Part shown: positions 1-53,699 of the stretch, one piece after another
How positions within the stretch are numbered: the first letter of the stretch is position 1
Layout of the letters: each line of letters opens with the position of its first letter
NCBI GenBank assembly: GCA_030427445.1
Contig: JAUIBQ010000006.1
Coordinates: 1-53,699, forward strand
Source: a bacterium
Lineage (GTDB): Bacteria; Patescibacteriota; Saccharimonadia; Saccharimonadales; SZUA-47
DNA: 53,699 bases
Direction: 5' to 3'
Notes under the pieces: generated by a model
What the model was told of the DNA's origin: nothing
What the model saw: only the letters and a program-made list of their open reading frames with translations
Databases searched by the model: none
Translations under genes and position numbers: made by a program

Positions 1-163
1 CGAGCAGTTCCTGGGTTGGCGAGAGTTCGACGAATTTCGGCGCTTCGCGGTGGATGACCATGCGTTCTTCCTCGCCGATCGGACCGCGCTCATCGATAGG
101 GTCACCCAGCACGTTCATGGCTTTTACGAGACGGTTTTCTTCTGTTGTCAGAACGTTATTCAT
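1..163 (-). CDS. atpD: ATP synthase F1 beta subunit, 5' part only, N-terminally short
   Basis: The frame starts at ATG 163 and runs off the window (54 residues visible). It contains the AtpD stretch [19 protein letters not shown] followed by a VIHREAP motif, which in full-length beta subunits lies about 80-90 residues in, after the N-terminal beta-barrel. Here only about 16 unrelated-looking residues precede it, and an in-frame TAA lies two codons upstream of the ATG, so the barrel domain is missing. The stretch is clearly GC-richer than the neighbouring genes (CTG, CGC, CCG, GTC codons). No Shine-Dalgarno is visible; the gene begins 35 bases after the upstream membrane gene. It is either a truncated or pseudogenised copy, a foreign fragment or an assembly junction. 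The family call is firm; functionality is doubtful. Confidence 0.75.
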
Positions 164-198
164 ACTTTAAGTATTTTAGCATCTACTTAAACATCATG

Positions 199-753
199 TC
201 AATTAGTTTTATTAGCCGCTATTACTAAACTGACTTTATATGCACTGTATATTAGCAATACAATACCAGCTAAGTTTAAGTAAAGAGCAAATGACAACGC
301 AGCGCTGGTCGTAGTTATTCCAATAGCAGTAAGTAATGGTGCGAGTAGGGATGTTCCACACGCTGCGCAGCCACCGCTGAGAATGCCAAATACGATACCA
401 ATGCCTCCAGATTTAGTAGTCTTAGCTCGTTGTTTAAAAGCTACGAAGAATGATGCTGCAAGCACGTAGCCAAAGATTAAGGCCATAGTGTAAACGGCAA
501 CTACGTTCGGTAGTGGCAGGCCGTCGGTACTGAACAGTACATCGCGTATAGCTTCTAGTTTAAAGGCTATGTCGATATCTAGTTTTATCAGCGTCCAAAG
601 CAGGTCAATATCTAAAAGTGCGTTGATAAGTGCGAACCCAAAGAAGCTTAGAATGATAAAGCTTACTATTCGCTTATAGCTAGAAAAAAAGTAAACGAAT
701 CCATTTCTCGCAGTAAGTAGCTTGAACTTAAGAGGTGCTTTTACTTGTGACAT
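199..753 (-). CDS. four-helix membrane protein with in-membrane CxxC, coupled to DsbA-like gene
   Basis: 184 residues with about four hydrophobic helices (roughly 30-50, 84-105, 118-143, 152-177). The only two cysteines form a CAAC motif (C129, C132) inside the third helix, within SGGCAACGTSLL. The start codon overlaps the stop of the DsbA-like gene (TAATG at 751-755), so the two are translationally coupled. I do not recognise a named family. An in-membrane CxxC next to a DsbA-like oxidase recalls the job of DsbB or VKOR, which re-oxidise DsbA, but those proteins carry a second cysteine pair that is absent here. The redox-partner role is inference; the membrane topology and cysteine pair are seen directly. 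Confidence 0.7.
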   Translation of the reverse strand: MSQVKAPLKFKLLTARNGFVYFFSSYKRIVSFIILSFFGFALINALLDIDLLWTLIKLDIDIAFKLEAIRDVLFSTDGLPLPNVVAVYTMALIFGYVLAASFFVAFKQRAKTTKSGGIGIVFGILSGGCAACGTSLLAPLLTAIGITTTSAALSFALYLNLAGIVLLIYSAYKVSLVIAANKTN

Positions 754-1469
754 TACAGCTCTGCTTCAATCAAAGCTTTGAATACTGAGAATTGCTGTGG
801 GCCGACTAAGGAGGTATCACCAACTACGAAGCTTGGAGTGCCTCGAACTTCTTTTTCTGCGGCTAATAATTGGTCGTTGTTAATATATTTGTTGATGGTC
901 ATCTGGTCATCTAGGCAGGCTGAGAACTCATTTGTTTCCGAGCCACCTGCTTGAGTATAAATGTCGGTTAGTACTTCTGCTGTCAGAACATCATCAAACT
1001 CTGCCTGGAAGTTACCTTCAGCAAAGAAATTATCATACATGTAGTCGAATACGCCATCGTGATACCCAGCAAACACGTCTCCGTGTATCTGAGAGCAGTA
1101 TGCTCCTCGTGCAGCACGACCTGAGTCTGGCCCGATAAAAGGTGTCTGGTGAATCTCAAAAGCTACTGAGTCTCCGTACTCATCTTCGATCTGGTTTTTT
1201 ACTGTGCGATGAAAGGTATTGCAGTTAGGGCAGTTATAGTCAACGAACTCGGTAATTATGACTTGCGCGTTGGGGTCTCCGATGTATAGCTTCGGGCCTT
1301 CTTCTGATTCAAATTCTTCGTCGCTAGATTCTTGGGGTGTTGCATCATTTACGCTCGAGGACTCTAAGGCTGTAAACTCCATTGCGTCGTCGTTATCGTT
1401 ATTTACAACAAAGAAACCAAAACCTACTACTAATAAAATTGCACCAATAATATAAATATACTTTTTCAT
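753..1469 (-). CDS. DsbA-like thiol:disulfide oxidoreductase, membrane anchored
   Basis: 238 residues. An N-terminal signal anchor (about residues 4-22) and an acidic Ser/Glu linker (23-58) precede a thioredoxin-fold domain with the active-site motif CPNC (C80, C83) and the cis-proline loop GTPSF (210-214). This is the DsbA/Thioredoxin_4 arrangement of exported disulfide oxidases; C125 and C185 are two further cysteines typical of that group. It would act on the outer face of the membrane, introducing disulfides into exported proteins such as the Cys-rich surface protein at 45216-48722. It overlaps the following CxxC membrane gene by one base. Start: ATG at 1469, with the hydrophobic signal immediately following. 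Confidence 0.88.
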   Translation of the reverse strand: MKKYIYIIGAILLVVGFGFFVVNNDNDDAMEFTALESSSVNDATPQESSDEEFESEEGPKLYIGDPNAQVIITEFVDYNCPNCNTFHRTVKNQIEDEYGDSVAFEIHQTPFIGPDSGRAARGAYCSQIHGDVFAGYHDGVFDYMYDNFFAEGNFQAEFDDVLTAEVLTDIYTQAGGSETNEFSACLDDQMTINKYINNDQLLAAEKEVRGTPSFVVGDTSLVGPQQFSVFKALIEAEL

Positions 1470-1489
1470 GAATATATTTAAGCAAATGC

Positions 1490-2311
1490 TTAAAGCTTAT
1501 GCAAATTGATGAATGGCAGGGAGCCGTCAGTCTGTATCGTGTCGCCCCCATTATTGTGGTCGTGATATGCATCTGTGAAGTGCTCTATGATTTCCATCGA
1601 TTCTATAGCATCGACACGTTTTAGATCGTTGATTATAAAATCACGTTCTTCATCGATGTTTGTCGCTATCATATGGTCAATCTGTAGAGTAAATAACTTG
1701 ATACCCACCGACTTGTCGTATGTTGCAGCTGCTAACCATTCTGCCTCATGGCCTCCTGGTAATCTCCATCCTTTTGGAACTTTCCAGAATCGTATGTGAT
1801 GTCGTACTTTTGGTGAGTTACCGACCTGAAGCTGATAGGCAAAATCTTGCTGACGTCCGAATAAGTACATGCTGCCTACAGGAGCATGCGGGTAGCTGCG
1901 ATTAAAGACAGTCGCATAGGCTGCATGCAAGAAAGTAAATACGCCTAAAGGATCAGCAATAGTCCATTTAGCTGCCTCAAAAGATTTATGAATATCTCTT
2001 TCTGTACCAAAAAACACTAAGTTGATAGGGTCTGCTAAGAGACCACTCCCGCTCCGTACTCGCCCTACATAATAATTTGGTAAATAACGTTTTGTAAGAA
2101 AACGGTGAATTCTCGGAAGCGTTATATACGCGGTAAATATCCAAAGGATGAGAAGTGGGTAAATTTGGTTCGACCCATCGAGCACCTGACCTACGAGAAT
2201 TCTATAAAAGAAGAAAAAGAGCGCTACAATAACAATGAAAAGCCCTAGTTTATAGAGGTATCCGAAGATGTTTACTGAATGTCTGACAATATGTTTTTTC
2301 AGAGACTGCAT
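1490..2311 (-). CDS. LssY C-terminal-domain membrane protein
   Basis: 273 residues with two N-terminal hydrophobic segments (about 15-37 and 48-63), then a soluble domain with features of the LssY_C family: YPHAPVGSMYLFGRQQDFAY followed by an RHHIRFW motif. In other bacteria this domain is found alone or fused to PAP2-type phosphatase or DedA-like membrane modules; its biochemical role is not settled. The gene lies 20 bases upstream of the DsbA-like gene on the same strand and probably shares its transcript. The family call rests on the FGRQQD and HHxRFW motifs; no function is claimed. Confidence 0.7.
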   Translation of the reverse strand: MQSLKKHIVRHSVNIFGYLYKLGLFIVIVALFFFFYRILVGQVLDGSNQIYPLLILWIFTAYITLPRIHRFLTKRYLPNYYVGRVRSGSGLLADPINLVFFGTERDIHKSFEAAKWTIADPLGVFTFLHAAYATVFNRSYPHAPVGSMYLFGRQQDFAYQLQVGNSPKVRHHIRFWKVPKGWRLPGGHEAEWLAAATYDKSVGIKLFTLQIDHMIATNIDEERDFIINDLKRVDAIESMEIIEHFTDAYHDHNNGGDTIQTDGSLPFINLHKL

Positions 2312-2439
2312 CGGATGACATTATATCTCATAATTCGCAAGAACCCTAAGCGATAACACTATTAGAAAATATTAATTTTAAAAAATCATCTATGCAGAAA
2401 TTTCGACTGGTAGTATAGTTCGATTTATATAGGAGAAAT

Positions 2440-3039
2440 ATGAAAAAGATATCGTTCAAAAAACCATCAGTAAAACAACTTTTCTTAGGGGTCGGTGTAC
2501 TATTACTCTTCGGTGCGGGTGTATGGCTGTATATGGATATGCGTAGAGCAAAAAATGATATCACTCGACTATGGATTGCGATGGAGCAAGTGCCAGAAGG
2601 TAACTACGCCCTGTATGAGAGTGACTATGTCGATGATTGTAACGATTGCAGTAGTGATTCAGGAGATATATCTTATGCTATCCAGAATCAATACGTTGAA
2701 GAACTCGAAGTTGCAAATGCAGAAACTTTATACAAAGACGTTGAGGATATTACATATGATAAAAAGCAAGTCCGGGTTATTGAGCTATTAATTACGAATA
2801 ATATGGAATGGACGTATTCAAACTATTCAAGTATTACGATGCTGACAGATGATGGTCAGATTGTTCGCCCTCTTTCGAACCTCAAACCAGGGCAAGATAA
2901 AAATACTGATATCCAAAATGGCTATGGTCTTGAGTTGGCTCCTGGCGGAAAAGGCGTAATGTATCTCTATTTCGTCGACACTGGAGAAGAAATTACGAGC
3001 CTATATGATGTAGATAGTTCTCGAAAGCTCGAGCTTTAA
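2440..3039 (+). CDS. membrane-anchored extracytoplasmic protein, unknown function
   Basis: 199 residues: a basic N-terminus, one membrane anchor (about residues 13-32), then an exported domain. The domain contains a CNDC motif (near residue 67) and a C-terminal beta-rich part (about 105-199). Its pattern of alternating hydrophobic strands followed by a glycine-rich turn resembles the Ig-like DUF4352/telomeric-like exported domains of Gram-positive lipoproteins, but this is only a fold impression. A good ribosome binding site, AGGAG, lies 5 bases before the ATG, so this gene is leadered, unlike many neighbours. It is transcribed away from the LssY_C gene. Confidence 0.65.
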   Translation: MKKISFKKPSVKQLFLGVGVLLLFGAGVWLYMDMRRAKNDITRLWIAMEQVPEGNYALYESDYVDDCNDCSSDSGDISYAIQNQYVEELEVANAETLYKDVEDITYDKKQVRVIELLITNNMEWTYSNYSSITMLTDDGQIVRPLSNLKPGQDKNTDIQNGYGLELAPGGKGVMYLYFVDTGEEITSLYDVDSSRKLEL

Positions 3040-3071
3040 TATCTTCAACTTTATGCAACTCTAAAAAGGAG

Positions 3072-3077
3072 TATACT
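3072..3077 (+). promoter_or_regulatory. -10 box, leaderless start
   Basis: TATACT seven bases before the ATG at 3085; transcription would begin at or next to the start codon. No Shine-Dalgarno is present in between. Confidence 0.6.
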
Positions 3078-3084
3078 TTAGGGT

Positions 3085-3639
3085 ATGGATATAAAGACTG
3101 CTTTAGGTATTTTACATATTGTGGGAGTCGCCATTGGTGTTGGCGGAGCGACAATAAGTGATATATTTTTCATCAGAATCTTGAAGTCACGCAAAATTAC
3201 GAAAGAACAATTTGCAGATCTAGAAGTGCTTTCAAGAGTGGTTTGGGCCGGCATCACACTATTAATAGTTTCTGGAATCGGGTTTTTATGGAAAATGTAT
3301 GCAACAAGTGGATCAATCGGCATTTTAAATTCAGATAAGTTTGTCGTTAAATTGATGATTGTTGGTGTAATTGTGTTGAACGGACTAGTATTTCGTTACA
3401 AGATATTTCCGAAAATAAAAAGCGCAATAGGCCAAAAGAACGGATTAAAACGGTACATAAATTGGTTTGCAGTTACCGGAGCAATATCGATTACAAGTTG
3501 GTACACAATTGTAATCTATTCAGTCATTCGAGGAGTGACTCAGACGTTTACAGTGTGGTTAAGTTTGTATATAGCTGCAGTTGTGGTCGCCGTGCAAGTC
3601 GCGCGAATGATGATTTCATTTTTACTTTCTGATAATTAG
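3085..3639 (+). CDS. five-helix integral membrane protein, unknown function
   Basis: 184 residues with about five membrane helices (roughly 5-27, 50-70, 85-104, 124-146, 153-177). The N-terminal stretch LHIVGVAIGVGGATISDIFF and the following WAGITLLIVSGIGFLW are reminiscent of DUF2269/CopD-like four-to-five-helix proteins with a helix-1 histidine, but no metal-site set can be assigned with confidence. Start codon ATG preceded by a TATACT box with a 7-base gap, so the mRNA is probably leaderless. It converges on the zincin gene with a 10-base gap. Confidence 0.7.
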   Translation: MDIKTALGILHIVGVAIGVGGATISDIFFIRILKSRKITKEQFADLEVLSRVVWAGITLLIVSGIGFLWKMYATSGSIGILNSDKFVVKLMIVGVIVLNGLVFRYKIFPKIKSAIGQKNGLKRYINWFAVTGAISITSWYTIVIYSVIRGVTQTFTVWLSLYIAAVVVAVQVARMMISFLLSDN

Positions 3640-3649
3640 TATTCAGCAT

Positions 3650-4033
3650 TCATAAATCTTGTGGGTGTTGGATGCGATGCATCGCTTCATGGTTAAGCCC
3701 GAAGTAGTGAGCTACCTCATGCCAAACTGTTTGAGAAACTTGCTTTTTGAGCGATGACTCATCTGCGTAGAGTTCAATCATTGGATGTCTGAAGATAGTA
3801 ATCTTTGCAGGGAGTAAACCCGACGTGCGTATACTTCTGCCTGCATCAGGCACTCCTTCAAACAAACCAAATAATGCGTCATGTGGTCGCAGCTTGGCAC
3901 TTTTTCTTTGTTCTAAAGATGGCTCATCAGCTACTTCAAACACGGCATTTTCGTGTACACGAGCATACTGCTCAGGGATGTTGTCAATGGCTTCCCTGAC
4001 GAAGGAGTCGAAGGTAGGGTTGTCTATTAGCAT
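3650..4033 (-). CDS. zincin-like metallopeptidase family protein (Zincin_1/DUF1025 type)
   Basis: 127 residues. The C-terminal part carries the zinc-protease signature HEVAHYFGLNH (H105, E106, H109, H115). The order of features matches the small cytosolic Zincin_1 family: an N-terminal helix FVREAIDNIP, a middle LFGLFEGVP segment (compare LLGLYEGVP in relatives), an ITIFRHPMIELYA strand, then the zinc helix. No signal peptide is present, so it is probably cytoplasmic; substrates of the family are unknown. The start is chosen at ATG 4033 because a TACAAT box sits 6 bases upstream on the minus strand. Confidence 0.85.
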   Translation of the reverse strand: MLIDNPTFDSFVREAIDNIPEQYARVHENAVFEVADEPSLEQRKSAKLRPHDALFGLFEGVPDAGRSIRTSGLLPAKITIFRHPMIELYADESSLKKQVSQTVWHEVAHYFGLNHEAMHRIQHPQDL

Positions 4034-4039
4034 ACGTTC

Positions 4040-4045
4040 ATTGTA
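4040..4045 (-). promoter_or_regulatory. -10 box, leaderless start of zincin gene
   Basis: On the minus strand TACAAT is followed by 6 bases and then the ATG at 4033. The spacing implies a leaderless transcript. Confidence 0.55.
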
Positions 4046-4110
4046 GCAAGTGGTGTTGTTGATTTTGATTTATCGTCTTCTCGCTGATTGATATAAAATA
4101 AGAATCACAC

Positions 4111-5121
4111 GTGAGAATTATCGAAAACTATCATCATGACCGCGGAGTTACAGTCGCTCCCAAAAAGAGAAACAAAAAATACCTAAAGGCAATCGTGTTT
4201 TTACTTGTGCTGAGTCTGTCAGGATACTTCGCGATAAACAATGCTAATCATGATTCTTATGTAGTCTTAAATGATGAAGCTGAAGAGTCGCCATCAGAGC
4301 AATTGGCTGCAGATGTGTTGCCGCTAACTACCAAAAACTATGATTTCTCAAGCATCCCTTTTCCTGGAGAGGGTCAAGTGGCATTTCGCGTAGTGGGTGA
4401 TAAAACGTGGGCTAACTCCAACGAACAAGCACCGATGGCGAGTATCACTAAAGTTGTGACAGCCCTTGCTGTGACTGAAAAAGCTCCACTCGATAGTGGT
4501 GAGCAAGGAGAAGAGATTACATTTACTTTGCAGGACGAGGCCTATTACAGTGAATATCTAGCAAAACAAGGGACAGTTACAGGAGTCACTGCTGGGCAAT
4601 CGATTTCACAGTATCATGCTTTGCAAGCTATTTTGCTCGCATCTTCCAACAATATAGCGGATACATTAGCCGATCATTATTTTGAGAATCAGCAAGATTT
4701 TGTAGCGTACGCCAATAGTATGCTGTTAAAGCTGGAGCTGGAAGACACTACAGTGGCTGATGCAAGCGGTTTTAACCCATCAAGCGTAAGTACACCGATG
4801 GACTTGCTCGATATAGGCGAGTACGCACTTGCGAATCCGGTGCTTGCAACTATAGTCGCGCAAGATGAAGCAGTGATTATGGACGGCGTGCGAATCCCAA
4901 ACTACAATGCGTTAATAGGCTTTGATGAGACGAATGGGATAAAGCCAGGATTCACCGACGAAGCAGGGTACTGTCTGTTATTTTCTGCACTATTTCCTGA
5001 TAGTGAAGGCAACAATGTACAGTTTGTGGCAGTTGTGATGGGTATCCAAGACAGGGCAGTCTACTATGATACGTTAACAACATTATTCAATGGCGCAAAA
5101 GAAGCTATAGCGAGCCAGTAA
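4111..5121 (+). CDS. D-alanyl-D-alanine carboxypeptidase, peptidase S11 family
   Basis: 336 residues: a short cytoplasmic start, a membrane anchor (about 25-42), a linker, then a penicillin-binding fold. The SxxK motif is SITK (S111, K114), the SxN motif is SNN (S179-N181), and the third motif, normally KTG, reads KPG (K278-G280) followed by FT. The family trims the terminal D-Ala of peptidoglycan pentapeptides outside the membrane. The Thr-to-Pro change in KTG is unusual and may affect beta-lactam binding or activity. Start: GTG at 4111, the only in-frame start before the anchor; a TATAAAAT element lies 11-12 bases upstream. Followed directly by a strong hairpin terminator. Confidence 0.85.
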   Translation: MRIIENYHHDRGVTVAPKKRNKKYLKAIVFLLVLSLSGYFAINNANHDSYVVLNDEAEESPSEQLAADVLPLTTKNYDFSSIPFPGEGQVAFRVVGDKTWANSNEQAPMASITKVVTALAVTEKAPLDSGEQGEEITFTLQDEAYYSEYLAKQGTVTGVTAGQSISQYHALQAILLASSNNIADTLADHYFENQQDFVAYANSMLLKLELEDTTVADASGFNPSSVSTPMDLLDIGEYALANPVLATIVAQDEAVIMDGVRIPNYNALIGFDETNGIKPGFTDEAGYCLLFSALFPDSEGNNVQFVAVVMGIQDRAVYYDTLTTLFNGAKEAIASQ

Positions 5122-5161
5122 AAACGCCTCCTATCTCTAAGACGATGGAGGCGTTTTGTTT
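5119..5161. terminator. bidirectional intrinsic terminator
   Basis: Inverted repeat AAAACGCCTCC (5121-5131) and GGAGGCGTTTT (5147-5157), 11 bp with a 15-base loop. It has T-rich flanks on both strands and lies between two convergent genes ending at 5121 and 5181. Confidence 0.85.
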
Positions 5162-5180
5162 CTAGGACGATTTTTTTCTT

Positions 5181-8100
5181 CTATTCTTCTGTGAACCGTC
5201 TGTAACCATAGTAGAGAATGATTGCTACTATCGGGAGTGCCCACCAGTACCAGCAGATGCCTAGGATCTTAAAGCAGCCACTTTCATCTTCATTGTGGTC
5301 CTCGTCGTCTGAGGAAATGTCTGCATTTGACTCGTCAGTTGTGCTTTGAAGCACCTCAGCTTCGTCAGAAGTTTCTGACTCTTCTTCCGATTCTTCATCA
5401 CTTGTACCTTGAGTAGTGAAGGTGTTGTTGTTTGAAGATGCAAGAAGTAATGGAGTATTGTCTCCTCCAATGCCACCCGTTGTTGGAGTAGAGATATCTT
5501 CATCACCAGTATTATCACCGAGCACTCCAGTGCCACCAGAGCTGTCTGTTGTGTCTGGTTCTTCAGTTACACTAAAGTTGTCTGTTGCGACAGGATCGGT
5601 TGCATTTCCAGCTACGTCTGTTGCAAATGCTTGAACAGTGTAGTCACCTACAGCTAATGGGTCAACGACTTCTAGCGTCCAAGTGCCATCACCATTGTTT
5701 GTTGCGGCGTAGTCTGTTCCGTTAATAGAAACGGTTACGACTGCGTCGTTATCATCTACCGTTCCTGTAATCGTCGGTGTCGTGTCTGTTCCATCATCAA
5801 TTGTATTAATTGTTACTGCTGGAGCAGTAGTATCAAGCACAAAAATATATTCTGTAGTGTTACCTGTTACATCGAATAGTACTAATGTGTTTTCACCTTC
5901 TAGTGCACCGAATCTACCAGGTACAACGCCATTGAGATCACTCCATTTGTTGTCTGTAAAATCTTTTTCGACGCCGTTTAGTGTGAGTTTGTCTACTTTG
6001 TATTCATCGAACAGCTTGAAGCTGACTGTGCTAAATACGTTTGGCGTACCGACAGACTCTGCTTTTACGGTGATTGTTGGGTCAGTGCGGTCGACGATGA
6101 ATGTGTCGCTTACTGCATCTGATCTGTTTCCAGCTTGGTCAATTGCTACGCCGTAGAGAGTGTGTTCACCCTCGCTGAGGCCACTGCTGTCGCACACTGC
6201 GTCGAGGTTGCGATTAGGTGATACATTCTCTTTGCAGAGATTTTCTGGAGCCTCTGAGTCAAAGTAAATGTATTTCGCTATGGTTGTACCGTCTGCTTCA
6301 CCTTGTGCGCGTAAGCGAGTTGAGAACGTACCGTTCACATTGCTTGGAGGCTGTATTTGGAAGTACGTCGTAGGTGCGACTGTATCCAGCGTGAAGTCGT
6401 AGGAAGTCGTATTCCCAGCTACATCGAACACTACAATAGTGTTTGCACCTTCAACCGCGCCAAAGACACCTGGGCGTACGTTATTGACGTCACTCCATTT
6501 GTTGTCTGTAAGATCTTTAACGACGCCGTTTATCTCAACTTTGTCGATATTGTATTGGTCGAACAATTTGAAGCTCACATTGCTAAACATTGGTGCAGAT
6601 CCAGTCGATGAATCCTTGACAGTGATTGTCGGATCGGTGTTATCGACGATAAAACTTTTAACGTGAGTTCCACCGCCGTTTGAGTTGCCCGCTAGGTCGC
6701 TTGCCAATACTGTCACGCAGTATCTTCCATCTTCAAGAACGGTTGTATCGAAATCTGCTGTCCACTCACCAGAAACAACTGGCACCGTCATTGAAAGCGT
6801 GAATGCTCCACAGTTACCCGTATCTGGTTTTAGTGGTCGTATATATACCGCAACTTCTTCAACACCACTTACGTTATCGGTTGCAGTTCCAGCTACAGTG
6901 AGCGGACTGTTGTATGTGTCGTCAACAACTGGTGTGTCGATACTGATAGTTGGTGCGGTTGAATCGATTGTGAACTGTCGGCTTAGAGTCGATGCTGTGT
7001 TGCGTGGGTCGCCATTGTCTTGCGCGTTTGTGCGAATAGTGTAAACACCGTCAGCCAATGCAGGGATAGGACACACGAGTTCGTGTTCTACTACATCGCC
7101 AGTTAACTGAGAACAAGGATGTAGGAATGTTGAGTTTGACTCGTCATAGATGTTGGCAGTAACCCTGTAGAGCGATGTTTCATCTGTCGCGAGTACTCTG
7201 ATTTCAGTAGGGTTGTAGCTATCTGCATCAGGTGTGATGATAGTTACGACGGGCTTCGTAGTGTCAGGAATTACAGTAGTGTCAGTTGTTGTAGACACAT
7301 TATCGAATACATATCCACCTCCTACGTTTGATGGCACCGCAGTGCCCGCAGCTCTAAATAGAAGCCGGTCGATTGCAGGCACAATATTACCATTTCCAGC
7401 TTGTTCACTGCTGTAGCGATAGTATTGTTCCCATGTGGTTCCGGTATGAACTAGTGAATCATCAAAGTAAATTCTTACTACGTCGTTTGCTTCACCGTCT
7501 ACTAGCTCGATTTCGAATCGTACTGTATGAGCAACGTCACGTGAGAGCTCAGGAAGTGTTGTTGGCACGAATCCACCAGTGCTGTTTGTGTCGTAGAATG
7601 TTACTGCTGTGCCTGTTGGTGTGTCTGCTAAGCTCAGGTAGCTCATGCGATTACCTGTGCCATCGTCAGGAGATATTGAAAGTGCGAGACCACTTTGTTC
7701 AGACTGTTCAGTAGATCCGAACGCGAATTCAGCTTCAAAGTAGTCGTTTGCTACATCTTCGCCTGCAAGTCCGCTTGTTGATGGGGAAGAGAATGTCTGG
7801 TTCCCGAAGGCATTTGAAGTCAAGCCGTTAGAGAGTCGTAACACTTTACAGCCTAGTTCAGGATATCCATAGGTGTTGTCTGTGATTTCTTCATCAAAAG
7901 TACCAGTAGATTTCCATCCGTTTTGGCTATCTATAGTTCCATCGACGAAGCCTGAATCAAAGATGCTAGAGTTACATGCTTCCACAACAGGGGATAATCT
8001 ATAGACCCTATCGTTGTCACGCCCAGGTATACCACTTCGTTCCCAATCATACGCAGGGGCGAATACCGTTACATCTAACGTATCGTTGTCTACGTAGATA

Positions 8101-9566
8101 TCAGCAAATGGCTCGTCGTGCGTGTTGTTGCCGGTTACTGAGACGTTAGAACCGTCTTTATCTACGTTAATCCCGTGCCATGAGTTGTTCTCTGTGTGTA
8201 CGTCTTGGATCGATCCAGTTGAGCCGTTATATGCGATGCCGGTTCCGTAGAAATCCTTGATTGTAGCGTAGGAGACTGACACGTTGGTTGATTGGTACAC
8301 ATTAATACCATGAAGTTGGTCTGGCCATGGCTGATCTCCAGAGCTCATGACTGTAATGTTTGTGATAGCGACATTGTCTGCTTGCACGCCGATGGCTGAG
8401 TTGTTTGAGTTGTTAGTTTTTATGAAGTCAGCATCTAATGTATTTCCACCGCCATCGATAGTAATTGATTTAGTAATAGTTACCTGAGAAGTAGTAGTAA
8501 GGTCTTCATTAATAACTAGCGTGTCTCCATTATTTGTGTCACTGTCATCATGTGCCTCTTGTAGTGTGTCGAACATTTCTCCAGTGTTGGTGTTCGTTAC
8601 TGCAGTAACGGTAGAGACTGTACCGAACTGAAGTTGTTGGCCTGAAGTTGGTGCCGACGTTAGTCCGATCTGGTCTTTAGCATAGAAGTACCATGAGAAT
8701 GGGTCACCTGTGCTCAGTCCATAATTATCCATTAGTTCTTGGACTGATAATGTAAACGTAAATGTGTTTCCAGAGGGGTTTTCTATTGAATCAGTCGAGT
8801 TTTCATCAGCTGTTCGGAACGAGTTACAGCCTGATTCAATACAGAATTGGACCTCCATCTCGTCCGCTGAAGTTGCATTATCAATAGCTTCAGCTGTAAA
8901 TACTACATCGTCAGAAGAGGTCGATGTGTCAATTATAGTACCAGTAGAAGGGCTAATGTAAGTGATTGTAGGCTGCTCCATTTCACCGGTCACGACAACG
9001 TTATCAATTTGAAATTCTTCTTCTAAAGCTGAGTTTTGTGATCTAAATTTAATCTGAAAAGATGGATTGTCTGCAGAGCCACCGAGCTCCCCAATAACTG
9101 ATTGTGAATCATACGATTGCCAAGTTGCATCGGTGAGTCCTTCAGCGTCTGTTGTGCCAGTACCGGGGAAGTTGCCGAGGAAGTAATTTCCAGCACCACT
9201 ATTGTAGATTGCAATACCATTATCAGATGACTCCATGTTAACGCGTTTATAGTCAAAAGTTACGCGGATATTTTCGTATCCTGTGGTATTGATTGTTTTC
9301 GTAAGCGCTACTGAGTTGCCTGAAGAATCAGCACGATGCGTCCCTTCAGAAGCGTTACCGCTCACAGTATCCCAATTTGACGGGGATGGTGTATCCCATG
9401 CATCGAATGAGTCGTCGTTAAATCCATCACTAAATAGGGTCACCGTCGCTGCTGATGCAGTTTCAGTAAATAGACTAAGCCCAGGCAACCCTGGAACAAA
9501 TCCAATGATTGCTATGAGCACACTTAAAATTGATACTTTTGTAAATGAACTAAAACGTTCTCGCAT
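5181..9566 (-). CDS. giant adhesin-like surface protein with beta-helix and Ig-like repeats
   Basis: 1461 residues. Signal peptide 1-40 (cleavage after ASA); a jelly-roll-like region (about 41-195); one Ig-like domain (200-315); a right-handed parallel beta-helix (about 335-505, with GGGNTLDA and repeated HGINV turns); a second jelly-roll/LamG-like region (about 530-760). Six Ig-like domains of 80-100 residues follow (about 767-1335), each closing with a TxxAPT or TDPT boundary. Two of them (973-1066 and 1155-1248) are near copies. A Ser/Thr/Glu/Asp-rich linker with a GVLGDNTG motif leads to a C-terminal anchor (about 1434-1455, CFKILGICWYWW) and a basic tail. The architecture suggests a cell-surface attachment protein tethered by its C-terminus; ligand unknown. 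On the minus strand a TATATA element at about 9610 and a purine-rich GAGAGG precede the ATG. Confidence 0.85.
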   Translation of the reverse strand: MRERFSSFTKVSILSVLIAIIGFVPGLPGLSLFTETASAATVTLFSDGFNDDSFDAWDTPSPSNWDTVSGNASEGTHRADSSGNSVALTKTINTTGYENIRVTFDYKRVNMESSDNGIAIYNSGAGNYFLGNFPGTGTTDAEGLTDATWQSYDSQSVIGELGGSADNPSFQIKFRSQNSALEEEFQIDNVVVTGEMEQPTITYISPSTGTIIDTSTSSDDVVFTAEAIDNATSADEMEVQFCIESGCNSFRTADENSTDSIENPSGNTFTFTLSVQELMDNYGLSTGDPFSWYFYAKDQIGLTSAPTSGQQLQFGTVSTVTAVTNTNTGEMFDTLQEAHDDSDTNNGDTLVINEDLTTTSQVTITKSITIDGGGNTLDADFIKTNNSNNSAIGVQADNVAITNITVMSSGDQPWPDQLHGINVYQSTNVSVSYATIKDFYGTGIAYNGSTGSIQDVHTENNSWHGINVDKDGSNVSVTGNNTHDEPFADIYVDNDTLDVTVFAPAYDWERSGIPGRDNDRVYRLSPVVEACNSSIFDSGFVDGTIDSQNGWKSTGTFDEEITDNTYGYPELGCKVLRLSNGLTSNAFGNQTFSSPSTSGLAGEDVANDYFEAEFAFGSTEQSEQSGLALSISPDDGTGNRMSYLSLADTPTGTAVTFYDTNSTGGFVPTTLPELSRDVAHTVRFEIELVDGEANDVVRIYFDDSLVHTGTTWEQYYRYSSEQAGNGNIVPAIDRLLFRAAGTAVPSNVGGGYVFDNVSTTTDTTVIPDTTKPVVTIITPDADSYNPTEIRVLATDETSLYRVTANIYDESNSTFLHPCSQLTGDVVEHELVCPIPALADGVYTIRTNAQDNGDPRNTASTLSRQFTIDSTAPTISIDTPVVDDTYNSPLTVAGTATDNVSGVEEVAVYIRPLKPDTGNCGAFTLSMTVPVVSGEWTADFDTTVLEDGRYCVTVLASDLAGNSNGGGTHVKSFIVDNTDPTITVKDSSTGSAPMFSNVSFKLFDQYNIDKVEINGVVKDLTDNKWSDVNNVRPGVFGAVEGANTIVVFDVAGNTTSYDFTLDTVAPTTYFQIQPPSNVNGTFSTRLRAQGEADGTTIAKYIYFDSEAPENLCKENVSPNRNLDAVCDSSGLSEGEHTLYGVAIDQAGNRSDAVSDTFIVDRTDPTITVKAESVGTPNVFSTVSFKLFDEYKVDKLTLNGVEKDFTDNKWSDLNGVVPGRFGALEGENTLVLFDVTGNTTEYIFVLDTTAPAVTINTIDDGTDTTPTITGTVDDNDAVVTVSINGTDYAATNNGDGTWTLEVVDPLAVGDYTVQAFATDVAGNATDPVATDNFSVTEEPDTTDSSGGTGVLGDNTGDEDISTPTTGGIGGDNTPLLLASSNNNTFTTQGTSDEESEEESETSDEAEVLQSTTDESNADISSDDEDHNEDESGCFKILGICWYWWALPIVAIILYYGYRRFTEE
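5823..6104 (-). repeat. Ig-like domain copy 2 (residues 1155-1248) of the adhesin
   Basis: Encodes a domain opening FIVDRTDPTITVK and containing VSFKLFDEYKVDKL and DFTDNKWSDLNG. It aligns without gaps to the copy at 6369-6650, indicating internal duplication of about 94 codons. Confidence 0.8.
6369..6650 (-). repeat. Ig-like domain copy 1 (residues 973-1066) of the adhesin
   Basis: Encodes FIVDNTDPTITVK, VSFKLFDQYNIDKV and DLTDNKWSDVNN, the partner of the copy at 5823-6104. One unrelated Ig-like domain (1067-1154) separates the two copies, suggesting duplication of a two-domain unit or loss of an intermediate copy. Confidence 0.8.
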
Positions 9567-9696
9567 TACGTTTCTTACCTCTCTTTAGTAAAGTTTCTCA
9601 ATAACTCTATATATAAAGTATCACGGGCGGTGAGGGTTAGCAAACCATTAAACATACTATATTGCTAGTGTTTTATCTATTAATCGCGGAGGGATG

Positions 9697-9747
9697 GACA
9701 GCTAAAGCTGTCAGGGCGAACCGCCCGCGGGGGTACGAATCACTTCG
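9697..9747. other. GC-rich cluster of three short hairpins
   Basis: Three perfect stem-loops in a row: GACAGC/GCTGTC (9697-9712, loop TAAA), GGGCG/CGCCC (9714-9726) and CGAA/TTCG (9736-9747), inside an about 75-base GC-rich patch. It lies between the adhesin gene and the terminator of tRNA-Gln. It encodes no supported protein. It could be a repetitive palindromic element or the remnant of a structured RNA. Confidence 0.5.
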
Positions 9748-9765
9748 CATGCGCTCAGTCCAATG

Positions 9766-9788
9766 AAAAAGCAGCCCTTAAGGACTGC
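9766..9788 (-). terminator. intrinsic terminator of tRNA-Gln
   Basis: On the minus strand GCAGTCC-TTAA-GGGCTGC (7-bp stem, one G-T pair) is followed by five T residues, 8 bases after the encoded CCA of the tRNA. Confidence 0.85.
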
Positions 9789-9796
9789 TCTATCAT

Positions 9797-9871
9797 TGGC
9801 TGGGACGGAGGGATTCGAACCCCCGAATGCCTGGACCAAAACCAGGTGCCTTACCACTTGGCCACGTCCCA
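9797..9871 (-). tRNA. tRNA-Gln (anticodon TTG)
   Basis: Read on the minus strand: a 7-bp acceptor TGGGACG/CGTCCCA; a D-arm; an anticodon stem CCTGG/CCAGG with loop TTTTGGT, giving anticodon TTG (34-36); a T-arm with GGGGGTTCGAATCCC; discriminator G and an encoded CCA. Presence of this tRNA together with gatCAB and no glnS in the window fits indirect Gln-tRNA formation by amidation of Glu-tRNA(Gln). Confidence 0.95.
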
Positions 9872-9894
9872 TTACCATATTGCGACAAGTGTAG

Positions 9895-9903
9895 ATTATA
9901 TCA
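9895..9903 (-). promoter_or_regulatory. extended -10 promoter of tRNA-Gln
   Basis: On the minus strand TGATATAAT (extended -10) lies 23 bases before the mature 5' end of the tRNA. The -35 match is weak (TTCATT). Confidence 0.6.
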
Positions 9904-9970
9904 CAAAGAACACTTCTAATGAACTGAATATCAAATTTTCTAATAAGTTCGTACTTTAGTAAAATCTTTG

Positions 9971-9976
9971 TATAAT
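9971..9976 (+). promoter_or_regulatory. -10 box, leaderless start of corA
   Basis: TATAAT, then seven bases (AGTGCTT), then the ATG at 9984. The rmuC gene has almost the same context (TACAAT, AGTGCTT, ATG). Confidence 0.7.
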
Positions 9977-9983
9977 AGTGCTT

Positions 9984-10907
9984 ATGCAAAAAGTATATTA
10001 TCGCAACATTCGCTCTTCAGTGCTTGAAGAGGCTACGACAGTAAAGCGTGGCGGATGGGTGACGATCGTTGATCCGAGCAAAGATGAGCTTGAAGAGCTG
10101 GAAAGCAAATTCAGCCTTGATCAAAACTTACTGAAAGATGCTACTGACCTTTACGAAGCACCGCGTATTGAGCGCGAAGGTGAGGATCTCTATGTGTTTG
10201 TTCGATATTGTCGTCCAGAAGGTGAATATACGTCAACTCATCCGCTGCTAATAGTTATAAAGCCTGACATACTCTTGACACTGTCCCGAATCGAAGCAGA
10301 GCCACTAACGAAGCTTATTAATTCGGGTTCGGTTATCACGACTCAAAAAGTGAAAACGGTACTCCAGATACTAGAAGAACTTAACAGAGGCTACCGCCAA
10401 CATTTGAATGCAGTAACCAAAAAGATTCTTAGCACTCGTAAGCGACTGCAGCGCACAATCGTGAGCAACGAGGACATCTTAAGTTTTATCGACACAGAAG
10501 AAGATTTAAATGAATTCCTAGCAGCGCTTCAACCGTACTCGATAGTGCTTCATGCGATATTGAACGGTAAATATCTTAAACTTCATGAGGAAGACAAAGA
10601 CTTAATCGAAGATTTGCAGTTATCTTCAAGCGAGCTTATTGAGCTCACAAAAAGCCGACTAAAGACAATCCAAAACATGCGCGAAGCATACAACACGATA
10701 GCCACGAACAACCTAAACAAAGTCTTCAAACGACTTACCTCGATCGCGATTTTTATGTCGATACCAACTATCGTCGGTGGGTTTTATGGCATGAACGTTG
10801 CATTGCCTTTCGACCACAACCCGTATGCATTTTGGATTGTGTCAGGTATAACGCTTGCCTTAATGTTCGCATTCGTCGCGTATTTCTACAAAAAGCGCTG
10901 GATTTAA
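9984..10907 (+). CDS. corA: CorA-family magnesium transporter
   Basis: 307 residues. A cytoplasmic alpha/beta domain (about 1-110) and long helices (120-250) lead to two C-terminal membrane helices (about 252-270 and 281-300). The family signature YGMN sits at residues 268-271 between them, and a short basic tail (KKRWI) ends the protein, as in CorA pentamers that import Mg2+. Start chosen at ATG 9984 rather than the in-frame GTG six bases earlier, because TATAAT at 9971-9976 places transcription initiation at the ATG. Its stop is one base from the stop of the convergent Fur-family gene. Confidence 0.92.
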   Translation: MQKVYYRNIRSSVLEEATTVKRGGWVTIVDPSKDELEELESKFSLDQNLLKDATDLYEAPRIEREGEDLYVFVRYCRPEGEYTSTHPLLIVIKPDILLTLSRIEAEPLTKLINSGSVITTQKVKTVLQILEELNRGYRQHLNAVTKKILSTRKRLQRTIVSNEDILSFIDTEEDLNEFLAALQPYSIVLHAILNGKYLKLHEEDKDLIEDLQLSSSELIELTKSRLKTIQNMREAYNTIATNNLNKVFKRLTSIAIFMSIPTIVGGFYGMNVALPFDHNPYAFWIVSGITLALMFAFVAYFYKKRWI

Positions 10908-10908
10908 G

Positions 10909-11346
10909 CTAGCAATCTATCTTGTTTGCTTTTTGGCATGTTGGGCAAATGCCTCGGACTTCCAATTTGTGGGTTTGAGAAATATAATCACTTTGCTTAG
11001 TGATAAGGTCGATTGAATTTTCGAGTTCATCAGAGTGGGGTAGGGATGTAATTGTCCCACAAATTGTGCATGAAATATGATGATGATGGGGGTGGAAATC
11101 ATCAGTTAATTCAATTCTTGTGACCCAGCCATATTTAGTTACTGTGATGATTCCTAGCTTTTCAAAAAGAGTAATGTTCCGATATGCAGTTGCTTGATCA
11201 TGCTTGCTTGTGCGCTCAATAAGCTCTTTTATCGTGAGGTTGGGGTGGTTAAGGAGTACAACAAAAAGCTTCATGCGTGGCGCAGTTGCAAAATGACCAT
11301 TTGTCTTGAGTCGTTTCTTGAAACTAGTAAATGTTAAGTCGCTCAT
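10909..11346 (-). CDS. Fur-family metal-dependent repressor (Zur-like by context)
   Basis: 145 residues. The N-terminal winged helix (about 5-80) contains the recognition segment HDQATAYRNITLFEKLG. The dimerisation/metal domain has DDFHPHHHH (83-90), the structural zinc pair CTIC (C93, C96) and CPTC (C134, C137). These are Fur/Zur/PerR hallmarks. It is divergent from a ZIP-type metal transporter with two palindromes in the intergenic region, which suggests a zinc-responsive (Zur-like) regulator of uptake, though the sequence alone does not fix the metal. Start at ATG 11346; longer in-frame readings upstream run through the operators and the divergent gene and are rejected. Confidence 0.88.
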   Translation of the reverse strand: MSDLTFTSFKKRLKTNGHFATAPRMKLFVVLLNHPNLTIKELIERTSKHDQATAYRNITLFEKLGIITVTKYGWVTRIELTDDFHPHHHHISCTICGTITSLPHSDELENSIDLITKQSDYISQTHKLEVRGICPTCQKANKIDC

Positions 11347-11356
11347 CGTAAATAAA

Positions 11357-11379
11357 AAATTACATAAATTTTGTAATTT
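11357..11379. promoter_or_regulatory. palindromic operator, Fur-family type
   Basis: AAATTACA and TGTAATTT, an 8-bp perfect inverted repeat with a 7-base centre, 10 bases upstream of the Fur-family start codon. The length and A/T-rich dyad fit a Fur/Zur/PerR box; probably autoregulatory. Confidence 0.65.
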
Positions 11380-11389
11380 ACCTACATTA

Positions 11390-11426
11390 TACATACAAAT
11401 TGCGAAAAAATTGCAATTTGTATGTA
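11390..11426. promoter_or_regulatory. 14-bp inverted repeat operator before ZIP gene
   Basis: TACATACAAATTGC (11390-11403) and its exact reverse complement (11413-11426) with a 9-base spacer. The right arm ends 8 bases before the -10 box of the ZIP gene and covers its -35 position, so a bound repressor would block transcription. Confidence 0.7.
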
Positions 11427-11434
11427 GCACATCG

Positions 11435-11440
11435 TAGTAT
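11435..11440 (+). promoter_or_regulatory. -10 box, leaderless start of ZIP gene
   Basis: TAGTAT six bases before ATG 11447; no ribosome binding site in between. Confidence 0.5.
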
Positions 11441-11446
11441 TTGAGT

Positions 11447-12325
11447 ATGGAAATAGATTCAACATTACTACAAGTTATAATATTCTCACTGATTGGCGGA
11501 GTGTTCTCACTGATCGGAGGAGCTTTTTTATTAAGGAATAAAAAGAGTGCACAAGATTTTGCAACATATGCGACACCGTTCGCAGCAGGTGTATTGCTTG
11601 CGGCTGCTTTCACAGACCTTCTGCCCGAGGCGGCACATTATGATCCCGCTGGGAATTCTCTACGAGCTACATTATATGGTGTGTTAATCTTTTTTTTGCT
11701 CGAGAGATATGTCAGGTTCTTTCACCACCACCACGAGCATGAAAAACGCTCCTCAAGCGTCTTGATAATTATTGGGGACACCTTACATAACGCAATCGAT
11801 GGCGTCGCCATTGGTGCAGCGTTTGCACTTAATCCTTCAGTAGGTATCGTCACGACAATAGCAGCAGCACTACACGAAATCCCGCAAGAGATCGGTGATT
11901 TCGGTATCCTACTCAATAATGGGATGAAAAGATCTAAAGTATTGTTAGTCAACTTACTTAGCGCTCTCGCGACTACAGTTACAGCTGTTATAATGTTTGT
12001 TCTCGGGAGTGACGTGAATCATAATGATAATCCCAACATCGCGATACTTCTAGGATTAACAGCAGGCTTTTTTATCTACATCGCGGCAAGTGATATTATC
12101 CCAGAAATTCACGAAAAGCTCGAGAAGGGTAAGCGAGATATTCGTCCTTGGCTTCTCGTCTTAGGTGCAGTATTAATGATGTTTGTCTCACCGATAGCAC
12201 ATGATTACATCGATGCACATGGACACGACGACGGGTACTCCGAAGTTCATGAAGAAGATGAAACGCATGACGAGCATAGTGAAGAAGAACATGAGCATGA
12301 AGAAGACGAAGATCACGCTCACTAG
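11447..12325 (+). CDS. ZIP-family metal (zinc) uptake transporter
   Basis: 292 residues with about eight membrane helices. The helix-4 motif HNAIDGVAIG (114-123) and helix-5 motif HEIPQEIGD (143-151) supply the metal-binding His/Asp/Glu set of ZIP carriers. A His-rich loop (FFHHHHEHE, near 91-99) and a C-terminal tail of alternating His/Glu/Asp after residue 255 are typical metal-collecting segments. It imports Zn2+ (possibly also Fe/Mn) across the membrane. It is divergent from the Fur-family gene and presumably repressed by it. Start ATG 11447; the in-frame TTG six bases upstream would lie outside the predicted transcript. Confidence 0.9.
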   Translation: MEIDSTLLQVIIFSLIGGVFSLIGGAFLLRNKKSAQDFATYATPFAAGVLLAAAFTDLLPEAAHYDPAGNSLRATLYGVLIFFLLERYVRFFHHHHEHEKRSSSVLIIIGDTLHNAIDGVAIGAAFALNPSVGIVTTIAAALHEIPQEIGDFGILLNNGMKRSKVLLVNLLSALATTVTAVIMFVLGSDVNHNDNPNIAILLGLTAGFFIYIAASDIIPEIHEKLEKGKRDIRPWLLVLGAVLMMFVSPIAHDYIDAHGHDDGYSEVHEEDETHDEHSEEEHEHEEDEDHAH

Positions 12326-12342
12326 AACTCTTAGTTCAGTGC

Positions 12343-12348
12343 TACAAT
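12343..12348 (+). promoter_or_regulatory. -10 box, leaderless start of rmuC
   Basis: TACAAT, then AGTGCTT, then ATG 12356; same arrangement as corA. Confidence 0.65.
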
Positions 12349-12355
12349 AGTGCTT

Positions 12356-13414
12356 ATGGAAATTGTGATTGTAGGATTGCTGGCGTTGAATTTGATTGTC
12401 GTTGCGTACTTAGTCGTTCGCTCACAGTCGAAAAAAGATGATTCAGGGTCATCGCAGTTACTACAGCAAAACCTCAACCATTTAAGTGATAATGTCACGA
12501 AACTTCAGGATTCATTGCGTCAGCAGATTGATACGAAGCTAGATAAAAGCCAGGAGTCGATGACTCGTCAGCTTGCGCAAAGTGCGAAACTTGTCAAAGA
12601 CGTCACAGAGAGACTTACAAAGCTGGACGATACTAACAAACGTGTTGTAGATGTCGCGGACGAACTTAAGACACTACAGAATGTGCTGCAGAACCCAAAA
12701 CAACGAGGGGTGCTAGGTGAGTTTTATTTAGAGCAGATTTTGCAAAATATGTTGCCTCCAAGTGCGTATGATTTGCAGTATAAAATCGCTGATGGATTTG
12801 TGGTGGATGCGGCGATTCACTTAGACGGAAACATCTTGCCGATAGATAGTAAATTTAGTTTAGAAAACTACAACCGCATGCTGGAGCTTAAAGGCGATGA
12901 CCGAAAACGTTTAGAAAAGCAGTTCAAAGAAGACCTAAAGAAACGAATCGATGAAACTGCAAAGTATATACAACCGAAGAAAGGCACGCTCGACCAGGCG
13001 TTGATGTTTATCCCGAGCGAAGCTATTTATTATGATTTGCTTGCAAATAAGGTCGGAGAAAGTGGCACGAACGGTCGAGATCTAATGCATTATGCTGCAG
13101 TAGAGAAGAGGGTGGTTATTGTCGGTCCGAGCACACTCAGCGCTATGCTACAAGTGATTACTCAAGGTCTAAAGAGTTTAGAGATACAGAAAGACACCGA
13201 AGTGATCCGTCGGAACATAGAAAAGCTACAGCGACATTTGATAGCGTATGACGGATACTTTAAGAAGCTTGGTGGCTCGCTAAGTACGACGGTTAATCAC
13301 TACAATGCAGCAGGAAAAGAGCTTGGTAAGATCGACAAAGATATTGTGAAAATCGGTGGCGGTGAAGAAGTAATTGAGCTAGAAACGGTCAACAAGCCGC
13401 AACTAGAAGATTAA
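12356..13414 (+). CDS. rmuC: DNA recombination protein RmuC family
   Basis: 352 residues: an N-terminal membrane anchor (about 2-21), a coiled-coil region rich in Gln/Lys/Asp (about 35-110), then the RmuC nuclease-like domain (about 115-320). The domain has QRGVLGEFYLEQIL, the core PIDSKFSLENY, and VVIVGPSTLSAMLQVI. The family limits recombination and inversion at repeats and is predicted to have a restriction-like nuclease fold; the Asp/Lys of PIDSKF fits the catalytic region. Leaderless start. The gene begins 30 bases after the ZIP gene but has its own promoter. Confidence 0.9.
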   Translation: MEIVIVGLLALNLIVVAYLVVRSQSKKDDSGSSQLLQQNLNHLSDNVTKLQDSLRQQIDTKLDKSQESMTRQLAQSAKLVKDVTERLTKLDDTNKRVVDVADELKTLQNVLQNPKQRGVLGEFYLEQILQNMLPPSAYDLQYKIADGFVVDAAIHLDGNILPIDSKFSLENYNRMLELKGDDRKRLEKQFKEDLKKRIDETAKYIQPKKGTLDQALMFIPSEAIYYDLLANKVGESGTNGRDLMHYAAVEKRVVIVGPSTLSAMLQVITQGLKSLEIQKDTEVIRRNIEKLQRHLIAYDGYFKKLGGSLSTTVNHYNAAGKELGKIDKDIVKIGGGEEVIELETVNKPQLED

Positions 13415-13448
13415 AATGGTGTGAAATCGTAAGGTGTTAAATAGCAAA

Positions 13449-13475
13449 ATGGCGTTGAAAAGAGACAAAAAGTGA
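13449..13475 (+). CDS. possible 8-codon mini-ORF coupled to NDH-2 start
   Basis: ATG at 13449, eight codons, then TGA at 13473-13475, which overlaps the GTG start of the following gene (GTGA). A TTAAAT -10-like hexamer lies six bases before the ATG. A leaderless mini-ORF could deliver ribosomes to the GTG start. Evidence is purely positional. Confidence 0.3.
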   Translation: MALKRDKK

Positions 13476-14635
13476 ATGTAGTGGTTGTTGGTGGTGGGTT
13501 TGGTGGTGTGAAGATTGCTCTGCAGCTTGCAAATAAAAAGGATGTTTCAGTCACACTCGTTACTAAAGGTAGTAATTTTGAATATCATGGTGCTCTGTAC
13601 CGTACGGCTACAGGCAGCTCTCCACTTGAGGTAGCTATACCTCTGCGAGACATATTTGATCACGCTAAAAATGTATCTGTCGTACTCGATGAAGTAAGTA
13701 CAATTGACACCAAAAGACAAAACGTTCACTCTACAACGGGTAATTCATATTCGTATGATGCGTTGGTGCTCGCTATGGGGAACCAAGTCAATTATTTTGG
13801 GATAGAAGGCATGGATAAGCACTCTCAATCAATGATTACCGTTCCTGACACGGTACAGTTACGATATAAACTCGTTGAACTAGCGAAATCAAACAAGATC
13901 GCTCATCCGCATATAGTAATAGTTGGAGCGGGTGCAACAGGAGTTGAGCTAGCTGGAGATATTCAACAATTTGCCAACTCAGTTACCAGTAAATATGCGA
14001 AAAATAATAAGCAATTTCGTGTGTCAATTATAGAAGGGGCTGATCGTGTTTTGCCCATGCTGAGACCAAAACTTTCTGAAAAAGCGTTAATGCGACTGTC
14101 TAAACTCGGTGTGAGCGTACGATTAAATACGAGAGTGAATAGCTGCGAGCCCGGAAAACTTTGCCTTGAAGTTGGAGAAATCTCGGCTGACTTAATCGTC
14201 TGGACCGCTGGTAGTAGGATCGTCGACTTTTATCATGACAATGCGCAGTACTTTGAGCTCGAAAGGGGTCGAGTAGCCGTAGACCAATTCTTACGAGCGA
14301 AAGGGCACAAAAATATCTACGTTATTGGTGATAATGCAGCTACGGAGTATAGCGGTATGGCCCAGACCGCGCTGCATCATGCAAAGTTTGTTTCACGCAA
14401 TCTACTCCGAATGAGTAAAGGTGTCCCACCGGTTGCATTTCGAGCAAGAAAGCCGATCTACGTGGTACCTGTCGGGCCTCGCTGGGCTGTGCTGCAAGAT
14501 GGCAAAAAGATGGTAAGTGGGTATCAAGCGTGGCTCGTAAGGCGGCGAGCTGACCTATGGATTTTCAAAAACTTTGCTCCGTACAAGAAAGCCATTGTCC
14601 AATGGCGACGTGGAAATAAAAAAGCTAAGATATAA
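13472..14635 (+). CDS. NDH-2-like FAD/NAD(P) oxidoreductase
   Basis: 387 residues. The FAD-binding GGGFGG lies at 7-12, the NAD(P)-binding Rossmann motif VGAGATGVELAGD at 151-163, and a second FAD contact VIGDNA near 285. Order and length match type II NADH dehydrogenases and related pyridine nucleotide-disulfide oxidoreductases without the redox CxxC pair. It would oxidise NADH and pass electrons to a quinone or another acceptor at the inner face of the membrane; no strong C-terminal membrane helix is seen, so the acceptor is uncertain. Starts with GTG. Its 3' end overlaps the convergent GH63-like gene by 11 bases. Confidence 0.8.
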   Translation: MNVVVVGGGFGGVKIALQLANKKDVSVTLVTKGSNFEYHGALYRTATGSSPLEVAIPLRDIFDHAKNVSVVLDEVSTIDTKRQNVHSTTGNSYSYDALVLAMGNQVNYFGIEGMDKHSQSMITVPDTVQLRYKLVELAKSNKIAHPHIVIVGAGATGVELAGDIQQFANSVTSKYAKNNKQFRVSIIEGADRVLPMLRPKLSEKALMRLSKLGVSVRLNTRVNSCEPGKLCLEVGEISADLIVWTAGSRIVDFYHDNAQYFELERGRVAVDQFLRAKGHKNIYVIGDNAATEYSGMAQTALHHAKFVSRNLLRMSKGVPPVAFRARKPIYVVPVGPRWAVLQDGKKMVSGYQAWLVRRRADLWIFKNFAPYKKAIVQWRRGNKKAKI

Positions 14636-15944
14636 AGTCAATTATCAGGGCTGCAGTCCAAGAGAAGTTTTCTGCACCCGCAGGGGAGCCGTCTTTTGGT
14701 GAGAAGTACTCCCAAGGGCCGTGTTTTTCAACTGCTCTCATGCTTTGTTCGCGGATGTGCTTTGCCTCTTGTTTGTAACCATATCGATCAAGCCCATCGG
14801 CTACCATCCAGTTTGTGTTTATCCAGGTAGGCCCCTGCCAGTAGCCGTGTTCTTTAAAATATGTACTGTTAAGTGGAACGCTTGGCAACGGGTATTCTGC
14901 AGCGAAAAGTTCAGTGTTTCTGACCATCGTTACAAGTTCTTCGGCTCGTTCTTTGGTTATACTTCCGCTGTAAAGTGGGAGAAGCGTCGCGATCGTTGGT
15001 TGTTTTAAAAACTTACGAGAGATGAAGTGTCGTGAAAAATACTGTTTGTAGTAACTATCCCACAAGTTGTCTAATGACTTTTCGGTATTGGCGATGTCTT
15101 CTATTAGGTCTTCAGGGAGCTCATGACCTATAGTTTTCGCGATCTCTACAAGTTGCTGGTTCGCTCTGATGAGGATGCTGTTGTAAGCTAAATCTTCAAC
15201 CATAAAATGCGACCGCTCCATGATACTTTCTGTAAGCCAGTTTTTACGTCGTAAACGGAGCATGACTGAATGGTAGAGTAGTGCGTCGATGTCACGTAGT
15301 CTTTGTCCAGGCGGGACATAATGAGTATCTCGTCGTAAAAATCTCACAATTTTGTCGAGATTGAGCTTTTCTACTAAAGCCACCCACCATGGTTTAGCAT
15401 GCTTATGAAGCTGCTCTATCCATGGTGGAGAGTTATCAAGTCCAGACTCCCAAGGGTGCAGAAGTACGACAAGTCCATCTCCATGTGGGTCACGTTCTGC
15501 ATAGAGCCATTCGTGGTAGCGAACAATCGCTGGGTACATGTCCTGATACCAGCCTCGTCGCTCACGCAATGTCATTTTCTGGCCAACTTGCACTACTGCT
15601 TCAGCAAGCACAGGAGGCTGAGTGATGCCACTTGTTGCGATGTCATCTGGAGCATACGGATTTCGCTTTGAACGCCAAATATTGCTGTCTTTGGCAAAAC
15701 TTTGATGAGAATCATTAAAAATCATGTGTGGCAGCATGCCGTTGCTCCACTGACCACGTATCAGCGAGCGGAGTTCTTGCTGAGCTTTTTCAATATCTAC
15801 ATGGCGAAGTCCGATGGCTGTAAAACAACTATCCCAAAGCCATTGATGAGGATAGAGATGTGCAGCTGGCCGCGTGTAGCTTCCTGTCCAATTACTTAAA
15901 AGCACATCGCTCAACTGTGAAAGTAGTTCTTCTTTTGATTTCAT
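14625..15944 (-). CDS. GH63-like glycoside hydrolase (mannosyl/glucosylglycerate hydrolase or trehalase-type)
   Basis: 439 residues from ATG 15944. The (alpha/alpha)6-barrel signatures of the GH63/MGH1-type family are present: HQWLWDSCF near the N-terminus, NGMLPHMIF, the mid-protein WESGLDNSP (with the presumed acidic residues), and C-terminal YWQGPTWINTNWM and GAENFSWTAAL. Relatives hydrolyse mannosylglycerate, glucosylglycerate or glucosides; the substrate cannot be set from sequence. No signal peptide, so cytoplasmic. An upstream in-frame ATG (15989) exists, but TATATA about 16 bases before 15944 supports the shorter start. Confidence 0.8.
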   Translation of the reverse strand: MKSKEELLSQLSDVLLSNWTGSYTRPAAHLYPHQWLWDSCFTAIGLRHVDIEKAQQELRSLIRGQWSNGMLPHMIFNDSHQSFAKDSNIWRSKRNPYAPDDIATSGITQPPVLAEAVVQVGQKMTLRERRGWYQDMYPAIVRYHEWLYAERDPHGDGLVVLLHPWESGLDNSPPWIEQLHKHAKPWWVALVEKLNLDKIVRFLRRDTHYVPPGQRLRDIDALLYHSVMLRLRRKNWLTESIMERSHFMVEDLAYNSILIRANQQLVEIAKTIGHELPEDLIEDIANTEKSLDNLWDSYYKQYFSRHFISRKFLKQPTIATLLPLYSGSITKERAEELVTMVRNTELFAAEYPLPSVPLNSTYFKEHGYWQGPTWINTNWMVADGLDRYGYKQEAKHIREQSMRAVEKHGPWEYFSPKDGSPAGAENFSWTAALIIDFIS

Positions 15945-16018
15945 GGTGCTTCGCTTCTTGTATATAAGAGTACCGTTAAGCGAAAACATAAGCAAGAATT
16001 CGTTCAGGATGAAGATGA

Positions 16019-16024
16019 TATCAT
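16019..16024 (+). promoter_or_regulatory. -10 box, leaderless start
   Basis: TATCAT six bases before ATG 16031. Confidence 0.5.
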
Positions 16025-16030
16025 GGGTGT

Positions 16031-16621
16031 ATGAAGATAGTACTAATCAGCGGGAGCTCTCAAGCAGAGTCTCAAACAGTAAAAGTAACTGCTTTTCTAG
16101 CCAATAGACTAGAAACTAAAGGTGTAGAAGTAGAGATTATAGACTTACATGAATTAAACCTGCCACCTTTTGACCCAAATAAAAAGCCTGAGAGTGTCAT
16201 ATCGACGATGAAAAAAAGTCTCGACTCGGCAGATGGATTTGTCTTGGCAAGTCCGGAATGGGACGGAATGGTTAATCATCGAATAATTAGTTTTTTGCAC
16301 TACGTAGGAATGACGATGGCTGATAAGCCCGTCATGGCTGTCGGAGTGAGTGCTACGTATCATGGTGGACATTATCCTGTTGAACAAATGCGAATGCTTG
16401 GACCAAAGAATAAGCATTATATTGTCATCCCCGAGCATCTCGTCGTAATGAACGTGAATGATGTGATGAACACGCACGATTTAGAGGGCGAAGAGAACGA
16501 TGTATTTATAAAAAAGCGAGCTGACTACGCCCTATCGACATTAGTAGAGTATGCAAAAGCCCTCCAGCATGTTCGTTCAAGTGGTGTGACGGATTACGAC
16601 ACCTACCCGAACGGCATGTAG
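16031..16621 (+). CDS. NAD(P)H-dependent FMN reductase family flavoprotein
   Basis: 196 residues with a flavodoxin-like fold. The phosphate-binding loop SGSSQAESQT is at 8-17, a central LASPEWDGMVNHRIISFLHY segment contacts the flavin ring (SPEWDG replaces the usual SPEYNG), and YHGGHYP follows after the next strand. The family reduces FMN, quinones or azo compounds with NAD(P)H in the cytoplasm. Leaderless start; divergent from the GH63-like gene. Confidence 0.85.
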   Translation: MKIVLISGSSQAESQTVKVTAFLANRLETKGVEVEIIDLHELNLPPFDPNKKPESVISTMKKSLDSADGFVLASPEWDGMVNHRIISFLHYVGMTMADKPVMAVGVSATYHGGHYPVEQMRMLGPKNKHYIVIPEHLVVMNVNDVMNTHDLEGEENDVFIKKRADYALSTLVEYAKALQHVRSSGVTDYDTYPNGM

Positions 16622-16651
16622 TCTTACATAGTAACAACATGTAAACAATGC

Positions 16652-16657
16652 TATGAT
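16652..16657 (+). promoter_or_regulatory. -10 box, leaderless start
   Basis: TATGAT seven bases before ATG 16665, which decides this ATG over the in-frame ATA/ATG readings from 16653. Confidence 0.5.
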
Positions 16658-16664
16658 ATACCCT

Positions 16665-17627
16665 ATGGACGTGTGGACGTCATTATCGGAGGGTGAGCAA
16701 CAAGGAGTCTGGCTACTGTCTAGCCTGTTCTTATTCCTGTTTGCATTTGTAGTTTGTCCAGTGGCATTTTCGCTTAGACAACGTAAGTTTCGAGCACGAA
16801 TCGCTAACCATATAATTACAAGCTCATACAAACTGCCGGAAGAAATGACGCCGGCAGAGCTGTCGTATATGTTCTCTTCTTCAATAAAGCGACAACATGT
16901 GTTTGCCTCGATTATGCAGCTCACTAACGAGGGCATACTTACTGGATTGATGTTCAAAGGCATGTATATGGTTCGTATTGGCCCTCGTGTCGATAGTAAA
17001 ATGACATTGGCAAGCGGCTATACGATAGATACAGTTGAAAACAACGAGCAAATCCAGCCAATTAAACTTACTGAAGGTTCGGATACGTATACGGTGCCAA
17101 ACACTCAAGAGAAAGTGAACGGCAGTAAGCTGTATGTGTATTGGTGGCTGATACGAGAAGGGTTAAGACAGCGCGGTGTGATTGTTGTAAACCCAGTAAA
17201 AGCGTATGTAAGAGTCGTACTTTTAGCTCAAGTCAAATTGCTCATGTGTACGCTTGCGACAATAGCGATAATTCAATTACTAATCATGATGTTTAGTGGG
17301 GACATTGATCTCGGTTCTGTCGGTGGCTTACTTTCTACGTATTTCTTATGGGCAGTTTTTACGCTACCGGTTACCTTTGTTGTTGGATTTATCGTCGTCA
17401 GGATAAGAGGGCGGTTTTTGGGTAGACACTGGATTCTTACAGAAAAGAAACGTCGCTTGCTTAATCAATTTGACGCATTCAGAGAGTATGTACGTTTGGT
17501 CCAGGAGGGTAGTGCGTTATTCGAAAGTGAAGAAGCTGAGAAGCGCGCTAAGCTAAAGACGCTTCCTTACGCTGTAGCACTAGGCTATGCAAAAGTACCT
17601 CAACAATTTACTCCGAAGAATAAGTAA
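16665..17627 (+). CDS. DUF2207-related membrane protein, C-terminal module only
   Basis: 320 residues: a membrane helix near the N-terminus (about 16-37), a winged-helix-like cytoplasmic segment (TPAELSYMF, then an ASIMQLTNEGIL helix), and two further helices (about 190-212 and 222-245). A C-terminal LPYAVALGYAKVPQQF segment follows. The order winged helix, membrane pair, LPYAxxxG matches the cytoplasmic half of DUF2207 proteins, one of which lies at 21360-23102 (LPYAVVFGVDTSW). The exported N-terminal beta domain and the Gly-rich tail are missing. Function unknown. Confidence 0.6.
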   Translation: MDVWTSLSEGEQQGVWLLSSLFLFLFAFVVCPVAFSLRQRKFRARIANHIITSSYKLPEEMTPAELSYMFSSSIKRQHVFASIMQLTNEGILTGLMFKGMYMVRIGPRVDSKMTLASGYTIDTVENNEQIQPIKLTEGSDTYTVPNTQEKVNGSKLYVYWWLIREGLRQRGVIVVNPVKAYVRVVLLAQVKLLMCTLATIAIIQLLIMMFSGDIDLGSVGGLLSTYFLWAVFTLPVTFVVGFIVVRIRGRFLGRHWILTEKKRRLLNQFDAFREYVRLVQEGSALFESEEAEKRAKLKTLPYAVALGYAKVPQQFTPKNK

Positions 17628-17648
17628 ACATAAAAGTATAAATTTTGT

Positions 17649-17654
17649 TACAAT
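17649..17654 (+). promoter_or_regulatory. -10 box of pheS
   Basis: TACAAT 26 bases before ATG 17681; predicted leader about 20 bases containing AGTGGGAAAC just before the ATG, a motif also seen before fba. Confidence 0.45.
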
Positions 17655-17680
17655 ACTAGTAGAAATAACAAGTGGGAAAC

Positions 17681-18709
17681 ATGCTAGATAAAAAAATTGA
17701 AGAAGCGCGTGTAGCTATTCGCGCACAGTTAGATACGACAGATAATCCAAGAGAAATTTTGAAGTCTCCAGCTATTAAAGATCTCTACGCTCAGTTGAGC
17801 GAGTTGCCTAACGAGGAAAAAGCTGAAGCCGGCAAAAGAATTAATGATTTTAAAAACGAAGTGATTTCGTGGGTGCATGAAGCTACATCATCAGAGTCCG
17901 AAAGTTCAGTAGAATCGATTGATATCACTGCTCCTTGGTCAGCAAATGTGCCTGGTGACCAGACCGCAAACCCTCTTCCACCAAGCCAGGGAAGCACTCA
18001 CCCATTACACCAGGAAATAGAGCATATCTGCGATATTTATCGGCGAATGGGGTTTGTAGTTGAAGAGTCACGCGAAATAGATGATGACTACCATATGTTT
18101 ACGAGTCTCAACTTCCCTGAAGACCATCCTGCACGGGACGATTATGACACGTTTATGACGGATGAGGGTCTAGTAGCTCCTGCGCACACTAGCACAATGC
18201 AGAACCGAGTTCTCAAAAAATTTGCAGCGAACCTCGAGAATAACGAGCCAATTGCTGTAATAGTGCCGGATAGAGTATTTCGCAACGAAGATCTCGATGC
18301 AACACACGAGCATACGTTTTATCAAGTTGAAGGCGTATTTGTTGGCAAGGACGTGACAGTAGGTAACTTAATCGCAACGTTGTCGGCTTTTATGACTGAG
18401 TATTTTGGCGAGGAATTGAAAACAAAACTGCAACCTTTTTATTTCCCATTTACTGAACCAAGCTTCGAGTTTGCTATTGAGAGACCTGAGATTCTGAAGA
18501 AAGATGACTCAGAAGAACAAAAATGGCTGGAGTTGCTTGGGTGCGGCATGATTCACCCGAACGTATTACGCGAAGCAGGCATAGACCCAGAAGTGTATAG
18601 CGGGTTTGCTTGGGGTAATGGGATCGAGCGAATGGTAATGATGAAACACGGCATCGAAGATGTTCGTCACTTTGAATCAGCTAACTTACAGTTTTTGAGG
18701 CAATTTTAA
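17681..18709 (+). CDS. pheS: phenylalanyl-tRNA synthetase alpha subunit
   Basis: 342 residues. An N-terminal helical tRNA-binding segment (1-80) and a linker precede the class II catalytic core: HPLHQEIEHICDIYRRMGF, PAHTSTMQNR, the motif-2 region RVFRNEDLDATHEHTFYQVE, and motif 3 WGNGIERMVMMKHGI near the C-terminus. PheS2T2 charges tRNA-Phe in the cytoplasm. An in-frame GTG at 17672 is an alternative start; ATG 17681 fits the family start. The stop (18707-18709) is one base from the ATG of the leader ORF that runs into pheT. Confidence 0.95.
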   Translation: MLDKKIEEARVAIRAQLDTTDNPREILKSPAIKDLYAQLSELPNEEKAEAGKRINDFKNEVISWVHEATSSESESSVESIDITAPWSANVPGDQTANPLPPSQGSTHPLHQEIEHICDIYRRMGFVVEESREIDDDYHMFTSLNFPEDHPARDDYDTFMTDEGLVAPAHTSTMQNRVLKKFAANLENNEPIAVIVPDRVFRNEDLDATHEHTFYQVEGVFVGKDVTVGNLIATLSAFMTEYFGEELKTKLQPFYFPFTEPSFEFAIERPEILKKDDSEEQKWLELLGCGMIHPNVLREAGIDPEVYSGFAWGNGIERMVMMKHGIEDVRHFESANLQFLRQF

Positions 18710-18710
18710 G

Positions 18711-18806
18711 ATGAATCCCGTAACTCCTCATTCTATGTATGTTGAGACACTTTATATAAGAATGTCTAATTACTTATGCAGATTTTATTTAGGAGTAACG
18801 GGATGA
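18711..18806 (+). CDS. 31-codon leader/relay ORF between pheS and pheT
   Basis: ATG one base after the pheS stop. It encodes 31 residues starting MNPVT and ending GVTG, and its TGA (18804-18806) overlaps the pheT start as ATGA. Codons 2-6 form the left arm of a long hairpin whose right arm holds the pheT ribosome binding site. Ribosomes leaving pheS could reinitiate here, open the hairpin and hand over to pheT. The peptide is not Phe-rich (one Phe, four Tyr), so classical attenuation is unlikely. The same MNPVT start occurs in the leader ORF at 41737-41835. Existence as a translated ORF is inference. Confidence 0.5.
   Translation: MNPVTPHSMYVETLYIRMSNYLCRFYLGVTG
18715..18804 (+). promoter_or_regulatory. 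RBS-sequestering hairpin in front of pheT
   Basis: Left arm 18715-18728 (ATCCCGTAACTCCT) pairs with right arm 18791-18804 (AGGAGTAACGGGAT) at 13 of 14 positions (one A-A mismatch). The right arm contains the AGGAG ribosome binding site and the first two bases of the pheT ATG. The loop is 62 bases and holds a TATATA element and a small AGACA/TGTCT hairpin. Confidence 0.7.
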
Positions 18807-21388
18807 AGATAAGTTTAAAAAGTATAAAATCACTCAACTATATATATGAAACAGGGTTTGATCCGTATGATTATACTCCTGAAGAGATTGTTGAGAAAAT
18901 AGGATTACAACTTGGCAATGTTGAGTCAGTTGAAGACAGGCGTGGTTGGTACCAAGATGCAGTTGCAGTAAAAGTCATAGAATGCGTTAAGCACCCGAAC
19001 GCAGATAAATTGTCACTATGTAAAATCGATGACGGTGGCGCAAACCAAAATGTACAACGCGATGAGAGTGGACTTGTTCAAGTAGTATGTGGTGCACCAA
19101 ATGTGAGTCAAGGAATGTTCACAGTATGGCTGCCGCCACAATCGATTGTGCCATCGTCTCGCACTGATGAGCAGCCGTTTGAGCTCGATGCGCGAGAACT
19201 ACGTGGAGAGATGAGCAATGGAATGCTTGCGAGTCCTAAAGAACTCGCACTATCTGATGAGCACGTAGGTATTATAGTTCTTGAAGATGATGGTCGTTAT
19301 CAAGACATGCAACCAGGTACACCACTCACAAAATTGCTTAATGTCGATGATGTAATAATTGAGTTAGAGAATAAGATGTTTACTCATCGACCTGATTGTT
19401 TTGGTGAACTTGGCGTGGCTCGTGAGTTAAGTGGGATTTTTGGCCAACAATTTACATCTCCTGACTGGTATAAAACAGCGACTATCGACAATCGAGCGCT
19501 TGCGACGAAAAATGAGACTCTTTTACCAATCGATACAGTTAACAATGTGCAAGAAAAAGTGCCACGATTCATGCTTCAATCTATTGCAAATGTTGAGTTT
19601 GGAAAAAGCTCCTATCAGACGCAACTAAACCTTGCTAAAGTCGATATAAAGCCTATCAATGAAATTGTCGACTGGACAAACTATTTCATGCATATGACGG
19701 GTCAGCCATTGCATGCGTACGATTATGACAAAGTAGTGTCTTTAAGTTCTGGTGAGCGTGCTGTAGTTACTACTCGCATGGCAGAAGAAGGCGAAACACT
19801 CAAGCTTCTAAACGGTAAAGAAATTGAGCTCTCGGCAGATGACATCGTCATAGCAACAGATACGAAAGTTATAGGACTTGCTGGGGTTATGGGTGGTAGC
19901 GAAACCGAAGTTGATGAAAATACGAAAAACATCATTATTGAATGTGGAACTTTTGATATGTATGCGATTCGCCGAACAAGTATGCGACATGGGCTTTTCA
20001 CAGAAGCTGTGACGCGGTTCAATAAAGGTCAAAGCCCACTACAAAATGATAGAGTATTATCCAAAATTACAGATTGGTTATGGGGCTTTGCAAAAGGTAC
20101 ACTAGCTAGCCCGATGTACGATAGTACAAATTTTGATCTGCAAGCTGATAATCTTAACCACGTAATTGTTAAACTAAACTTCATAAACTCTCGACTCGGC
20201 ACAGTTTTAGAATTTGCTGAAGTTAAGAAACTACTTGAATCTGTAGAGTTCATCGTTTCATATCACCACGATGGCAGTCCTGAAGACGATCCGACAATGA
20301 TAGTGACAGCGCCGTTTTGGCGAATGGACATATCAATCGCTGAAGACATTGTCGAAGAAGTTGGTCGGCTGCATGGGTATCAAAATATCCCTGTATCTCT
20401 ACCAAAACGAGTTATGAAGCCCGCTCCATACAATCCTATTCGCAAGTATAAAAATGATATTAGGACTGTCTTGTCGAAACAGGGTGCTAATGAGGTATTG
20501 ACCTATAGTTTCGTGCATGGAAAACTACTTGAAAACGTCGGCATTGATCCAGAAGAATATTCGTACCATCTTCGAAATGCTTTAAGCCCTGAGTTGCAGT
20601 TCTACCGTCCTAGTTTACTACCTAGTCTATTGGCTAAAATTACCCCAAATATACGAGCGTACGAAGGACAGTCAAACAATGATTTCGCTCTATTTGAATT
20701 GGGCAAGGCTCATGTGAAAGGGCATCAAGATGAGACCGAAAAAGCGGTTCCTGCAGAATATCAGCGATTATCTTATGTGCGTGCAGCTGACCAAAAATCG
20801 TCTAAAAACTTTAAGAATGCGGCGTACTACGAGGTTAAATCTGTAATTGATGTATTAACAGATGGCAAAGCAGCGTATCTTGAACTAGACACAAACAAGC
20901 ATCCAATCACTGCTCCATTCCAGATCGGTAGATCGGCGATTGTCGAAGTCGACGGTGTCGTACTGGGTGTTGTGGGAGAATTTAGATCAGAAGTATCAAA
21001 AACTCTTAAACTTCCTACATGTTGTGCCGGATTCGAGCTAGATGTAGAGCTTCTTATGAAACACAGGAAAAGCCCAGTGTACAGAAAGCTTTCGTCATTC
21101 CCGTCAACATTCCAAGACATAACATTTGAAGTCGGATCAGATATTTCATGGAGCGCTCTGTACGCCATACTACGTGCTGAATTTGAGGTGGTAGATGCGG
21201 AAGATAATCTACTGTATGACATCACTCCTGGTGAGATATTTGTTCCTGAAGATTCAGATAAAAAACGAATAACATTTCACATCGAGCTTGCAAGCTACGA
21301 AAAGACACTTCAATCATCCGATGTTAATACCATACTAGAAACTATCTCTAAGGTTGCTCATGAGCGTCTTGAAGCAGTTCGCATATAG
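18803..21388 (+). CDS. pheT: phenylalanyl-tRNA synthetase beta subunit
   Basis: 861 residues. The N-terminal MKISLKSIKSL segment is followed by the EMAP/OB-type tRNA-binding domain (about 45-195, with VKVIECVKHPNADKLSLCKI), the B3/B4 editing region, and the B5 domain. The inactive class II-like core comes next, and the C-terminal FDX-ACB anticodon-binding domain closes the protein (about 770-861, with KLSSFPSTFQDITFEV). Length is a little above the usual 790-800 residues. ATG 18803 is chosen because AGGAG lies 7 bases upstream; an in-frame ATG at 18776 is less likely. The 3' end overlaps the DUF2207 gene by 29 bases. Confidence 0.95.
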   Translation: MKISLKSIKSLNYIYETGFDPYDYTPEEIVEKIGLQLGNVESVEDRRGWYQDAVAVKVIECVKHPNADKLSLCKIDDGGANQNVQRDESGLVQVVCGAPNVSQGMFTVWLPPQSIVPSSRTDEQPFELDARELRGEMSNGMLASPKELALSDEHVGIIVLEDDGRYQDMQPGTPLTKLLNVDDVIIELENKMFTHRPDCFGELGVARELSGIFGQQFTSPDWYKTATIDNRALATKNETLLPIDTVNNVQEKVPRFMLQSIANVEFGKSSYQTQLNLAKVDIKPINEIVDWTNYFMHMTGQPLHAYDYDKVVSLSSGERAVVTTRMAEEGETLKLLNGKEIELSADDIVIATDTKVIGLAGVMGGSETEVDENTKNIIIECGTFDMYAIRRTSMRHGLFTEAVTRFNKGQSPLQNDRVLSKITDWLWGFAKGTLASPMYDSTNFDLQADNLNHVIVKLNFINSRLGTVLEFAEVKKLLESVEFIVSYHHDGSPEDDPTMIVTAPFWRMDISIAEDIVEEVGRLHGYQNIPVSLPKRVMKPAPYNPIRKYKNDIRTVLSKQGANEVLTYSFVHGKLLENVGIDPEEYSYHLRNALSPELQFYRPSLLPSLLAKITPNIRAYEGQSNNDFALFELGKAHVKGHQDETEKAVPAEYQRLSYVRAADQKSSKNFKNAAYYEVKSVIDVLTDGKAAYLELDTNKHPITAPFQIGRSAIVEVDGVVLGVVGEFRSEVSKTLKLPTCCAGFELDVELLMKHRKSPVYRKLSSFPSTFQDITFEVGSDISWSALYAILRAEFEVVDAEDNLLYDITPGEIFVPEDSDKKRITFHIELASYEKTLQSSDVNTILETISKVAHERLEAVRI

Positions 21389-23102
21389 TCTCTATTTACT
21401 TGGTTTGTTTTTTCTCCTGAGTGTTAGTCCTACCCGCGCGCAAGGAGTAGATGACTTTGTTTTTACGACGTTTTCTGCAGACTATTCACTGACAAATGAA
21501 GACCCACAAGGGTCTCTAAGAGTAGTTGAGTCGATGACAGTTGTTTTTAGTGGTCAAAATAGAGGCATCTTACGCGCAATTCCCGCTACATATAAAGGTG
21601 TAGATGTCGAGCTAACAGTCGATGCAGTATATAGAGATGGGCAAGCAGAGCAGTTCAGCACTTACACATCGAACGATAATACGGTTGTACGGATCGGCAA
21701 CCCGTCGGTATACATTACTGGTGAGCATTCTTACACGATAGAGTATCGTGTAGAAAATGTAATCCAATTCTATGATGAACACGATGAATTGTATTGGGAT
21801 ATCAATGGCACAGAATGGAGCCAACCATTTGAATCTGTGGGGGTAACTCTCGTTACAGATGCAAAAATTAAAGAAGATATGTTGGCGTGCTATGCAGGTG
21901 TCCAAGGTTCCACAAACCAAGACTGCTCACTTGTAACAAGAGAAAATGGAGTTGAGTCAACTGCGTCAGATTTGGGTCCAGGTGAAACGTTATCTGTAGT
22001 TGTAGCGTTTGAAAAGGGGTATTTTACTCCAATGACTTTTTGGGAGCGTCACAGGGCTCTTCTTCGGTCCCTCCCTGTTATCGGTGCATTACTCGGAGTG
22101 CTCTTACTGTCGTATAGGAAGTGGCACAAAGAAGGCCGCGATCATAAAGGAAGAGGTGTAGTAGCGCCTTTCTTTGGTAGACCAAAAGGAGTCTCGCTGC
22201 TGCAGGCAGGTTACGTTCAGCGTCAACGCTTCGATACAAAAGATATCACTGCAACGATTATTGATCTAGCTATTCGGGGTAATATTCGTATCATTGAAAA
22301 AAGCAAAACGTCCCACACGTTAGAATTGCTTGGTAAAAATTATGCCGACCTCACAGAAGATGAAGTAGAGCTTCTCAAGATACTTTTCCCGACGCAACGA
22401 GAAGGCAGTAAAATATCACTCTCAAAGAGTCAAAAAAACTTATATTCAAACATATCAAAGTTACGGAAAAAAGTTGATTCTATGTCACGCGAGAATAATT
22501 ATTTCGACGTTGCTCCTTCAAGGTCGTTCCAAAAACAAGTCATTCCATTGTTGCTAGCCGGGGGTATCGTGCTGCTGACTATGTTTACTTCTTATGATGA
22601 TATAAAACTCTATGTTCTACCTGTCGGATTTCTTGTGACGGCCGCAATCGTCATGTTCGGAATATTAATGAAGAAGCGTAGTCATAAAGGCGTTGAACTT
22701 AAGGAGCATCTTGACGGATTGAAACTTTATCTCGATAAAGCTGAAAAAGACAGAATAGTAATGCAAGATGCAGTCGAGGCACCGCTTGCAAAAGGAAAAA
22801 GTAGTGAAGCTCCTGAATGGACACGTGAGTTTTTCGAAAAATTACTTCCATATGCGGTCGTGTTTGGTGTCGATACATCTTGGGCAAAAGCATTTGAAGG
22901 TGTGTATGCTCAGCCACCTGAGTGGTACGACGGTAACTGGAATAACTTTAAAACAGCAAGTCTTGCAAGCAGTCTCGGTAGAGTGTCGTCGAGTACTGCG
23001 AAAAGCTTTACTGCACCATCAAGCTCGGGAAGTTCTGGCTTCTCAGGTGGTGGCGGTTTCTCAGGCGGTGGTGGCGGTGGTGGCGGTGGTGGCGGTTGGT
23101 AG
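21360..23102 (+). CDS. DUF2207 membrane protein with Gly-rich C-terminus
   Basis: 580 residues: signal peptide (1-28, ending TRAQ), an exported beta-sandwich (about 30-215), a membrane helix (about 235-253), a winged-helix-like cytoplasmic part (VSLLQAGYVQRQRF, then TATIIDLAIRGNI), two further helices (about 390-435), and a cytoplasmic segment with LPYAVVFG. The tail ends in a Ser-rich then Gly-rich run (SGGGGFSGGGG and more), the usual end of DUF2207 (YciQ-like) proteins. Function unknown; possibly an envelope sensor. The start ATG 21360 lies inside the 3' end of pheT, so translation is probably coupled. Confidence 0.85.
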   Translation: MSVLKQFAYSLYLLGLFFLLSVSPTRAQGVDDFVFTTFSADYSLTNEDPQGSLRVVESMTVVFSGQNRGILRAIPATYKGVDVELTVDAVYRDGQAEQFSTYTSNDNTVVRIGNPSVYITGEHSYTIEYRVENVIQFYDEHDELYWDINGTEWSQPFESVGVTLVTDAKIKEDMLACYAGVQGSTNQDCSLVTRENGVESTASDLGPGETLSVVVAFEKGYFTPMTFWERHRALLRSLPVIGALLGVLLLSYRKWHKEGRDHKGRGVVAPFFGRPKGVSLLQAGYVQRQRFDTKDITATIIDLAIRGNIRIIEKSKTSHTLELLGKNYADLTEDEVELLKILFPTQREGSKISLSKSQKNLYSNISKLRKKVDSMSRENNYFDVAPSRSFQKQVIPLLLAGGIVLLTMFTSYDDIKLYVLPVGFLVTAAIVMFGILMKKRSHKGVELKEHLDGLKLYLDKAEKDRIVMQDAVEAPLAKGKSSEAPEWTREFFEKLLPYAVVFGVDTSWAKAFEGVYAQPPEWYDGNWNNFKTASLASSLGRVSSSTAKSFTAPSSSGSSGFSGGGGFSGGGGGGGGGGGW

Positions 23103-23174
23103 AACCGCACATCAAGCGCAGAAACGTTTACAAAGTATCACCCAAGCAGTACAGTAAATAGTGAAAGAACATCT

Positions 23175-24944
23175 ATGCAAGAAATAATAAAGATTCTTAA
23201 AGTCGGGAAAAATCTCAAAAAGAGCTATATAGCTATCAGTGTATTCACGGTGCTTTTAAGTTTGCTGACGATTCTACAGCCACTGTTGTCAGGGTGGGCA
23301 ATTGATGAAATTCAAAAAGGCGGAGACGCATCTTGGCAGCGAGCATTTCTACTCGCAGTCGGCATATTCTTACTAGACCTTGGACAGAACTTATTTAGTA
23401 ACATCGGTGGCTACATCGGTGACCAGATGACAGTTCGTTTAAATCATATATTAAGTCGAAATTATTTTGATCACCTGATGAAGTTACCGCAGCACTATTT
23501 TGATAATCAGCAAACAGGGAAAATCGTCTCTCGCCTTAACCGCTCAATAGTGCAGATTACAAACTTCATCCATATGATGAGTAATAACTTCCTACAGTTT
23601 ATTTTCTCAACAATTCTGAGCTTAGCTATCGTATTCTTTATCTCAGTTGAAGTGGGTGTGCTTCTCCTGATTTTATACCCGATATTTACGTATATGACGG
23701 TGCGCACAAGCAATACATGGCAGAAATACCAAGACAAAAAGAACGAAAATTTTGATATCGCTAATGGCAGGTTTAACGAAGCTGTCACCCAAGTGAAGGT
23801 CGTTAAAAGTTTCTCACAGCAAGTGCGTGAGTTGTCATTTTTCTCGAAGCACTTGAAAAATGTTGAGGAGTTGAACAAGCCGCAGTCGAGTTTTTGGCAC
23901 AAACAAGATGTGAAGCGTCGACTTGTGCTGAATGTTATATTTTTTGCTGTTTATGTATTTATTTTCGTGAGGGGTGCACAGGGAGTGTTGACAGCTGGAG
24001 AAGCGGTCACTTTGATGCTGTATGCGATGAACATACGTATTCCGATCTTTTCTATTAGCTATATTGTCGAGAACACTCAGCGCGCGATAAGCGATAGTAA
24101 AGATTACTTTAAAGCCATGGATGAACAGCCAGAATACGATGGCGCAAAAGGTTCGCTACAGAACGCGCTTGGTGACGTTGTTTATGATTCTGTCGAGTTT
24201 TCATATGAGGGTTCAAAAAACGTAATAAATGGAGTTAGCTTTGAGGTTACGTCTGGTGAAAAAGTCGCTTTAGTAGGTGAGAGTGGTGAGGGAAAAACGA
24301 CACTTACCAACTTATTGCTCCGTATGTACGACCCTAGCTCAGGCGGTATTACTATCGGTGGGACAGATATCGCTACCGTATCACGTGAATCAGTGCGTAA
24401 GAATATTTCCGTCGTGTTTCAGGAGCCTAATCTTTTCAGTGGGACGATTCGTGAAAATATATCCTATGGGAACAAGAAAGCAACAGATCTCGAGATTATG
24501 AGGGCTGCAAAAGCTGCCAATGCTCATGAGTTCATTTCTAAGCTCAAAGACGGATACGACACAGAGATAGGTGAGCGAGGGCTGAAGCTAAGCGGCGGAC
24601 AGAAACAGCGTATCGCGATAGCACGAGCTATCTTAAAAGACGCACCAATTTTGATACTCGATGAAGCGACAAGTTCTCTCGACAGTAAGAGTGAGCTACT
24701 TGTCCACGAAGCTCTGGAAAATCTTATGAAAAACCGAACTACAATCATTATCGCCCATCGACTCAGTACAATTCAGGCTGTAGATAAAATCGTTGCTCTT
24801 AAGGGTGGAAAAGTCTCCGAAGTAGGAAGCCCTAAACAGTTAGCAAAATCTGGCGGCATTTACTCACGACTGCTCGAAGTACAGACCGCGAGGAGTAAAG
24901 AAGAGCGACAAAGAGCTCTAGATAAGTTCGGCATAGTTGGCTAG
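23175..24944 (+). CDS. ABC exporter, fused membrane and ATPase domains
   Basis: 589 residues. A six-helix type-1 exporter membrane domain (about 18-310) is followed by a nucleotide-binding domain (about 335-575). The ATPase part has Walker A GESGEGKTT, the Q-loop VVFQEPNLFSG, signature LSGGQKQR, Walker B ILILDEATSSLDS and the switch His in IIAHRLST. It works as a dimer of half-transporters; substrate not predictable (lipid, peptide or drug type). The second Walker A Gly position reads GEGKTT rather than GSGKST, still compatible with ATP binding. It begins 72 bases after the DUF2207 gene. Confidence 0.93.
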   Translation: MQEIIKILKVGKNLKKSYIAISVFTVLLSLLTILQPLLSGWAIDEIQKGGDASWQRAFLLAVGIFLLDLGQNLFSNIGGYIGDQMTVRLNHILSRNYFDHLMKLPQHYFDNQQTGKIVSRLNRSIVQITNFIHMMSNNFLQFIFSTILSLAIVFFISVEVGVLLLILYPIFTYMTVRTSNTWQKYQDKKNENFDIANGRFNEAVTQVKVVKSFSQQVRELSFFSKHLKNVEELNKPQSSFWHKQDVKRRLVLNVIFFAVYVFIFVRGAQGVLTAGEAVTLMLYAMNIRIPIFSISYIVENTQRAISDSKDYFKAMDEQPEYDGAKGSLQNALGDVVYDSVEFSYEGSKNVINGVSFEVTSGEKVALVGESGEGKTTLTNLLLRMYDPSSGGITIGGTDIATVSRESVRKNISVVFQEPNLFSGTIRENISYGNKKATDLEIMRAAKAANAHEFISKLKDGYDTEIGERGLKLSGGQKQRIAIARAILKDAPILILDEATSSLDSKSELLVHEALENLMKNRTTIIIAHRLSTIQAVDKIVALKGGKVSEVGSPKQLAKSGGIYSRLLEVQTARSKEERQRALDKFGIVG

Positions 24945-24974
24945 TTGCTAGACTATGAGCGGGTAATGTATAAT
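24945..24974 (+). promoter_or_regulatory. promoter of the riboswitch-metK transcript
   Basis: -35 TTGCTA (24945-24950), 18-base spacer, -10 TATAAT (24969-24974); predicted start about 24981, 16 bases before the P1 stem of the riboswitch. Confidence 0.7.
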
Positions 24975-24996
24975 CGTTACCACTTAACAATTTAAA

Positions 24997-25117
24997 ACAA
25001 TATAAAGAGAGACGGAAGAGAACTAGCTCGTTAAAGACCGTCCAGCAACTTACTTTCATGGAAGCATAAAAGTGGAGTGCTACTACTAGCTTGTCTATCA
25101 GACAGGAACGATATTGT
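24997..25117 (+). ncRNA. SAM-I (S-box) type riboswitch aptamer
   Basis: P1 is ACAATAT (24997-25003) with ATATTGT (25111-25117). The S-box core follows in order: AAAGAGAGACGGA, AGCTCGTTAAAGACCG, then CCAGCAAC, with P2 pairing GACGG and CCGTC. A P3 hairpin closes with GTGGAGTGCTAC, and P4 is CTTGTC/GACAGG around 25091-25106. The arrangement matches the SAM-I clan consensus (RAGAGAGGNGGAGGG, GAAACCCGGCAACC, GTGCCAATTCC) with tolerated changes. It lies directly upstream of metK, the SAM synthetase gene, so SAM would switch off its own synthesis. Confidence 0.85.
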
Positions 25118-25163
25118 ACTCTTATACATATCCTTTTGGTCTGGTATGACTGAAAGGATTTTT
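25109..25163 (+). promoter_or_regulatory. riboswitch expression platform: antiterminator versus terminator/RBS hairpin
   Basis: The off hairpin pairs 25130-25141 with 25148-25159 (12 bp, two G-T pairs, loop TGGTAT), is followed by five T, and contains the AGGA ribosome binding site (25155-25158) six bases before ATG 25165. The competing on hairpin uses GATATTGTA (25109-25117 region) with TACATATC (about 25126-25133), 8 bp with one bulge. It takes the 3' strand of P1 and the foot of the off hairpin, so the two states exclude each other. Confidence 0.75.
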
Positions 25164-25164
25164 C

Positions 25165-26271
25165 ATGTCATATCAATTATTTACGAGCGAATCAGTCGCT
25201 GCCGGTCACCCGGATAAAATCGCCGATGCTATATCGGACGCTATTTTGGATGCTCTACTTGAACAGGATCCACAGTCGCGTGCCGGGCTGGAAACGATAG
25301 TTGGTGCAAATCATATCGGGCTTTACGGAGAAATAAAGTCCAGTGCTACTGTTGATTTTGAATCGATTGCGCGAAAAACAGTTGCAAGTCTTGGGTATAC
25401 GAATCCCGAGTGGAACTTCTCAGATGGGTCTCCGGTGAGCGTGAAAATACATCAGCAGTCACCAGAAATAGCTATCGGAGTCGACCATGAGGGTGCTGGT
25501 GATCAAGGAATGATGTTCGGTTTTGCGTGTGACGAAACAACAGAACTGATGCCACTACCGATTACTCTGGCTCATGCGCTAACTCGAACGTTAGACGAAA
25601 AGCGAGAGAATAAAGATATAGCATTTCTGAGACCTGATGGGAAGAGTCAGGTGACGGTAAAATATGAAGATGGAGCACCTGTCGCTGTAGAAAAAGTCGT
25701 CATGGCCGTTGCGCACGACGAAGATACGTCACCTGAAAAAGTCAGACAGAGTGTTGTAGATGAAATTATAAACCCTGTATTGACATCATATGGATATGAG
25801 GTAGATGCTAAGAACATTATCGTTAACGGTACTGGATTATGGCATATCCCTGGGCCGGACAGTGACGCTGGGTTAACGGGCAGAAAAATTGTCGTGGACA
25901 CGTATGGTGGCTATGCTCGAGTTGGTGGTGGTGCTTTCTCTGGAAAAGACCCGAGTAAAGTTGATCGCTCAGGCGCATATGTGGCTCGTTATATCGCGAA
26001 ACATGTCGTCGCGCAAGGCTATGCTAAGAAGTGCGAAGTAGCACTCGCGTATGTTATCGGACGGTCTGAACCGATGATGAAAGCTTTTGATACATTTGGC
26101 ACTGAGACTAAAACGAAAGAAGAGATACAAAAGTACATTGATGGACTGATCGATACATCGGTAGCAGGTATCATCACAGGTCTTGATTTACGTCGCCCGA
26201 TCTACTCGAAAACTACTGCGTATGGTCACTTCGGAAAACCTGATTTACCATGGGAAAATCTCACTACGTGA
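25165..26271 (+). CDS. metK: S-adenosylmethionine synthase
   Basis: 368 residues. Signature segments are FTSESVAAGHPDKIAD at the N-terminus (ATP-binding His), GAGDQGMMFGFA (about 111-122), PDGKSQVTVKY, and GGGAFSGKDPSKVDRSGAY (P-loop-like). The enzyme makes SAM from methionine and ATP in the cytoplasm. Slightly shorter than the typical 380-400 residues. Start follows an AGGA ribosome binding site embedded in the riboswitch hairpin. Ends with TGA, showing that UGA is a stop in this organism. Confidence 0.96.
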   Translation: MSYQLFTSESVAAGHPDKIADAISDAILDALLEQDPQSRAGLETIVGANHIGLYGEIKSSATVDFESIARKTVASLGYTNPEWNFSDGSPVSVKIHQQSPEIAIGVDHEGAGDQGMMFGFACDETTELMPLPITLAHALTRTLDEKRENKDIAFLRPDGKSQVTVKYEDGAPVAVEKVVMAVAHDEDTSPEKVRQSVVDEIINPVLTSYGYEVDAKNIIVNGTGLWHIPGPDSDAGLTGRKIVVDTYGGYARVGGGAFSGKDPSKVDRSGAYVARYIAKHVVAQGYAKKCEVALAYVIGRSEPMMKAFDTFGTETKTKEEIQKYIDGLIDTSVAGIITGLDLRRPIYSKTTAYGHFGKPDLPWENLTT

Positions 26272-26316
26272 TAAAAATCATAGCGCACATGCTTGGCCGG
26301 TCTATATAGTAATAAT

Positions 26317-26384
26317 CGGAAGCGTGAGCGTGGAATCGCGAAAGTACGTTTTCCGAAAACTGGGCTTATTTCAGCCCAGTTTTT
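26317..26384 (+). ncRNA. candidate small RNA downstream of metK
   Basis: A TATAGT box (26305-26310) sits seven bases before a stem-loop whose arms are CGGAA+GCGT (26317-26325) and ACGT+TTCCG (26346-26355, one bulge), with an inner GCG/CGC hairpin. A perfect intrinsic terminator follows immediately (26357-26384). No ORF is present. It could instead be the structured 3' end of the metK mRNA; no -35 element is convincing. Confidence 0.4.
26357..26384 (+). terminator. intrinsic terminator after metK
   Basis: AAACTGGGCT (26357-26366), 6-base loop, AGCCCAGTTT (26373-26382), then further T residues: a 10-bp perfect stem with a U-tract. Confidence 0.9.
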
Positions 26385-26409
26385 GTCTTAAAAATCTAGT
26401 GATTTTGAC

Positions 26410-26439
26410 TTGAACCCGAGTTACTTTTTCGGCTATACT
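26410..26439 (+). promoter_or_regulatory. promoter of FKBP gene
   Basis: -35 TTGAAC (26410-26415), 18-base spacer, -10 TATACT (26434-26439); predicted leader of about 94 bases. Confidence 0.6.
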
Positions 26440-26445
26440 GGAGCT

Positions 26446-26539
26446 ACATTAAGAGGTAAAAGTGCGTTTTACACTTTCAGGAGAGGGAACTGAAAGGACA
26501 TAAAACAAACACTTTAAAAAGAAAAGAGGGAATAATTGT
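26446..26539 (+). other. structured 5' leader of FKBP gene
   Basis: Contains GTAAAA/TTTTAC followed by CTTTCAG/CTGAAAG (7 bp, loop of 9 that includes GAGAGGG), then an A-rich tract and AGAGGG 10 bases before the ATG. A long structured leader is unusual next to the leaderless genes of this window; no known riboswitch was recognised. Confidence 0.35.
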
Positions 26540-27142
26540 ATGGCGGCAAGTCATAGTCAAAGGGTCTTTGCTTTTGTCTTAGCATTGCTTTTTTTGTTAT
26601 CGACACTGAGCATTGCAGGCTTTTATTTATGGGACTATTTCTCAGAAGATGATGTAAACGATATAGAAGTGTCTCAAGTCGAGACGCAAGAACAAAACGA
26701 CATAGAGCAGCAAGTGGAGGATTCAGTGGAAGAGCAGCAACGATTACAAGGAACAGAATTAGCAAATTTTGAACCAGTCGATGAAGTAACAGAACTTCAA
26801 TCAATAGATCTAGTAGAAGGAGATGGCCTGGTTGTTGAACCTGGAGCTGATGTGGTAGCTCATTACACTGGTGCTTTTGCTAATAATGGATTGATTTTTC
26901 AAAGCTCAAAAGATAGCGGACAGCCAATCCCATTTAACTTAAATGGTGTGATCTCAGGTTGGACTGAAGGCGTTCCTGGCATGAAGGTTGGAGGCACTCG
27001 TCGTTTAATTATCCCAGCTGATCTGGCATACGGACCGGCGCCGGATGGTTTTGTATATGATTTCGACAATCCTCAAGGTCGACCACTCGGCCCACTCGTT
27101 TTCGATATCGAACTAACTGACGCAACAAATCCGTCAGAATAA
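26540..27142 (+). CDS. FKBP-type peptidyl-prolyl isomerase, membrane anchored
   Basis: 200 residues: signal anchor (about 8-32), an acidic Gln/Glu linker (33-85), and a single FKBP domain (about 90-195). The domain has GADVVAHYTGAFANNGLIF, the FNLNGVISGWTEGVPGMKVGG core and RLIIPADLAYGPAPDG. The family catalyses cis/trans prolyl isomerisation; the anchor places it on the outer face, where it would help folding of exported proteins alongside the DsbA-like oxidase. Confidence 0.92.
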   Translation: MAASHSQRVFAFVLALLFLLSTLSIAGFYLWDYFSEDDVNDIEVSQVETQEQNDIEQQVEDSVEEQQRLQGTELANFEPVDEVTELQSIDLVEGDGLVVEPGADVVAHYTGAFANNGLIFQSSKDSGQPIPFNLNGVISGWTEGVPGMKVGGTRRLIIPADLAYGPAPDGFVYDFDNPQGRPLGPLVFDIELTDATNPSE

Positions 27143-27205
27143 TTCGATTGAGAGACTAAAAACAAAAACTGAGGAGGGGATAATAAAAACAGCAAAAAAC
27201 ACAAC

Positions 27206-27243
27206 ATATAGCGCCTTTACACAAAGCATAAACGCTATATAAT
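27206..27243 (+). promoter_or_regulatory. promoter of glutaredoxin gene within an inverted repeat
   Basis: -35 TTTACA (27216-27221), 16-base spacer, -10 TATAAT (27238-27243). Perfect 8-bp arms ATATAGCG (27206-27213) and CGCTATAT (27233-27240) bracket the -35 and overlap the -10, so the site could be an operator. Confidence 0.6.
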
Positions 27244-27320
27244 ACATGGTACATACATAAGAAAACAACAAAAATTCTTCGCAATAAAAGAAGCTAAACT
27301 AAGGGGACAAGACAATAAAC

Positions 27321-27566
27321 ATGAAAAAAATAACAGTTTACACAACAAATACTTGCAGCTACTGCGCTATGGTTAAGAAATATCTAGATAAAAAAGGTGT
27401 TGCATATGAGACAGTAAATCTTGATGAACAACCACACCTTCAAAAAGAAGTATTCGAAAAGAGCGGAGCTCTCACAGTACCAATCACACTAGTAGAAAAA
27501 GAAGATAGTACAGAAGAAGTAGTAATCGGGTTTAACTTACCTAAGCTTGCTACAGCTGTCGCATAA
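27321..27566 (+). CDS. glutaredoxin-like protein
   Basis: 81 residues, a complete minimal thioredoxin fold: active site CSYC (C12, C15) after the first strand, cis-proline in LTVPIT, and a short C-terminal helix. The CSYC site resembles NrdH/Grx-type redoxins that are reduced by thioredoxin reductase rather than glutathione; the adjacent Grx-TrxB fusion gene supports that route. Transcribed from its own promoter with a leader of about 70 bases; a purine stretch AAGGGGA lies about 14 bases before the ATG. Confidence 0.9.
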   Translation: MKKITVYTTNTCSYCAMVKKYLDKKGVAYETVNLDEQPHLQKEVFEKSGALTVPITLVEKEDSTEEVVIGFNLPKLATAVA

Positions 27567-27588
27567 GAGGCCCAGTAGAGCGTCGTGT

Positions 27589-27621
27589 AGAGTGGTCTTG
27601 AGTAATCGAGACCACTCTTTT
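27589..27621 (+). terminator. terminator of glutaredoxin gene, overlaps trxB promoter
   Basis: AGAGTGGTCT (27589-27598) and AGACCACTCT (27609-27618), 10-bp perfect stem, loop TGAGTAATCG, then T-rich sequence. Confidence 0.88.
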
Positions 27622-27626
27622 ATAAT
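27598..27626 (+). promoter_or_regulatory. promoter of trxB inside the upstream terminator
   Basis: -35 TTGAGT (27598-27603) lies at the start of the terminator loop, with a 17-base spacer and -10 TATAAT (27621-27626). The predicted leader is about 32 bases. Confidence 0.65.
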
Positions 27627-27664
27627 GTTTAAGTAGACACTAAAACATCAGCAGGGATAATACT

Positions 27665-28876
27665 ATGGATAGCCAAGAACTAAAAGTGTACGGAGCCGAA
27701 TGGTGTAGCTATTGTAGGGCTCTTATTAAGAAACTTGAACTTAAGGGCGTGAAGTTTAAGTATATTGATGTAGATCAGTCTGAGAACAGGCGGCAAATGA
27801 ATGAGCTCACTGATGGAAACGAAACAATCCCTGTGTTAACTAGAGGTGAAGAATACAAAGTAAACCCGAATGATGCAGAAATAGAAGCAATGATAAATGG
27901 CGTGAAATCCAAAGGAGTTAAAATGGCAAACGGCGTTGAAAATGAAGATATAAAACCATGTATTATGATTGGCGCTGGGCCGGCAAACTTGGCAGCAGCT
28001 GTCTATACAACACGTGAAGATATCGACACTATTTTACTAGAAAAGGGTGTAGTTGGCGGACTAGCTGCAATCACTGACATTATAGATAACTACCCTGGGT
28101 TCGAAGAAGGTATCGAAGGTCCTAAGTTGGCTGAAAAGCTTGAAAAGCAGGCGGAGCGATTTGGTGCTGAAATAGAATTTGCTGAAGTGAGCGGTCTTAC
28201 TCGACGCGAGGACGGAATGATTAAGATTGACACAACTGACGGGGAGATGTTGGCTCGAACTGTACTGATCGGTACGGGCAGTGACCATAAAAAACTTGGA
28301 CTGCCAAGCGAGACTAAGTATTACGGACGGGGTATACATTACTGTGCAACGTGTGATGGTGCATTTTATCGCGATAAGAAGCTGGTCGTCGTGGGCGGTG
28401 GGAACTCGAGTGCACAAGAAGCATTGTTCCTTACTCGCTTCGCAAGTCATATTGACATCTTGATTAGAAAAGATCAGTGGAAAGCGAGCGATGTGCTTGT
28501 TGAGGAGATTGAAAAACACCCGAAGATTACCGTTCATTTCAATACGACTGTAGAAGAATTCATAGGCGGCGAAGTCGATGGCATGGATAAAGTCGTTGGG
28601 GCGAAGATTGTGAAAAATGGAAAGCAGGAAACAATCGATGCTGACGGCGCGTTTATCTTCATCGGACTACTGCCTAATACAGACTTCTTGAAAAACTCAG
28701 ACGTTAAGCTAGATGATACAGGGTTCGTGATCGGTGATGAGATGTTGCGAACATCTGTCCCTGGTGTATTTGTCGCAGGCGACGTGCGCTCAGGTTCAAC
28801 AGCACAAATAGCAAGCGCTGTCGGTGAAGGTGCCGTTGCAGCACTCCGTATCCGAGAATATTTAGAATCAAGATAG
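27665..28876 (+). CDS. trxB: glutaredoxin-thioredoxin reductase fusion
   Basis: 403 residues. An N-terminal glutaredoxin domain (about 1-80) has CSYC (C14, C17) and a cis-proline at 55-56. A complete thioredoxin reductase follows (about 95-403) with FAD motif GAGPAN (103-108), redox site CATC (C227, C230) in HYCATCDGAFY, NAD(P) motif GGGNSSAQEA, and C-terminal GVFVAGDVRSG. The enzyme would move electrons from NAD(P)H through FAD and CATC to its own Grx module or to the separate glutaredoxin encoded just upstream. GAGPAN replaces the common GAGPAG. Internal ATG 27922 could yield a reductase without the Grx domain. Confidence 0.92.
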   Translation: MDSQELKVYGAEWCSYCRALIKKLELKGVKFKYIDVDQSENRRQMNELTDGNETIPVLTRGEEYKVNPNDAEIEAMINGVKSKGVKMANGVENEDIKPCIMIGAGPANLAAAVYTTREDIDTILLEKGVVGGLAAITDIIDNYPGFEEGIEGPKLAEKLEKQAERFGAEIEFAEVSGLTRREDGMIKIDTTDGEMLARTVLIGTGSDHKKLGLPSETKYYGRGIHYCATCDGAFYRDKKLVVVGGGNSSAQEALFLTRFASHIDILIRKDQWKASDVLVEEIEKHPKITVHFNTTVEEFIGGEVDGMDKVVGAKIVKNGKQETIDADGAFIFIGLLPNTDFLKNSDVKLDDTGFVIGDEMLRTSVPGVFVAGDVRSGSTAQIASAVGEGAVAALRIREYLESR

Positions 28877-28896
28877 CAAAATAGTCTAATTAGTTG

Positions 28897-28902
28897 TATA
28901 CT
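28897..28902 (+). promoter_or_regulatory. -10 box of sigma-like gene
   Basis: TATACT 11 bases before ATG 28914; a second hexamer, TATAGC, overlaps and ends 6 bases before the ATG. The transcript is nearly or fully leaderless. Confidence 0.45.
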
Positions 28903-28913
28903 ATAGCTAATTA

Positions 28914-30230
28914 ATGAGTAGTTTTGAATCCTTGTCAGTACAAGAGCTGGGCTTGATGTCGGACCGCCGACTTTTATTTAATGATTTGTCAGCTGCTCAA
29001 AAAACAGAGCTTCTGCTAGAGGTAGGACATGAAAATACAGATGAAAAAGGTAAACCATTGCAGCGTTTGGACGGTGTCGCAACTCAAGCCTTTTTAGGAA
29101 GTGTGTACGGATTAATTTACATGGGCGCTGCTCGCGTGAGGAAGCAAACGTCTAATGTAGCTAGTTTTTATGAGATAGATGATTGTATTCATGATTTTAT
29201 CGCACATCGTAACCTAGGTAATGTTGCAACAAATTTTCTAAATGCAAATGTTTCAATCACGACAAGGATTATTGGCGAAACATGGTCGTTCTCACGACGT
29301 AGTCTAGAGAGTAATGGTCATAACGGTATGCACTTTCCCAAAAATATTTTTGTAAGTAATATGAAACGTGTCGCTGCTGACTTAGAACATCATACTGAAA
29401 TGACTGGTGAAGAAAAAATTGGAGCATTGACAGGATATGTTCTTGGTCAATATGCCGATAAAGCACGCGTAGCTCGAGATGTTGCAAGATTCATGAATGT
29501 TGATCGGATTATAGTGGAGCAAATATCTCTCGAAGATGAGGCAGAAAAAAGAATCTTAGTTGAAGCAGACCTAGACGACGATGAGTTAGTAGGAGATTGT
29601 AATGATCCTAGCGATGAGCGCGATGTATACGGCACTTTGGCAAATATTGATGAGATGTTGACCAGAGAGAGTGATTTGAAGGATGCTGAGAGCACTTTAG
29701 AGCTGGTTACTATCTTGCCTCCGAGAGATAGAGCAGTAGTGATAAATTACTTTGGCTTAGCAGGCGAGACTCCTCGTACAATAGCAAAAATTGGACGCGA
29801 GTTGGGGCTTACTCGTTCAAGGGTTGGACAGATCGTGGGAGATATGCTGGATTTCTTCAGAGACCCAGAAGGACATCTTAGTAAGACTAAAAAAGTGTCT
29901 GATTTAAAAGTTCGATACGGTTTAATGAAGGCAGGATATGAAGTAGATGTAGCTGTAGACTACGGTGAAGTATTTTCTACGCTTCCCATAGCATTTTCAG
30001 ATTACATGTTTGTGGCAAGGCTTGCTACGTTAGATGGACCTGAAGTCAGTAGGTTCCGAGGTGAGCTCCCGTATCACCAGCAAGTTCTCTTCGATTTGTA
30101 TACAGGTTATATCGGAGGAGAGGCTCTAAAACATAAAGAGATCCAGAGCATATTTTCATACGACATTGGCCCGTCACGAAAGCAGTTGCAGAAGAAAATT
30201 AATAAATTCTATAAGTCTCAAACAAAATAA
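28914..30230 (+). CDS. divergent sigma-70-like protein
   Basis: 438 residues. Residues 266-312 read as sigma region 4: TILPPRDRAVVINYFGLAGE, then AKIGRELGLTRSRVGQI, the helix-turn-helix that binds -35 elements. Upstream, about 160-207 resembles region 3 (ARDVARFMNVDRIIVEQISLED), and FPKNIFVSNMKRV (141-153) matches the region 2/3 junction (compare IPVHM in sigma factors). The N-terminal 1-140 has only weak region-2 resemblance, and a 120-residue C-terminal extension (about 320-438) has no recognisable family. It could be an alternative sigma factor or a sigma-derived regulator. Confidence 0.65.
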   Translation: MSSFESLSVQELGLMSDRRLLFNDLSAAQKTELLLEVGHENTDEKGKPLQRLDGVATQAFLGSVYGLIYMGAARVRKQTSNVASFYEIDDCIHDFIAHRNLGNVATNFLNANVSITTRIIGETWSFSRRSLESNGHNGMHFPKNIFVSNMKRVAADLEHHTEMTGEEKIGALTGYVLGQYADKARVARDVARFMNVDRIIVEQISLEDEAEKRILVEADLDDDELVGDCNDPSDERDVYGTLANIDEMLTRESDLKDAESTLELVTILPPRDRAVVINYFGLAGETPRTIAKIGRELGLTRSRVGQIVGDMLDFFRDPEGHLSKTKKVSDLKVRYGLMKAGYEVDVAVDYGEVFSTLPIAFSDYMFVARLATLDGPEVSRFRGELPYHQQVLFDLYTGYIGGEALKHKEIQSIFSYDIGPSRKQLQKKINKFYKSQTK

Positions 30231-30326
30231 GCGCTAAGATTATAGCTTGAAAACTACTGATCAAAAGCCAGCTCACCATTAAGTAACTCTCACTGGCCTC
30301 TGTACAGTTTCGATGACAAATTTTTG

Positions 30327-30755
30327 CTACTGAACGAGGGTGCCGATTTTGAGACGCTCGAGTTGATTAAGAGCGCTATTGTTAGACGTATGGTCGTTTG
30401 TGCCACCAAGCTCACCTGACTGTTCGCCGCTAAAGTAGCTTGTGGCATCGACGCCACATGCACTTAAGATATTATCGCTACCAGGATGGCGGGGGATGTA
30501 TGATGTTAGGTCGTACACTGAGCCATTAATAGTTGTCCAACAGTCATCTTCTGTGCTGTGCATAGCAACATCTTCTAGAGTGTATTCCTGCGAAACGTCG
30601 TTATCGGAGGGTTCTGATTGCGTAGAGGTTTGTGTTGTTTGCCGACTCTCTGTATCTGAGTTTTGTCCGTTGTCCGGGTTGCTAGCTACGTATAATCCTG
30701 CACCAATCGCGACGATGAGTGCAGTTACAACTCCTGCGGTTAGCTTACTATTCAT
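30327..30755 (-). CDS. membrane-anchored cytochrome b5-like heme-binding domain protein
   Basis: 142 residues: an anchor (about 5-25), a Ser/Thr/Gln-rich linker (26-57), then a cytochrome b5 fold (about 58-140). The fold has the YTLEDVAMHSTEDDCWTTIN opening, the VYDLTSYIPRHPGSD motif with the first heme-ligand His, and a second His in the DHTSNNSAL segment. The exported domain would bind heme b and transfer electrons, or bind another small hydrophobic ligand as in MAPR relatives. AAGGAG lies 6 bases before ATG 30755, inside the end of the preceding GDPD gene, so the two overlap by 8 bases. Confidence 0.85.
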   Translation of the reverse strand: MNSKLTAGVVTALIVAIGAGLYVASNPDNGQNSDTESRQTTQTSTQSEPSDNDVSQEYTLEDVAMHSTEDDCWTTINGSVYDLTSYIPRHPGSDNILSACGVDATSYFSGEQSGELGGTNDHTSNNSALNQLERLKIGTLVQ

Positions 30756-31347
30756 GATATCTCCTTTGTTCAAATTTATCAGGATAATCAGTGAATATCC
30801 CACTTATACCCCACTCGTACAGTTCATCAGCACGAGCTTGGCTATTTACAGTATACGCGTAGACAGCGAACCCTTTCGCGCGCATAGAGCGCACTACACC
30901 TTCCCATAGCCAATTATGCTTAAGGTGTAGTCGACGACTACGGATAAGTGCTGACTCGGCGACGGCGCGCACAGTTGACCAAGACTCTATGGTCGCTAAT
31001 TCGAGGTTTTTGTTCAGGCTGTAGAGGTGACGCAGGTTTGTAAAGATTTTAGAGCTATAGATTATCTTACCGGGGTAGTCTTTGGTGATGTCATAGATTT
31101 GCTGAGCGATATGCTCTTTAATGTCGAGAATAATCGGTACTCGACCATCGATCGCTTCAAGTGCCTCCGAGAGCGTGACATATGACTGCGTTGGAGATGG
31201 AGTGTCGTGGCTTAGTATTACCTCCTCATCAAAATACCGAACATCGAGTTCGATTTCGTCAACTTTGTATTTAAGTGCAGTATTGATAGCCTCGAGCGAA
31301 TTTTCTTCCTCAAGGCCTTTTGCACCGCGGTGGCCGATAATTTTCAT
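30748..31347 (-). CDS. glycerophosphodiester phosphodiesterase family protein
   Basis: 199 residues from ATG 31347. The GDPD TIM-barrel signatures are GHRGAKGLEEENSLEAI at the start (catalytic His plus Glu), DEIELDVR (metal-binding Glu/Asp) and LSHD (second His), with a C-terminal GISGIFTDYPD. No signal peptide, so cytoplasmic. It hydrolyses glycerophosphodiesters to glycerol-3-phosphate and alcohols, useful in scavenging host lipid head groups. Divergent from ppa. Confidence 0.88.
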   Translation of the reverse strand: MKIIGHRGAKGLEEENSLEAINTALKYKVDEIELDVRYFDEEVILSHDTPSPTQSYVTLSEALEAIDGRVPIILDIKEHIAQQIYDITKDYPGKIIYSSKIFTNLRHLYSLNKNLELATIESWSTVRAVAESALIRSRRLHLKHNWLWEGVVRSMRAKGFAVYAYTVNSQARADELYEWGISGIFTDYPDKFEQRRYHE

Positions 31348-31395
31348 AGTAATCAATTCAATCGGATAAAGCATCTCACATGAACACCTTATCGC

Positions 31396-31413
31396 TACAA
31401 TGTAGTGTACAAT
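31396..31413 (+). promoter_or_regulatory. -10 boxes for ppa in a divergent promoter region
   Basis: Two TACAAT hexamers (31396-31401, 31408-31413) lie between the divergent GDPD and ppa genes; the first is inside the palindrome CTACAATGTAG. Either would give a leader of about 30-45 bases carrying AAAAGGAG. Confidence 0.45.
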
Positions 31414-31449
31414 ATGAGTATTGAAATTGTAAAAGGAGTGAATTAAGTC

Positions 31450-31957
31450 GTGGACTATAATGCTATTTTAAAGCCGTACTCAGACGGGAAAACAGTAAAT
31501 GTCGTAGTGGAGATACCAAAAGGTAGCTCGCATAAAGTTGAATTTGATCGTAAACGCAAAATAATGGTCTTAGATAGAGTAGAGCCAGCGATTTTTGCAA
31601 AGCCTGTGAATTATGGCTTTATCCCAGGAACACTTGATGACGACGGTGATGAGTTAGATGTGTTGTTTGTGACAGATGAACCGGTTTCAACGGGTGTTGT
31701 CAGTGAAGCGACTGTTATCGGTGTACTAGAGTTCGAAGATGACGGAGAAATGGACCATAAAGTGATTTGTGTGCCTGCAGATGACCGTGATACCGGTAAC
31801 CGCATTAGCTCACTCGCTGATCTTGGTGGTCAATGGCAGAAGCAAATTGAGCATCATTTTACTCACTACAGGAATAACAAAAGTACTTGGCTTTGGTGAT
31901 GTAGAAAAAGCTCACGAAGTTATCGCAGAGTGTATCGAGCGCTGGGATAGCCAGTAG
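31450..31957 (+). CDS. ppa: inorganic pyrophosphatase, frameshifted near the 3' end
   Basis: Starts with GTG 31450 after AAAAGGAG. The first 145 or so codons give a normal family I pyrophosphatase: VEIPKGSSHKVEFD, NYGFIPGT, and the catalytic DDDGDELDVL. After HHFTHYRNN the frame runs into a stop at 31897-31899, whereas the +1 frame continues with KVLGFGDVEKAHEVIAECIE and stops at 31955-31957, the expected C-terminus. The switch falls at the A4 run 31879-31882. The protein is essential in most bacteria, so a base error or a real or programmed +1 shift must be considered. The next gene starts one base after the shifted stop, which supports the longer product. Confidence 0.85.
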
Positions 31958-31958
31958 C

Positions 31959-32411
31959 ATGATAAAGAAAGTTTATGTAAAAGGCTTTATACAGCGGAGT
32001 AGTGACGATAAAATACTGGTACTTCGACGTTCAGCAACAGATACAAGCAGGCCGCTAGACTGGGATTTTCCAGGCGGCACAGCAGACTCTGGCGAAGATA
32101 TAATGGAGGCTGGAGTTCGCGAGACTAAAGAAGAAGTAGGCATAGACGTAGCTTTAGAGGCTGCAAATCTCGTACATGTAAGTAGTGCAATCACTCCTAA
32201 AAAAGAAGGTATAAAAGAGGAGATAGCACATTTCCATTTTCTCTTCTTCGTAAAAACAGAAGGTGCACCCGAAGTTATTCTTAGCTCTGAGCATGACCAA
32301 TATCATTGGGTGAGTGCCGAAGAGTTAGAATCGTATCTCCCGACACAAAGTCCTCGATATAAAGAAGTATATAAATACATATTCAAAGACAACCCAAGCT
32401 TGATGGGTTAA
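31959..32411 (+). CDS. NUDIX hydrolase
   Basis: 150 residues, one NUDIX domain. The Nudix box GGTADSGED, then AGVRETKEEVGI, has all conserved Gly, Glu and Arg positions for Mg2+-dependent hydrolysis of nucleoside diphosphates linked to another group. Possibly a housecleaning pyrophosphohydrolase; the specific substrate is unknown. It starts one base after the end of the frameshift-corrected ppa, so the two form a phosphate-chemistry operon. Confidence 0.9.
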   Translation: MIKKVYVKGFIQRSSDDKILVLRRSATDTSRPLDWDFPGGTADSGEDIMEAGVRETKEEVGIDVALEAANLVHVSSAITPKKEGIKEEIAHFHFLFFVKTEGAPEVILSSEHDQYHWVSAEELESYLPTQSPRYKEVYKYIFKDNPSLMG

Positions 32412-32422
32412 ACCTTAAGCGC

Positions 32423-32428
32423 TACAAT
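32423..32428 (+). promoter_or_regulatory. -10 box of gap
   Basis: TACAAT 49 bases before ATG 32478; the leader carries GGAAGTGGG but no canonical Shine-Dalgarno at normal spacing. Confidence 0.45.
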
Positions 32429-32477
32429 AGACACTAATAGAAGAATACTAAGTCTTAGGAAGTGGGTTTAGCGATAT

Positions 32478-33491
32478 ATGAAAACAAAAGTAGCTATTAA
32501 CGGATTTGGGCGCATTGGAAGAAATGCGTTTAAAGTAGCGTTTGAGCGTAAAGACGTCGAAATCGTTGCAATCAATGATTTAACCGATACAAAGATGCTC
32601 GCGCATTTACTGAAGTATGACACCAACTACGGCAATTATGAACACTCTGTATCATCTGACGAGAAGCACATCATCGTAAACGATACGAAGATCCCTGTGT
32701 TTTCGGAAAAAGATCCGAGCGCATTGCCTTGGGGTGACTTGGGAGTTGAGGTCGTTATCGAATCAACAGGATTTTTCACCTCGGCTGACAAGGCGCAAGC
32801 TCATGTCGATGCTGGAGCGAAAAAAGTAGTTATCTCTGCACCGGCTAAAGACGACGTGACACAAACTATTGTGCTCGGAGCAAACGAAGATACACTTGAA
32901 GGCTCTGACTCGATTGTGTTCTCTAATGCGAGTTGCACAACAAACTCTATGGCAGCTGTCATGGATATTTTGGACCGTGAATTCGGTATCGAAAAAGCCA
33001 TGATGACAACAGTTCATAGCTACACTGCCGATCAACGCCTACAAGATGCACCACATAAAGATTATCGACGTGCTCGTACGGCTGCGCAGAACATTATCCC
33101 GACAACTTCTGGAGCTGCTATTGCAGTCGCTAAAACAGTGCCATCGCTAGAAGGCAAATTCGACGGTATGGCAATCCGTGTCCCGACTTCAGTTGTGAGT
33201 TTGAGTGACATCACGATGCTGTTTAAGCGAAACACAACAGTTGAAGAAATTAATGATGTCATTCGTAAGGCGTGCAAAGAGCCATACTACCAAGGAATCG
33301 TGGCATGCACAGATGAAGAGCTTGTTAGTAGTGACTTTATCGGTAACAGCCACAGTGGTATCGTCGACCTGCCGACCACAAATGTCGTTGATGGAAACTT
33401 GGTAAAAGTTGCTGTCTGGTATGACAATGAATGGGGCTTTTCTAACAGGCTCGTTGAGTTGGTCGCAGACGTCGGCAAGAGCTTAAAGTAA
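32478..33491 (+). CDS. gap: glyceraldehyde-3-phosphate dehydrogenase
   Basis: 337 residues. N-terminal NAD-binding INGFGRIGRNAF, the active-site SNASCTTN with the catalytic Cys, the substrate loop TVHSYTADQRLQDAPHKDYR, and C-terminal WYDNEWGFSNR are all intact. It converts glyceraldehyde-3-phosphate to 1,3-bisphosphoglycerate. First gene of a run of sugar-phosphate genes reaching fba and the PfkB kinase. Confidence 0.97.
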   Translation: MKTKVAINGFGRIGRNAFKVAFERKDVEIVAINDLTDTKMLAHLLKYDTNYGNYEHSVSSDEKHIIVNDTKIPVFSEKDPSALPWGDLGVEVVIESTGFFTSADKAQAHVDAGAKKVVISAPAKDDVTQTIVLGANEDTLEGSDSIVFSNASCTTNSMAAVMDILDREFGIEKAMMTTVHSYTADQRLQDAPHKDYRRARTAAQNIIPTTSGAAIAVAKTVPSLEGKFDGMAIRVPTSVVSLSDITMLFKRNTTVEEINDVIRKACKEPYYQGIVACTDEELVSSDFIGNSHSGIVDLPTTNVVDGNLVKVAVWYDNEWGFSNRLVELVADVGKSLK

Positions 33492-33505
33492 GAGACGAAA
33501 AAAAC

Positions 33506-33973
33506 GTGAAGATTTACATCGGAGCTGACCATAACGGACATGATTTAAAGGATAAGATGAAATCTTATCTAGAAAAGCGCGGTCATGAAGTCATAGATGA
33601 AGGGGACGATACAAAAGACCCAAATGACGATTTTCCTGTCTTCGCGGCAAAAGTAGTGCACGGACTTTTTGGTGATCCTAACTTTGACCACGAGCAAACA
33701 AATGATGTTCGGGGGGTACTTGTTTGTGGTAGTGGACAGGGAATGGTTATCGCTGCAAATCGTTTTAAAGGAATTCGTGCTGGGCTTATTTATAATCTTT
33801 CTAGTGCGAAGAGTACACGACACGATGAGGATAGCAACGTCGCAGCATTCCCATCAGAGCTTTTTGCGGATGATAAAGTGTGGAAAAATCTTTTAGATAC
33901 GTGGCTTGATGAACCATTTGCGAATGCTGCACGGTTCAAGCGTCGTAATAAACAGCTAGACGAGCTACATTAG
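33506..33973 (+). CDS. rpiB: ribose-5-phosphate isomerase B
   Basis: 155 residues of the RpiB/LacAB fold: N-terminal YIGADHNGHDLKD, VLVCGSGQGMVIAANRFKGI (the usual catalytic Cys of the CGTG motif, here VCGSG), and the anion-hole region after it. Interconverts ribose-5-phosphate and ribulose-5-phosphate. GTG start, 14 bases after gap. Slightly longer than the typical 145-150 residues because of an insert HGLFGDPNFDHEQTN. Confidence 0.9.
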   Translation: MKIYIGADHNGHDLKDKMKSYLEKRGHEVIDEGDDTKDPNDDFPVFAAKVVHGLFGDPNFDHEQTNDVRGVLVCGSGQGMVIAANRFKGIRAGLIYNLSSAKSTRHDEDSNVAAFPSELFADDKVWKNLLDTWLDEPFANAARFKRRNKQLDELH

Positions 33974-33997
33974 TCTTGAATGTGCACATAAGTGTGA

Positions 33998-34003
33998 AAC
34001 AAT
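33998..34003 (+). promoter_or_regulatory. -10 box, leaderless start of rpe
   Basis: AACAAT six bases before ATG 34010. Confidence 0.4.
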
Positions 34004-34009
34004 AGAATT

Positions 34010-34642
34010 ATGGCAGTGATAACACCGACGATTACAACGAGTGATAAGCATGAATATCGAGCTCAGATGGAACTGATTGCTCGTTTTTCTGAGGGTGTTC
34101 ATTTAGATTTTGCCGATGGTGTGTTTGCACCGTCAGAGCTTGTGGGCATCGAAGATGCGTGGCGCAGTGATGATTTAGTGACACACGCGCATGTGATGTA
34201 CCAGAACCCGATGGGTGTTATTGATGATATCATCGCTCTCGAAGCAGATTTAGTAGTGCTTCACGTGGAATCAGATAATGTAAAAGAAGCACTCAGTACA
34301 CTACGCGAAAACGGCACAAGGACAGGCATCGCACTTCTACCTGAGTCAACTGTGAATGATATAGAAGAAGCAGGGTTGGAGGGATTGTTTGATCACGTGC
34401 TTGTTTTTGGTGGGCATTTAGGGTTTCAGGGTGGTAAAGCCGATCTAACCCATCTTGAAAAAGTACAGCTACTCAAAGAACGCTACGACGATGTAGAGAT
34501 TGGTTGGGACGGCGGTGTTAATGACCAGAACATTCAGCAGATAGTTGAGGCCGGAGTTGATGTAGTGAATGTTGGTGGATTTATCAAGAATGCAGAAAAG
34601 CCTCAAAAAGCTTATGAAACATTAACAAATCTGTTATCATAA
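34010..34642 (+). CDS. rpe: ribulose-phosphate 3-epimerase family protein
   Basis: 210 residues of a TIM barrel. The family positions are recognisable though divergent: GVHLDFADGVFAPS (His/Asp metal ligands, normally HxDxMDGxFxPN), HAHVMYQNP (second His), VLHVES, GIALLPEST (compare GvalnPxT) and the catalytic Asp in IGWDGGVN. It should interconvert ribulose-5-phosphate and xylulose-5-phosphate, which fits the rpiB and transketolase neighbours. Confidence 0.82.
   Translation: MAVITPTITTSDKHEYRAQMELIARFSEGVHLDFADGVFAPSELVGIEDAWRSDDLVTHAHVMYQNPMGVIDDIIALEADLVVLHVESDNVKEALSTLRENGTRTGIALLPESTVNDIEEAGLEGLFDHVLVFGGHLGFQGGKADLTHLEKVQLLKERYDDVEIGWDGGVNDQNIQQIVEAGVDVVNVGGFIKNAEKPQKAYETLTNLLS
34635..34640 (+). 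promoter_or_regulatory. -10 box before transketolase N-terminal gene
   Basis: TATCAT overlapping the rpe stop, eight bases before ATG 34649. Confidence 0.4.
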
Positions 34643-34648
34643 GCACTA

Positions 34649-35554
34649 ATGGGTAAGAACTTTACAGAGAATAAGCGCTCTATTGAAGATTTAGAGTTGA
34701 CAGCAGTTGAGATACGAAAAAGTATCATCACGATGCTCGAGGCTGCAGGCAGTGGTCACTCCGCTGGTCCACTGGGTCTGAGCGATATTTTAACCGCGCT
34801 GTATTTCGATATCATGAAGCACGACCCGAAAAATCCTGACTGGGATGGTCGTGATTATTTCTTCTTGAGCAACGGCCACTGTGTGCCGGTGCAGTATGCG
34901 ACGATGGCTGAAGCTGGGTACTTTGACAAAAAAGAACTTAAGACACTGCGTAAATTTAAATCACGTTTACAGGGGCATCCGGAACGTGAACAACTACCAG
35001 GACTCGAGAACACAAGTGGGCCGCTTGGAAGTGGGCTGAGCCAAGCCTGTGGAGTTGCACTAAGTCTACAAATGCAGAAGAAATCTCATCAGTGGGTGTA
35101 CTGCATGATGGGTGATGGTGAGCTAAACGAAGGAAATATCTGGGAAGCTGCTATGTTTGCGAATAAATATCGCTTGCATAATCTCATCGCTTTTGTCGAC
35201 AGAAACAACATCCAAATCGATGGCACAACTGAACACGTCATGCCACTTGAAGATCTGCGCGCGAAATGGGAAGCATTTGGCTGGCACGTGATAGATATTG
35301 ATGGAAACGACATTGAAGCGGTGATTGACGCAGCTGCGATGGCTCGTGCGATTGTCGAAAAACCGATAGTTATTATTGCACACACAATTCCTGGAAAAGG
35401 CGTGGACTTTATGGAGTTTGATTATCATTGGCACGGTATGCCAGTTGGTCTTAAAGATGTTGCAGGTGCACCACCGAAGAATGAACAGGCTAAAGTTGCT
35501 CTGAAAGAGCTCAGAACTTTGGCAGGAAAAATTAAAAACGAGCATGAGAACTAA
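34649..35554 (+). CDS. transketolase, N-terminal (thiamine-diphosphate-binding) subunit
   Basis: 301 residues covering only the PP domain of transketolase: AGSGHSAGPLGLSDIL, FFLSNGHCVPVQYA, GPLGSGLSQACGVAL and the TPP/Mg motif GDGELNEGNIWEAA, then ending after AHTIPGKGV. The Pyr and C-terminal domains are encoded by the next gene. Split transketolases are known in archaea, some Gram-positives and CPR. The two products form the active enzyme of the non-oxidative pentose phosphate pathway. Confidence 0.93.
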   Translation: MGKNFTENKRSIEDLELTAVEIRKSIITMLEAAGSGHSAGPLGLSDILTALYFDIMKHDPKNPDWDGRDYFFLSNGHCVPVQYATMAEAGYFDKKELKTLRKFKSRLQGHPEREQLPGLENTSGPLGSGLSQACGVALSLQMQKKSHQWVYCMMGDGELNEGNIWEAAMFANKYRLHNLIAFVDRNNIQIDGTTEHVMPLEDLRAKWEAFGWHVIDIDGNDIEAVIDAAAMARAIVEKPIVIIAHTIPGKGVDFMEFDYHWHGMPVGLKDVAGAPPKNEQAKVALKELRTLAGKIKNEHEN

Positions 35555-35555
35555 G

Positions 35556-36521
35556 ATGAAACAGTTACATTTAATACCGCACAAAGAATGGAAGAGCGAG
35601 CCAATACGAAAAGGCTTCGGACAAGGCTTAGTTCAAGCTGGAGAGCAAAATGAGAATATCGTTGCTCTATGTGCCGACTTAACCGAGTCTACGCAAATTG
35701 AGCCGTTTGCTACTGCGTTCCCTGAACGATTCATCGAAGTAGGTATCGCAGAGCAAAATCTCGTTACTGTCGCAAGTGGCATGGCGAAGATGGGGTATGT
35801 GCCGTTTACTGCGAGTTATGCAGCATTTAGTCCTGGACGAAACTGGGAGCAGATAAAAACAACAGTCGCACTTAATAACCAGCCTGTAAAAATAGTTGGT
35901 GCTCACGCAGGGTTATTTACTGGACCTGATGGTGCTACTCACCAAATGTTGGAAGACGTCGCACTGATGCGTGCAATGCCGAATATGGTCGTGATAGTAC
36001 CTGGAGATTCCGAAGAAGCTAGAAAAGCGACTCTTGCTATCGCTGAAGACCCAAGACCAGCGTATTTACGACTTGCTCGCGATGGATCGCCTGTTATGAC
36101 AACAGAGAAAACACCATTCGAGATAGGCAAGGCATACGTGTATTCACATGGTAGTGACGTGACGATTATTTCAAATGGAACGACGACTTCAGTCGCAGTT
36201 GACGCTGCAGAACGGTTGTTTAAAGATGGTATAGACGCAGAAGTAATTCACTGTCCGACAGTTAAACCTCTCGATGGTGCGACCATCCTATCAAGTGTTA
36301 AAAAGACGAAGAAAGTAATTGTTATTGAAGAAGCTCAAGTAGCAGGTGGTCTCGGTGGTGCAGTAGCAGAGTTTTTGAGCGAACATCATCCTGTGCCGGT
36401 CATCCGAATGGGTGTGAAAGATCGTTACGGTCAGTCGGGAACACCTGAAGAACTTTTCAAAGAGTACGGTTTAACAGCTGAGCACCTGATGATGCAGGTA
36501 CACGATTTATTGGATAAATAG
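35556..36521 (+). CDS. transketolase, C-terminal subunit
   Basis: 321 residues from ATG 35556 (an in-frame ATG at 35544 overlapping the previous gene is an alternative). The pyrimidine-binding domain has the RFIEVGIAEQNLV catalytic Glu, GYVPFTASYAAF, and GPDGATHQMLEDVALMRAMP. The transketolase C domain follows (from about 190, VTIISNGTTTSVAVDAA). It starts one base after the stop of the N-terminal subunit, ensuring equal synthesis of both halves. Confidence 0.93.
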   Translation: MKQLHLIPHKEWKSEPIRKGFGQGLVQAGEQNENIVALCADLTESTQIEPFATAFPERFIEVGIAEQNLVTVASGMAKMGYVPFTASYAAFSPGRNWEQIKTTVALNNQPVKIVGAHAGLFTGPDGATHQMLEDVALMRAMPNMVVIVPGDSEEARKATLAIAEDPRPAYLRLARDGSPVMTTEKTPFEIGKAYVYSHGSDVTIISNGTTTSVAVDAAERLFKDGIDAEVIHCPTVKPLDGATILSSVKKTKKVIVIEEAQVAGGLGGAVAEFLSEHHPVPVIRMGVKDRYGQSGTPEELFKEYGLTAEHLMMQVHDLLDK

Positions 36522-36524
36522 ACG

Positions 36525-37403
36525 GTGCCTTGGCAGGTAGTAATCACTCTTCAAAGCTTGATTGGAGCCGTCAGTGTAATTCTTCTTAAAAAACTAGCAA
36601 CTCGAGAGAATAAATATCAGTACTCGATAGTATTTTTATCCTTTATAGTCGAGTGGCTAACCGCTTGCAGCCTAGTACTAATTAATGGCGGGTTTGTCGT
36701 TCCACAGTGGGATATTCAGTTAATCGGGTTGCTATTTTTGGGTGGGCTCGGTTTTGGTGTGGCTAACTTTATGTATTTTGAATTATTTAGTCATGTCTCT
36801 GCATCTGTTGGAGCGATCCAGATAACGATTAACAGATTGATAGCGATAGTATTTGCGGTACTTTTGCTAGGAGAGAGAATGACAGTATGGCAAGTTATCG
36901 GCACCGTCTTCATCTTATTTTCTGTGTACTATGCGACTTATGTCCACAAGCACAGGAAAGCCAATAGAGTAAAAACGAAGCATCTTCCTAGGGTTGTGGG
37001 TGTGATAGGTTTAATGTCCGTTGCATATGCATTAGGAACAGTTGCGGAGAAATCACTGCTGGATCAAATGGGTATTTATACATATTTAGTCATTGGTTGG
37101 GCATTCCAAACTTTAGTAGTTGGAGTAATTGTGCTTGTAAAAAGAGATAAATGGATGCTTCCTTCTAGCGATGTACTACATTATGCAGTGCCATATATCT
37201 TGCTGTTTACTGTCTCAGGATTACTTTTCGTTTGGTCATTAGACTTATCTGACAGCAGCTCGAAGACAGTATCTGCTAGTGGAATGAAAGTGGTCTTATC
37301 AATAATGCTAGCCTACGTGTTCTTGCGCGAGCGTACAAATATGAAAAAGATTATTATAGCTGCTGTGTTTTCCGTGGTTGGACTCACACTATTATTTCTA
37401 TAA
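36525..37403 (+). CDS. EamA/DMT-superfamily membrane transporter, copy 1
   Basis: 292 residues with about ten membrane helices in two EamA halves (break near residue 145-155). GTG start (reads MPWQ), three bases after the transketolase stop. It is a tandem paralogue of the gene at 37546, sharing the MPWQ start, the AEKS(A/L)LD motif near residue 180 and FLRER near residue 270. DMT carriers move small metabolites; sugar phosphates or nucleosides would fit the operon, but that is inference. Confidence 0.85.
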   Translation: MPWQVVITLQSLIGAVSVILLKKLATRENKYQYSIVFLSFIVEWLTACSLVLINGGFVVPQWDIQLIGLLFLGGLGFGVANFMYFELFSHVSASVGAIQITINRLIAIVFAVLLLGERMTVWQVIGTVFILFSVYYATYVHKHRKANRVKTKHLPRVVGVIGLMSVAYALGTVAEKSLLDQMGIYTYLVIGWAFQTLVVGVIVLVKRDKWMLPSSDVLHYAVPYILLFTVSGLLFVWSLDLSDSSSKTVSASGMKVVLSIMLAYVFLRERTNMKKIIIAAVFSVVGLTLLFL

Positions 37404-37420
37404 GTGTCTTGAAGTAAAAA

Positions 37421-37437
37421 GCATAAGTAATTACAAT
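37421..37437 (+). promoter_or_regulatory. promoter element shared with fba (copy 1)
   Basis: GCATAAGTAATTACAAT, 16 of 17 bases identical to 38451-38467 before fba. The -10 TACAAT ends 43 bases before an ATG in both places (37481 and 38511). Confidence 0.6.
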
Positions 37438-37480
37438 AAAGCCATTCAAGACAATCAAGTGCATGGTCGGAAAATAAATA

Positions 37481-37561
37481 ATGAGAGTATCTTCAAACAG
37501 ATTAGATAAAACTGTAATGTCGTGCATGAGCCGATGGGAAAATAAATGCCCTGGCAACTAA
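37481..37561 (+). CDS. possible 26-residue small ORF ahead of second DMT gene
   Basis: The ATG stands exactly where fba starts relative to its copy of the promoter (43 bases after TACAAT), after a similar GGAAAATAAATA leader end. The ORF runs 26 codons and stops at 37559-37561, overlapping the start of the DMT gene in another frame. It may be a short coupled leader ORF or the residue of a promoter duplication. Confidence 0.35.
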   Translation: MRVSSNRLDKTVMSCMSRWENKCPGN

Positions 37562-38427
37562 GCATTATCATCCATGGTTTATTAAGTGGATCACGATCTG
37601 TTTTTGGTAAACAAGTTCTTCGTACAAGCCAACAGTATATCTTGTATTTAACGTTTTTATCTTTTAGTTTTTTGGGGATATTTGCGATTGTTCAAGCAGT
37701 AATTCACATTGGTGAAATAGATTACTCAGGATCGCTTCAGATATGGCCAGTTATGGCTCTGATGGCGATTTGTCTAGCAGTCCATAATGTATTGACACTT
37801 AAAATACTTCATGGAGTGAGTGCGAGTTACTATGCGTTACTCGCATTATTAAGCCCTCTCACTATTATTACTTTATCGTCTATATTTAATAATGAAACAC
37901 TAAGCATGCACCAAATTGTAGGATCCCTTTTCTTATTAAGCTCTGTTCTTTTACTAAGGGTGTTTGGAAGCTCGAAAAGTAAAGGTAAAAAGAAACAAAA
38001 CAATGTAGCTAAGGTGTTACCTATAGTGTTCATAGACGCAGCGATATACGGTATAGGTATGGTGGCAGAAAAGTCAGCTTTGGACAGTGTTGGTTTCACT
38101 ACATACACTGTCGTAGGTTGGGGGTCGCAGTTTTTGGCAGTCATGTTCATAATTTTACTGCTAAGAAAAGATCTTACTATGAGAGCGTCAGCGAAGACAC
38201 ATGTTAGTGCAGTACTGTATGCCATCCTGCTGGTTGTTTCAGGCTTCTTCTATGTTCTAACAACCCTATATTCAGATTCGGCGTCAATTAGTGCAATCGG
38301 TAGTACATTCAAAGTAGTTGCAACTGCCGTACTCGCATTTATATTCCTTCGAGAAAGGGATAGTCTTATTTTGAAACTATGTTGTGTAGTATTAAGTGGC
38401 CTCGGTCTTTACTTTCTCTTTTTGTAG
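37546..38427 (+). CDS. EamA/DMT-superfamily membrane transporter, copy 2
   Basis: 293 residues, about ten membrane helices, paralogue of the preceding transporter (common MPWQ start, VAEKSALD, FLRERDS). The sequences have diverged well beyond recent duplication. An adjacent pair may form a heterodimer or serve two related substrates. GATGGGAAAATAA lies directly before the ATG; a 26-codon ORF overlaps the start. Confidence 0.85.
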   Translation: MPWQLSIIIHGLLSGSRSVFGKQVLRTSQQYILYLTFLSFSFLGIFAIVQAVIHIGEIDYSGSLQIWPVMALMAICLAVHNVLTLKILHGVSASYYALLALLSPLTIITLSSIFNNETLSMHQIVGSLFLLSSVLLLRVFGSSKSKGKKKQNNVAKVLPIVFIDAAIYGIGMVAEKSALDSVGFTTYTVVGWGSQFLAVMFIILLLRKDLTMRASAKTHVSAVLYAILLVVSGFFYVLTTLYSDSASISAIGSTFKVVATAVLAFIFLRERDSLILKLCCVVLSGLGLYFLFL

Positions 38428-38450
38428 TTGGGTGTTTATTGCATCATTAA

Positions 38451-38467
38451 GCATAAGTAGTTACAAT
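38451..38467 (+). promoter_or_regulatory. promoter element of fba (copy 2)
   Basis: GCATAAGTAGTTACAAT, near-identical to 37421-37437; -10 TACAAT at 38462-38467, leader about 37 bases ending GGTGGGAAACAAATA before ATG 38511. Confidence 0.6.
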
Positions 38468-38510
38468 GTAGGTTAAATAACACTAATGTGTATAAGGTGG
38501 GAAACAAATA

Positions 38511-39428
38511 ATGGGATTATCATTAGAGCAGATTCGACGTAACTGCGATGATGCACGTGCTTTAATGGAGCGCGCGAAAAGGGAAAAATTTGCTGTTGGT
38601 GCATTTAATCTCGACAACCAAGAGACATTGATAGCAGTCTGTCGCGCTGCAAAAAACACCAACTCTCCGGTACTCGTTGAAGTCAGTGCCGGTGAAGTGA
38701 AAGCAATCGGTATCGACAATGTTCGTGACATGGTCGAGAACTACAAAGAGCAGTTCGGTATCGAGATGTATATCAACCTCGACCACAGCCCGAGTGTCGA
38801 GGATGCTATTGCGGGGATTGAAGCCGGGTACGAGTTTATACACATTGACGTATCGCAAGCAAACCATGACGCTTCCGATGATGAAATAATCGACGCAACG
38901 AAGGAAATTGTACGATACGCTCAATTCACAGGAGCACTTGTAGAGAGCGAGCCTCATTATTTTGGTGGTAGCAGTAACGTTCATGAAGAAGCGTTTGACT
39001 ACAAGGAGATAAAAAAGACATTCACTACTCCTGATACTTTACGTAATTTTTCAGAGGCGACCGGGATTGACACATATGCAGTCGCGATAGGTAATCTACA
39101 TGGAAGTTATCCTGTGCCTAAGGAGTTGGACATTAATTTACTTCGTGAGTTGCGTGAAGTAACAGACATTAACTTCAGTTTACATGGAGGCTCAGGCACG
39201 CCAGGACATTACTTCGAAGAGGCCGTGAAAGTTGGTGTACAGAAGATTAATATCAATAGTGACATGCGTAAGGTCTACCGCGAAACACTCGAAAAAGTAC
39301 TTCGTGAAAACCCTACTGAATATGCTGTAGTTAAGCTAATGGATGAGGTAATAGCCGCAGTGCAGGCAGTAGTTGAGTCTAAGATAAAAACGTTTAATAG
39401 TGCTGGAAAAGCAAAGGTGAGGGGATAG
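38511..39428 (+). CDS. fba: class II fructose-bisphosphate aldolase family
   Basis: 305 residues of the Zn-dependent FbaA/KbaY/GatY TIM barrel: FAVGAFNLDNQET, the NLDHSPSVEDA His ligand, IHIDVSQAN, AIGNLHGSYP and SLHGGSGTP with the later His ligands, and KININSDMRKVYR binding phosphate. It would cleave fructose-1,6-bisphosphate (or tagatose-bisphosphate) to triose phosphates. Followed 4 bases later by the PfkB kinase gene, a natural partner supplying the bisphosphate. Confidence 0.93.
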   Translation: MGLSLEQIRRNCDDARALMERAKREKFAVGAFNLDNQETLIAVCRAAKNTNSPVLVEVSAGEVKAIGIDNVRDMVENYKEQFGIEMYINLDHSPSVEDAIAGIEAGYEFIHIDVSQANHDASDDEIIDATKEIVRYAQFTGALVESEPHYFGGSSNVHEEAFDYKEIKKTFTTPDTLRNFSEATGIDTYAVAIGNLHGSYPVPKELDINLLRELREVTDINFSLHGGSGTPGHYFEEAVKVGVQKININSDMRKVYRETLEKVLRENPTEYAVVKLMDEVIAAVQAVVESKIKTFNSAGKAKVRG

Positions 39429-39432
39429 TAAG

Positions 39433-40440
39433 ATGGCAAAAGATAGATTACAAGTATTAGCAGTTGGCGACGTGGTGATTGATGCGTTTATTGATTTAAT
39501 TGAGAAATACGAATACGTAGACAAGGGTCCCGATGGAACTCCTATTTTGAATATCCCATTGGGTACTAAAATACCTTACGACAAGGCGGTAATCGTCCCT
39601 GGTGTGGGTAATGCTGCGAACGCTGCAGTATCGTTCGCGCGACTTGGCTTGCGCAGCGGTCTTATCAGTAACGTGGGAAGTGATGACTGGGGCAAGGACA
39701 TTATCCGAGCGCTCAAAGGCAATAACGTAGACACTCGTTTTGTGCATGAAAACCCAGGGAAGATTAGTAACTACCACTACGTGTTATGGTACGAAGAAGA
39801 GCGTACAATTTTCGTAAAAGGTGAGCAGTACGACTACGAATGGCCACACCTTAGAAATCAAGATATCCCAGAGTGGATTTACTTCAGTTCAATCAACGAA
39901 GAATTACCTGAATATCACGATGCATTAGCAAACTGGCTCGACGAAAACCCTAGTGTAAAGATGGCGTTCCAGCCTGGTACTTTCCAGATGAGTCTTGGAC
40001 TCGATAGATTGCGAAATATTTATCAGCGGGCCGATGTTGTAGCACTCAATCGTGAAGAAGCAACAGATGTGTTTGGTGCAAATCACGATGACATTCACGA
40101 TCAGCTTAACAAAATGCATGAAGCAGGTATAAAGATAGCATTAGTGACAGATGGTCCGAACGGTGCATATGCGTCTGATGGAAACCGACGATGGAGTATG
40201 CCAATGTATCCAGATCCATCTCCTCCGAAAGATCGAACTGGTGCAGGGGATGCATTCACTTCAACGTTTACAGCAGCATTAATCGCAGGTGCAGATGTGC
40301 CTAGCGCGCTTTTATGGGCACCTATCAACTCTATGAATGTTGTACAGAAAGTAGGTGCGCAAGAAGGCTTGCTTACTCATCAGCAAATCGATAAGTTCTT
40401 GCGTGAAGCTCCTAGCGACTACCACCCAAGTGAGATGTAG
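39433..40440 (+). CDS. PfkB-family carbohydrate kinase
   Basis: 335 residues of the ribokinase/PfkB fold: N-terminal AVGDVVIDAFIDL, the GVGNAANAAVSFARLGLRSG motif, and the C-terminal PKDRTGAGDAFTSTF with the catalytic Asp and anion hole. Sitting directly after fba, it may act as a 6-phosphofructokinase or tagatose-6-phosphate kinase; a plain ribokinase is also possible. An in-frame stop-start gap of 6 bases leads to the next gene. Confidence 0.88.
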   Translation: MAKDRLQVLAVGDVVIDAFIDLIEKYEYVDKGPDGTPILNIPLGTKIPYDKAVIVPGVGNAANAAVSFARLGLRSGLISNVGSDDWGKDIIRALKGNNVDTRFVHENPGKISNYHYVLWYEEERTIFVKGEQYDYEWPHLRNQDIPEWIYFSSINEELPEYHDALANWLDENPSVKMAFQPGTFQMSLGLDRLRNIYQRADVVALNREEATDVFGANHDDIHDQLNKMHEAGIKIALVTDGPNGAYASDGNRRWSMPMYPDPSPPKDRTGAGDAFTSTFTAALIAGADVPSALLWAPINSMNVVQKVGAQEGLLTHQQIDKFLREAPSDYHPSEM

Positions 40441-40446
40441 TGAACT

Positions 40447-41676
40447 ATGTCCAAAACATTGAGCACACTTCTCGGTGTTGATGAGCGTGATTTTAGTAAG
40501 TTAATTCAGCGCGTCGAGCAAGTGACGCATCATGGAGGAGTGGATGTCCGTCTTACCGCAGATATCATTACGAAATCCAGAGAAGCAGTCCGCCAGCTAG
40601 GGCTTGACCCACAAGATTCGACGTATGAAGAAGTATACTGGGCGTTACGTTCGCGTGCGCTAAAAAGTGACGAAGCATTACGCGAGGCACTCGACATACC
40701 TGGATCAGATACCAAAAAGGCCTTCTCTCCTAAAAAGTCAGCCAAAGGTGCACAATCTATTGCAGACAAACTAAACACTCTTTTGATACACGAACGGGTG
40801 ATTAGTGTGCAGTCGGCTGCTGTAAAGAAGATATTAACCGCAGTTCCGCCCAAAAAGACAATGAAGCTGCTAGGATTCAGGTCGATATCCTCGGTATTGC
40901 GAAGAGAAGACCCTCGTTGCTTATATACAGTTGCACTTCAACTCGAAAGCGAGAGTTGGAAGAAGCAGGTATACGCTCAATTAAAACGACTGAAGGCAAA
41001 AGATGTCATGGAGCAATCGCCTGAAATCATCGCTCTGCCAGAGTCGTGGACAGCGAAACTAGAAAAAACTGACTTTGCTCGGGTTTGCCTTGTCGCATCA
41101 GAGTTGGGTGTCGTTATTTTGTTACCTACGGTGCCTTTGTCGGCACCTGGAACTGTGTTTTTGACGTCAGCTATCGCACTGCAAGCAGTCGAAACCATGG
41201 TCGTGGAATCACTGCCATATCGATCAAAATCGCTCACTATTGGCTTAGAGAGTTTAATTTCTGAGATTGCGGCAGGCCACATCTCACTGCTAGAAAAGGT
41301 TCATGGCATGGAACCGAGTTGGCAAGCAGTGTACAGACTGCTCTCAGAAAGCGAGAGACAGTTACCGGAGTTTGAGTTCGTGCTCCAAGACTTATCGTGG
41401 GAGTCATCAGAAATGAAGCTAGCAAGCTTGAGCTCAGAGTTAGACTTTTGGGTTGGCAAGCACTACCTAGGGTATTTCACTGATGGCTTACCGTTGTCAT
41501 TTCATATGATAGACGTTACGGTGTCAGAAGTTTTAAAGAAACCTTGGGGTGAGCATGTGGTTTCACATATGCGAGGTAGTTTATGGAACGAACTGCAACT
41601 TGCGTATTTACAGCATGAAACTTTTGAGAGAGCAGTTGTGCAGCAGTTAACACTGGCTCAGCAAGTTGTGATTTAG
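40447..41676 (+). CDS. conserved-looking cytoplasmic protein of unknown function
   Basis: 409 residues, no signal or membrane helix, mixed alpha/beta with a Lys/Ala-rich segment around 88-105 and a hydrophobic strand pair near 225-245 (VVILLPTVP). No recognised motif. It follows the PfkB kinase by 6 bases, so it is probably in the fba-kinase operon and may be a regulator or accessory of sugar metabolism; this is context only. Codon usage matches its neighbours. Confidence 0.7.
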   Translation: MSKTLSTLLGVDERDFSKLIQRVEQVTHHGGVDVRLTADIITKSREAVRQLGLDPQDSTYEEVYWALRSRALKSDEALREALDIPGSDTKKAFSPKKSAKGAQSIADKLNTLLIHERVISVQSAAVKKILTAVPPKKTMKLLGFRSISSVLRREDPRCLYTVALQLESESWKKQVYAQLKRLKAKDVMEQSPEIIALPESWTAKLEKTDFARVCLVASELGVVILLPTVPLSAPGTVFLTSAIALQAVETMVVESLPYRSKSLTIGLESLISEIAAGHISLLEKVHGMEPSWQAVYRLLSESERQLPEFEFVLQDLSWESSEMKLASLSSELDFWVGKHYLGYFTDGLPLSFHMIDVTVSEVLKKPWGEHVVSHMRGSLWNELQLAYLQHETFERAVVQQLTLAQQVVI

Positions 41677-41691
41677 TAGAGAATTTCGTGG

Positions 41692-41697
41692 TAAAAT
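41692..41697 (+). promoter_or_regulatory. -10 box of the SLOG-gene leader
   Basis: TAAAAT giving a start at about 41704 and a leader of about 135 bases that contains the relay ORF and hairpin; the -35 is weak. Confidence 0.45.
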
Positions 41698-41701
41698 GCT
41701 T

Positions 41702-41740
41702 ATGAATAGTAAAACAAAACGAAAAATGGGTGAGTTGTGA
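41702..41740 (+). CDS. possible 12-codon upstream ORF
   Basis: ATG 41702, 12 codons, TGA at 41738-41740 overlapping the GTG start of the next leader ORF (GTGA). The -10 box is only four bases upstream of the ATG, so this ORF may not be fully transcribed. Confidence 0.25.
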   Translation: MNSKTKRKMGEL

Positions 41741-41835
41741 ATCCCGTTACAATAAAAAGAGAGCATATGACAAACTCAAATATAGTGATAAATATTACCA
41801 GTACAACACAAATAGTAAAAAGCGAGGTTTTGTAA
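41737..41835 (+). CDS. 32-codon leader/relay ORF ahead of SLOG gene
   Basis: GTG 41737 encodes 32 residues beginning (M)NPVT, then a Thr/Asn/Ile-rich tail, with TAA at 41833-41835, four bases before ATG 41840. The same first five residues begin the leader ORF between pheS and pheT (18711-18806). Codons 2-6 form the left arm of the hairpin that hides the downstream start codon. Translation is inferred, not shown. Confidence 0.45.
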   Translation: MNPVTIKREHMTNSNIVINITSTTQIVKSEVL

Positions 41836-41841
41836 CGGGAT
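41741..41841 (+). promoter_or_regulatory. start-codon-sequestering hairpin before SLOG gene
   Basis: ATCCCGTTACAA (41741-41752) is the exact reverse complement of TTGTAACGGGAT (41830-41841), whose last two bases are the A and T of the start codon. 12-bp perfect stem, 77-base loop. Same core arms as the pheT hairpin. Confidence 0.7.
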
Positions 41842-42496
41842 GAAATATTCAATTTGTATATCGGGAGCAGCAGCAGGAGAATCTGTTGATCAGTCATGTG
41901 GGTTAGCGTATGAGCTAGGGATGCATGTCGCTAAAGAAGGACATGTGATAACTACAGGGGCGACAGTAGGGTTACCGCTGTACGCAGCGCGTGGCGCGAA
42001 GGATGCAGGGGGTATGAGCATAGGTTTCAGTCCTGCAGCTAGCTTGCGCGATCATGTACATCGTTATCGATTGCCGATTGGATATTTTGACTACGTCAAC
42101 TTCACTGGCATGAACTACATCGGTAGGGATATTCACCTTGTATTGAGTTCGGAAGCATTAATCACTGTCGGGGGCCGCATGGGTAGTCTACATGAATTTA
42201 CGACAGCGCTTGAAGCGCATATGCCTTGCGGTGTACTGCTTGGTTCGGGTGGGCTCGCTGATCATATTCCTGATTTACTCAAAGAACTTGAAGAGCCAAA
42301 AGGTAGTAGGATTGTGTTTGATACGGACCCAGAGCGACTTGTTAAAAAAATCGTCGAAATACTAGATGAAGAGAACAAGGACTTAGATTTAGATACCCTA
42401 CAAAAGCAATGGCAAGTAAAATCTAGTATTTGCGAACCTCTTGCGGGTAAGTACGGGTTTACTCATGGGGAGCTTAAAGAAAAACGCCAAGGCTAG
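41840..42496 (+). CDS. SLOG/LOG-family Rossmann-like protein
   Basis: 218 residues. An N-terminal ICISGAAAGES nucleotide-binding loop, GHVITTGATVGLPLYAARGA, and a GGRMGSLHEFTTAL motif corresponding to the PGGxGTxxE signature of LOG/TIGR00725 and other SLOG-superfamily proteins, which bind or cleave nucleotide-like ligands. A specific substrate (cytokinin precursor, cyclic nucleotide) cannot be assigned. Translation is probably controlled by the leader hairpin. No ribosome binding site other than CGGG is seen before the ATG. Confidence 0.75.
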   Translation: MKYSICISGAAAGESVDQSCGLAYELGMHVAKEGHVITTGATVGLPLYAARGAKDAGGMSIGFSPAASLRDHVHRYRLPIGYFDYVNFTGMNYIGRDIHLVLSSEALITVGGRMGSLHEFTTALEAHMPCGVLLGSGGLADHIPDLLKELEEPKGSRIVFDTDPERLVKKIVEILDEENKDLDLDTLQKQWQVKSSICEPLAGKYGFTHGELKEKRQG

Positions 42497-42505
42497 AAAG
42501 TAGTT

Positions 42506-42511
42506 TATAAT
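42506..42511 (+). promoter_or_regulatory. -10 box, leaderless start
   Basis: TATAAT six bases (TTACTT) before ATG 42518. Confidence 0.65.
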
Positions 42512-42517
42512 TTACTT

Positions 42518-43102
42518 ATGGACGTCAAAACTTGGCTCGGTATAGTTACTGTAGTAATGACAATAGGCGCTCACATAGTTTATGTTATGGATATTTTCTC
42601 TGGTAAGACTAAACCCCACATCTACTCGTGGCTACTTTGGGCGTTACTCACTGTCATTGTCTTTATTTCTTTAGTCATAAACGAGGGTGGAGCAGGTTCA
42701 TGGTCTACAGGTACAGCAGGAGCTATTTCAATCCTAATTACTATTTTGGCGCTTAAGTATGGTACAAAGAATATTACTAAAAGTGATACTTTTTTCTTAA
42801 TCGTTGCTCTTTCTATTATCCCACTTTGGTTCATCACCAATTCACTACTAGCATCAGTCATTCTTGCAACTGCTATAGACGCAATAGCTTTCATACCTAC
42901 ACTTAGGAAAACTTGGCAACAACCACTTGATGAAACATTGTCACTTTATATAGTCAATACTATTCGTCATGCTCTAGTCCTGTTTGCTTTAAATTCGTTT
43001 GTCTTCATAAATTACATTTATCCAATTATGTTGGTACTGGCGAATGCGCTTGTCGCTAGTTTTATTATTTATAGAAAGCCAATAGTAAAAAACTTTCTTT
43101 AG
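42518..43102 (+). CDS. polytopic membrane protein, PQ-loop/SWEET-like in outline
   Basis: 194 residues with six to seven hydrophobic helices. The segment GKTKPHIYSWLLWALLT after helix 1 and FIPTLRKTWQQPLDET near residue 130 look like repeated Pro-containing helix starts of SemiSWEET/PQ-loop proteins, suggesting a small-solute carrier, but this is a weak resemblance. Leaderless start. Confidence 0.6.
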   Translation: MDVKTWLGIVTVVMTIGAHIVYVMDIFSGKTKPHIYSWLLWALLTVIVFISLVINEGGAGSWSTGTAGAISILITILALKYGTKNITKSDTFFLIVALSIIPLWFITNSLLASVILATAIDAIAFIPTLRKTWQQPLDETLSLYIVNTIRHALVLFALNSFVFINYIYPIMLVLANALVASFIIYRKPIVKNFL

Positions 43103-43113
43103 TGCTCAACTGA

Positions 43114-43119
43114 TACAAT
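43114..43119 (+). promoter_or_regulatory. -10 box, leaderless start of uvrB
   Basis: TACAAT seven bases before ATG 43127; no SOS (LexA-type) palindrome is apparent nearby. Confidence 0.6.
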
Positions 43120-43126
43120 AAAATGT

Positions 43127-45085
43127 ATGAAGTTTAAACTTAAAGCAGGCTATAAACCAACTGGAGACCAGCCGGAAGCAATCCGGCAACTTGTTCATGG
43201 GCTGCAGAGCGGTAAAAAAGAGCAAACACTTTTAGGTGTGACTGGTTCTGGTAAGACATTCACAATGGCAAACATTATCGAGCAAACTCAGCGTCCGACG
43301 CTCGTACTATGTCACAACAAAACGTTGGCTGCGCAGTTATACGAAGAGTTCAAAAACTTCTTCCCAGATAACGCAGTGCACTATTTTGTAAGTTATTTTG
43401 ATTACTACCAACCTGAAGCATATGTGCCTCGAAGCGATACGTATATAGAAAAAGATTCGCAGATAAATGAGGAAATTGACCGTATGCGTCACGCGGCTAC
43501 AGATTCATTGTTGTCACGACGTGATGTCATTATAGTAGCTAGCGTGAGCTGTATTTACGGTATCGGTTCTCCAAGCGACTATGCCAGTTTGGCGATAAAG
43601 CTTGAAGTCGGAAAACGTCGAGTACAATCTAAATTTATTCGTCAACTCACAGACATTCAATATGAGCGAAATGATATTGACTTCCACAGAGGTACATTCC
43701 GAGTACGTGGAGATGTAGTAGATGTGTATCCTGCTAGTGAAGAGAAGGCGTATCGTTTTGAATTTTTTGGCGATGAGCTGGATCGAATTGTCGAAATAAA
43801 TCCCCTCACAGGAGAGATACTGTCAAAGCCAGACAGAGTGACTATTTACCCGAGCTCACACTATGCTACGCCGCAAGACAAAGTGAAGCAAGCGATTGTG
43901 CAGATTCGTAATGAGATGGAGAACCGAGTCGGAGAATTTAAGTCTCAAGAGAAGTTACTGGAGGCGCAACGTTTACAGCAACGAACTGAGTTTGACCTTG
44001 AACTGTTAGAGCAGACTGGTTTCGTGAAAGGCATCGAGAACTATTCGAGGTATTTAACCGAACGTGAACAAGGTGAGCAACCTGCGACACTACTCGACTA
44101 CTACCCAGACGACTACCTCCTTCTCATCGATGAGTCGCATATGACTATCCCTCAAGTACGAGGTATGTTTAACGGAGACCGAGCACGTAAAGAAGTGCTG
44201 GTGGAGCACGGGTTTAGACTACCAAGTGCGCTTGATAACAGGCCGCTTACGTTTACTGAGTTTGAGAAACACGTGAATCAAGCAATCTACGTTTCAGCAA
44301 CTCCAGCAGAGTATGAGCTAAGTCGTTCACCTGAGCCTGCTCAGCAAGTGATTCGACCAACTGGATTGCTGGATCCGAAGCTGGAAGTACGGCCAATCGA
44401 TGGACAAGTCGATGACCTTATCGCGGAGATACGCGACACAATTGCCAAGAAGCAAAGAGTACTAGTGACTACACTCACTAAACGAATGAGCGAGGATTTA
44501 ACAGAATATCTACAAGAGTTGAATATAAAAGTCGCTTATTTACACAGCGATGTTGATACGTTAGATAGAAGCGATATTTTGCGCGATTTACGAATGGGTG
44601 TTTATGATGTGCTTGTTGGTATCAACTTATTGCGTGAAGGACTAGATTTGCCAGAAGTAAGTCTTGTAGCGATACTCGATGCAGACAAAGAAGGGTTCCT
44701 AAGAAGCGAACCGGCACTTATCCAGACAATTGGTCGTGCTGCACGTCATGAAGAGGGACGAGTGATTTTATACGCAGATAAGATGACGCGAAGCCTTACA
44801 GCTGCGATTAATGAAACAAATCGTCGTCGCCAGATCCAGGAAGATTTCAATAAAGAACACGGTATCACTCCGACGAGTGTACAAAAGGCAATGAGTAAAG
44901 GTCTTGAGCGCACCACGCCAAAAGAAGATAAACCGAAAATTAATCTTAATAAAATACCTAAAGATGAATACCGACATTTGGTTCGTGAACTTTCAGGCCA
45001 AATGGAGCTAGCGAGTGCTAACTTAGAATTTGAAAAAGCTGCAGAGCTTCGAGATCTCATCCAAGAAATCAAAGACAAGATGTAG
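43127..45085 (+). CDS. uvrB: excinuclease ABC subunit B
   Basis: 652 residues, full length. Walker A GVTGSGKT (37-44), the beta-hairpin region [12 protein letters not shown], helicase motif [10 protein letters not shown], motifs [12 protein letters not shown] and [25 protein letters not shown], and a C-terminal UVR domain ([20 protein letters not shown]) that contacts UvrC. It verifies DNA damage in nucleotide excision repair with UvrA and UvrC, which are not in the window. Confidence 0.98.
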
Positions 45086-45215
45086 TCAAAGCCGAATTCA
45101 ACTATCCGCACGACATTAATATAAGTGTTACATGCCGAATGTGCAGGTTTTGGGCTTGACTTTTTGGATGGTAAGGAAGATGATTTACATTAAATTAAGG
45201 TTTTGGGAGCTTTAT

Positions 45216-48200
45216 ATGAATTCTATGGTTACGCCATATAAGAATGTGGGCAAAAGAAGCGCTACGATGCTGTTGGCGCTTTTATTTTTATTAATACAAT
45301 TTGTACCGATGTCTATGGTTGTGGGTTCAGTTAGTGCCGACAGTAATGGCACAATTGATGCCTGTAAAGATACGACTGTCAATGTTGCTGGCAGTATAGG
45401 CGGTGAAGACAATGGCGGAAGTAGCGATGTAGCAACTCACGATGTAGGAAGTGGCTACGTCGTAGATGGCGTATGTATTAAAAGTGGATCAAATATGTTT
45501 AACGGAAATAAACATTCAGGCGTTTTAGGTAATGGAACTTACGAAAATGATTGTTATGTAGTACAAGGTGTCGGTTCTCAAAATGTAACTGTCACTCGAA
45601 TAGTTGATGGACCCAATTGTCAGGGGATTAGCCATATCGACGTTGTCTACTCGGCTGTACAGCCAACCGGTGCGACAATCACAGTTAAGAAGGTTGTTTC
45701 TCCGGGATCAGATAACGGGACCTTCGATCTATATGTAAACAATAGCTTGGTCGTAGATGAAGCGACTAATGGTAGTACGAGTTCAGCAACTATGGTTCAG
45801 AGTGATCTAGACGTAGTCGTGAAGGAAACACCAGGTGCCTCTCTCACGAACTTGGATGACTACAATACTACAGTTGTTTGTATGAACCAGTATCAAGAAG
45901 AGTTATATAACGTTACTAGGACAGGTTCGTCATCTCGGTCGCTCACAGTAAAAGCTAATAAAATTGATGAGGGTGATCAGATTGTATGTACTTTTACGAA
46001 CACTCGTAAAACTGGAACAGTTATTGTCCATAAGGCGATCGATTCTACTTGGGGTGGAACAACCGACCCAAGCCAATTCAGCTTTACTGTGAACAACGGC
46101 ACTCCTTCGCCTTTTGAGCAAGATGGCACAAACGAATTACAGCTACCTGTGGGCACTCATACTATCGCTGAAGTAGACGCTCCTGGTTACACTACGACTA
46201 CAGATAACTGTGAGAATATTGAAGTTACCTATAATCAAACAGTGCACTGTTATATCACAAACACTGCTCGACCTGTGACGGTCAATGTAAATAAAATTGC
46301 TGTTAATGACGAGGGCGGAACAACACTCGCTGATGAATTCCAGCTTTATTTAGACGGTCAAGCGTTGACAGCAGGCACTGCTACAGTGCTTTCAACTAAT
46401 GAAGATGCTACAATCTCAAGCCAAAACCAAAGTCAGGTTATCGCTGGTGTAGCGCATGAAGTGACCGAAGATGAAGTTGCTGGATACGATCTTGGTGGAC
46501 CATATTGTTTCGTTGGCGGTCAGACGATTGCTCATCCATTTACAGTAGCACCCGGTACGACAGTTGTCTGTAACGTGTATAACTACGATAAGCCAGCAAC
46601 ACTTACCATCGTAAAAAATTTGATTCAAGATAATGGTGCGAAAGATTTGATTACGAGCTTTAGTTTCAAAGTTAATGATGGGAATTCTGTTTATTTTGAT
46701 CAAAATGGTCAAGCATCAATGACAGTGCCTGCTGGCAATTACTCAGTTATCGAAAACGAATCGTCTGCGTATAAAACCACATATACAAACTGTATGGATA
46801 TAAATCTCGCGAACGGCGATGAAGCAACTTGTTACATCACAAACGACGATTTACCAGCGTATCTCACACTAAAGAAAAAGGTAATCAACAATAACGGCGG
46901 GACATTAGGTCCTAATGATTTTCCATTGATTATCGACGGTGATAACTACTTTAATTACACTGCCAGTGGCATGCAGGTATTGCTTGATGCAGGTAATTAC
47001 AATGTAGGCGAGCTACAGCAAGATGGGTATATAACTTACGGATGGGACTGGTGGAAAGGTGACTGTTCATTAACCGGCAAGATTACTGTTACAAATGGTG
47101 GCGAGTATGAATGTACGATCACAAACGACGACTTGCCTGGAAAAATCGTTGTACACAAAGAGGTTGTGAACGACAATGGCGGCAATAAACGAGCAAAAGA
47201 CTTCTCATTTAAAGTAGACGGTGGTAGCTGGGAGCGATTTAACCACAGTGGCACAAATATCGTGTGGGTTGATGCTGGTTGGCACAATGTCTACGAAAAA
47301 GAGAGCGATGAATATCGCACGTCCTATGATGGGTGTAAGAAAATATATGTAAAAAATGGCGAGACAAAACACTGTTACATCACGAATGACGATCGTGCTC
47401 CTGAAATAAAAGTAGTTAAAATCACTGATCCTTTGTGGCACACACAAGATTTCAATTTCGAGCTGTCTATTGATGGCGACTACTCAGTAGATTTCACGCT
47501 TGATTCGCATATATTTGATGACCAAACTCCAGTGTATTTTGAGACTGACCATTCTATGCCTTCTGGTTGGGTTAGTATCACAGAGGAAGAAGTTGATGGC
47601 TGGAGACTAGATAAAATCACATGTTACAAATACGGGTTTAGAGGACTTGATTATGTTGGGTATCCATTTAAGGCAAAAGTAGGAGAAAAATATATTTGTA
47701 AGGTCTTCAACTCACAAGATGGTGAGGTAGTTGTAACAAAGTTTAACGATCGTAACAAAAACGGTTACTTCGACGAAGACGAAGAAACGCTTGAGGGATG
47801 GGATATAACTGTGACTGGTGGTGTGTCGTGTGATGTTCCGACGGATGCATTCAGCACTGTAGAGTTTCAAAGTGTTGCAGTACAAGAGTATACCGATAAT
47901 GAAGAGTGCGTAGATACCCAAACAACGCGTGAACTGACGACTGACGAAAACGGTCAAGCAGTTTTCGGAGGTTTGGACGAAGGAATCTATACAGTTGATG
48001 AGGTGCTCCAAGATGGCTGGGAGCAAACGGCTGTTTACTGTGAAGGAAGACTGTACCTAGGAGATGAGATTAGCTATAGTGCTCGAAGTTTTGAACAGCA
48101 GCAAGAAGACAATCAAGTATATGTCACCTCTGGAAAGACGAAGTACTGCTATGTTGGCAACTATCAAACTCCAATGATTGAAGCAGTGTTCACATCTGTT

Positions 48201-48722
48201 TGTCGAGACAACTTCCCATATATACAATGGAGTGTCACTCCTACAGGTGTTATGCCTACAGAGTTCACATTTGATTGGGTTACGGTCGACGGGAATGATA
48301 ACTCTGACCCAGCTGGCGTCATCGTAAAGACACAAACAGTGGATTCTTCAGAAAGCTCATTCAACGCAGCGACAAATACATACTCAGGAGAACTTCTATG
48401 GCCAGGAGCAGATATAGCAACGCCTGATTGGCCAGGATGGTCACTTGAAAATGGCGTGTGGGTGCTCGACCCAAGTGATGAAGGTGGCAACCTACGCCCA
48501 GAAGCAGAAGTAAGAGTAACCGTTAACCCAACTGACTCGGCAGTGGTACTATATCCAAGCGCAACCTCTGACTGTGCGCCACCAAGCGGAGGTTCTGTAT
48601 TAGGAGCGTCAACAACCAGAGAGCTTGAAGAGACTGGATCTAGCCCATTGATTTCAGTGTTAGTAGGTCTTACTTTACTCGGTTTAGCTGTAGCGACACA
48701 TAAAGTTGCTAAAGAGCAATAA
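45216..48722 (+). CDS. large Cys-paired repeat surface protein with C-terminal sorting-like signal
   Basis: 1168 residues from ATG 45216 (GGGAG ribosome binding site about 6 bases upstream; earlier in-frame ATGs give an unlikely N-terminus). Signal peptide about 1-41 (ends SVSA). Then about seven repeats of 75-105 residues of SpaA/Cna-B-like type, each opening with VxVxK, an NDNGG turn, a YxVxE strand and closing CYITNDD, with two Cys per repeat. An SdrD_B-like calcium-type motif FNDRNKNGYFDEDEE follows. The C-terminus has a PPSGGSVLGAS linker, then LEETG, a hydrophobic helix and a short basic tail, resembling an LPxTG sortase signal with Glu at position 2. Probably a stalk-like adhesin. Confidence 0.85.
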   Translation: MNSMVTPYKNVGKRSATMLLALLFLLIQFVPMSMVVGSVSADSNGTIDACKDTTVNVAGSIGGEDNGGSSDVATHDVGSGYVVDGVCIKSGSNMFNGNKHSGVLGNGTYENDCYVVQGVGSQNVTVTRIVDGPNCQGISHIDVVYSAVQPTGATITVKKVVSPGSDNGTFDLYVNNSLVVDEATNGSTSSATMVQSDLDVVVKETPGASLTNLDDYNTTVVCMNQYQEELYNVTRTGSSSRSLTVKANKIDEGDQIVCTFTNTRKTGTVIVHKAIDSTWGGTTDPSQFSFTVNNGTPSPFEQDGTNELQLPVGTHTIAEVDAPGYTTTTDNCENIEVTYNQTVHCYITNTARPVTVNVNKIAVNDEGGTTLADEFQLYLDGQALTAGTATVLSTNEDATISSQNQSQVIAGVAHEVTEDEVAGYDLGGPYCFVGGQTIAHPFTVAPGTTVVCNVYNYDKPATLTIVKNLIQDNGAKDLITSFSFKVNDGNSVYFDQNGQASMTVPAGNYSVIENESSAYKTTYTNCMDINLANGDEATCYITNDDLPAYLTLKKKVINNNGGTLGPNDFPLIIDGDNYFNYTASGMQVLLDAGNYNVGELQQDGYITYGWDWWKGDCSLTGKITVTNGGEYECTITNDDLPGKIVVHKEVVNDNGGNKRAKDFSFKVDGGSWERFNHSGTNIVWVDAGWHNVYEKESDEYRTSYDGCKKIYVKNGETKHCYITNDDRAPEIKVVKITDPLWHTQDFNFELSIDGDYSVDFTLDSHIFDDQTPVYFETDHSMPSGWVSITEEEVDGWRLDKITCYKYGFRGLDYVGYPFKAKVGEKYICKVFNSQDGEVVVTKFNDRNKNGYFDEDEETLEGWDITVTGGVSCDVPTDAFSTVEFQSVAVQEYTDNEECVDTQTTRELTTDENGQAVFGGLDEGIYTVDEVLQDGWEQTAVYCEGRLYLGDEISYSARSFEQQQEDNQVYVTSGKTKYCYVGNYQTPMIEAVFTSVCRDNFPYIQWSVTPTGVMPTEFTFDWVTVDGNDNSDPAGVIVKTQTVDSSESSFNAATNTYSGELLWPGADIATPDWPGWSLENGVWVLDPSDEGGNLRPEAEVRVTVNPTDSAVVLYPSATSDCAPPSGGSVLGASTTRELEETGSSPLISVLVGLTLLGLAVATHKVAKEQ
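46009..47405 (+). repeat. tandem Cys-paired beta-domain repeats in surface protein
   Basis: Five consecutive degenerate repeats (four of about 85-95 codons and one of about 107), each starting at a TxxVxK-type strand and ending at a CxxxN/ITND segment. The three between 46600 and 47400 are most alike (NDNGG/NNNGG turns, DFSFKVDGG). Cysteines near the end of each repeat fit one intradomain disulfide per repeat. Confidence 0.75.
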
Positions 48723-48780
48723 AATACTGTAAACTACGCTTAAGGTAAATAGGGTGGACTAAATAAAGAGAGGGTACCCT

Positions 48781-49305
48781 ATGGAATTTCTAAAAAATAA
48801 TTTACGAGGAATCGTAATCTCACTGCTCGTTGCAGGCGCTATTATTGGTATAGCGAGCATTTCTAGTGATGATACATCTGACAACTCGAATGAGACAGAG
48901 TCATCTCAGACTGAACAAACTCAAGACGAGGCACAAAAAGAAGAGTCCGCTGTAGATTCAGAAGGACAAGCTGATGAAAACGACGAGGAAGGCTCATCGG
49001 ATGAAACAACGGCACCGACGGTCGAGTCAAACGATGACGGCTTTGAATCTCAGACTGTCGAGGGCGACAACCAGACAGTTGTCGTGAGACGAATGGTTGA
49101 ATCGTATTTAAGAGAAGCTGACACAGAACTATCCGCTGAACAAAAGCTATATGTTGAAACAAATCTTGTAAATGATTTGGGTCGCACTGATTTTGTTGCT
49201 GTTGGTCAAAACATAGCATTGGCTGAATCGAAGGTTGCAGAGCGTGTAGAAGAAGCCAAGAACTTGTCCGAAGCTGCTATCGCTCGATGGTCTGCATATC
49301 TCTAG
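48781..49305 (+). CDS. membrane-anchored acidic protein with LysM-like C-terminus
   Basis: 174 residues: anchor (about 8-27), a very acidic Ser/Glu/Asp/Gln linker (28-90), and a compact C-terminal domain (about 91-174). The segment QTVEGDNQTVVVRRMV and the later FVAVGQNIAL recall the GDxLxxIA and LxxGxxLxI halves of LysM domains, which would bind peptidoglycan, but an intervening helix is long for LysM. GAGAGGG-type ribosome binding site before the ATG. It follows the surface protein by 58 bases and may be its wall-associated partner. Confidence 0.6.
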   Translation: MEFLKNNLRGIVISLLVAGAIIGIASISSDDTSDNSNETESSQTEQTQDEAQKEESAVDSEGQADENDEEGSSDETTAPTVESNDDGFESQTVEGDNQTVVVRRMVESYLREADTELSAEQKLYVETNLVNDLGRTDFVAVGQNIALAESKVAERVEEAKNLSEAAIARWSAYL

Positions 49306-49338
49306 GGAATTAAGATCTAACCTTCCATAATATTTGTT

Positions 49339-49368
49339 TTGTCATAAGTGTGAAGCTTGCTCTATAAT
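49339..49368 (+). promoter_or_regulatory. promoter of gatC-gatA-gatB operon
   Basis: -35 TTGTCA (49339-49344), 18-base spacer, -10 TATAAT (49363-49368); leader of about 8 bases before ATG 49384. Confidence 0.7.
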
Positions 49369-49383
49369 GAACTATATACACTC

Positions 49384-49677
49384 ATGAAGAGCAAGATAAC
49401 AAAAGACGAAATAATTGCGTTGGCTAAGTTAACGAAGCTTCGGCTTAGTGATGATGAAGTTGAGCAGTACACAAACGAAATATCTGAGTTGCTTACCTAC
49501 TTTGAACAACTTGATAAGCTAGACCTTAAAGACGTAGAGCCTACAATATCGGTTGGAGCGACGCATTCAGTAACACGTGCTGATGAGGTTAGAGAGCAAG
49601 TTACAACACCCGATGAATTAATGAATCTGCCTCCGAAAAAGCAAGATGATTTTGTGCAAGTAGAGAGGATGATTTAA
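49384..49677 (+). CDS. gatC: Asp/Glu-tRNA amidotransferase subunit C
   Basis: 97 residues. Typical GatC: ITKDEIIALAKLTKLRLSDD helix, EISELLTYFEQLDKLDLKDV, then an extended tail with RADEVREQ and the FVQVERMI end (FxVPxVI in relatives) that wraps GatA and GatB. It stabilises the GatCAB complex. The start at 49384 rather than an upstream in-frame codon is set by the promoter. gatA follows after 4 bases. Confidence 0.95.
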   Translation: MKSKITKDEIIALAKLTKLRLSDDEVEQYTNEISELLTYFEQLDKLDLKDVEPTISVGATHSVTRADEVREQVTTPDELMNLPPKKQDDFVQVERMI

Positions 49678-49681
49678 AACT

Positions 49682-51136
49682 ATGTCACAATCATCAGTTG
49701 CTGTCTTTTCATGGCCAAAAATAAATGATATCGCACTTTCAGTAGCAGATGGATCGATGACTGCAGTAGCGAATGTTGAGAAGGCATTGTCGCTGATACG
49801 TGAGTACGATAATACATATCACGCGATCTTATCTACATGTGAGGAACTGGCATTAGAGAAAGCTAAGAAGATAGATGACATGGTCGCGTCTGGTGAGTGG
49901 AATGCCGAAGAGTACCCGCTACTTGGTGTACCGTTTATCGCAAAAGACAACTTACTGGTCAAAGGTACAGAGACGACTGCAGCGAGTAATATGCTTAAAG
50001 GTTTTGTTGCTCCCTACACTGCAACTGCTGTACAAAGATTAGAGAACGCGGGAGCGATTTGTGTCGGCAAGGCGAACTTGGACGCATTTGCGCATGGCGG
50101 ATCGACTGAAAATAGCGACTTTGGAGTAACGAAAAATCCTCATGATACAGGTCGTGTACCTGGAGGTAGTAGTGGAGGGTCGGCTGCAGCAATGGCGTTG
50201 GGATACACGCCATTCACGCTAGGTACAGATACTGGAGGTTCAATCCGTCAGCCAGCTAGTTTTTGTGGTGTAGTCGGTTTCAAGCCAACCTACGGCAGGG
50301 TGTCGCGCTCTGGTGCAGTCGCGATGGCGAGTAGCACGGACGTGATAGGACCGATTACATCGAATACTGAAGATACAGCGCTCATTATGTCGGTTATGTC
50401 AGGAAAAGATGAGCTCGATTCAACGACTATTGATTCAGATCCAAATGAGTTTAGAAATGTGTCAGATAAAAAGAGCGTTACAGTAGGTGTAGTTAAAGAG
50501 CTGTTAAGTGACGCAGTAGCACCAGAAATACGCGAAGAAGTTGAAGCGGCCGCCCAAGCATATAGAGACAATGGACATAAGGTTGTAGAAGTAAGCATAC
50601 CGACTATCGACGTTGCTCTAGCGACATATTATGTTCTCGTTCCGGCAGAATTATCGAGCAACTTATCAAGACATGATGGACAGAGGTATCAATACTCTGC
50701 GGACGATACAGCCACTCTTGAGGAGTCTTACGAAAAATCTCGCACTAGTGGATTTGGTCGAGAAGCTAAGCGTAGAATAATGCTCGGTACATATGTGCTA
50801 AGCTCTGGATTTTATGACGCATATTATAAAAAAGCCCAAAAAGCGCGTACAAAACTAATCTCGGAATTTAACAAAGCATTCGAAACATGTGATGTACTAC
50901 TTGGTCCAACTACACCATCTGTGGCTTTCAAGATTGGGGAGCTCACAGATGATCCGATACAGATGTATGCTCAGGACATCATGACGGTAAGTGTAAATCT
51001 AGCTGGATTACCTGCTATATCGATGCCCGTTGTACGTAATAGTTCTATGCCAATCGGTGTGCAGATAATCGGCCAACACAAAAAAGACGCTCAGGTACTT
51101 GAAGTCGCATCACTCTTAGAGGGACGAGAATCATGA
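49682..51136 (+). CDS. gatA: Asp/Glu-tRNA amidotransferase subunit A
   Basis: 484 residues of the amidase-signature family: catalytic Lys in FIAKDN (K88), the GGSSGGSAAA loop (cis-Ser at 163-164) and nucleophile Ser in TDTGGSIRQPA (S187). GatA releases ammonia from glutamine and passes it through a tunnel to GatB. The stop overlaps the start of the small unknown gene (ATGA at 51133-51136). Confidence 0.97.
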   Translation: MSQSSVAVFSWPKINDIALSVADGSMTAVANVEKALSLIREYDNTYHAILSTCEELALEKAKKIDDMVASGEWNAEEYPLLGVPFIAKDNLLVKGTETTAASNMLKGFVAPYTATAVQRLENAGAICVGKANLDAFAHGGSTENSDFGVTKNPHDTGRVPGGSSGGSAAAMALGYTPFTLGTDTGGSIRQPASFCGVVGFKPTYGRVSRSGAVAMASSTDVIGPITSNTEDTALIMSVMSGKDELDSTTIDSDPNEFRNVSDKKSVTVGVVKELLSDAVAPEIREEVEAAAQAYRDNGHKVVEVSIPTIDVALATYYVLVPAELSSNLSRHDGQRYQYSADDTATLEESYEKSRTSGFGREAKRRIMLGTYVLSSGFYDAYYKKAQKARTKLISEFNKAFETCDVLLGPTTPSVAFKIGELTDDPIQMYAQDIMTVSVNLAGLPAISMPVVRNSSMPIGVQIIGQHKKDAQVLEVASLLEGRES

Positions 51137-51543
51137 ATATAGAATTAATAGTCGCGCTAGTAGGCGGATTTTTGTTCTTATCAGGACTGCTAATCTTGGC
51201 GTACAAAAAAGTGCCGAAAAGAGTTCGAATGCACAAAAATGTCGCACAATGGCGCTCAATCCAGCAGTTGCTCGCAGACCAACGTACGTGGCCAGATGCG
51301 GTAGTGCAGGCAGATGTTCTGTTAGACAAAACGATGAAAAATAAACGCTGCGATGGTAAGACGACTGGTGAGCGAATGGTCTCATGTCAGAATAAATTTT
51401 CTAATAACGATGCGCTGTGGCGTGCTCATAAACTTGCGAATAAAGTGCGTGAAGGTAAAGAGCAGGTTGAGATTAAGGAAAATGAAATGAAGTCAACCAT
51501 GCTTGCGTTTGGACAGGGCATGAAAGACCTAGGAGCACTATGA
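51133..51543 (+). CDS. small membrane-anchored protein of unknown function nested in the gat operon
   Basis: 136 residues: one N-terminal membrane helix (about 5-24), a basic patch (YKKVPKRVRMHK), then a helical domain with AVVQADVLLDKTMK, GKTTGERMVSCQNKFSNND and LWRAHKLANKVREG. No family recognised. Both ends overlap gat genes by four bases (ATGA at 51133-51136 and 51540-51543), so its translation is tightly tied to GatA and GatB. Confidence 0.75.
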   Translation: MNIELIVALVGGFLFLSGLLILAYKKVPKRVRMHKNVAQWRSIQQLLADQRTWPDAVVQADVLLDKTMKNKRCDGKTTGERMVSCQNKFSNNDALWRAHKLANKVREGKEQVEIKENEMKSTMLAFGQGMKDLGAL

Positions 51544-53018
51544 GTGATATTAAGAAATACATAGTGAACGGCTATTATCCGACGATCGGTATCGAATGTC
51601 ATGTTCAGCTTAAAACGAAGACAAAGCTATTCGCGAGTGTGAGTAACGAAGCTCGCGAAGCTGCTCAAAATACCCTCGTGAGTCATATTTGCTTCGGACT
51701 TCCAGGAGCATTACCTGTACTAAACGAAAAGGCAGTTACGCTCGCAGCAAAAGCAGCGTTTGCGCTTGGGACTGAACCACAGACATATTCTAAGTTCGAC
51801 AGGAAGCATTATTTTTATCCGGATTTGCCCAAGGGTTATCAGATTAGTCAGTTTGAGGAGCCGATAATTCTAGGAGGTGAGATAACTATTTACCTCGAAA
51901 ACGGTGATCGGAAGGTTATCAATATCACTCGTGCGCACATGGAAGAAGATGCTGGTAAATCAACACATCCAGCTGGGAGGGATTACTCACTTGTAGATCT
52001 TAACCGCGCAGGTACGCCACTCTTAGAAATCGTGTCCGAACCAGAAATCCACTCAGCAGAAGAAGCAAAAGCCTATGCAAAAGAGCTGTGGTTACGTATG
52101 AAATATGCAGGTGTAAGCGACGTAGACTTGTACCACGGTAATATGCGGTTTGACGTTAATGTCAGTGTTTCCAAAGATCCTTCAAAGCTTGGGATTCGCT
52201 CAGAGACCAAGAACTTAAATAGTTTCAGGTCTGTAGAACGGGCAGTCGAATATGAGATTAAACGACAAATAGAGTTGCTCGAGTCAGGTGGAGAAGTCGT
52301 GCAAGAAACACGTGGATGGCTCGATGATTTTCAGAAAACTGTTTCACAGCGCACAAAAGAGAACGCGCATGATTATAGGTACTTCCCGGATCCTGACTTG
52401 CCTCCGATAATTCTAAGTAAAGAATATGTTGAAACGATTAGGTCGTCGATGGGTGCACTGCCTCAAGAGTGGCGAGAGTCGCTTGAAGAAAAAGGACTTG
52501 CAACGCAGACAATCGAAGAGCTTCTACTTGCAGAAGTTGAGTTTGATGAGCTACATTTTCTCGATGTATTTACAGCGATTGATGATGAAAAACGAGCTAA
52601 GAACTTCGCTAACTGGGTCTTGAACATTTTCGTACCGAGGCAACGCGATAAAGCAGATATTGTATGTGATGTCGAACGAATGAAGAGTATTGAAGCGGCA
52701 GTTTATGCGCTTCTAAGTGGCGGAAAGCTTAGCTCGAATGCCGCTAAAGAGCTACTAGAAATACTCGCAACAGAAGAAAAACTTCCTACAGATATCGAAC
52801 AGTTTGCTGAAGAAAAAGGGTTGATTCAGATGAATGATAGTGGTGAGCTTGAAAAGATAGTCGACGAGGTTATCGAGTCAAATCCCAAGCCTGTTGAAGA
52901 TGTGCGTAATGGCGAAATGAAAGCGATCGGCTTCTTAGTCGGTCAGGTGATGCAAAAAAGTCAGGGTAAGGCTAACCCTGCTGAAGCGAAAAAACTTCTC
53001 CAGAGCAAGTTAAGTTAA
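51540..53018 (+). CDS. gatB: Asp/Glu-tRNA amidotransferase subunit B
   Basis: 492 residues. PTIGIECHVQLKTKTKLF start, LPGALPVLNEKAV, KHYFYPDLPKGYQISQ, RAHMEEDAGKSTH and DLNRAGTPLLEIVSEPE make up the kinase/transamidase cradle that phosphorylates and amidates Glu-tRNA(Gln). The C-terminal helical and YqeY-like tail (from about 330, ending KANPAEAKKLLQSKL) binds tRNA. Complete and in line with family length. Confidence 0.97.
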   Translation: MSDIKKYIVNGYYPTIGIECHVQLKTKTKLFASVSNEAREAAQNTLVSHICFGLPGALPVLNEKAVTLAAKAAFALGTEPQTYSKFDRKHYFYPDLPKGYQISQFEEPIILGGEITIYLENGDRKVINITRAHMEEDAGKSTHPAGRDYSLVDLNRAGTPLLEIVSEPEIHSAEEAKAYAKELWLRMKYAGVSDVDLYHGNMRFDVNVSVSKDPSKLGIRSETKNLNSFRSVERAVEYEIKRQIELLESGGEVVQETRGWLDDFQKTVSQRTKENAHDYRYFPDPDLPPIILSKEYVETIRSSMGALPQEWRESLEEKGLATQTIEELLLAEVEFDELHFLDVFTAIDDEKRAKNFANWVLNIFVPRQRDKADIVCDVERMKSIEAAVYALLSGGKLSSNAAKELLEILATEEKLPTDIEQFAEEKGLIQMNDSGELEKIVDEVIESNPKPVEDVRNGEMKAIGFLVGQVMQKSQGKANPAEAKKLLQSKLS

Positions 53019-53035
53019 TCAGAAACGAGGGCGCA

Positions 53036-53699
53036 ATGGGTGAGCGTAAACCTACCAAAATTAAAAAAGCAGTAATAGCTGCAGCTGGTATGGGTACACG
53101 GTTTTTGCCCCAGACGAAGGCGATGCCAAAAGAGATGCTACCAGTTATTGATAAACCGGTGATTCAGTATGTTGTAGAAGGACTTGTTGCGTCTGGAGTA
53201 GAGCAAATTATCATTGTGACGGGGTCGACGAAACGTGCGATTGAAGATCATTTTGACAGAAACGTAGAATTAGAAGAGGCGTTAGAAACAAAGGGTAAAC
53301 ACGAAGCTGCGAAGAAAATCCGTCGCGTCGGCGACATGGCAAATTTTATTTATATAAGACAAAAAGGCACTCCAGCTGGAAACCTAAGACCAGTGTTAAA
53401 TGCAGCCCCACTCCTTGGGGATGAACCGTTTTACTACTTTTTTGCCGATGATTTTTTCATGGATGAGACACCGACCCCGGCACAACTTCTCGAGGTCTAC
53501 AACAAAACGGGCACTTCTGTAGTCGCACTAGAAAAAGTAGCTAACGAGAATGTGAGTTTGTATGGAATTGCAGATCCTATAGAAGAATTATCAGATGGTG
53601 TTTATTCTTTAAAATCAGTTGTTGAGAAGCCAGCTCCAGAGGACGCTCCATCGCTGCTTGCAGTTGGAAGCGGATATTTGTTAACGCCAGAGATACTTC
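53036..53699 (+). CDS. galU: UTP-glucose-1-phosphate uridylyltransferase, 3' end cut by window
   Basis: About 221 residues visible from ATG 53036, with GAGGG 5 bases upstream. Nucleotidyltransferase motifs are KKAVIAAAGMGTRFLPQTKA, MPKEMLPVIDKPVIQYVVE and IIIVTGSTKRAIEDHFD; FADDFF carries the metal-binding Asp and VVEKPAPE follows. It makes UDP-glucose for envelope glycans. The loop normally reading QxxPxGLGHA is changed to KGTPAGNLRP, a divergence worth noting near the substrate site. The gene continues beyond the window. Confidence 0.92.
   Translation, partial: MGERKPTKIKKAVIAAAGMGTRFLPQTKAMPKEMLPVIDKPVIQYVVEGLVASGVEQIIIVTGSTKRAIEDHFDRNVELEEALETKGKHEAAKKIRRVGDMANFIYIRQKGTPAGNLRPVLNAAPLLGDEPFYYFFADDFFMDETPTPAQLLEVYNKTGTSVVALEKVANENVSLYGIADPIEELSDGVYSLKSVVEKPAPEDAPSLLAVGSGYLLTPEIL

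Follow-up and report, generated by a model that had tools for sequence, protein, structure and literature searches.

A palindromic, probably mobile element at the start codon of pheT belongs to a family dispersed at start codons in Patescibacteria

Comparative analysis of the pheS-pheT junction in a 53,699-nucleotide stretch of Saccharibacteria DNA (the window) indicated that the feature preceding pheT is very probably one member of a family of short, palindromic mobile DNAs whose insertion is specific to start codons. Mobility is read here from sequence comparison, and no transposition was observed. The first-pass annotation had interpreted the same feature as a relay ORF joined to a hairpin that hides the pheT ribosome binding site. 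The anatomy it described, namely a 31-codon ORF, a TGA/ATG overlap and a 13/14 pairing that covers AGGAG, is present in the sequence in full and comprises the following features:

17681..18709, + strand: pheS, assigned by tblastn to relatives; its TAA is at 18707-18709
18711..18806, + strand: leader ORF of 31 codons, peptide MNPVTPHSMYVETLYIRMSNYLCRFYLGVTG; its TGA (18804-18806) overlaps the pheT ATG (18803-18805)
18712..18715, + strand: left target-site duplication TGAA, within the putative original pheT start ATGAA (18711-18715)
18716..18803, + strand: putative mobile element of 88 bp, TCCCGTAA...TAACGGGA, with termini and layout as in 126 copies, sitting at the pheT start codon
18716..18728, + strand: left terminal inverted repeat TCCCGTAACTCCT, one mismatch (family consensus TCCCGTTA), pairing with the right repeat
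18791..18803, + strand: right terminal inverted repeat AGGAGTAACGGGA, which holds the Shine-Dalgarno-like AGGAG and the A of the putatively rebuilt pheT ATG
18804..18807, + strand: right target-site duplication TGAA, within the present pheT start
18803..21388, + strand: pheT, 861 aa, read from the putatively rebuilt ATG (18803-18805)

A single G separates the pheS TAA from the leader ATG at 18711. Codons 2-6 of the leader (ATCCCGTAACTCCT, 18715-18728) pair at 13 of 14 positions with AGGAGTAACGGGAT (18791-18804), which includes AGGAG together with the first two bases of the pheT ATG. The element reaches -25.6 kcal/mol (z = -4.2) when folded by itself, whereas in a longer context z is only -1.4. 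Inverted repeats of this quality (13/14, with a loop of 30-110 nt) occur three times in the window versus 0-4 times in shuffled windows; by itself, the repeat is not beyond chance for a window of this size. It is taken to be beyond chance because of the family to which it belongs, the direct repeat GATGAA that borders it (18710-18715 and 18802-18807) and its position. Two of the three such repeats in the window are copies of the start-codon family. The 31-aa ORF carries no domain and a single Phe codon, and an Rfam search of the junction gave no match, so the junction resembles neither a Phe leader-peptide attenuator, as had already been noted, nor a T-box. An internal TATATA had also been suggested to act as a promoter; this is unsupported, since a promoter scan found no promoter-like site on the + strand within the element.

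Deletion in silico of the element and one copy of the direct repeat yields ...TTGAGGCAATTTTAA-G-ATGAAGATAAG, that is, pheS-TAA-G-ATGAAG-pheT. The two genes are adjacent or overlapping at 31 of 77 distinct junctions in the order, two of which (L017 and L023) read TTTTTGAGGCAATTTTAA/ATGAA, the pheT ATG coming straight after TTTTTGAGGCAATTTTAA. Because the deletion restores this layout seen in relatives, the leader ATG is most simply read as the original start of pheT, and the present pheT ATG as one rebuilt at the right end of the insertion. The GAGG in the last pheS codons (TTGAGGCAATTTTAA) probably served the original start, and an element-free pheT of the same species would be expected to start at TTTTAAGATGAAG. 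This empty site is a reconstruction from junctions of other genera. Of the 77 pheS-pheT junctions only that of the window has the element; it was not found at the other 76 examined. In this Saccharibacteria family, pheS and pheT are often split by 0.7-4.2 kb of inserted genes (L038-L046 and others), among them alpha/beta hydrolase, short-chain dehydrogenase-like and HIT-like genes, and the junction is possibly a hot spot for gene gain. One of these alpha/beta-hydrolase genes (in G007) begins one base past pheS, as the 31-aa ORF does; the ORF was considered as a remnant of it, and this was rejected because the sequences are dissimilar by eye.

BLAST with a 108-bp junction segment revealed paired arm matches in three other genomes (G003, G082 and G094), and the right ends in the G003 copies were identical; in the window's own genome one arm was matched, beside a second copy. 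The order was then scanned with the pattern TCCCGTTA N40-100 TAACGGGA, which demanded no ATG, and 20 of 393 genomes were positive with 1-22 copies each, while the reversed pattern, used as a control, hit only a few genomes, once each. A phylum-wide sample of Patescibacteria, scanned with a pattern that, unlike the order-level one, demanded an ATG, was positive in 22 of 380 genomes. Exact-end patterns overlook decayed copies, and the counts are therefore lower bounds; the genomes are mostly metagenome-type assemblies. The 126 copies that were read share the ends TCCCGTTA and TAACGGGA, come from Saccharibacteria and other Patescibacteria, the ultra-small CPR bacteria, and are mostly 56-116 bp long. 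They lie at unrelated genes, including ychF, msrA, trigger factor, rplU, an rfbA-like gene and a phage portal-like gene. The window's own genome holds five copies or more; the window has two of these, the second being:

41742..41840, + strand: second copy, 99 bp, with old start GTG at 41737, a new ATG and duplication TGAA
41840-42496, + strand: 218-aa LOG-family-like gene, with the second copy at its start

Four shorter hits on viral contigs (L322, L323, L324 and L325) also look like genuine members of the family; in L322 and L325, at the starts of phage structural-like genes, the TGAA duplication is intact, and by these sequences the family would also enter phages. Other viral-contig matches, with a spacing of 261-286 bp, were judged to be chance, as their arms are complementary at 9/13 positions and they enclose no GIY-YIG gene.

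In 58 of 72 order-level copies the two 4-bp flanks are identical and read TGNN (TGAA 32, TGAG 11, TGGA 11, TGGG 2, TGTA 1, TGCG 1), whereas 10,000 shuffles gave 21.8 on average and never more than 35. TGNN takes in the second and third bases of a start codon and the two bases that follow. In 69 of the 72, an A or G stands before the left TGNN and completes the old start codon, and the terminal A of the element forms an ATG with the right TGNN even if the old start was GTG. An ORF of at least 60 aa begins at this right-end ATG in 120/126 copies (0 in the opposite orientation), and one of at least 100 aa lies to the right in 65/72 order-level copies. The start-codon position is not a search artefact, because the order-level pattern asked for no ATG and would equally have picked up intact copies at other positions. 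Intact intergenic copies are almost absent, and for this reason we favor an enzyme that targets start codons over the purging of insertions made elsewhere.

Filled and empty sites could be compared directly at two genes. The filled ychF site in G348 reads ...TACCTCTGTTAGTATATATGT/ATGAG/TCCCGTTA...TAACGGG/ATGAGTTTATCC, and the empty site in G322, which shares its genus, reads ...CACCTCTGTTAGTATATATGT/ATGACTTTATC. At msrA, a 75-bp copy is found in G046, and the gene is uninterrupted in G098 and G094. Ahead of an rfbA-like gene, G322 also carries two stacked elements, where the second occupies the start codon that the first rebuilt. At odds with the general pattern, a divergent subfamily in other classes (L286-L293 and L202-L205; G463, G476, G432, G450 and G415) shows no target duplication; its left flank is nCYTG, often a few bases past a TATAAT box, and the old start has seemingly been replaced. 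Among the ychF upstream regions (L236-L250), several genomes of genus g85 have a TATAAT-like box a few bases before the ATG, suggesting leaderless transcripts of ychF in these genomes. Genes with such a box next to the ATG, g85 ychF being one example, are also open to invasion by the element.

Longer copies of approximately 274-277 bp, and one of 381 bp, have the same ends and position as the short ones and lie at the starts of ychF, rplU and other genes (L218, L220, L227, L230, L222, L217 and L221). In G003, G357, G348 and G706 the old start opens a complete GIY-YIG ORF of 93-94 aa, and the 381-bp copy too encloses a GIY-YIG gene. These ORFs start with M[NS]PV and end with a TGA that overlaps the new ATG; the one in G003 matches PF01541 at 9.5e-17, and the catalytic Y, R, H and E are invariant in five GIY-YIG ORFs from longer copies. 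As the ORF opens at the old start, the nuclease is written in the start-codon frame of the host gene. The parent-like copies of about 274 bp, which enclose no known transposase, may represent the autonomous form, in which the nuclease would be translated from the host gene's start codon and would take part in mobilization, while short copies, including that at pheT, would be non-autonomous derivatives moved in trans. We put forward, tentatively and with somewhat less than even confidence, a new class of transposable element: an autonomous unit of about 274 bp whose sole gene is a GIY-YIG nuclease that uses the start codon and ribosome binding site of the invaded gene, and which would target start codons with a 4-bp duplication, rebuild the ATG and mobilize derivatives of about 60-116 bp. 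The 31-aa ORF at pheT was considered as a directly shortened GIY-YIG ORF, with which it has the ends MNPVTP...LGVTG in common, but it has no domain and descent is not claimed.

The copies could instead be MITEs of an ordinary transposase (DDE, HUH or other) with the GIY-YIG gene as a passenger, in which case they would be mobile too and only the enzyme would differ. We regard this as a serious possibility, albeit one that we doubt. Products of transposases typically have inverted ends and a duplication of fixed length, and we know of no GIY-YIG nuclease that produces a 4-bp target duplication. Small GIY-YIG genes in these genomes are mostly outside the repeats, and the only GIY-YIG gene in the window's genome assembly is a long, uvrC-like one. 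Copies in that genome are therefore non-autonomous, and their mobilization there needs a helper that has been lost or missed. However, no transposase gene was seen between the element ends, and GIY-YIG copies with the same ends and duplication occur in genera of different families or classes. Homing into an allelic intron or intein site does not describe the pattern either, as the copies lie at non-homologous genes and 4 bp are duplicated.

The frame of the old start is open through 57 of 66 short order-level copies, where 11.6 would be expected after shuffling; the other two forward frames are open in 13 and 1 of the 66. The leader mostly terminates at a TAA within TAACGGGATG or at a TGA that shares bases with the new ATG, and is fused in frame with the target gene in only 3/72 copies. 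The inner 5 bp next to the 8-bp ends differ between copies and are complementary within each copy: Watson-Crick pairing at arm positions 9, 11 and 12 is seen in 58-68 of 72 copies (shuffle maxima 37-54), and positions 10 and 13 are likewise above every shuffle. Approximately half of the right arms have a match of at least five bases to the Shine-Dalgarno consensus. Because the old-start frame is open in so many copies at unrelated genes, translation of the leader with hand-over to the rebuilt start is plausible as a property of the whole family. Insertion would then be nearly harmless by design, since the ATG is rebuilt and the target gene would remain expressed: ribosomes from the old start would translate the leader, melt the stem that covers the Shine-Dalgarno sequence of the right arm, and reinitiate a few bases away at the rebuilt ATG. 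At pheT, ribosomes would enter the leader through the GAGG near the pheS end together with the old ATG, and pheT through AGGAG with ATGA.

Open leader frames, arm complementarity retained despite varied sequence and the frequent Shine-Dalgarno-like motifs would also be expected of a dispersed host cassette that regulates or enhances translation and has spread by duplication or recombination, without transposition of its own. We consider this unlikely, as insertion is indicated by the clean empty sites and by a 4-bp flank duplication that varies between copies, the stacked copies in G322 point the same way, and there is no obvious pathway common to the target genes. A dedicated relay that ties pheT to pheS and balances the two subunits, as first annotated, is less probable still. 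Its form holds up, in that the anatomy is as claimed and the leader frame is generally open across the family, but a purpose-built pheS-pheT device is contradicted by the 76 other junctions without the element and by like structures at the start codons of unrelated genes, where target duplications and empty sites accompany them. Subunit balancing has no support and is not needed to explain the feature. The arm covariation proposed as a check is found across copies at different genes; at pheT itself the arms are present in one genome only. A chance inverted repeat beside a chance short ORF, although about two 13/14 inverted repeats are expected per such window, can be dismissed on all of the family evidence (BLAST, pattern scans, flanks and 126 copies).

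The nearest known kinds of element are the Rickettsia palindromic elements (RPE) and MITEs. RPE are approximately 100-150 bp long and lie within reading frames, to which they are fused in frame (Ogata et al. 2000; PMC10969869, PMC2229807), and their target duplication is listed as unknown (PMC2229807). They resemble the present family as dispersed palindromes in a reduced genome that have an ORF of their own and are tolerated within coding units; in contrast, the present copies are not inserted in frame inside reading frames but lie exactly at start codons, duplicate TGNN and rebuild the ATG, and their leader mostly ends before the gene. MITEs and other small elements with terminal inverted repeats (Correia/NEMIS, ERIC, RUP) are short, duplicate their target and lack a transposase of their own (PMC2229807, PMC10969869). 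The short copies described here share these characteristics, with terminal inverted repeats, many dispersed copies, a TGNN duplication, empty sites at ychF and msrA, and no transposase; they differ in their start-codon target, their conserved open leader and their inner arms, which vary yet remain complementary, and their larger relatives encode a GIY-YIG nuclease rather than a transposase. A text search of PMC10969869 and PMC2229807 found no mention of "start codon". Homing-endonuclease insertions in CPR rRNA genes are intron-like and mainly LAGLIDADG, Saccharibacteria excepted (PMC11270868); they likewise have CPR hosts and a nuclease ORF inside the inserted DNA, whereas the present family lies at the starts of protein genes with a target duplication. 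No description of the element family was found in the open-licence papers searched, and within that literature it is apparently undescribed.

ATGA overlaps and hairpins that hide ribosome binding sites are familiar from translational coupling and leader-peptide control. The present copies are similar in that the leader stop overlaps or adjoins the gene start and the Shine-Dalgarno sequence lies within the stem, but here the arrangement would be made by a mobile insertion and is not tied to one operon or amino acid. An integron attC site was also considered and rejected, since its boxes match loosely and stand in what we take to be reversed order.

If this interpretation is correct, there is a class of insertion that lands on start codons and would be near-silent in very gene-dense genomes. 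It would account for the spurious "MNPVR..." leaders and extended N termini that appear in annotations of CPR genomes, and the autonomous units would be among the smallest candidates for autonomous mobile DNA. It would also mean that mobile DNA can create leader ORFs and ATGA couplings at one stroke.
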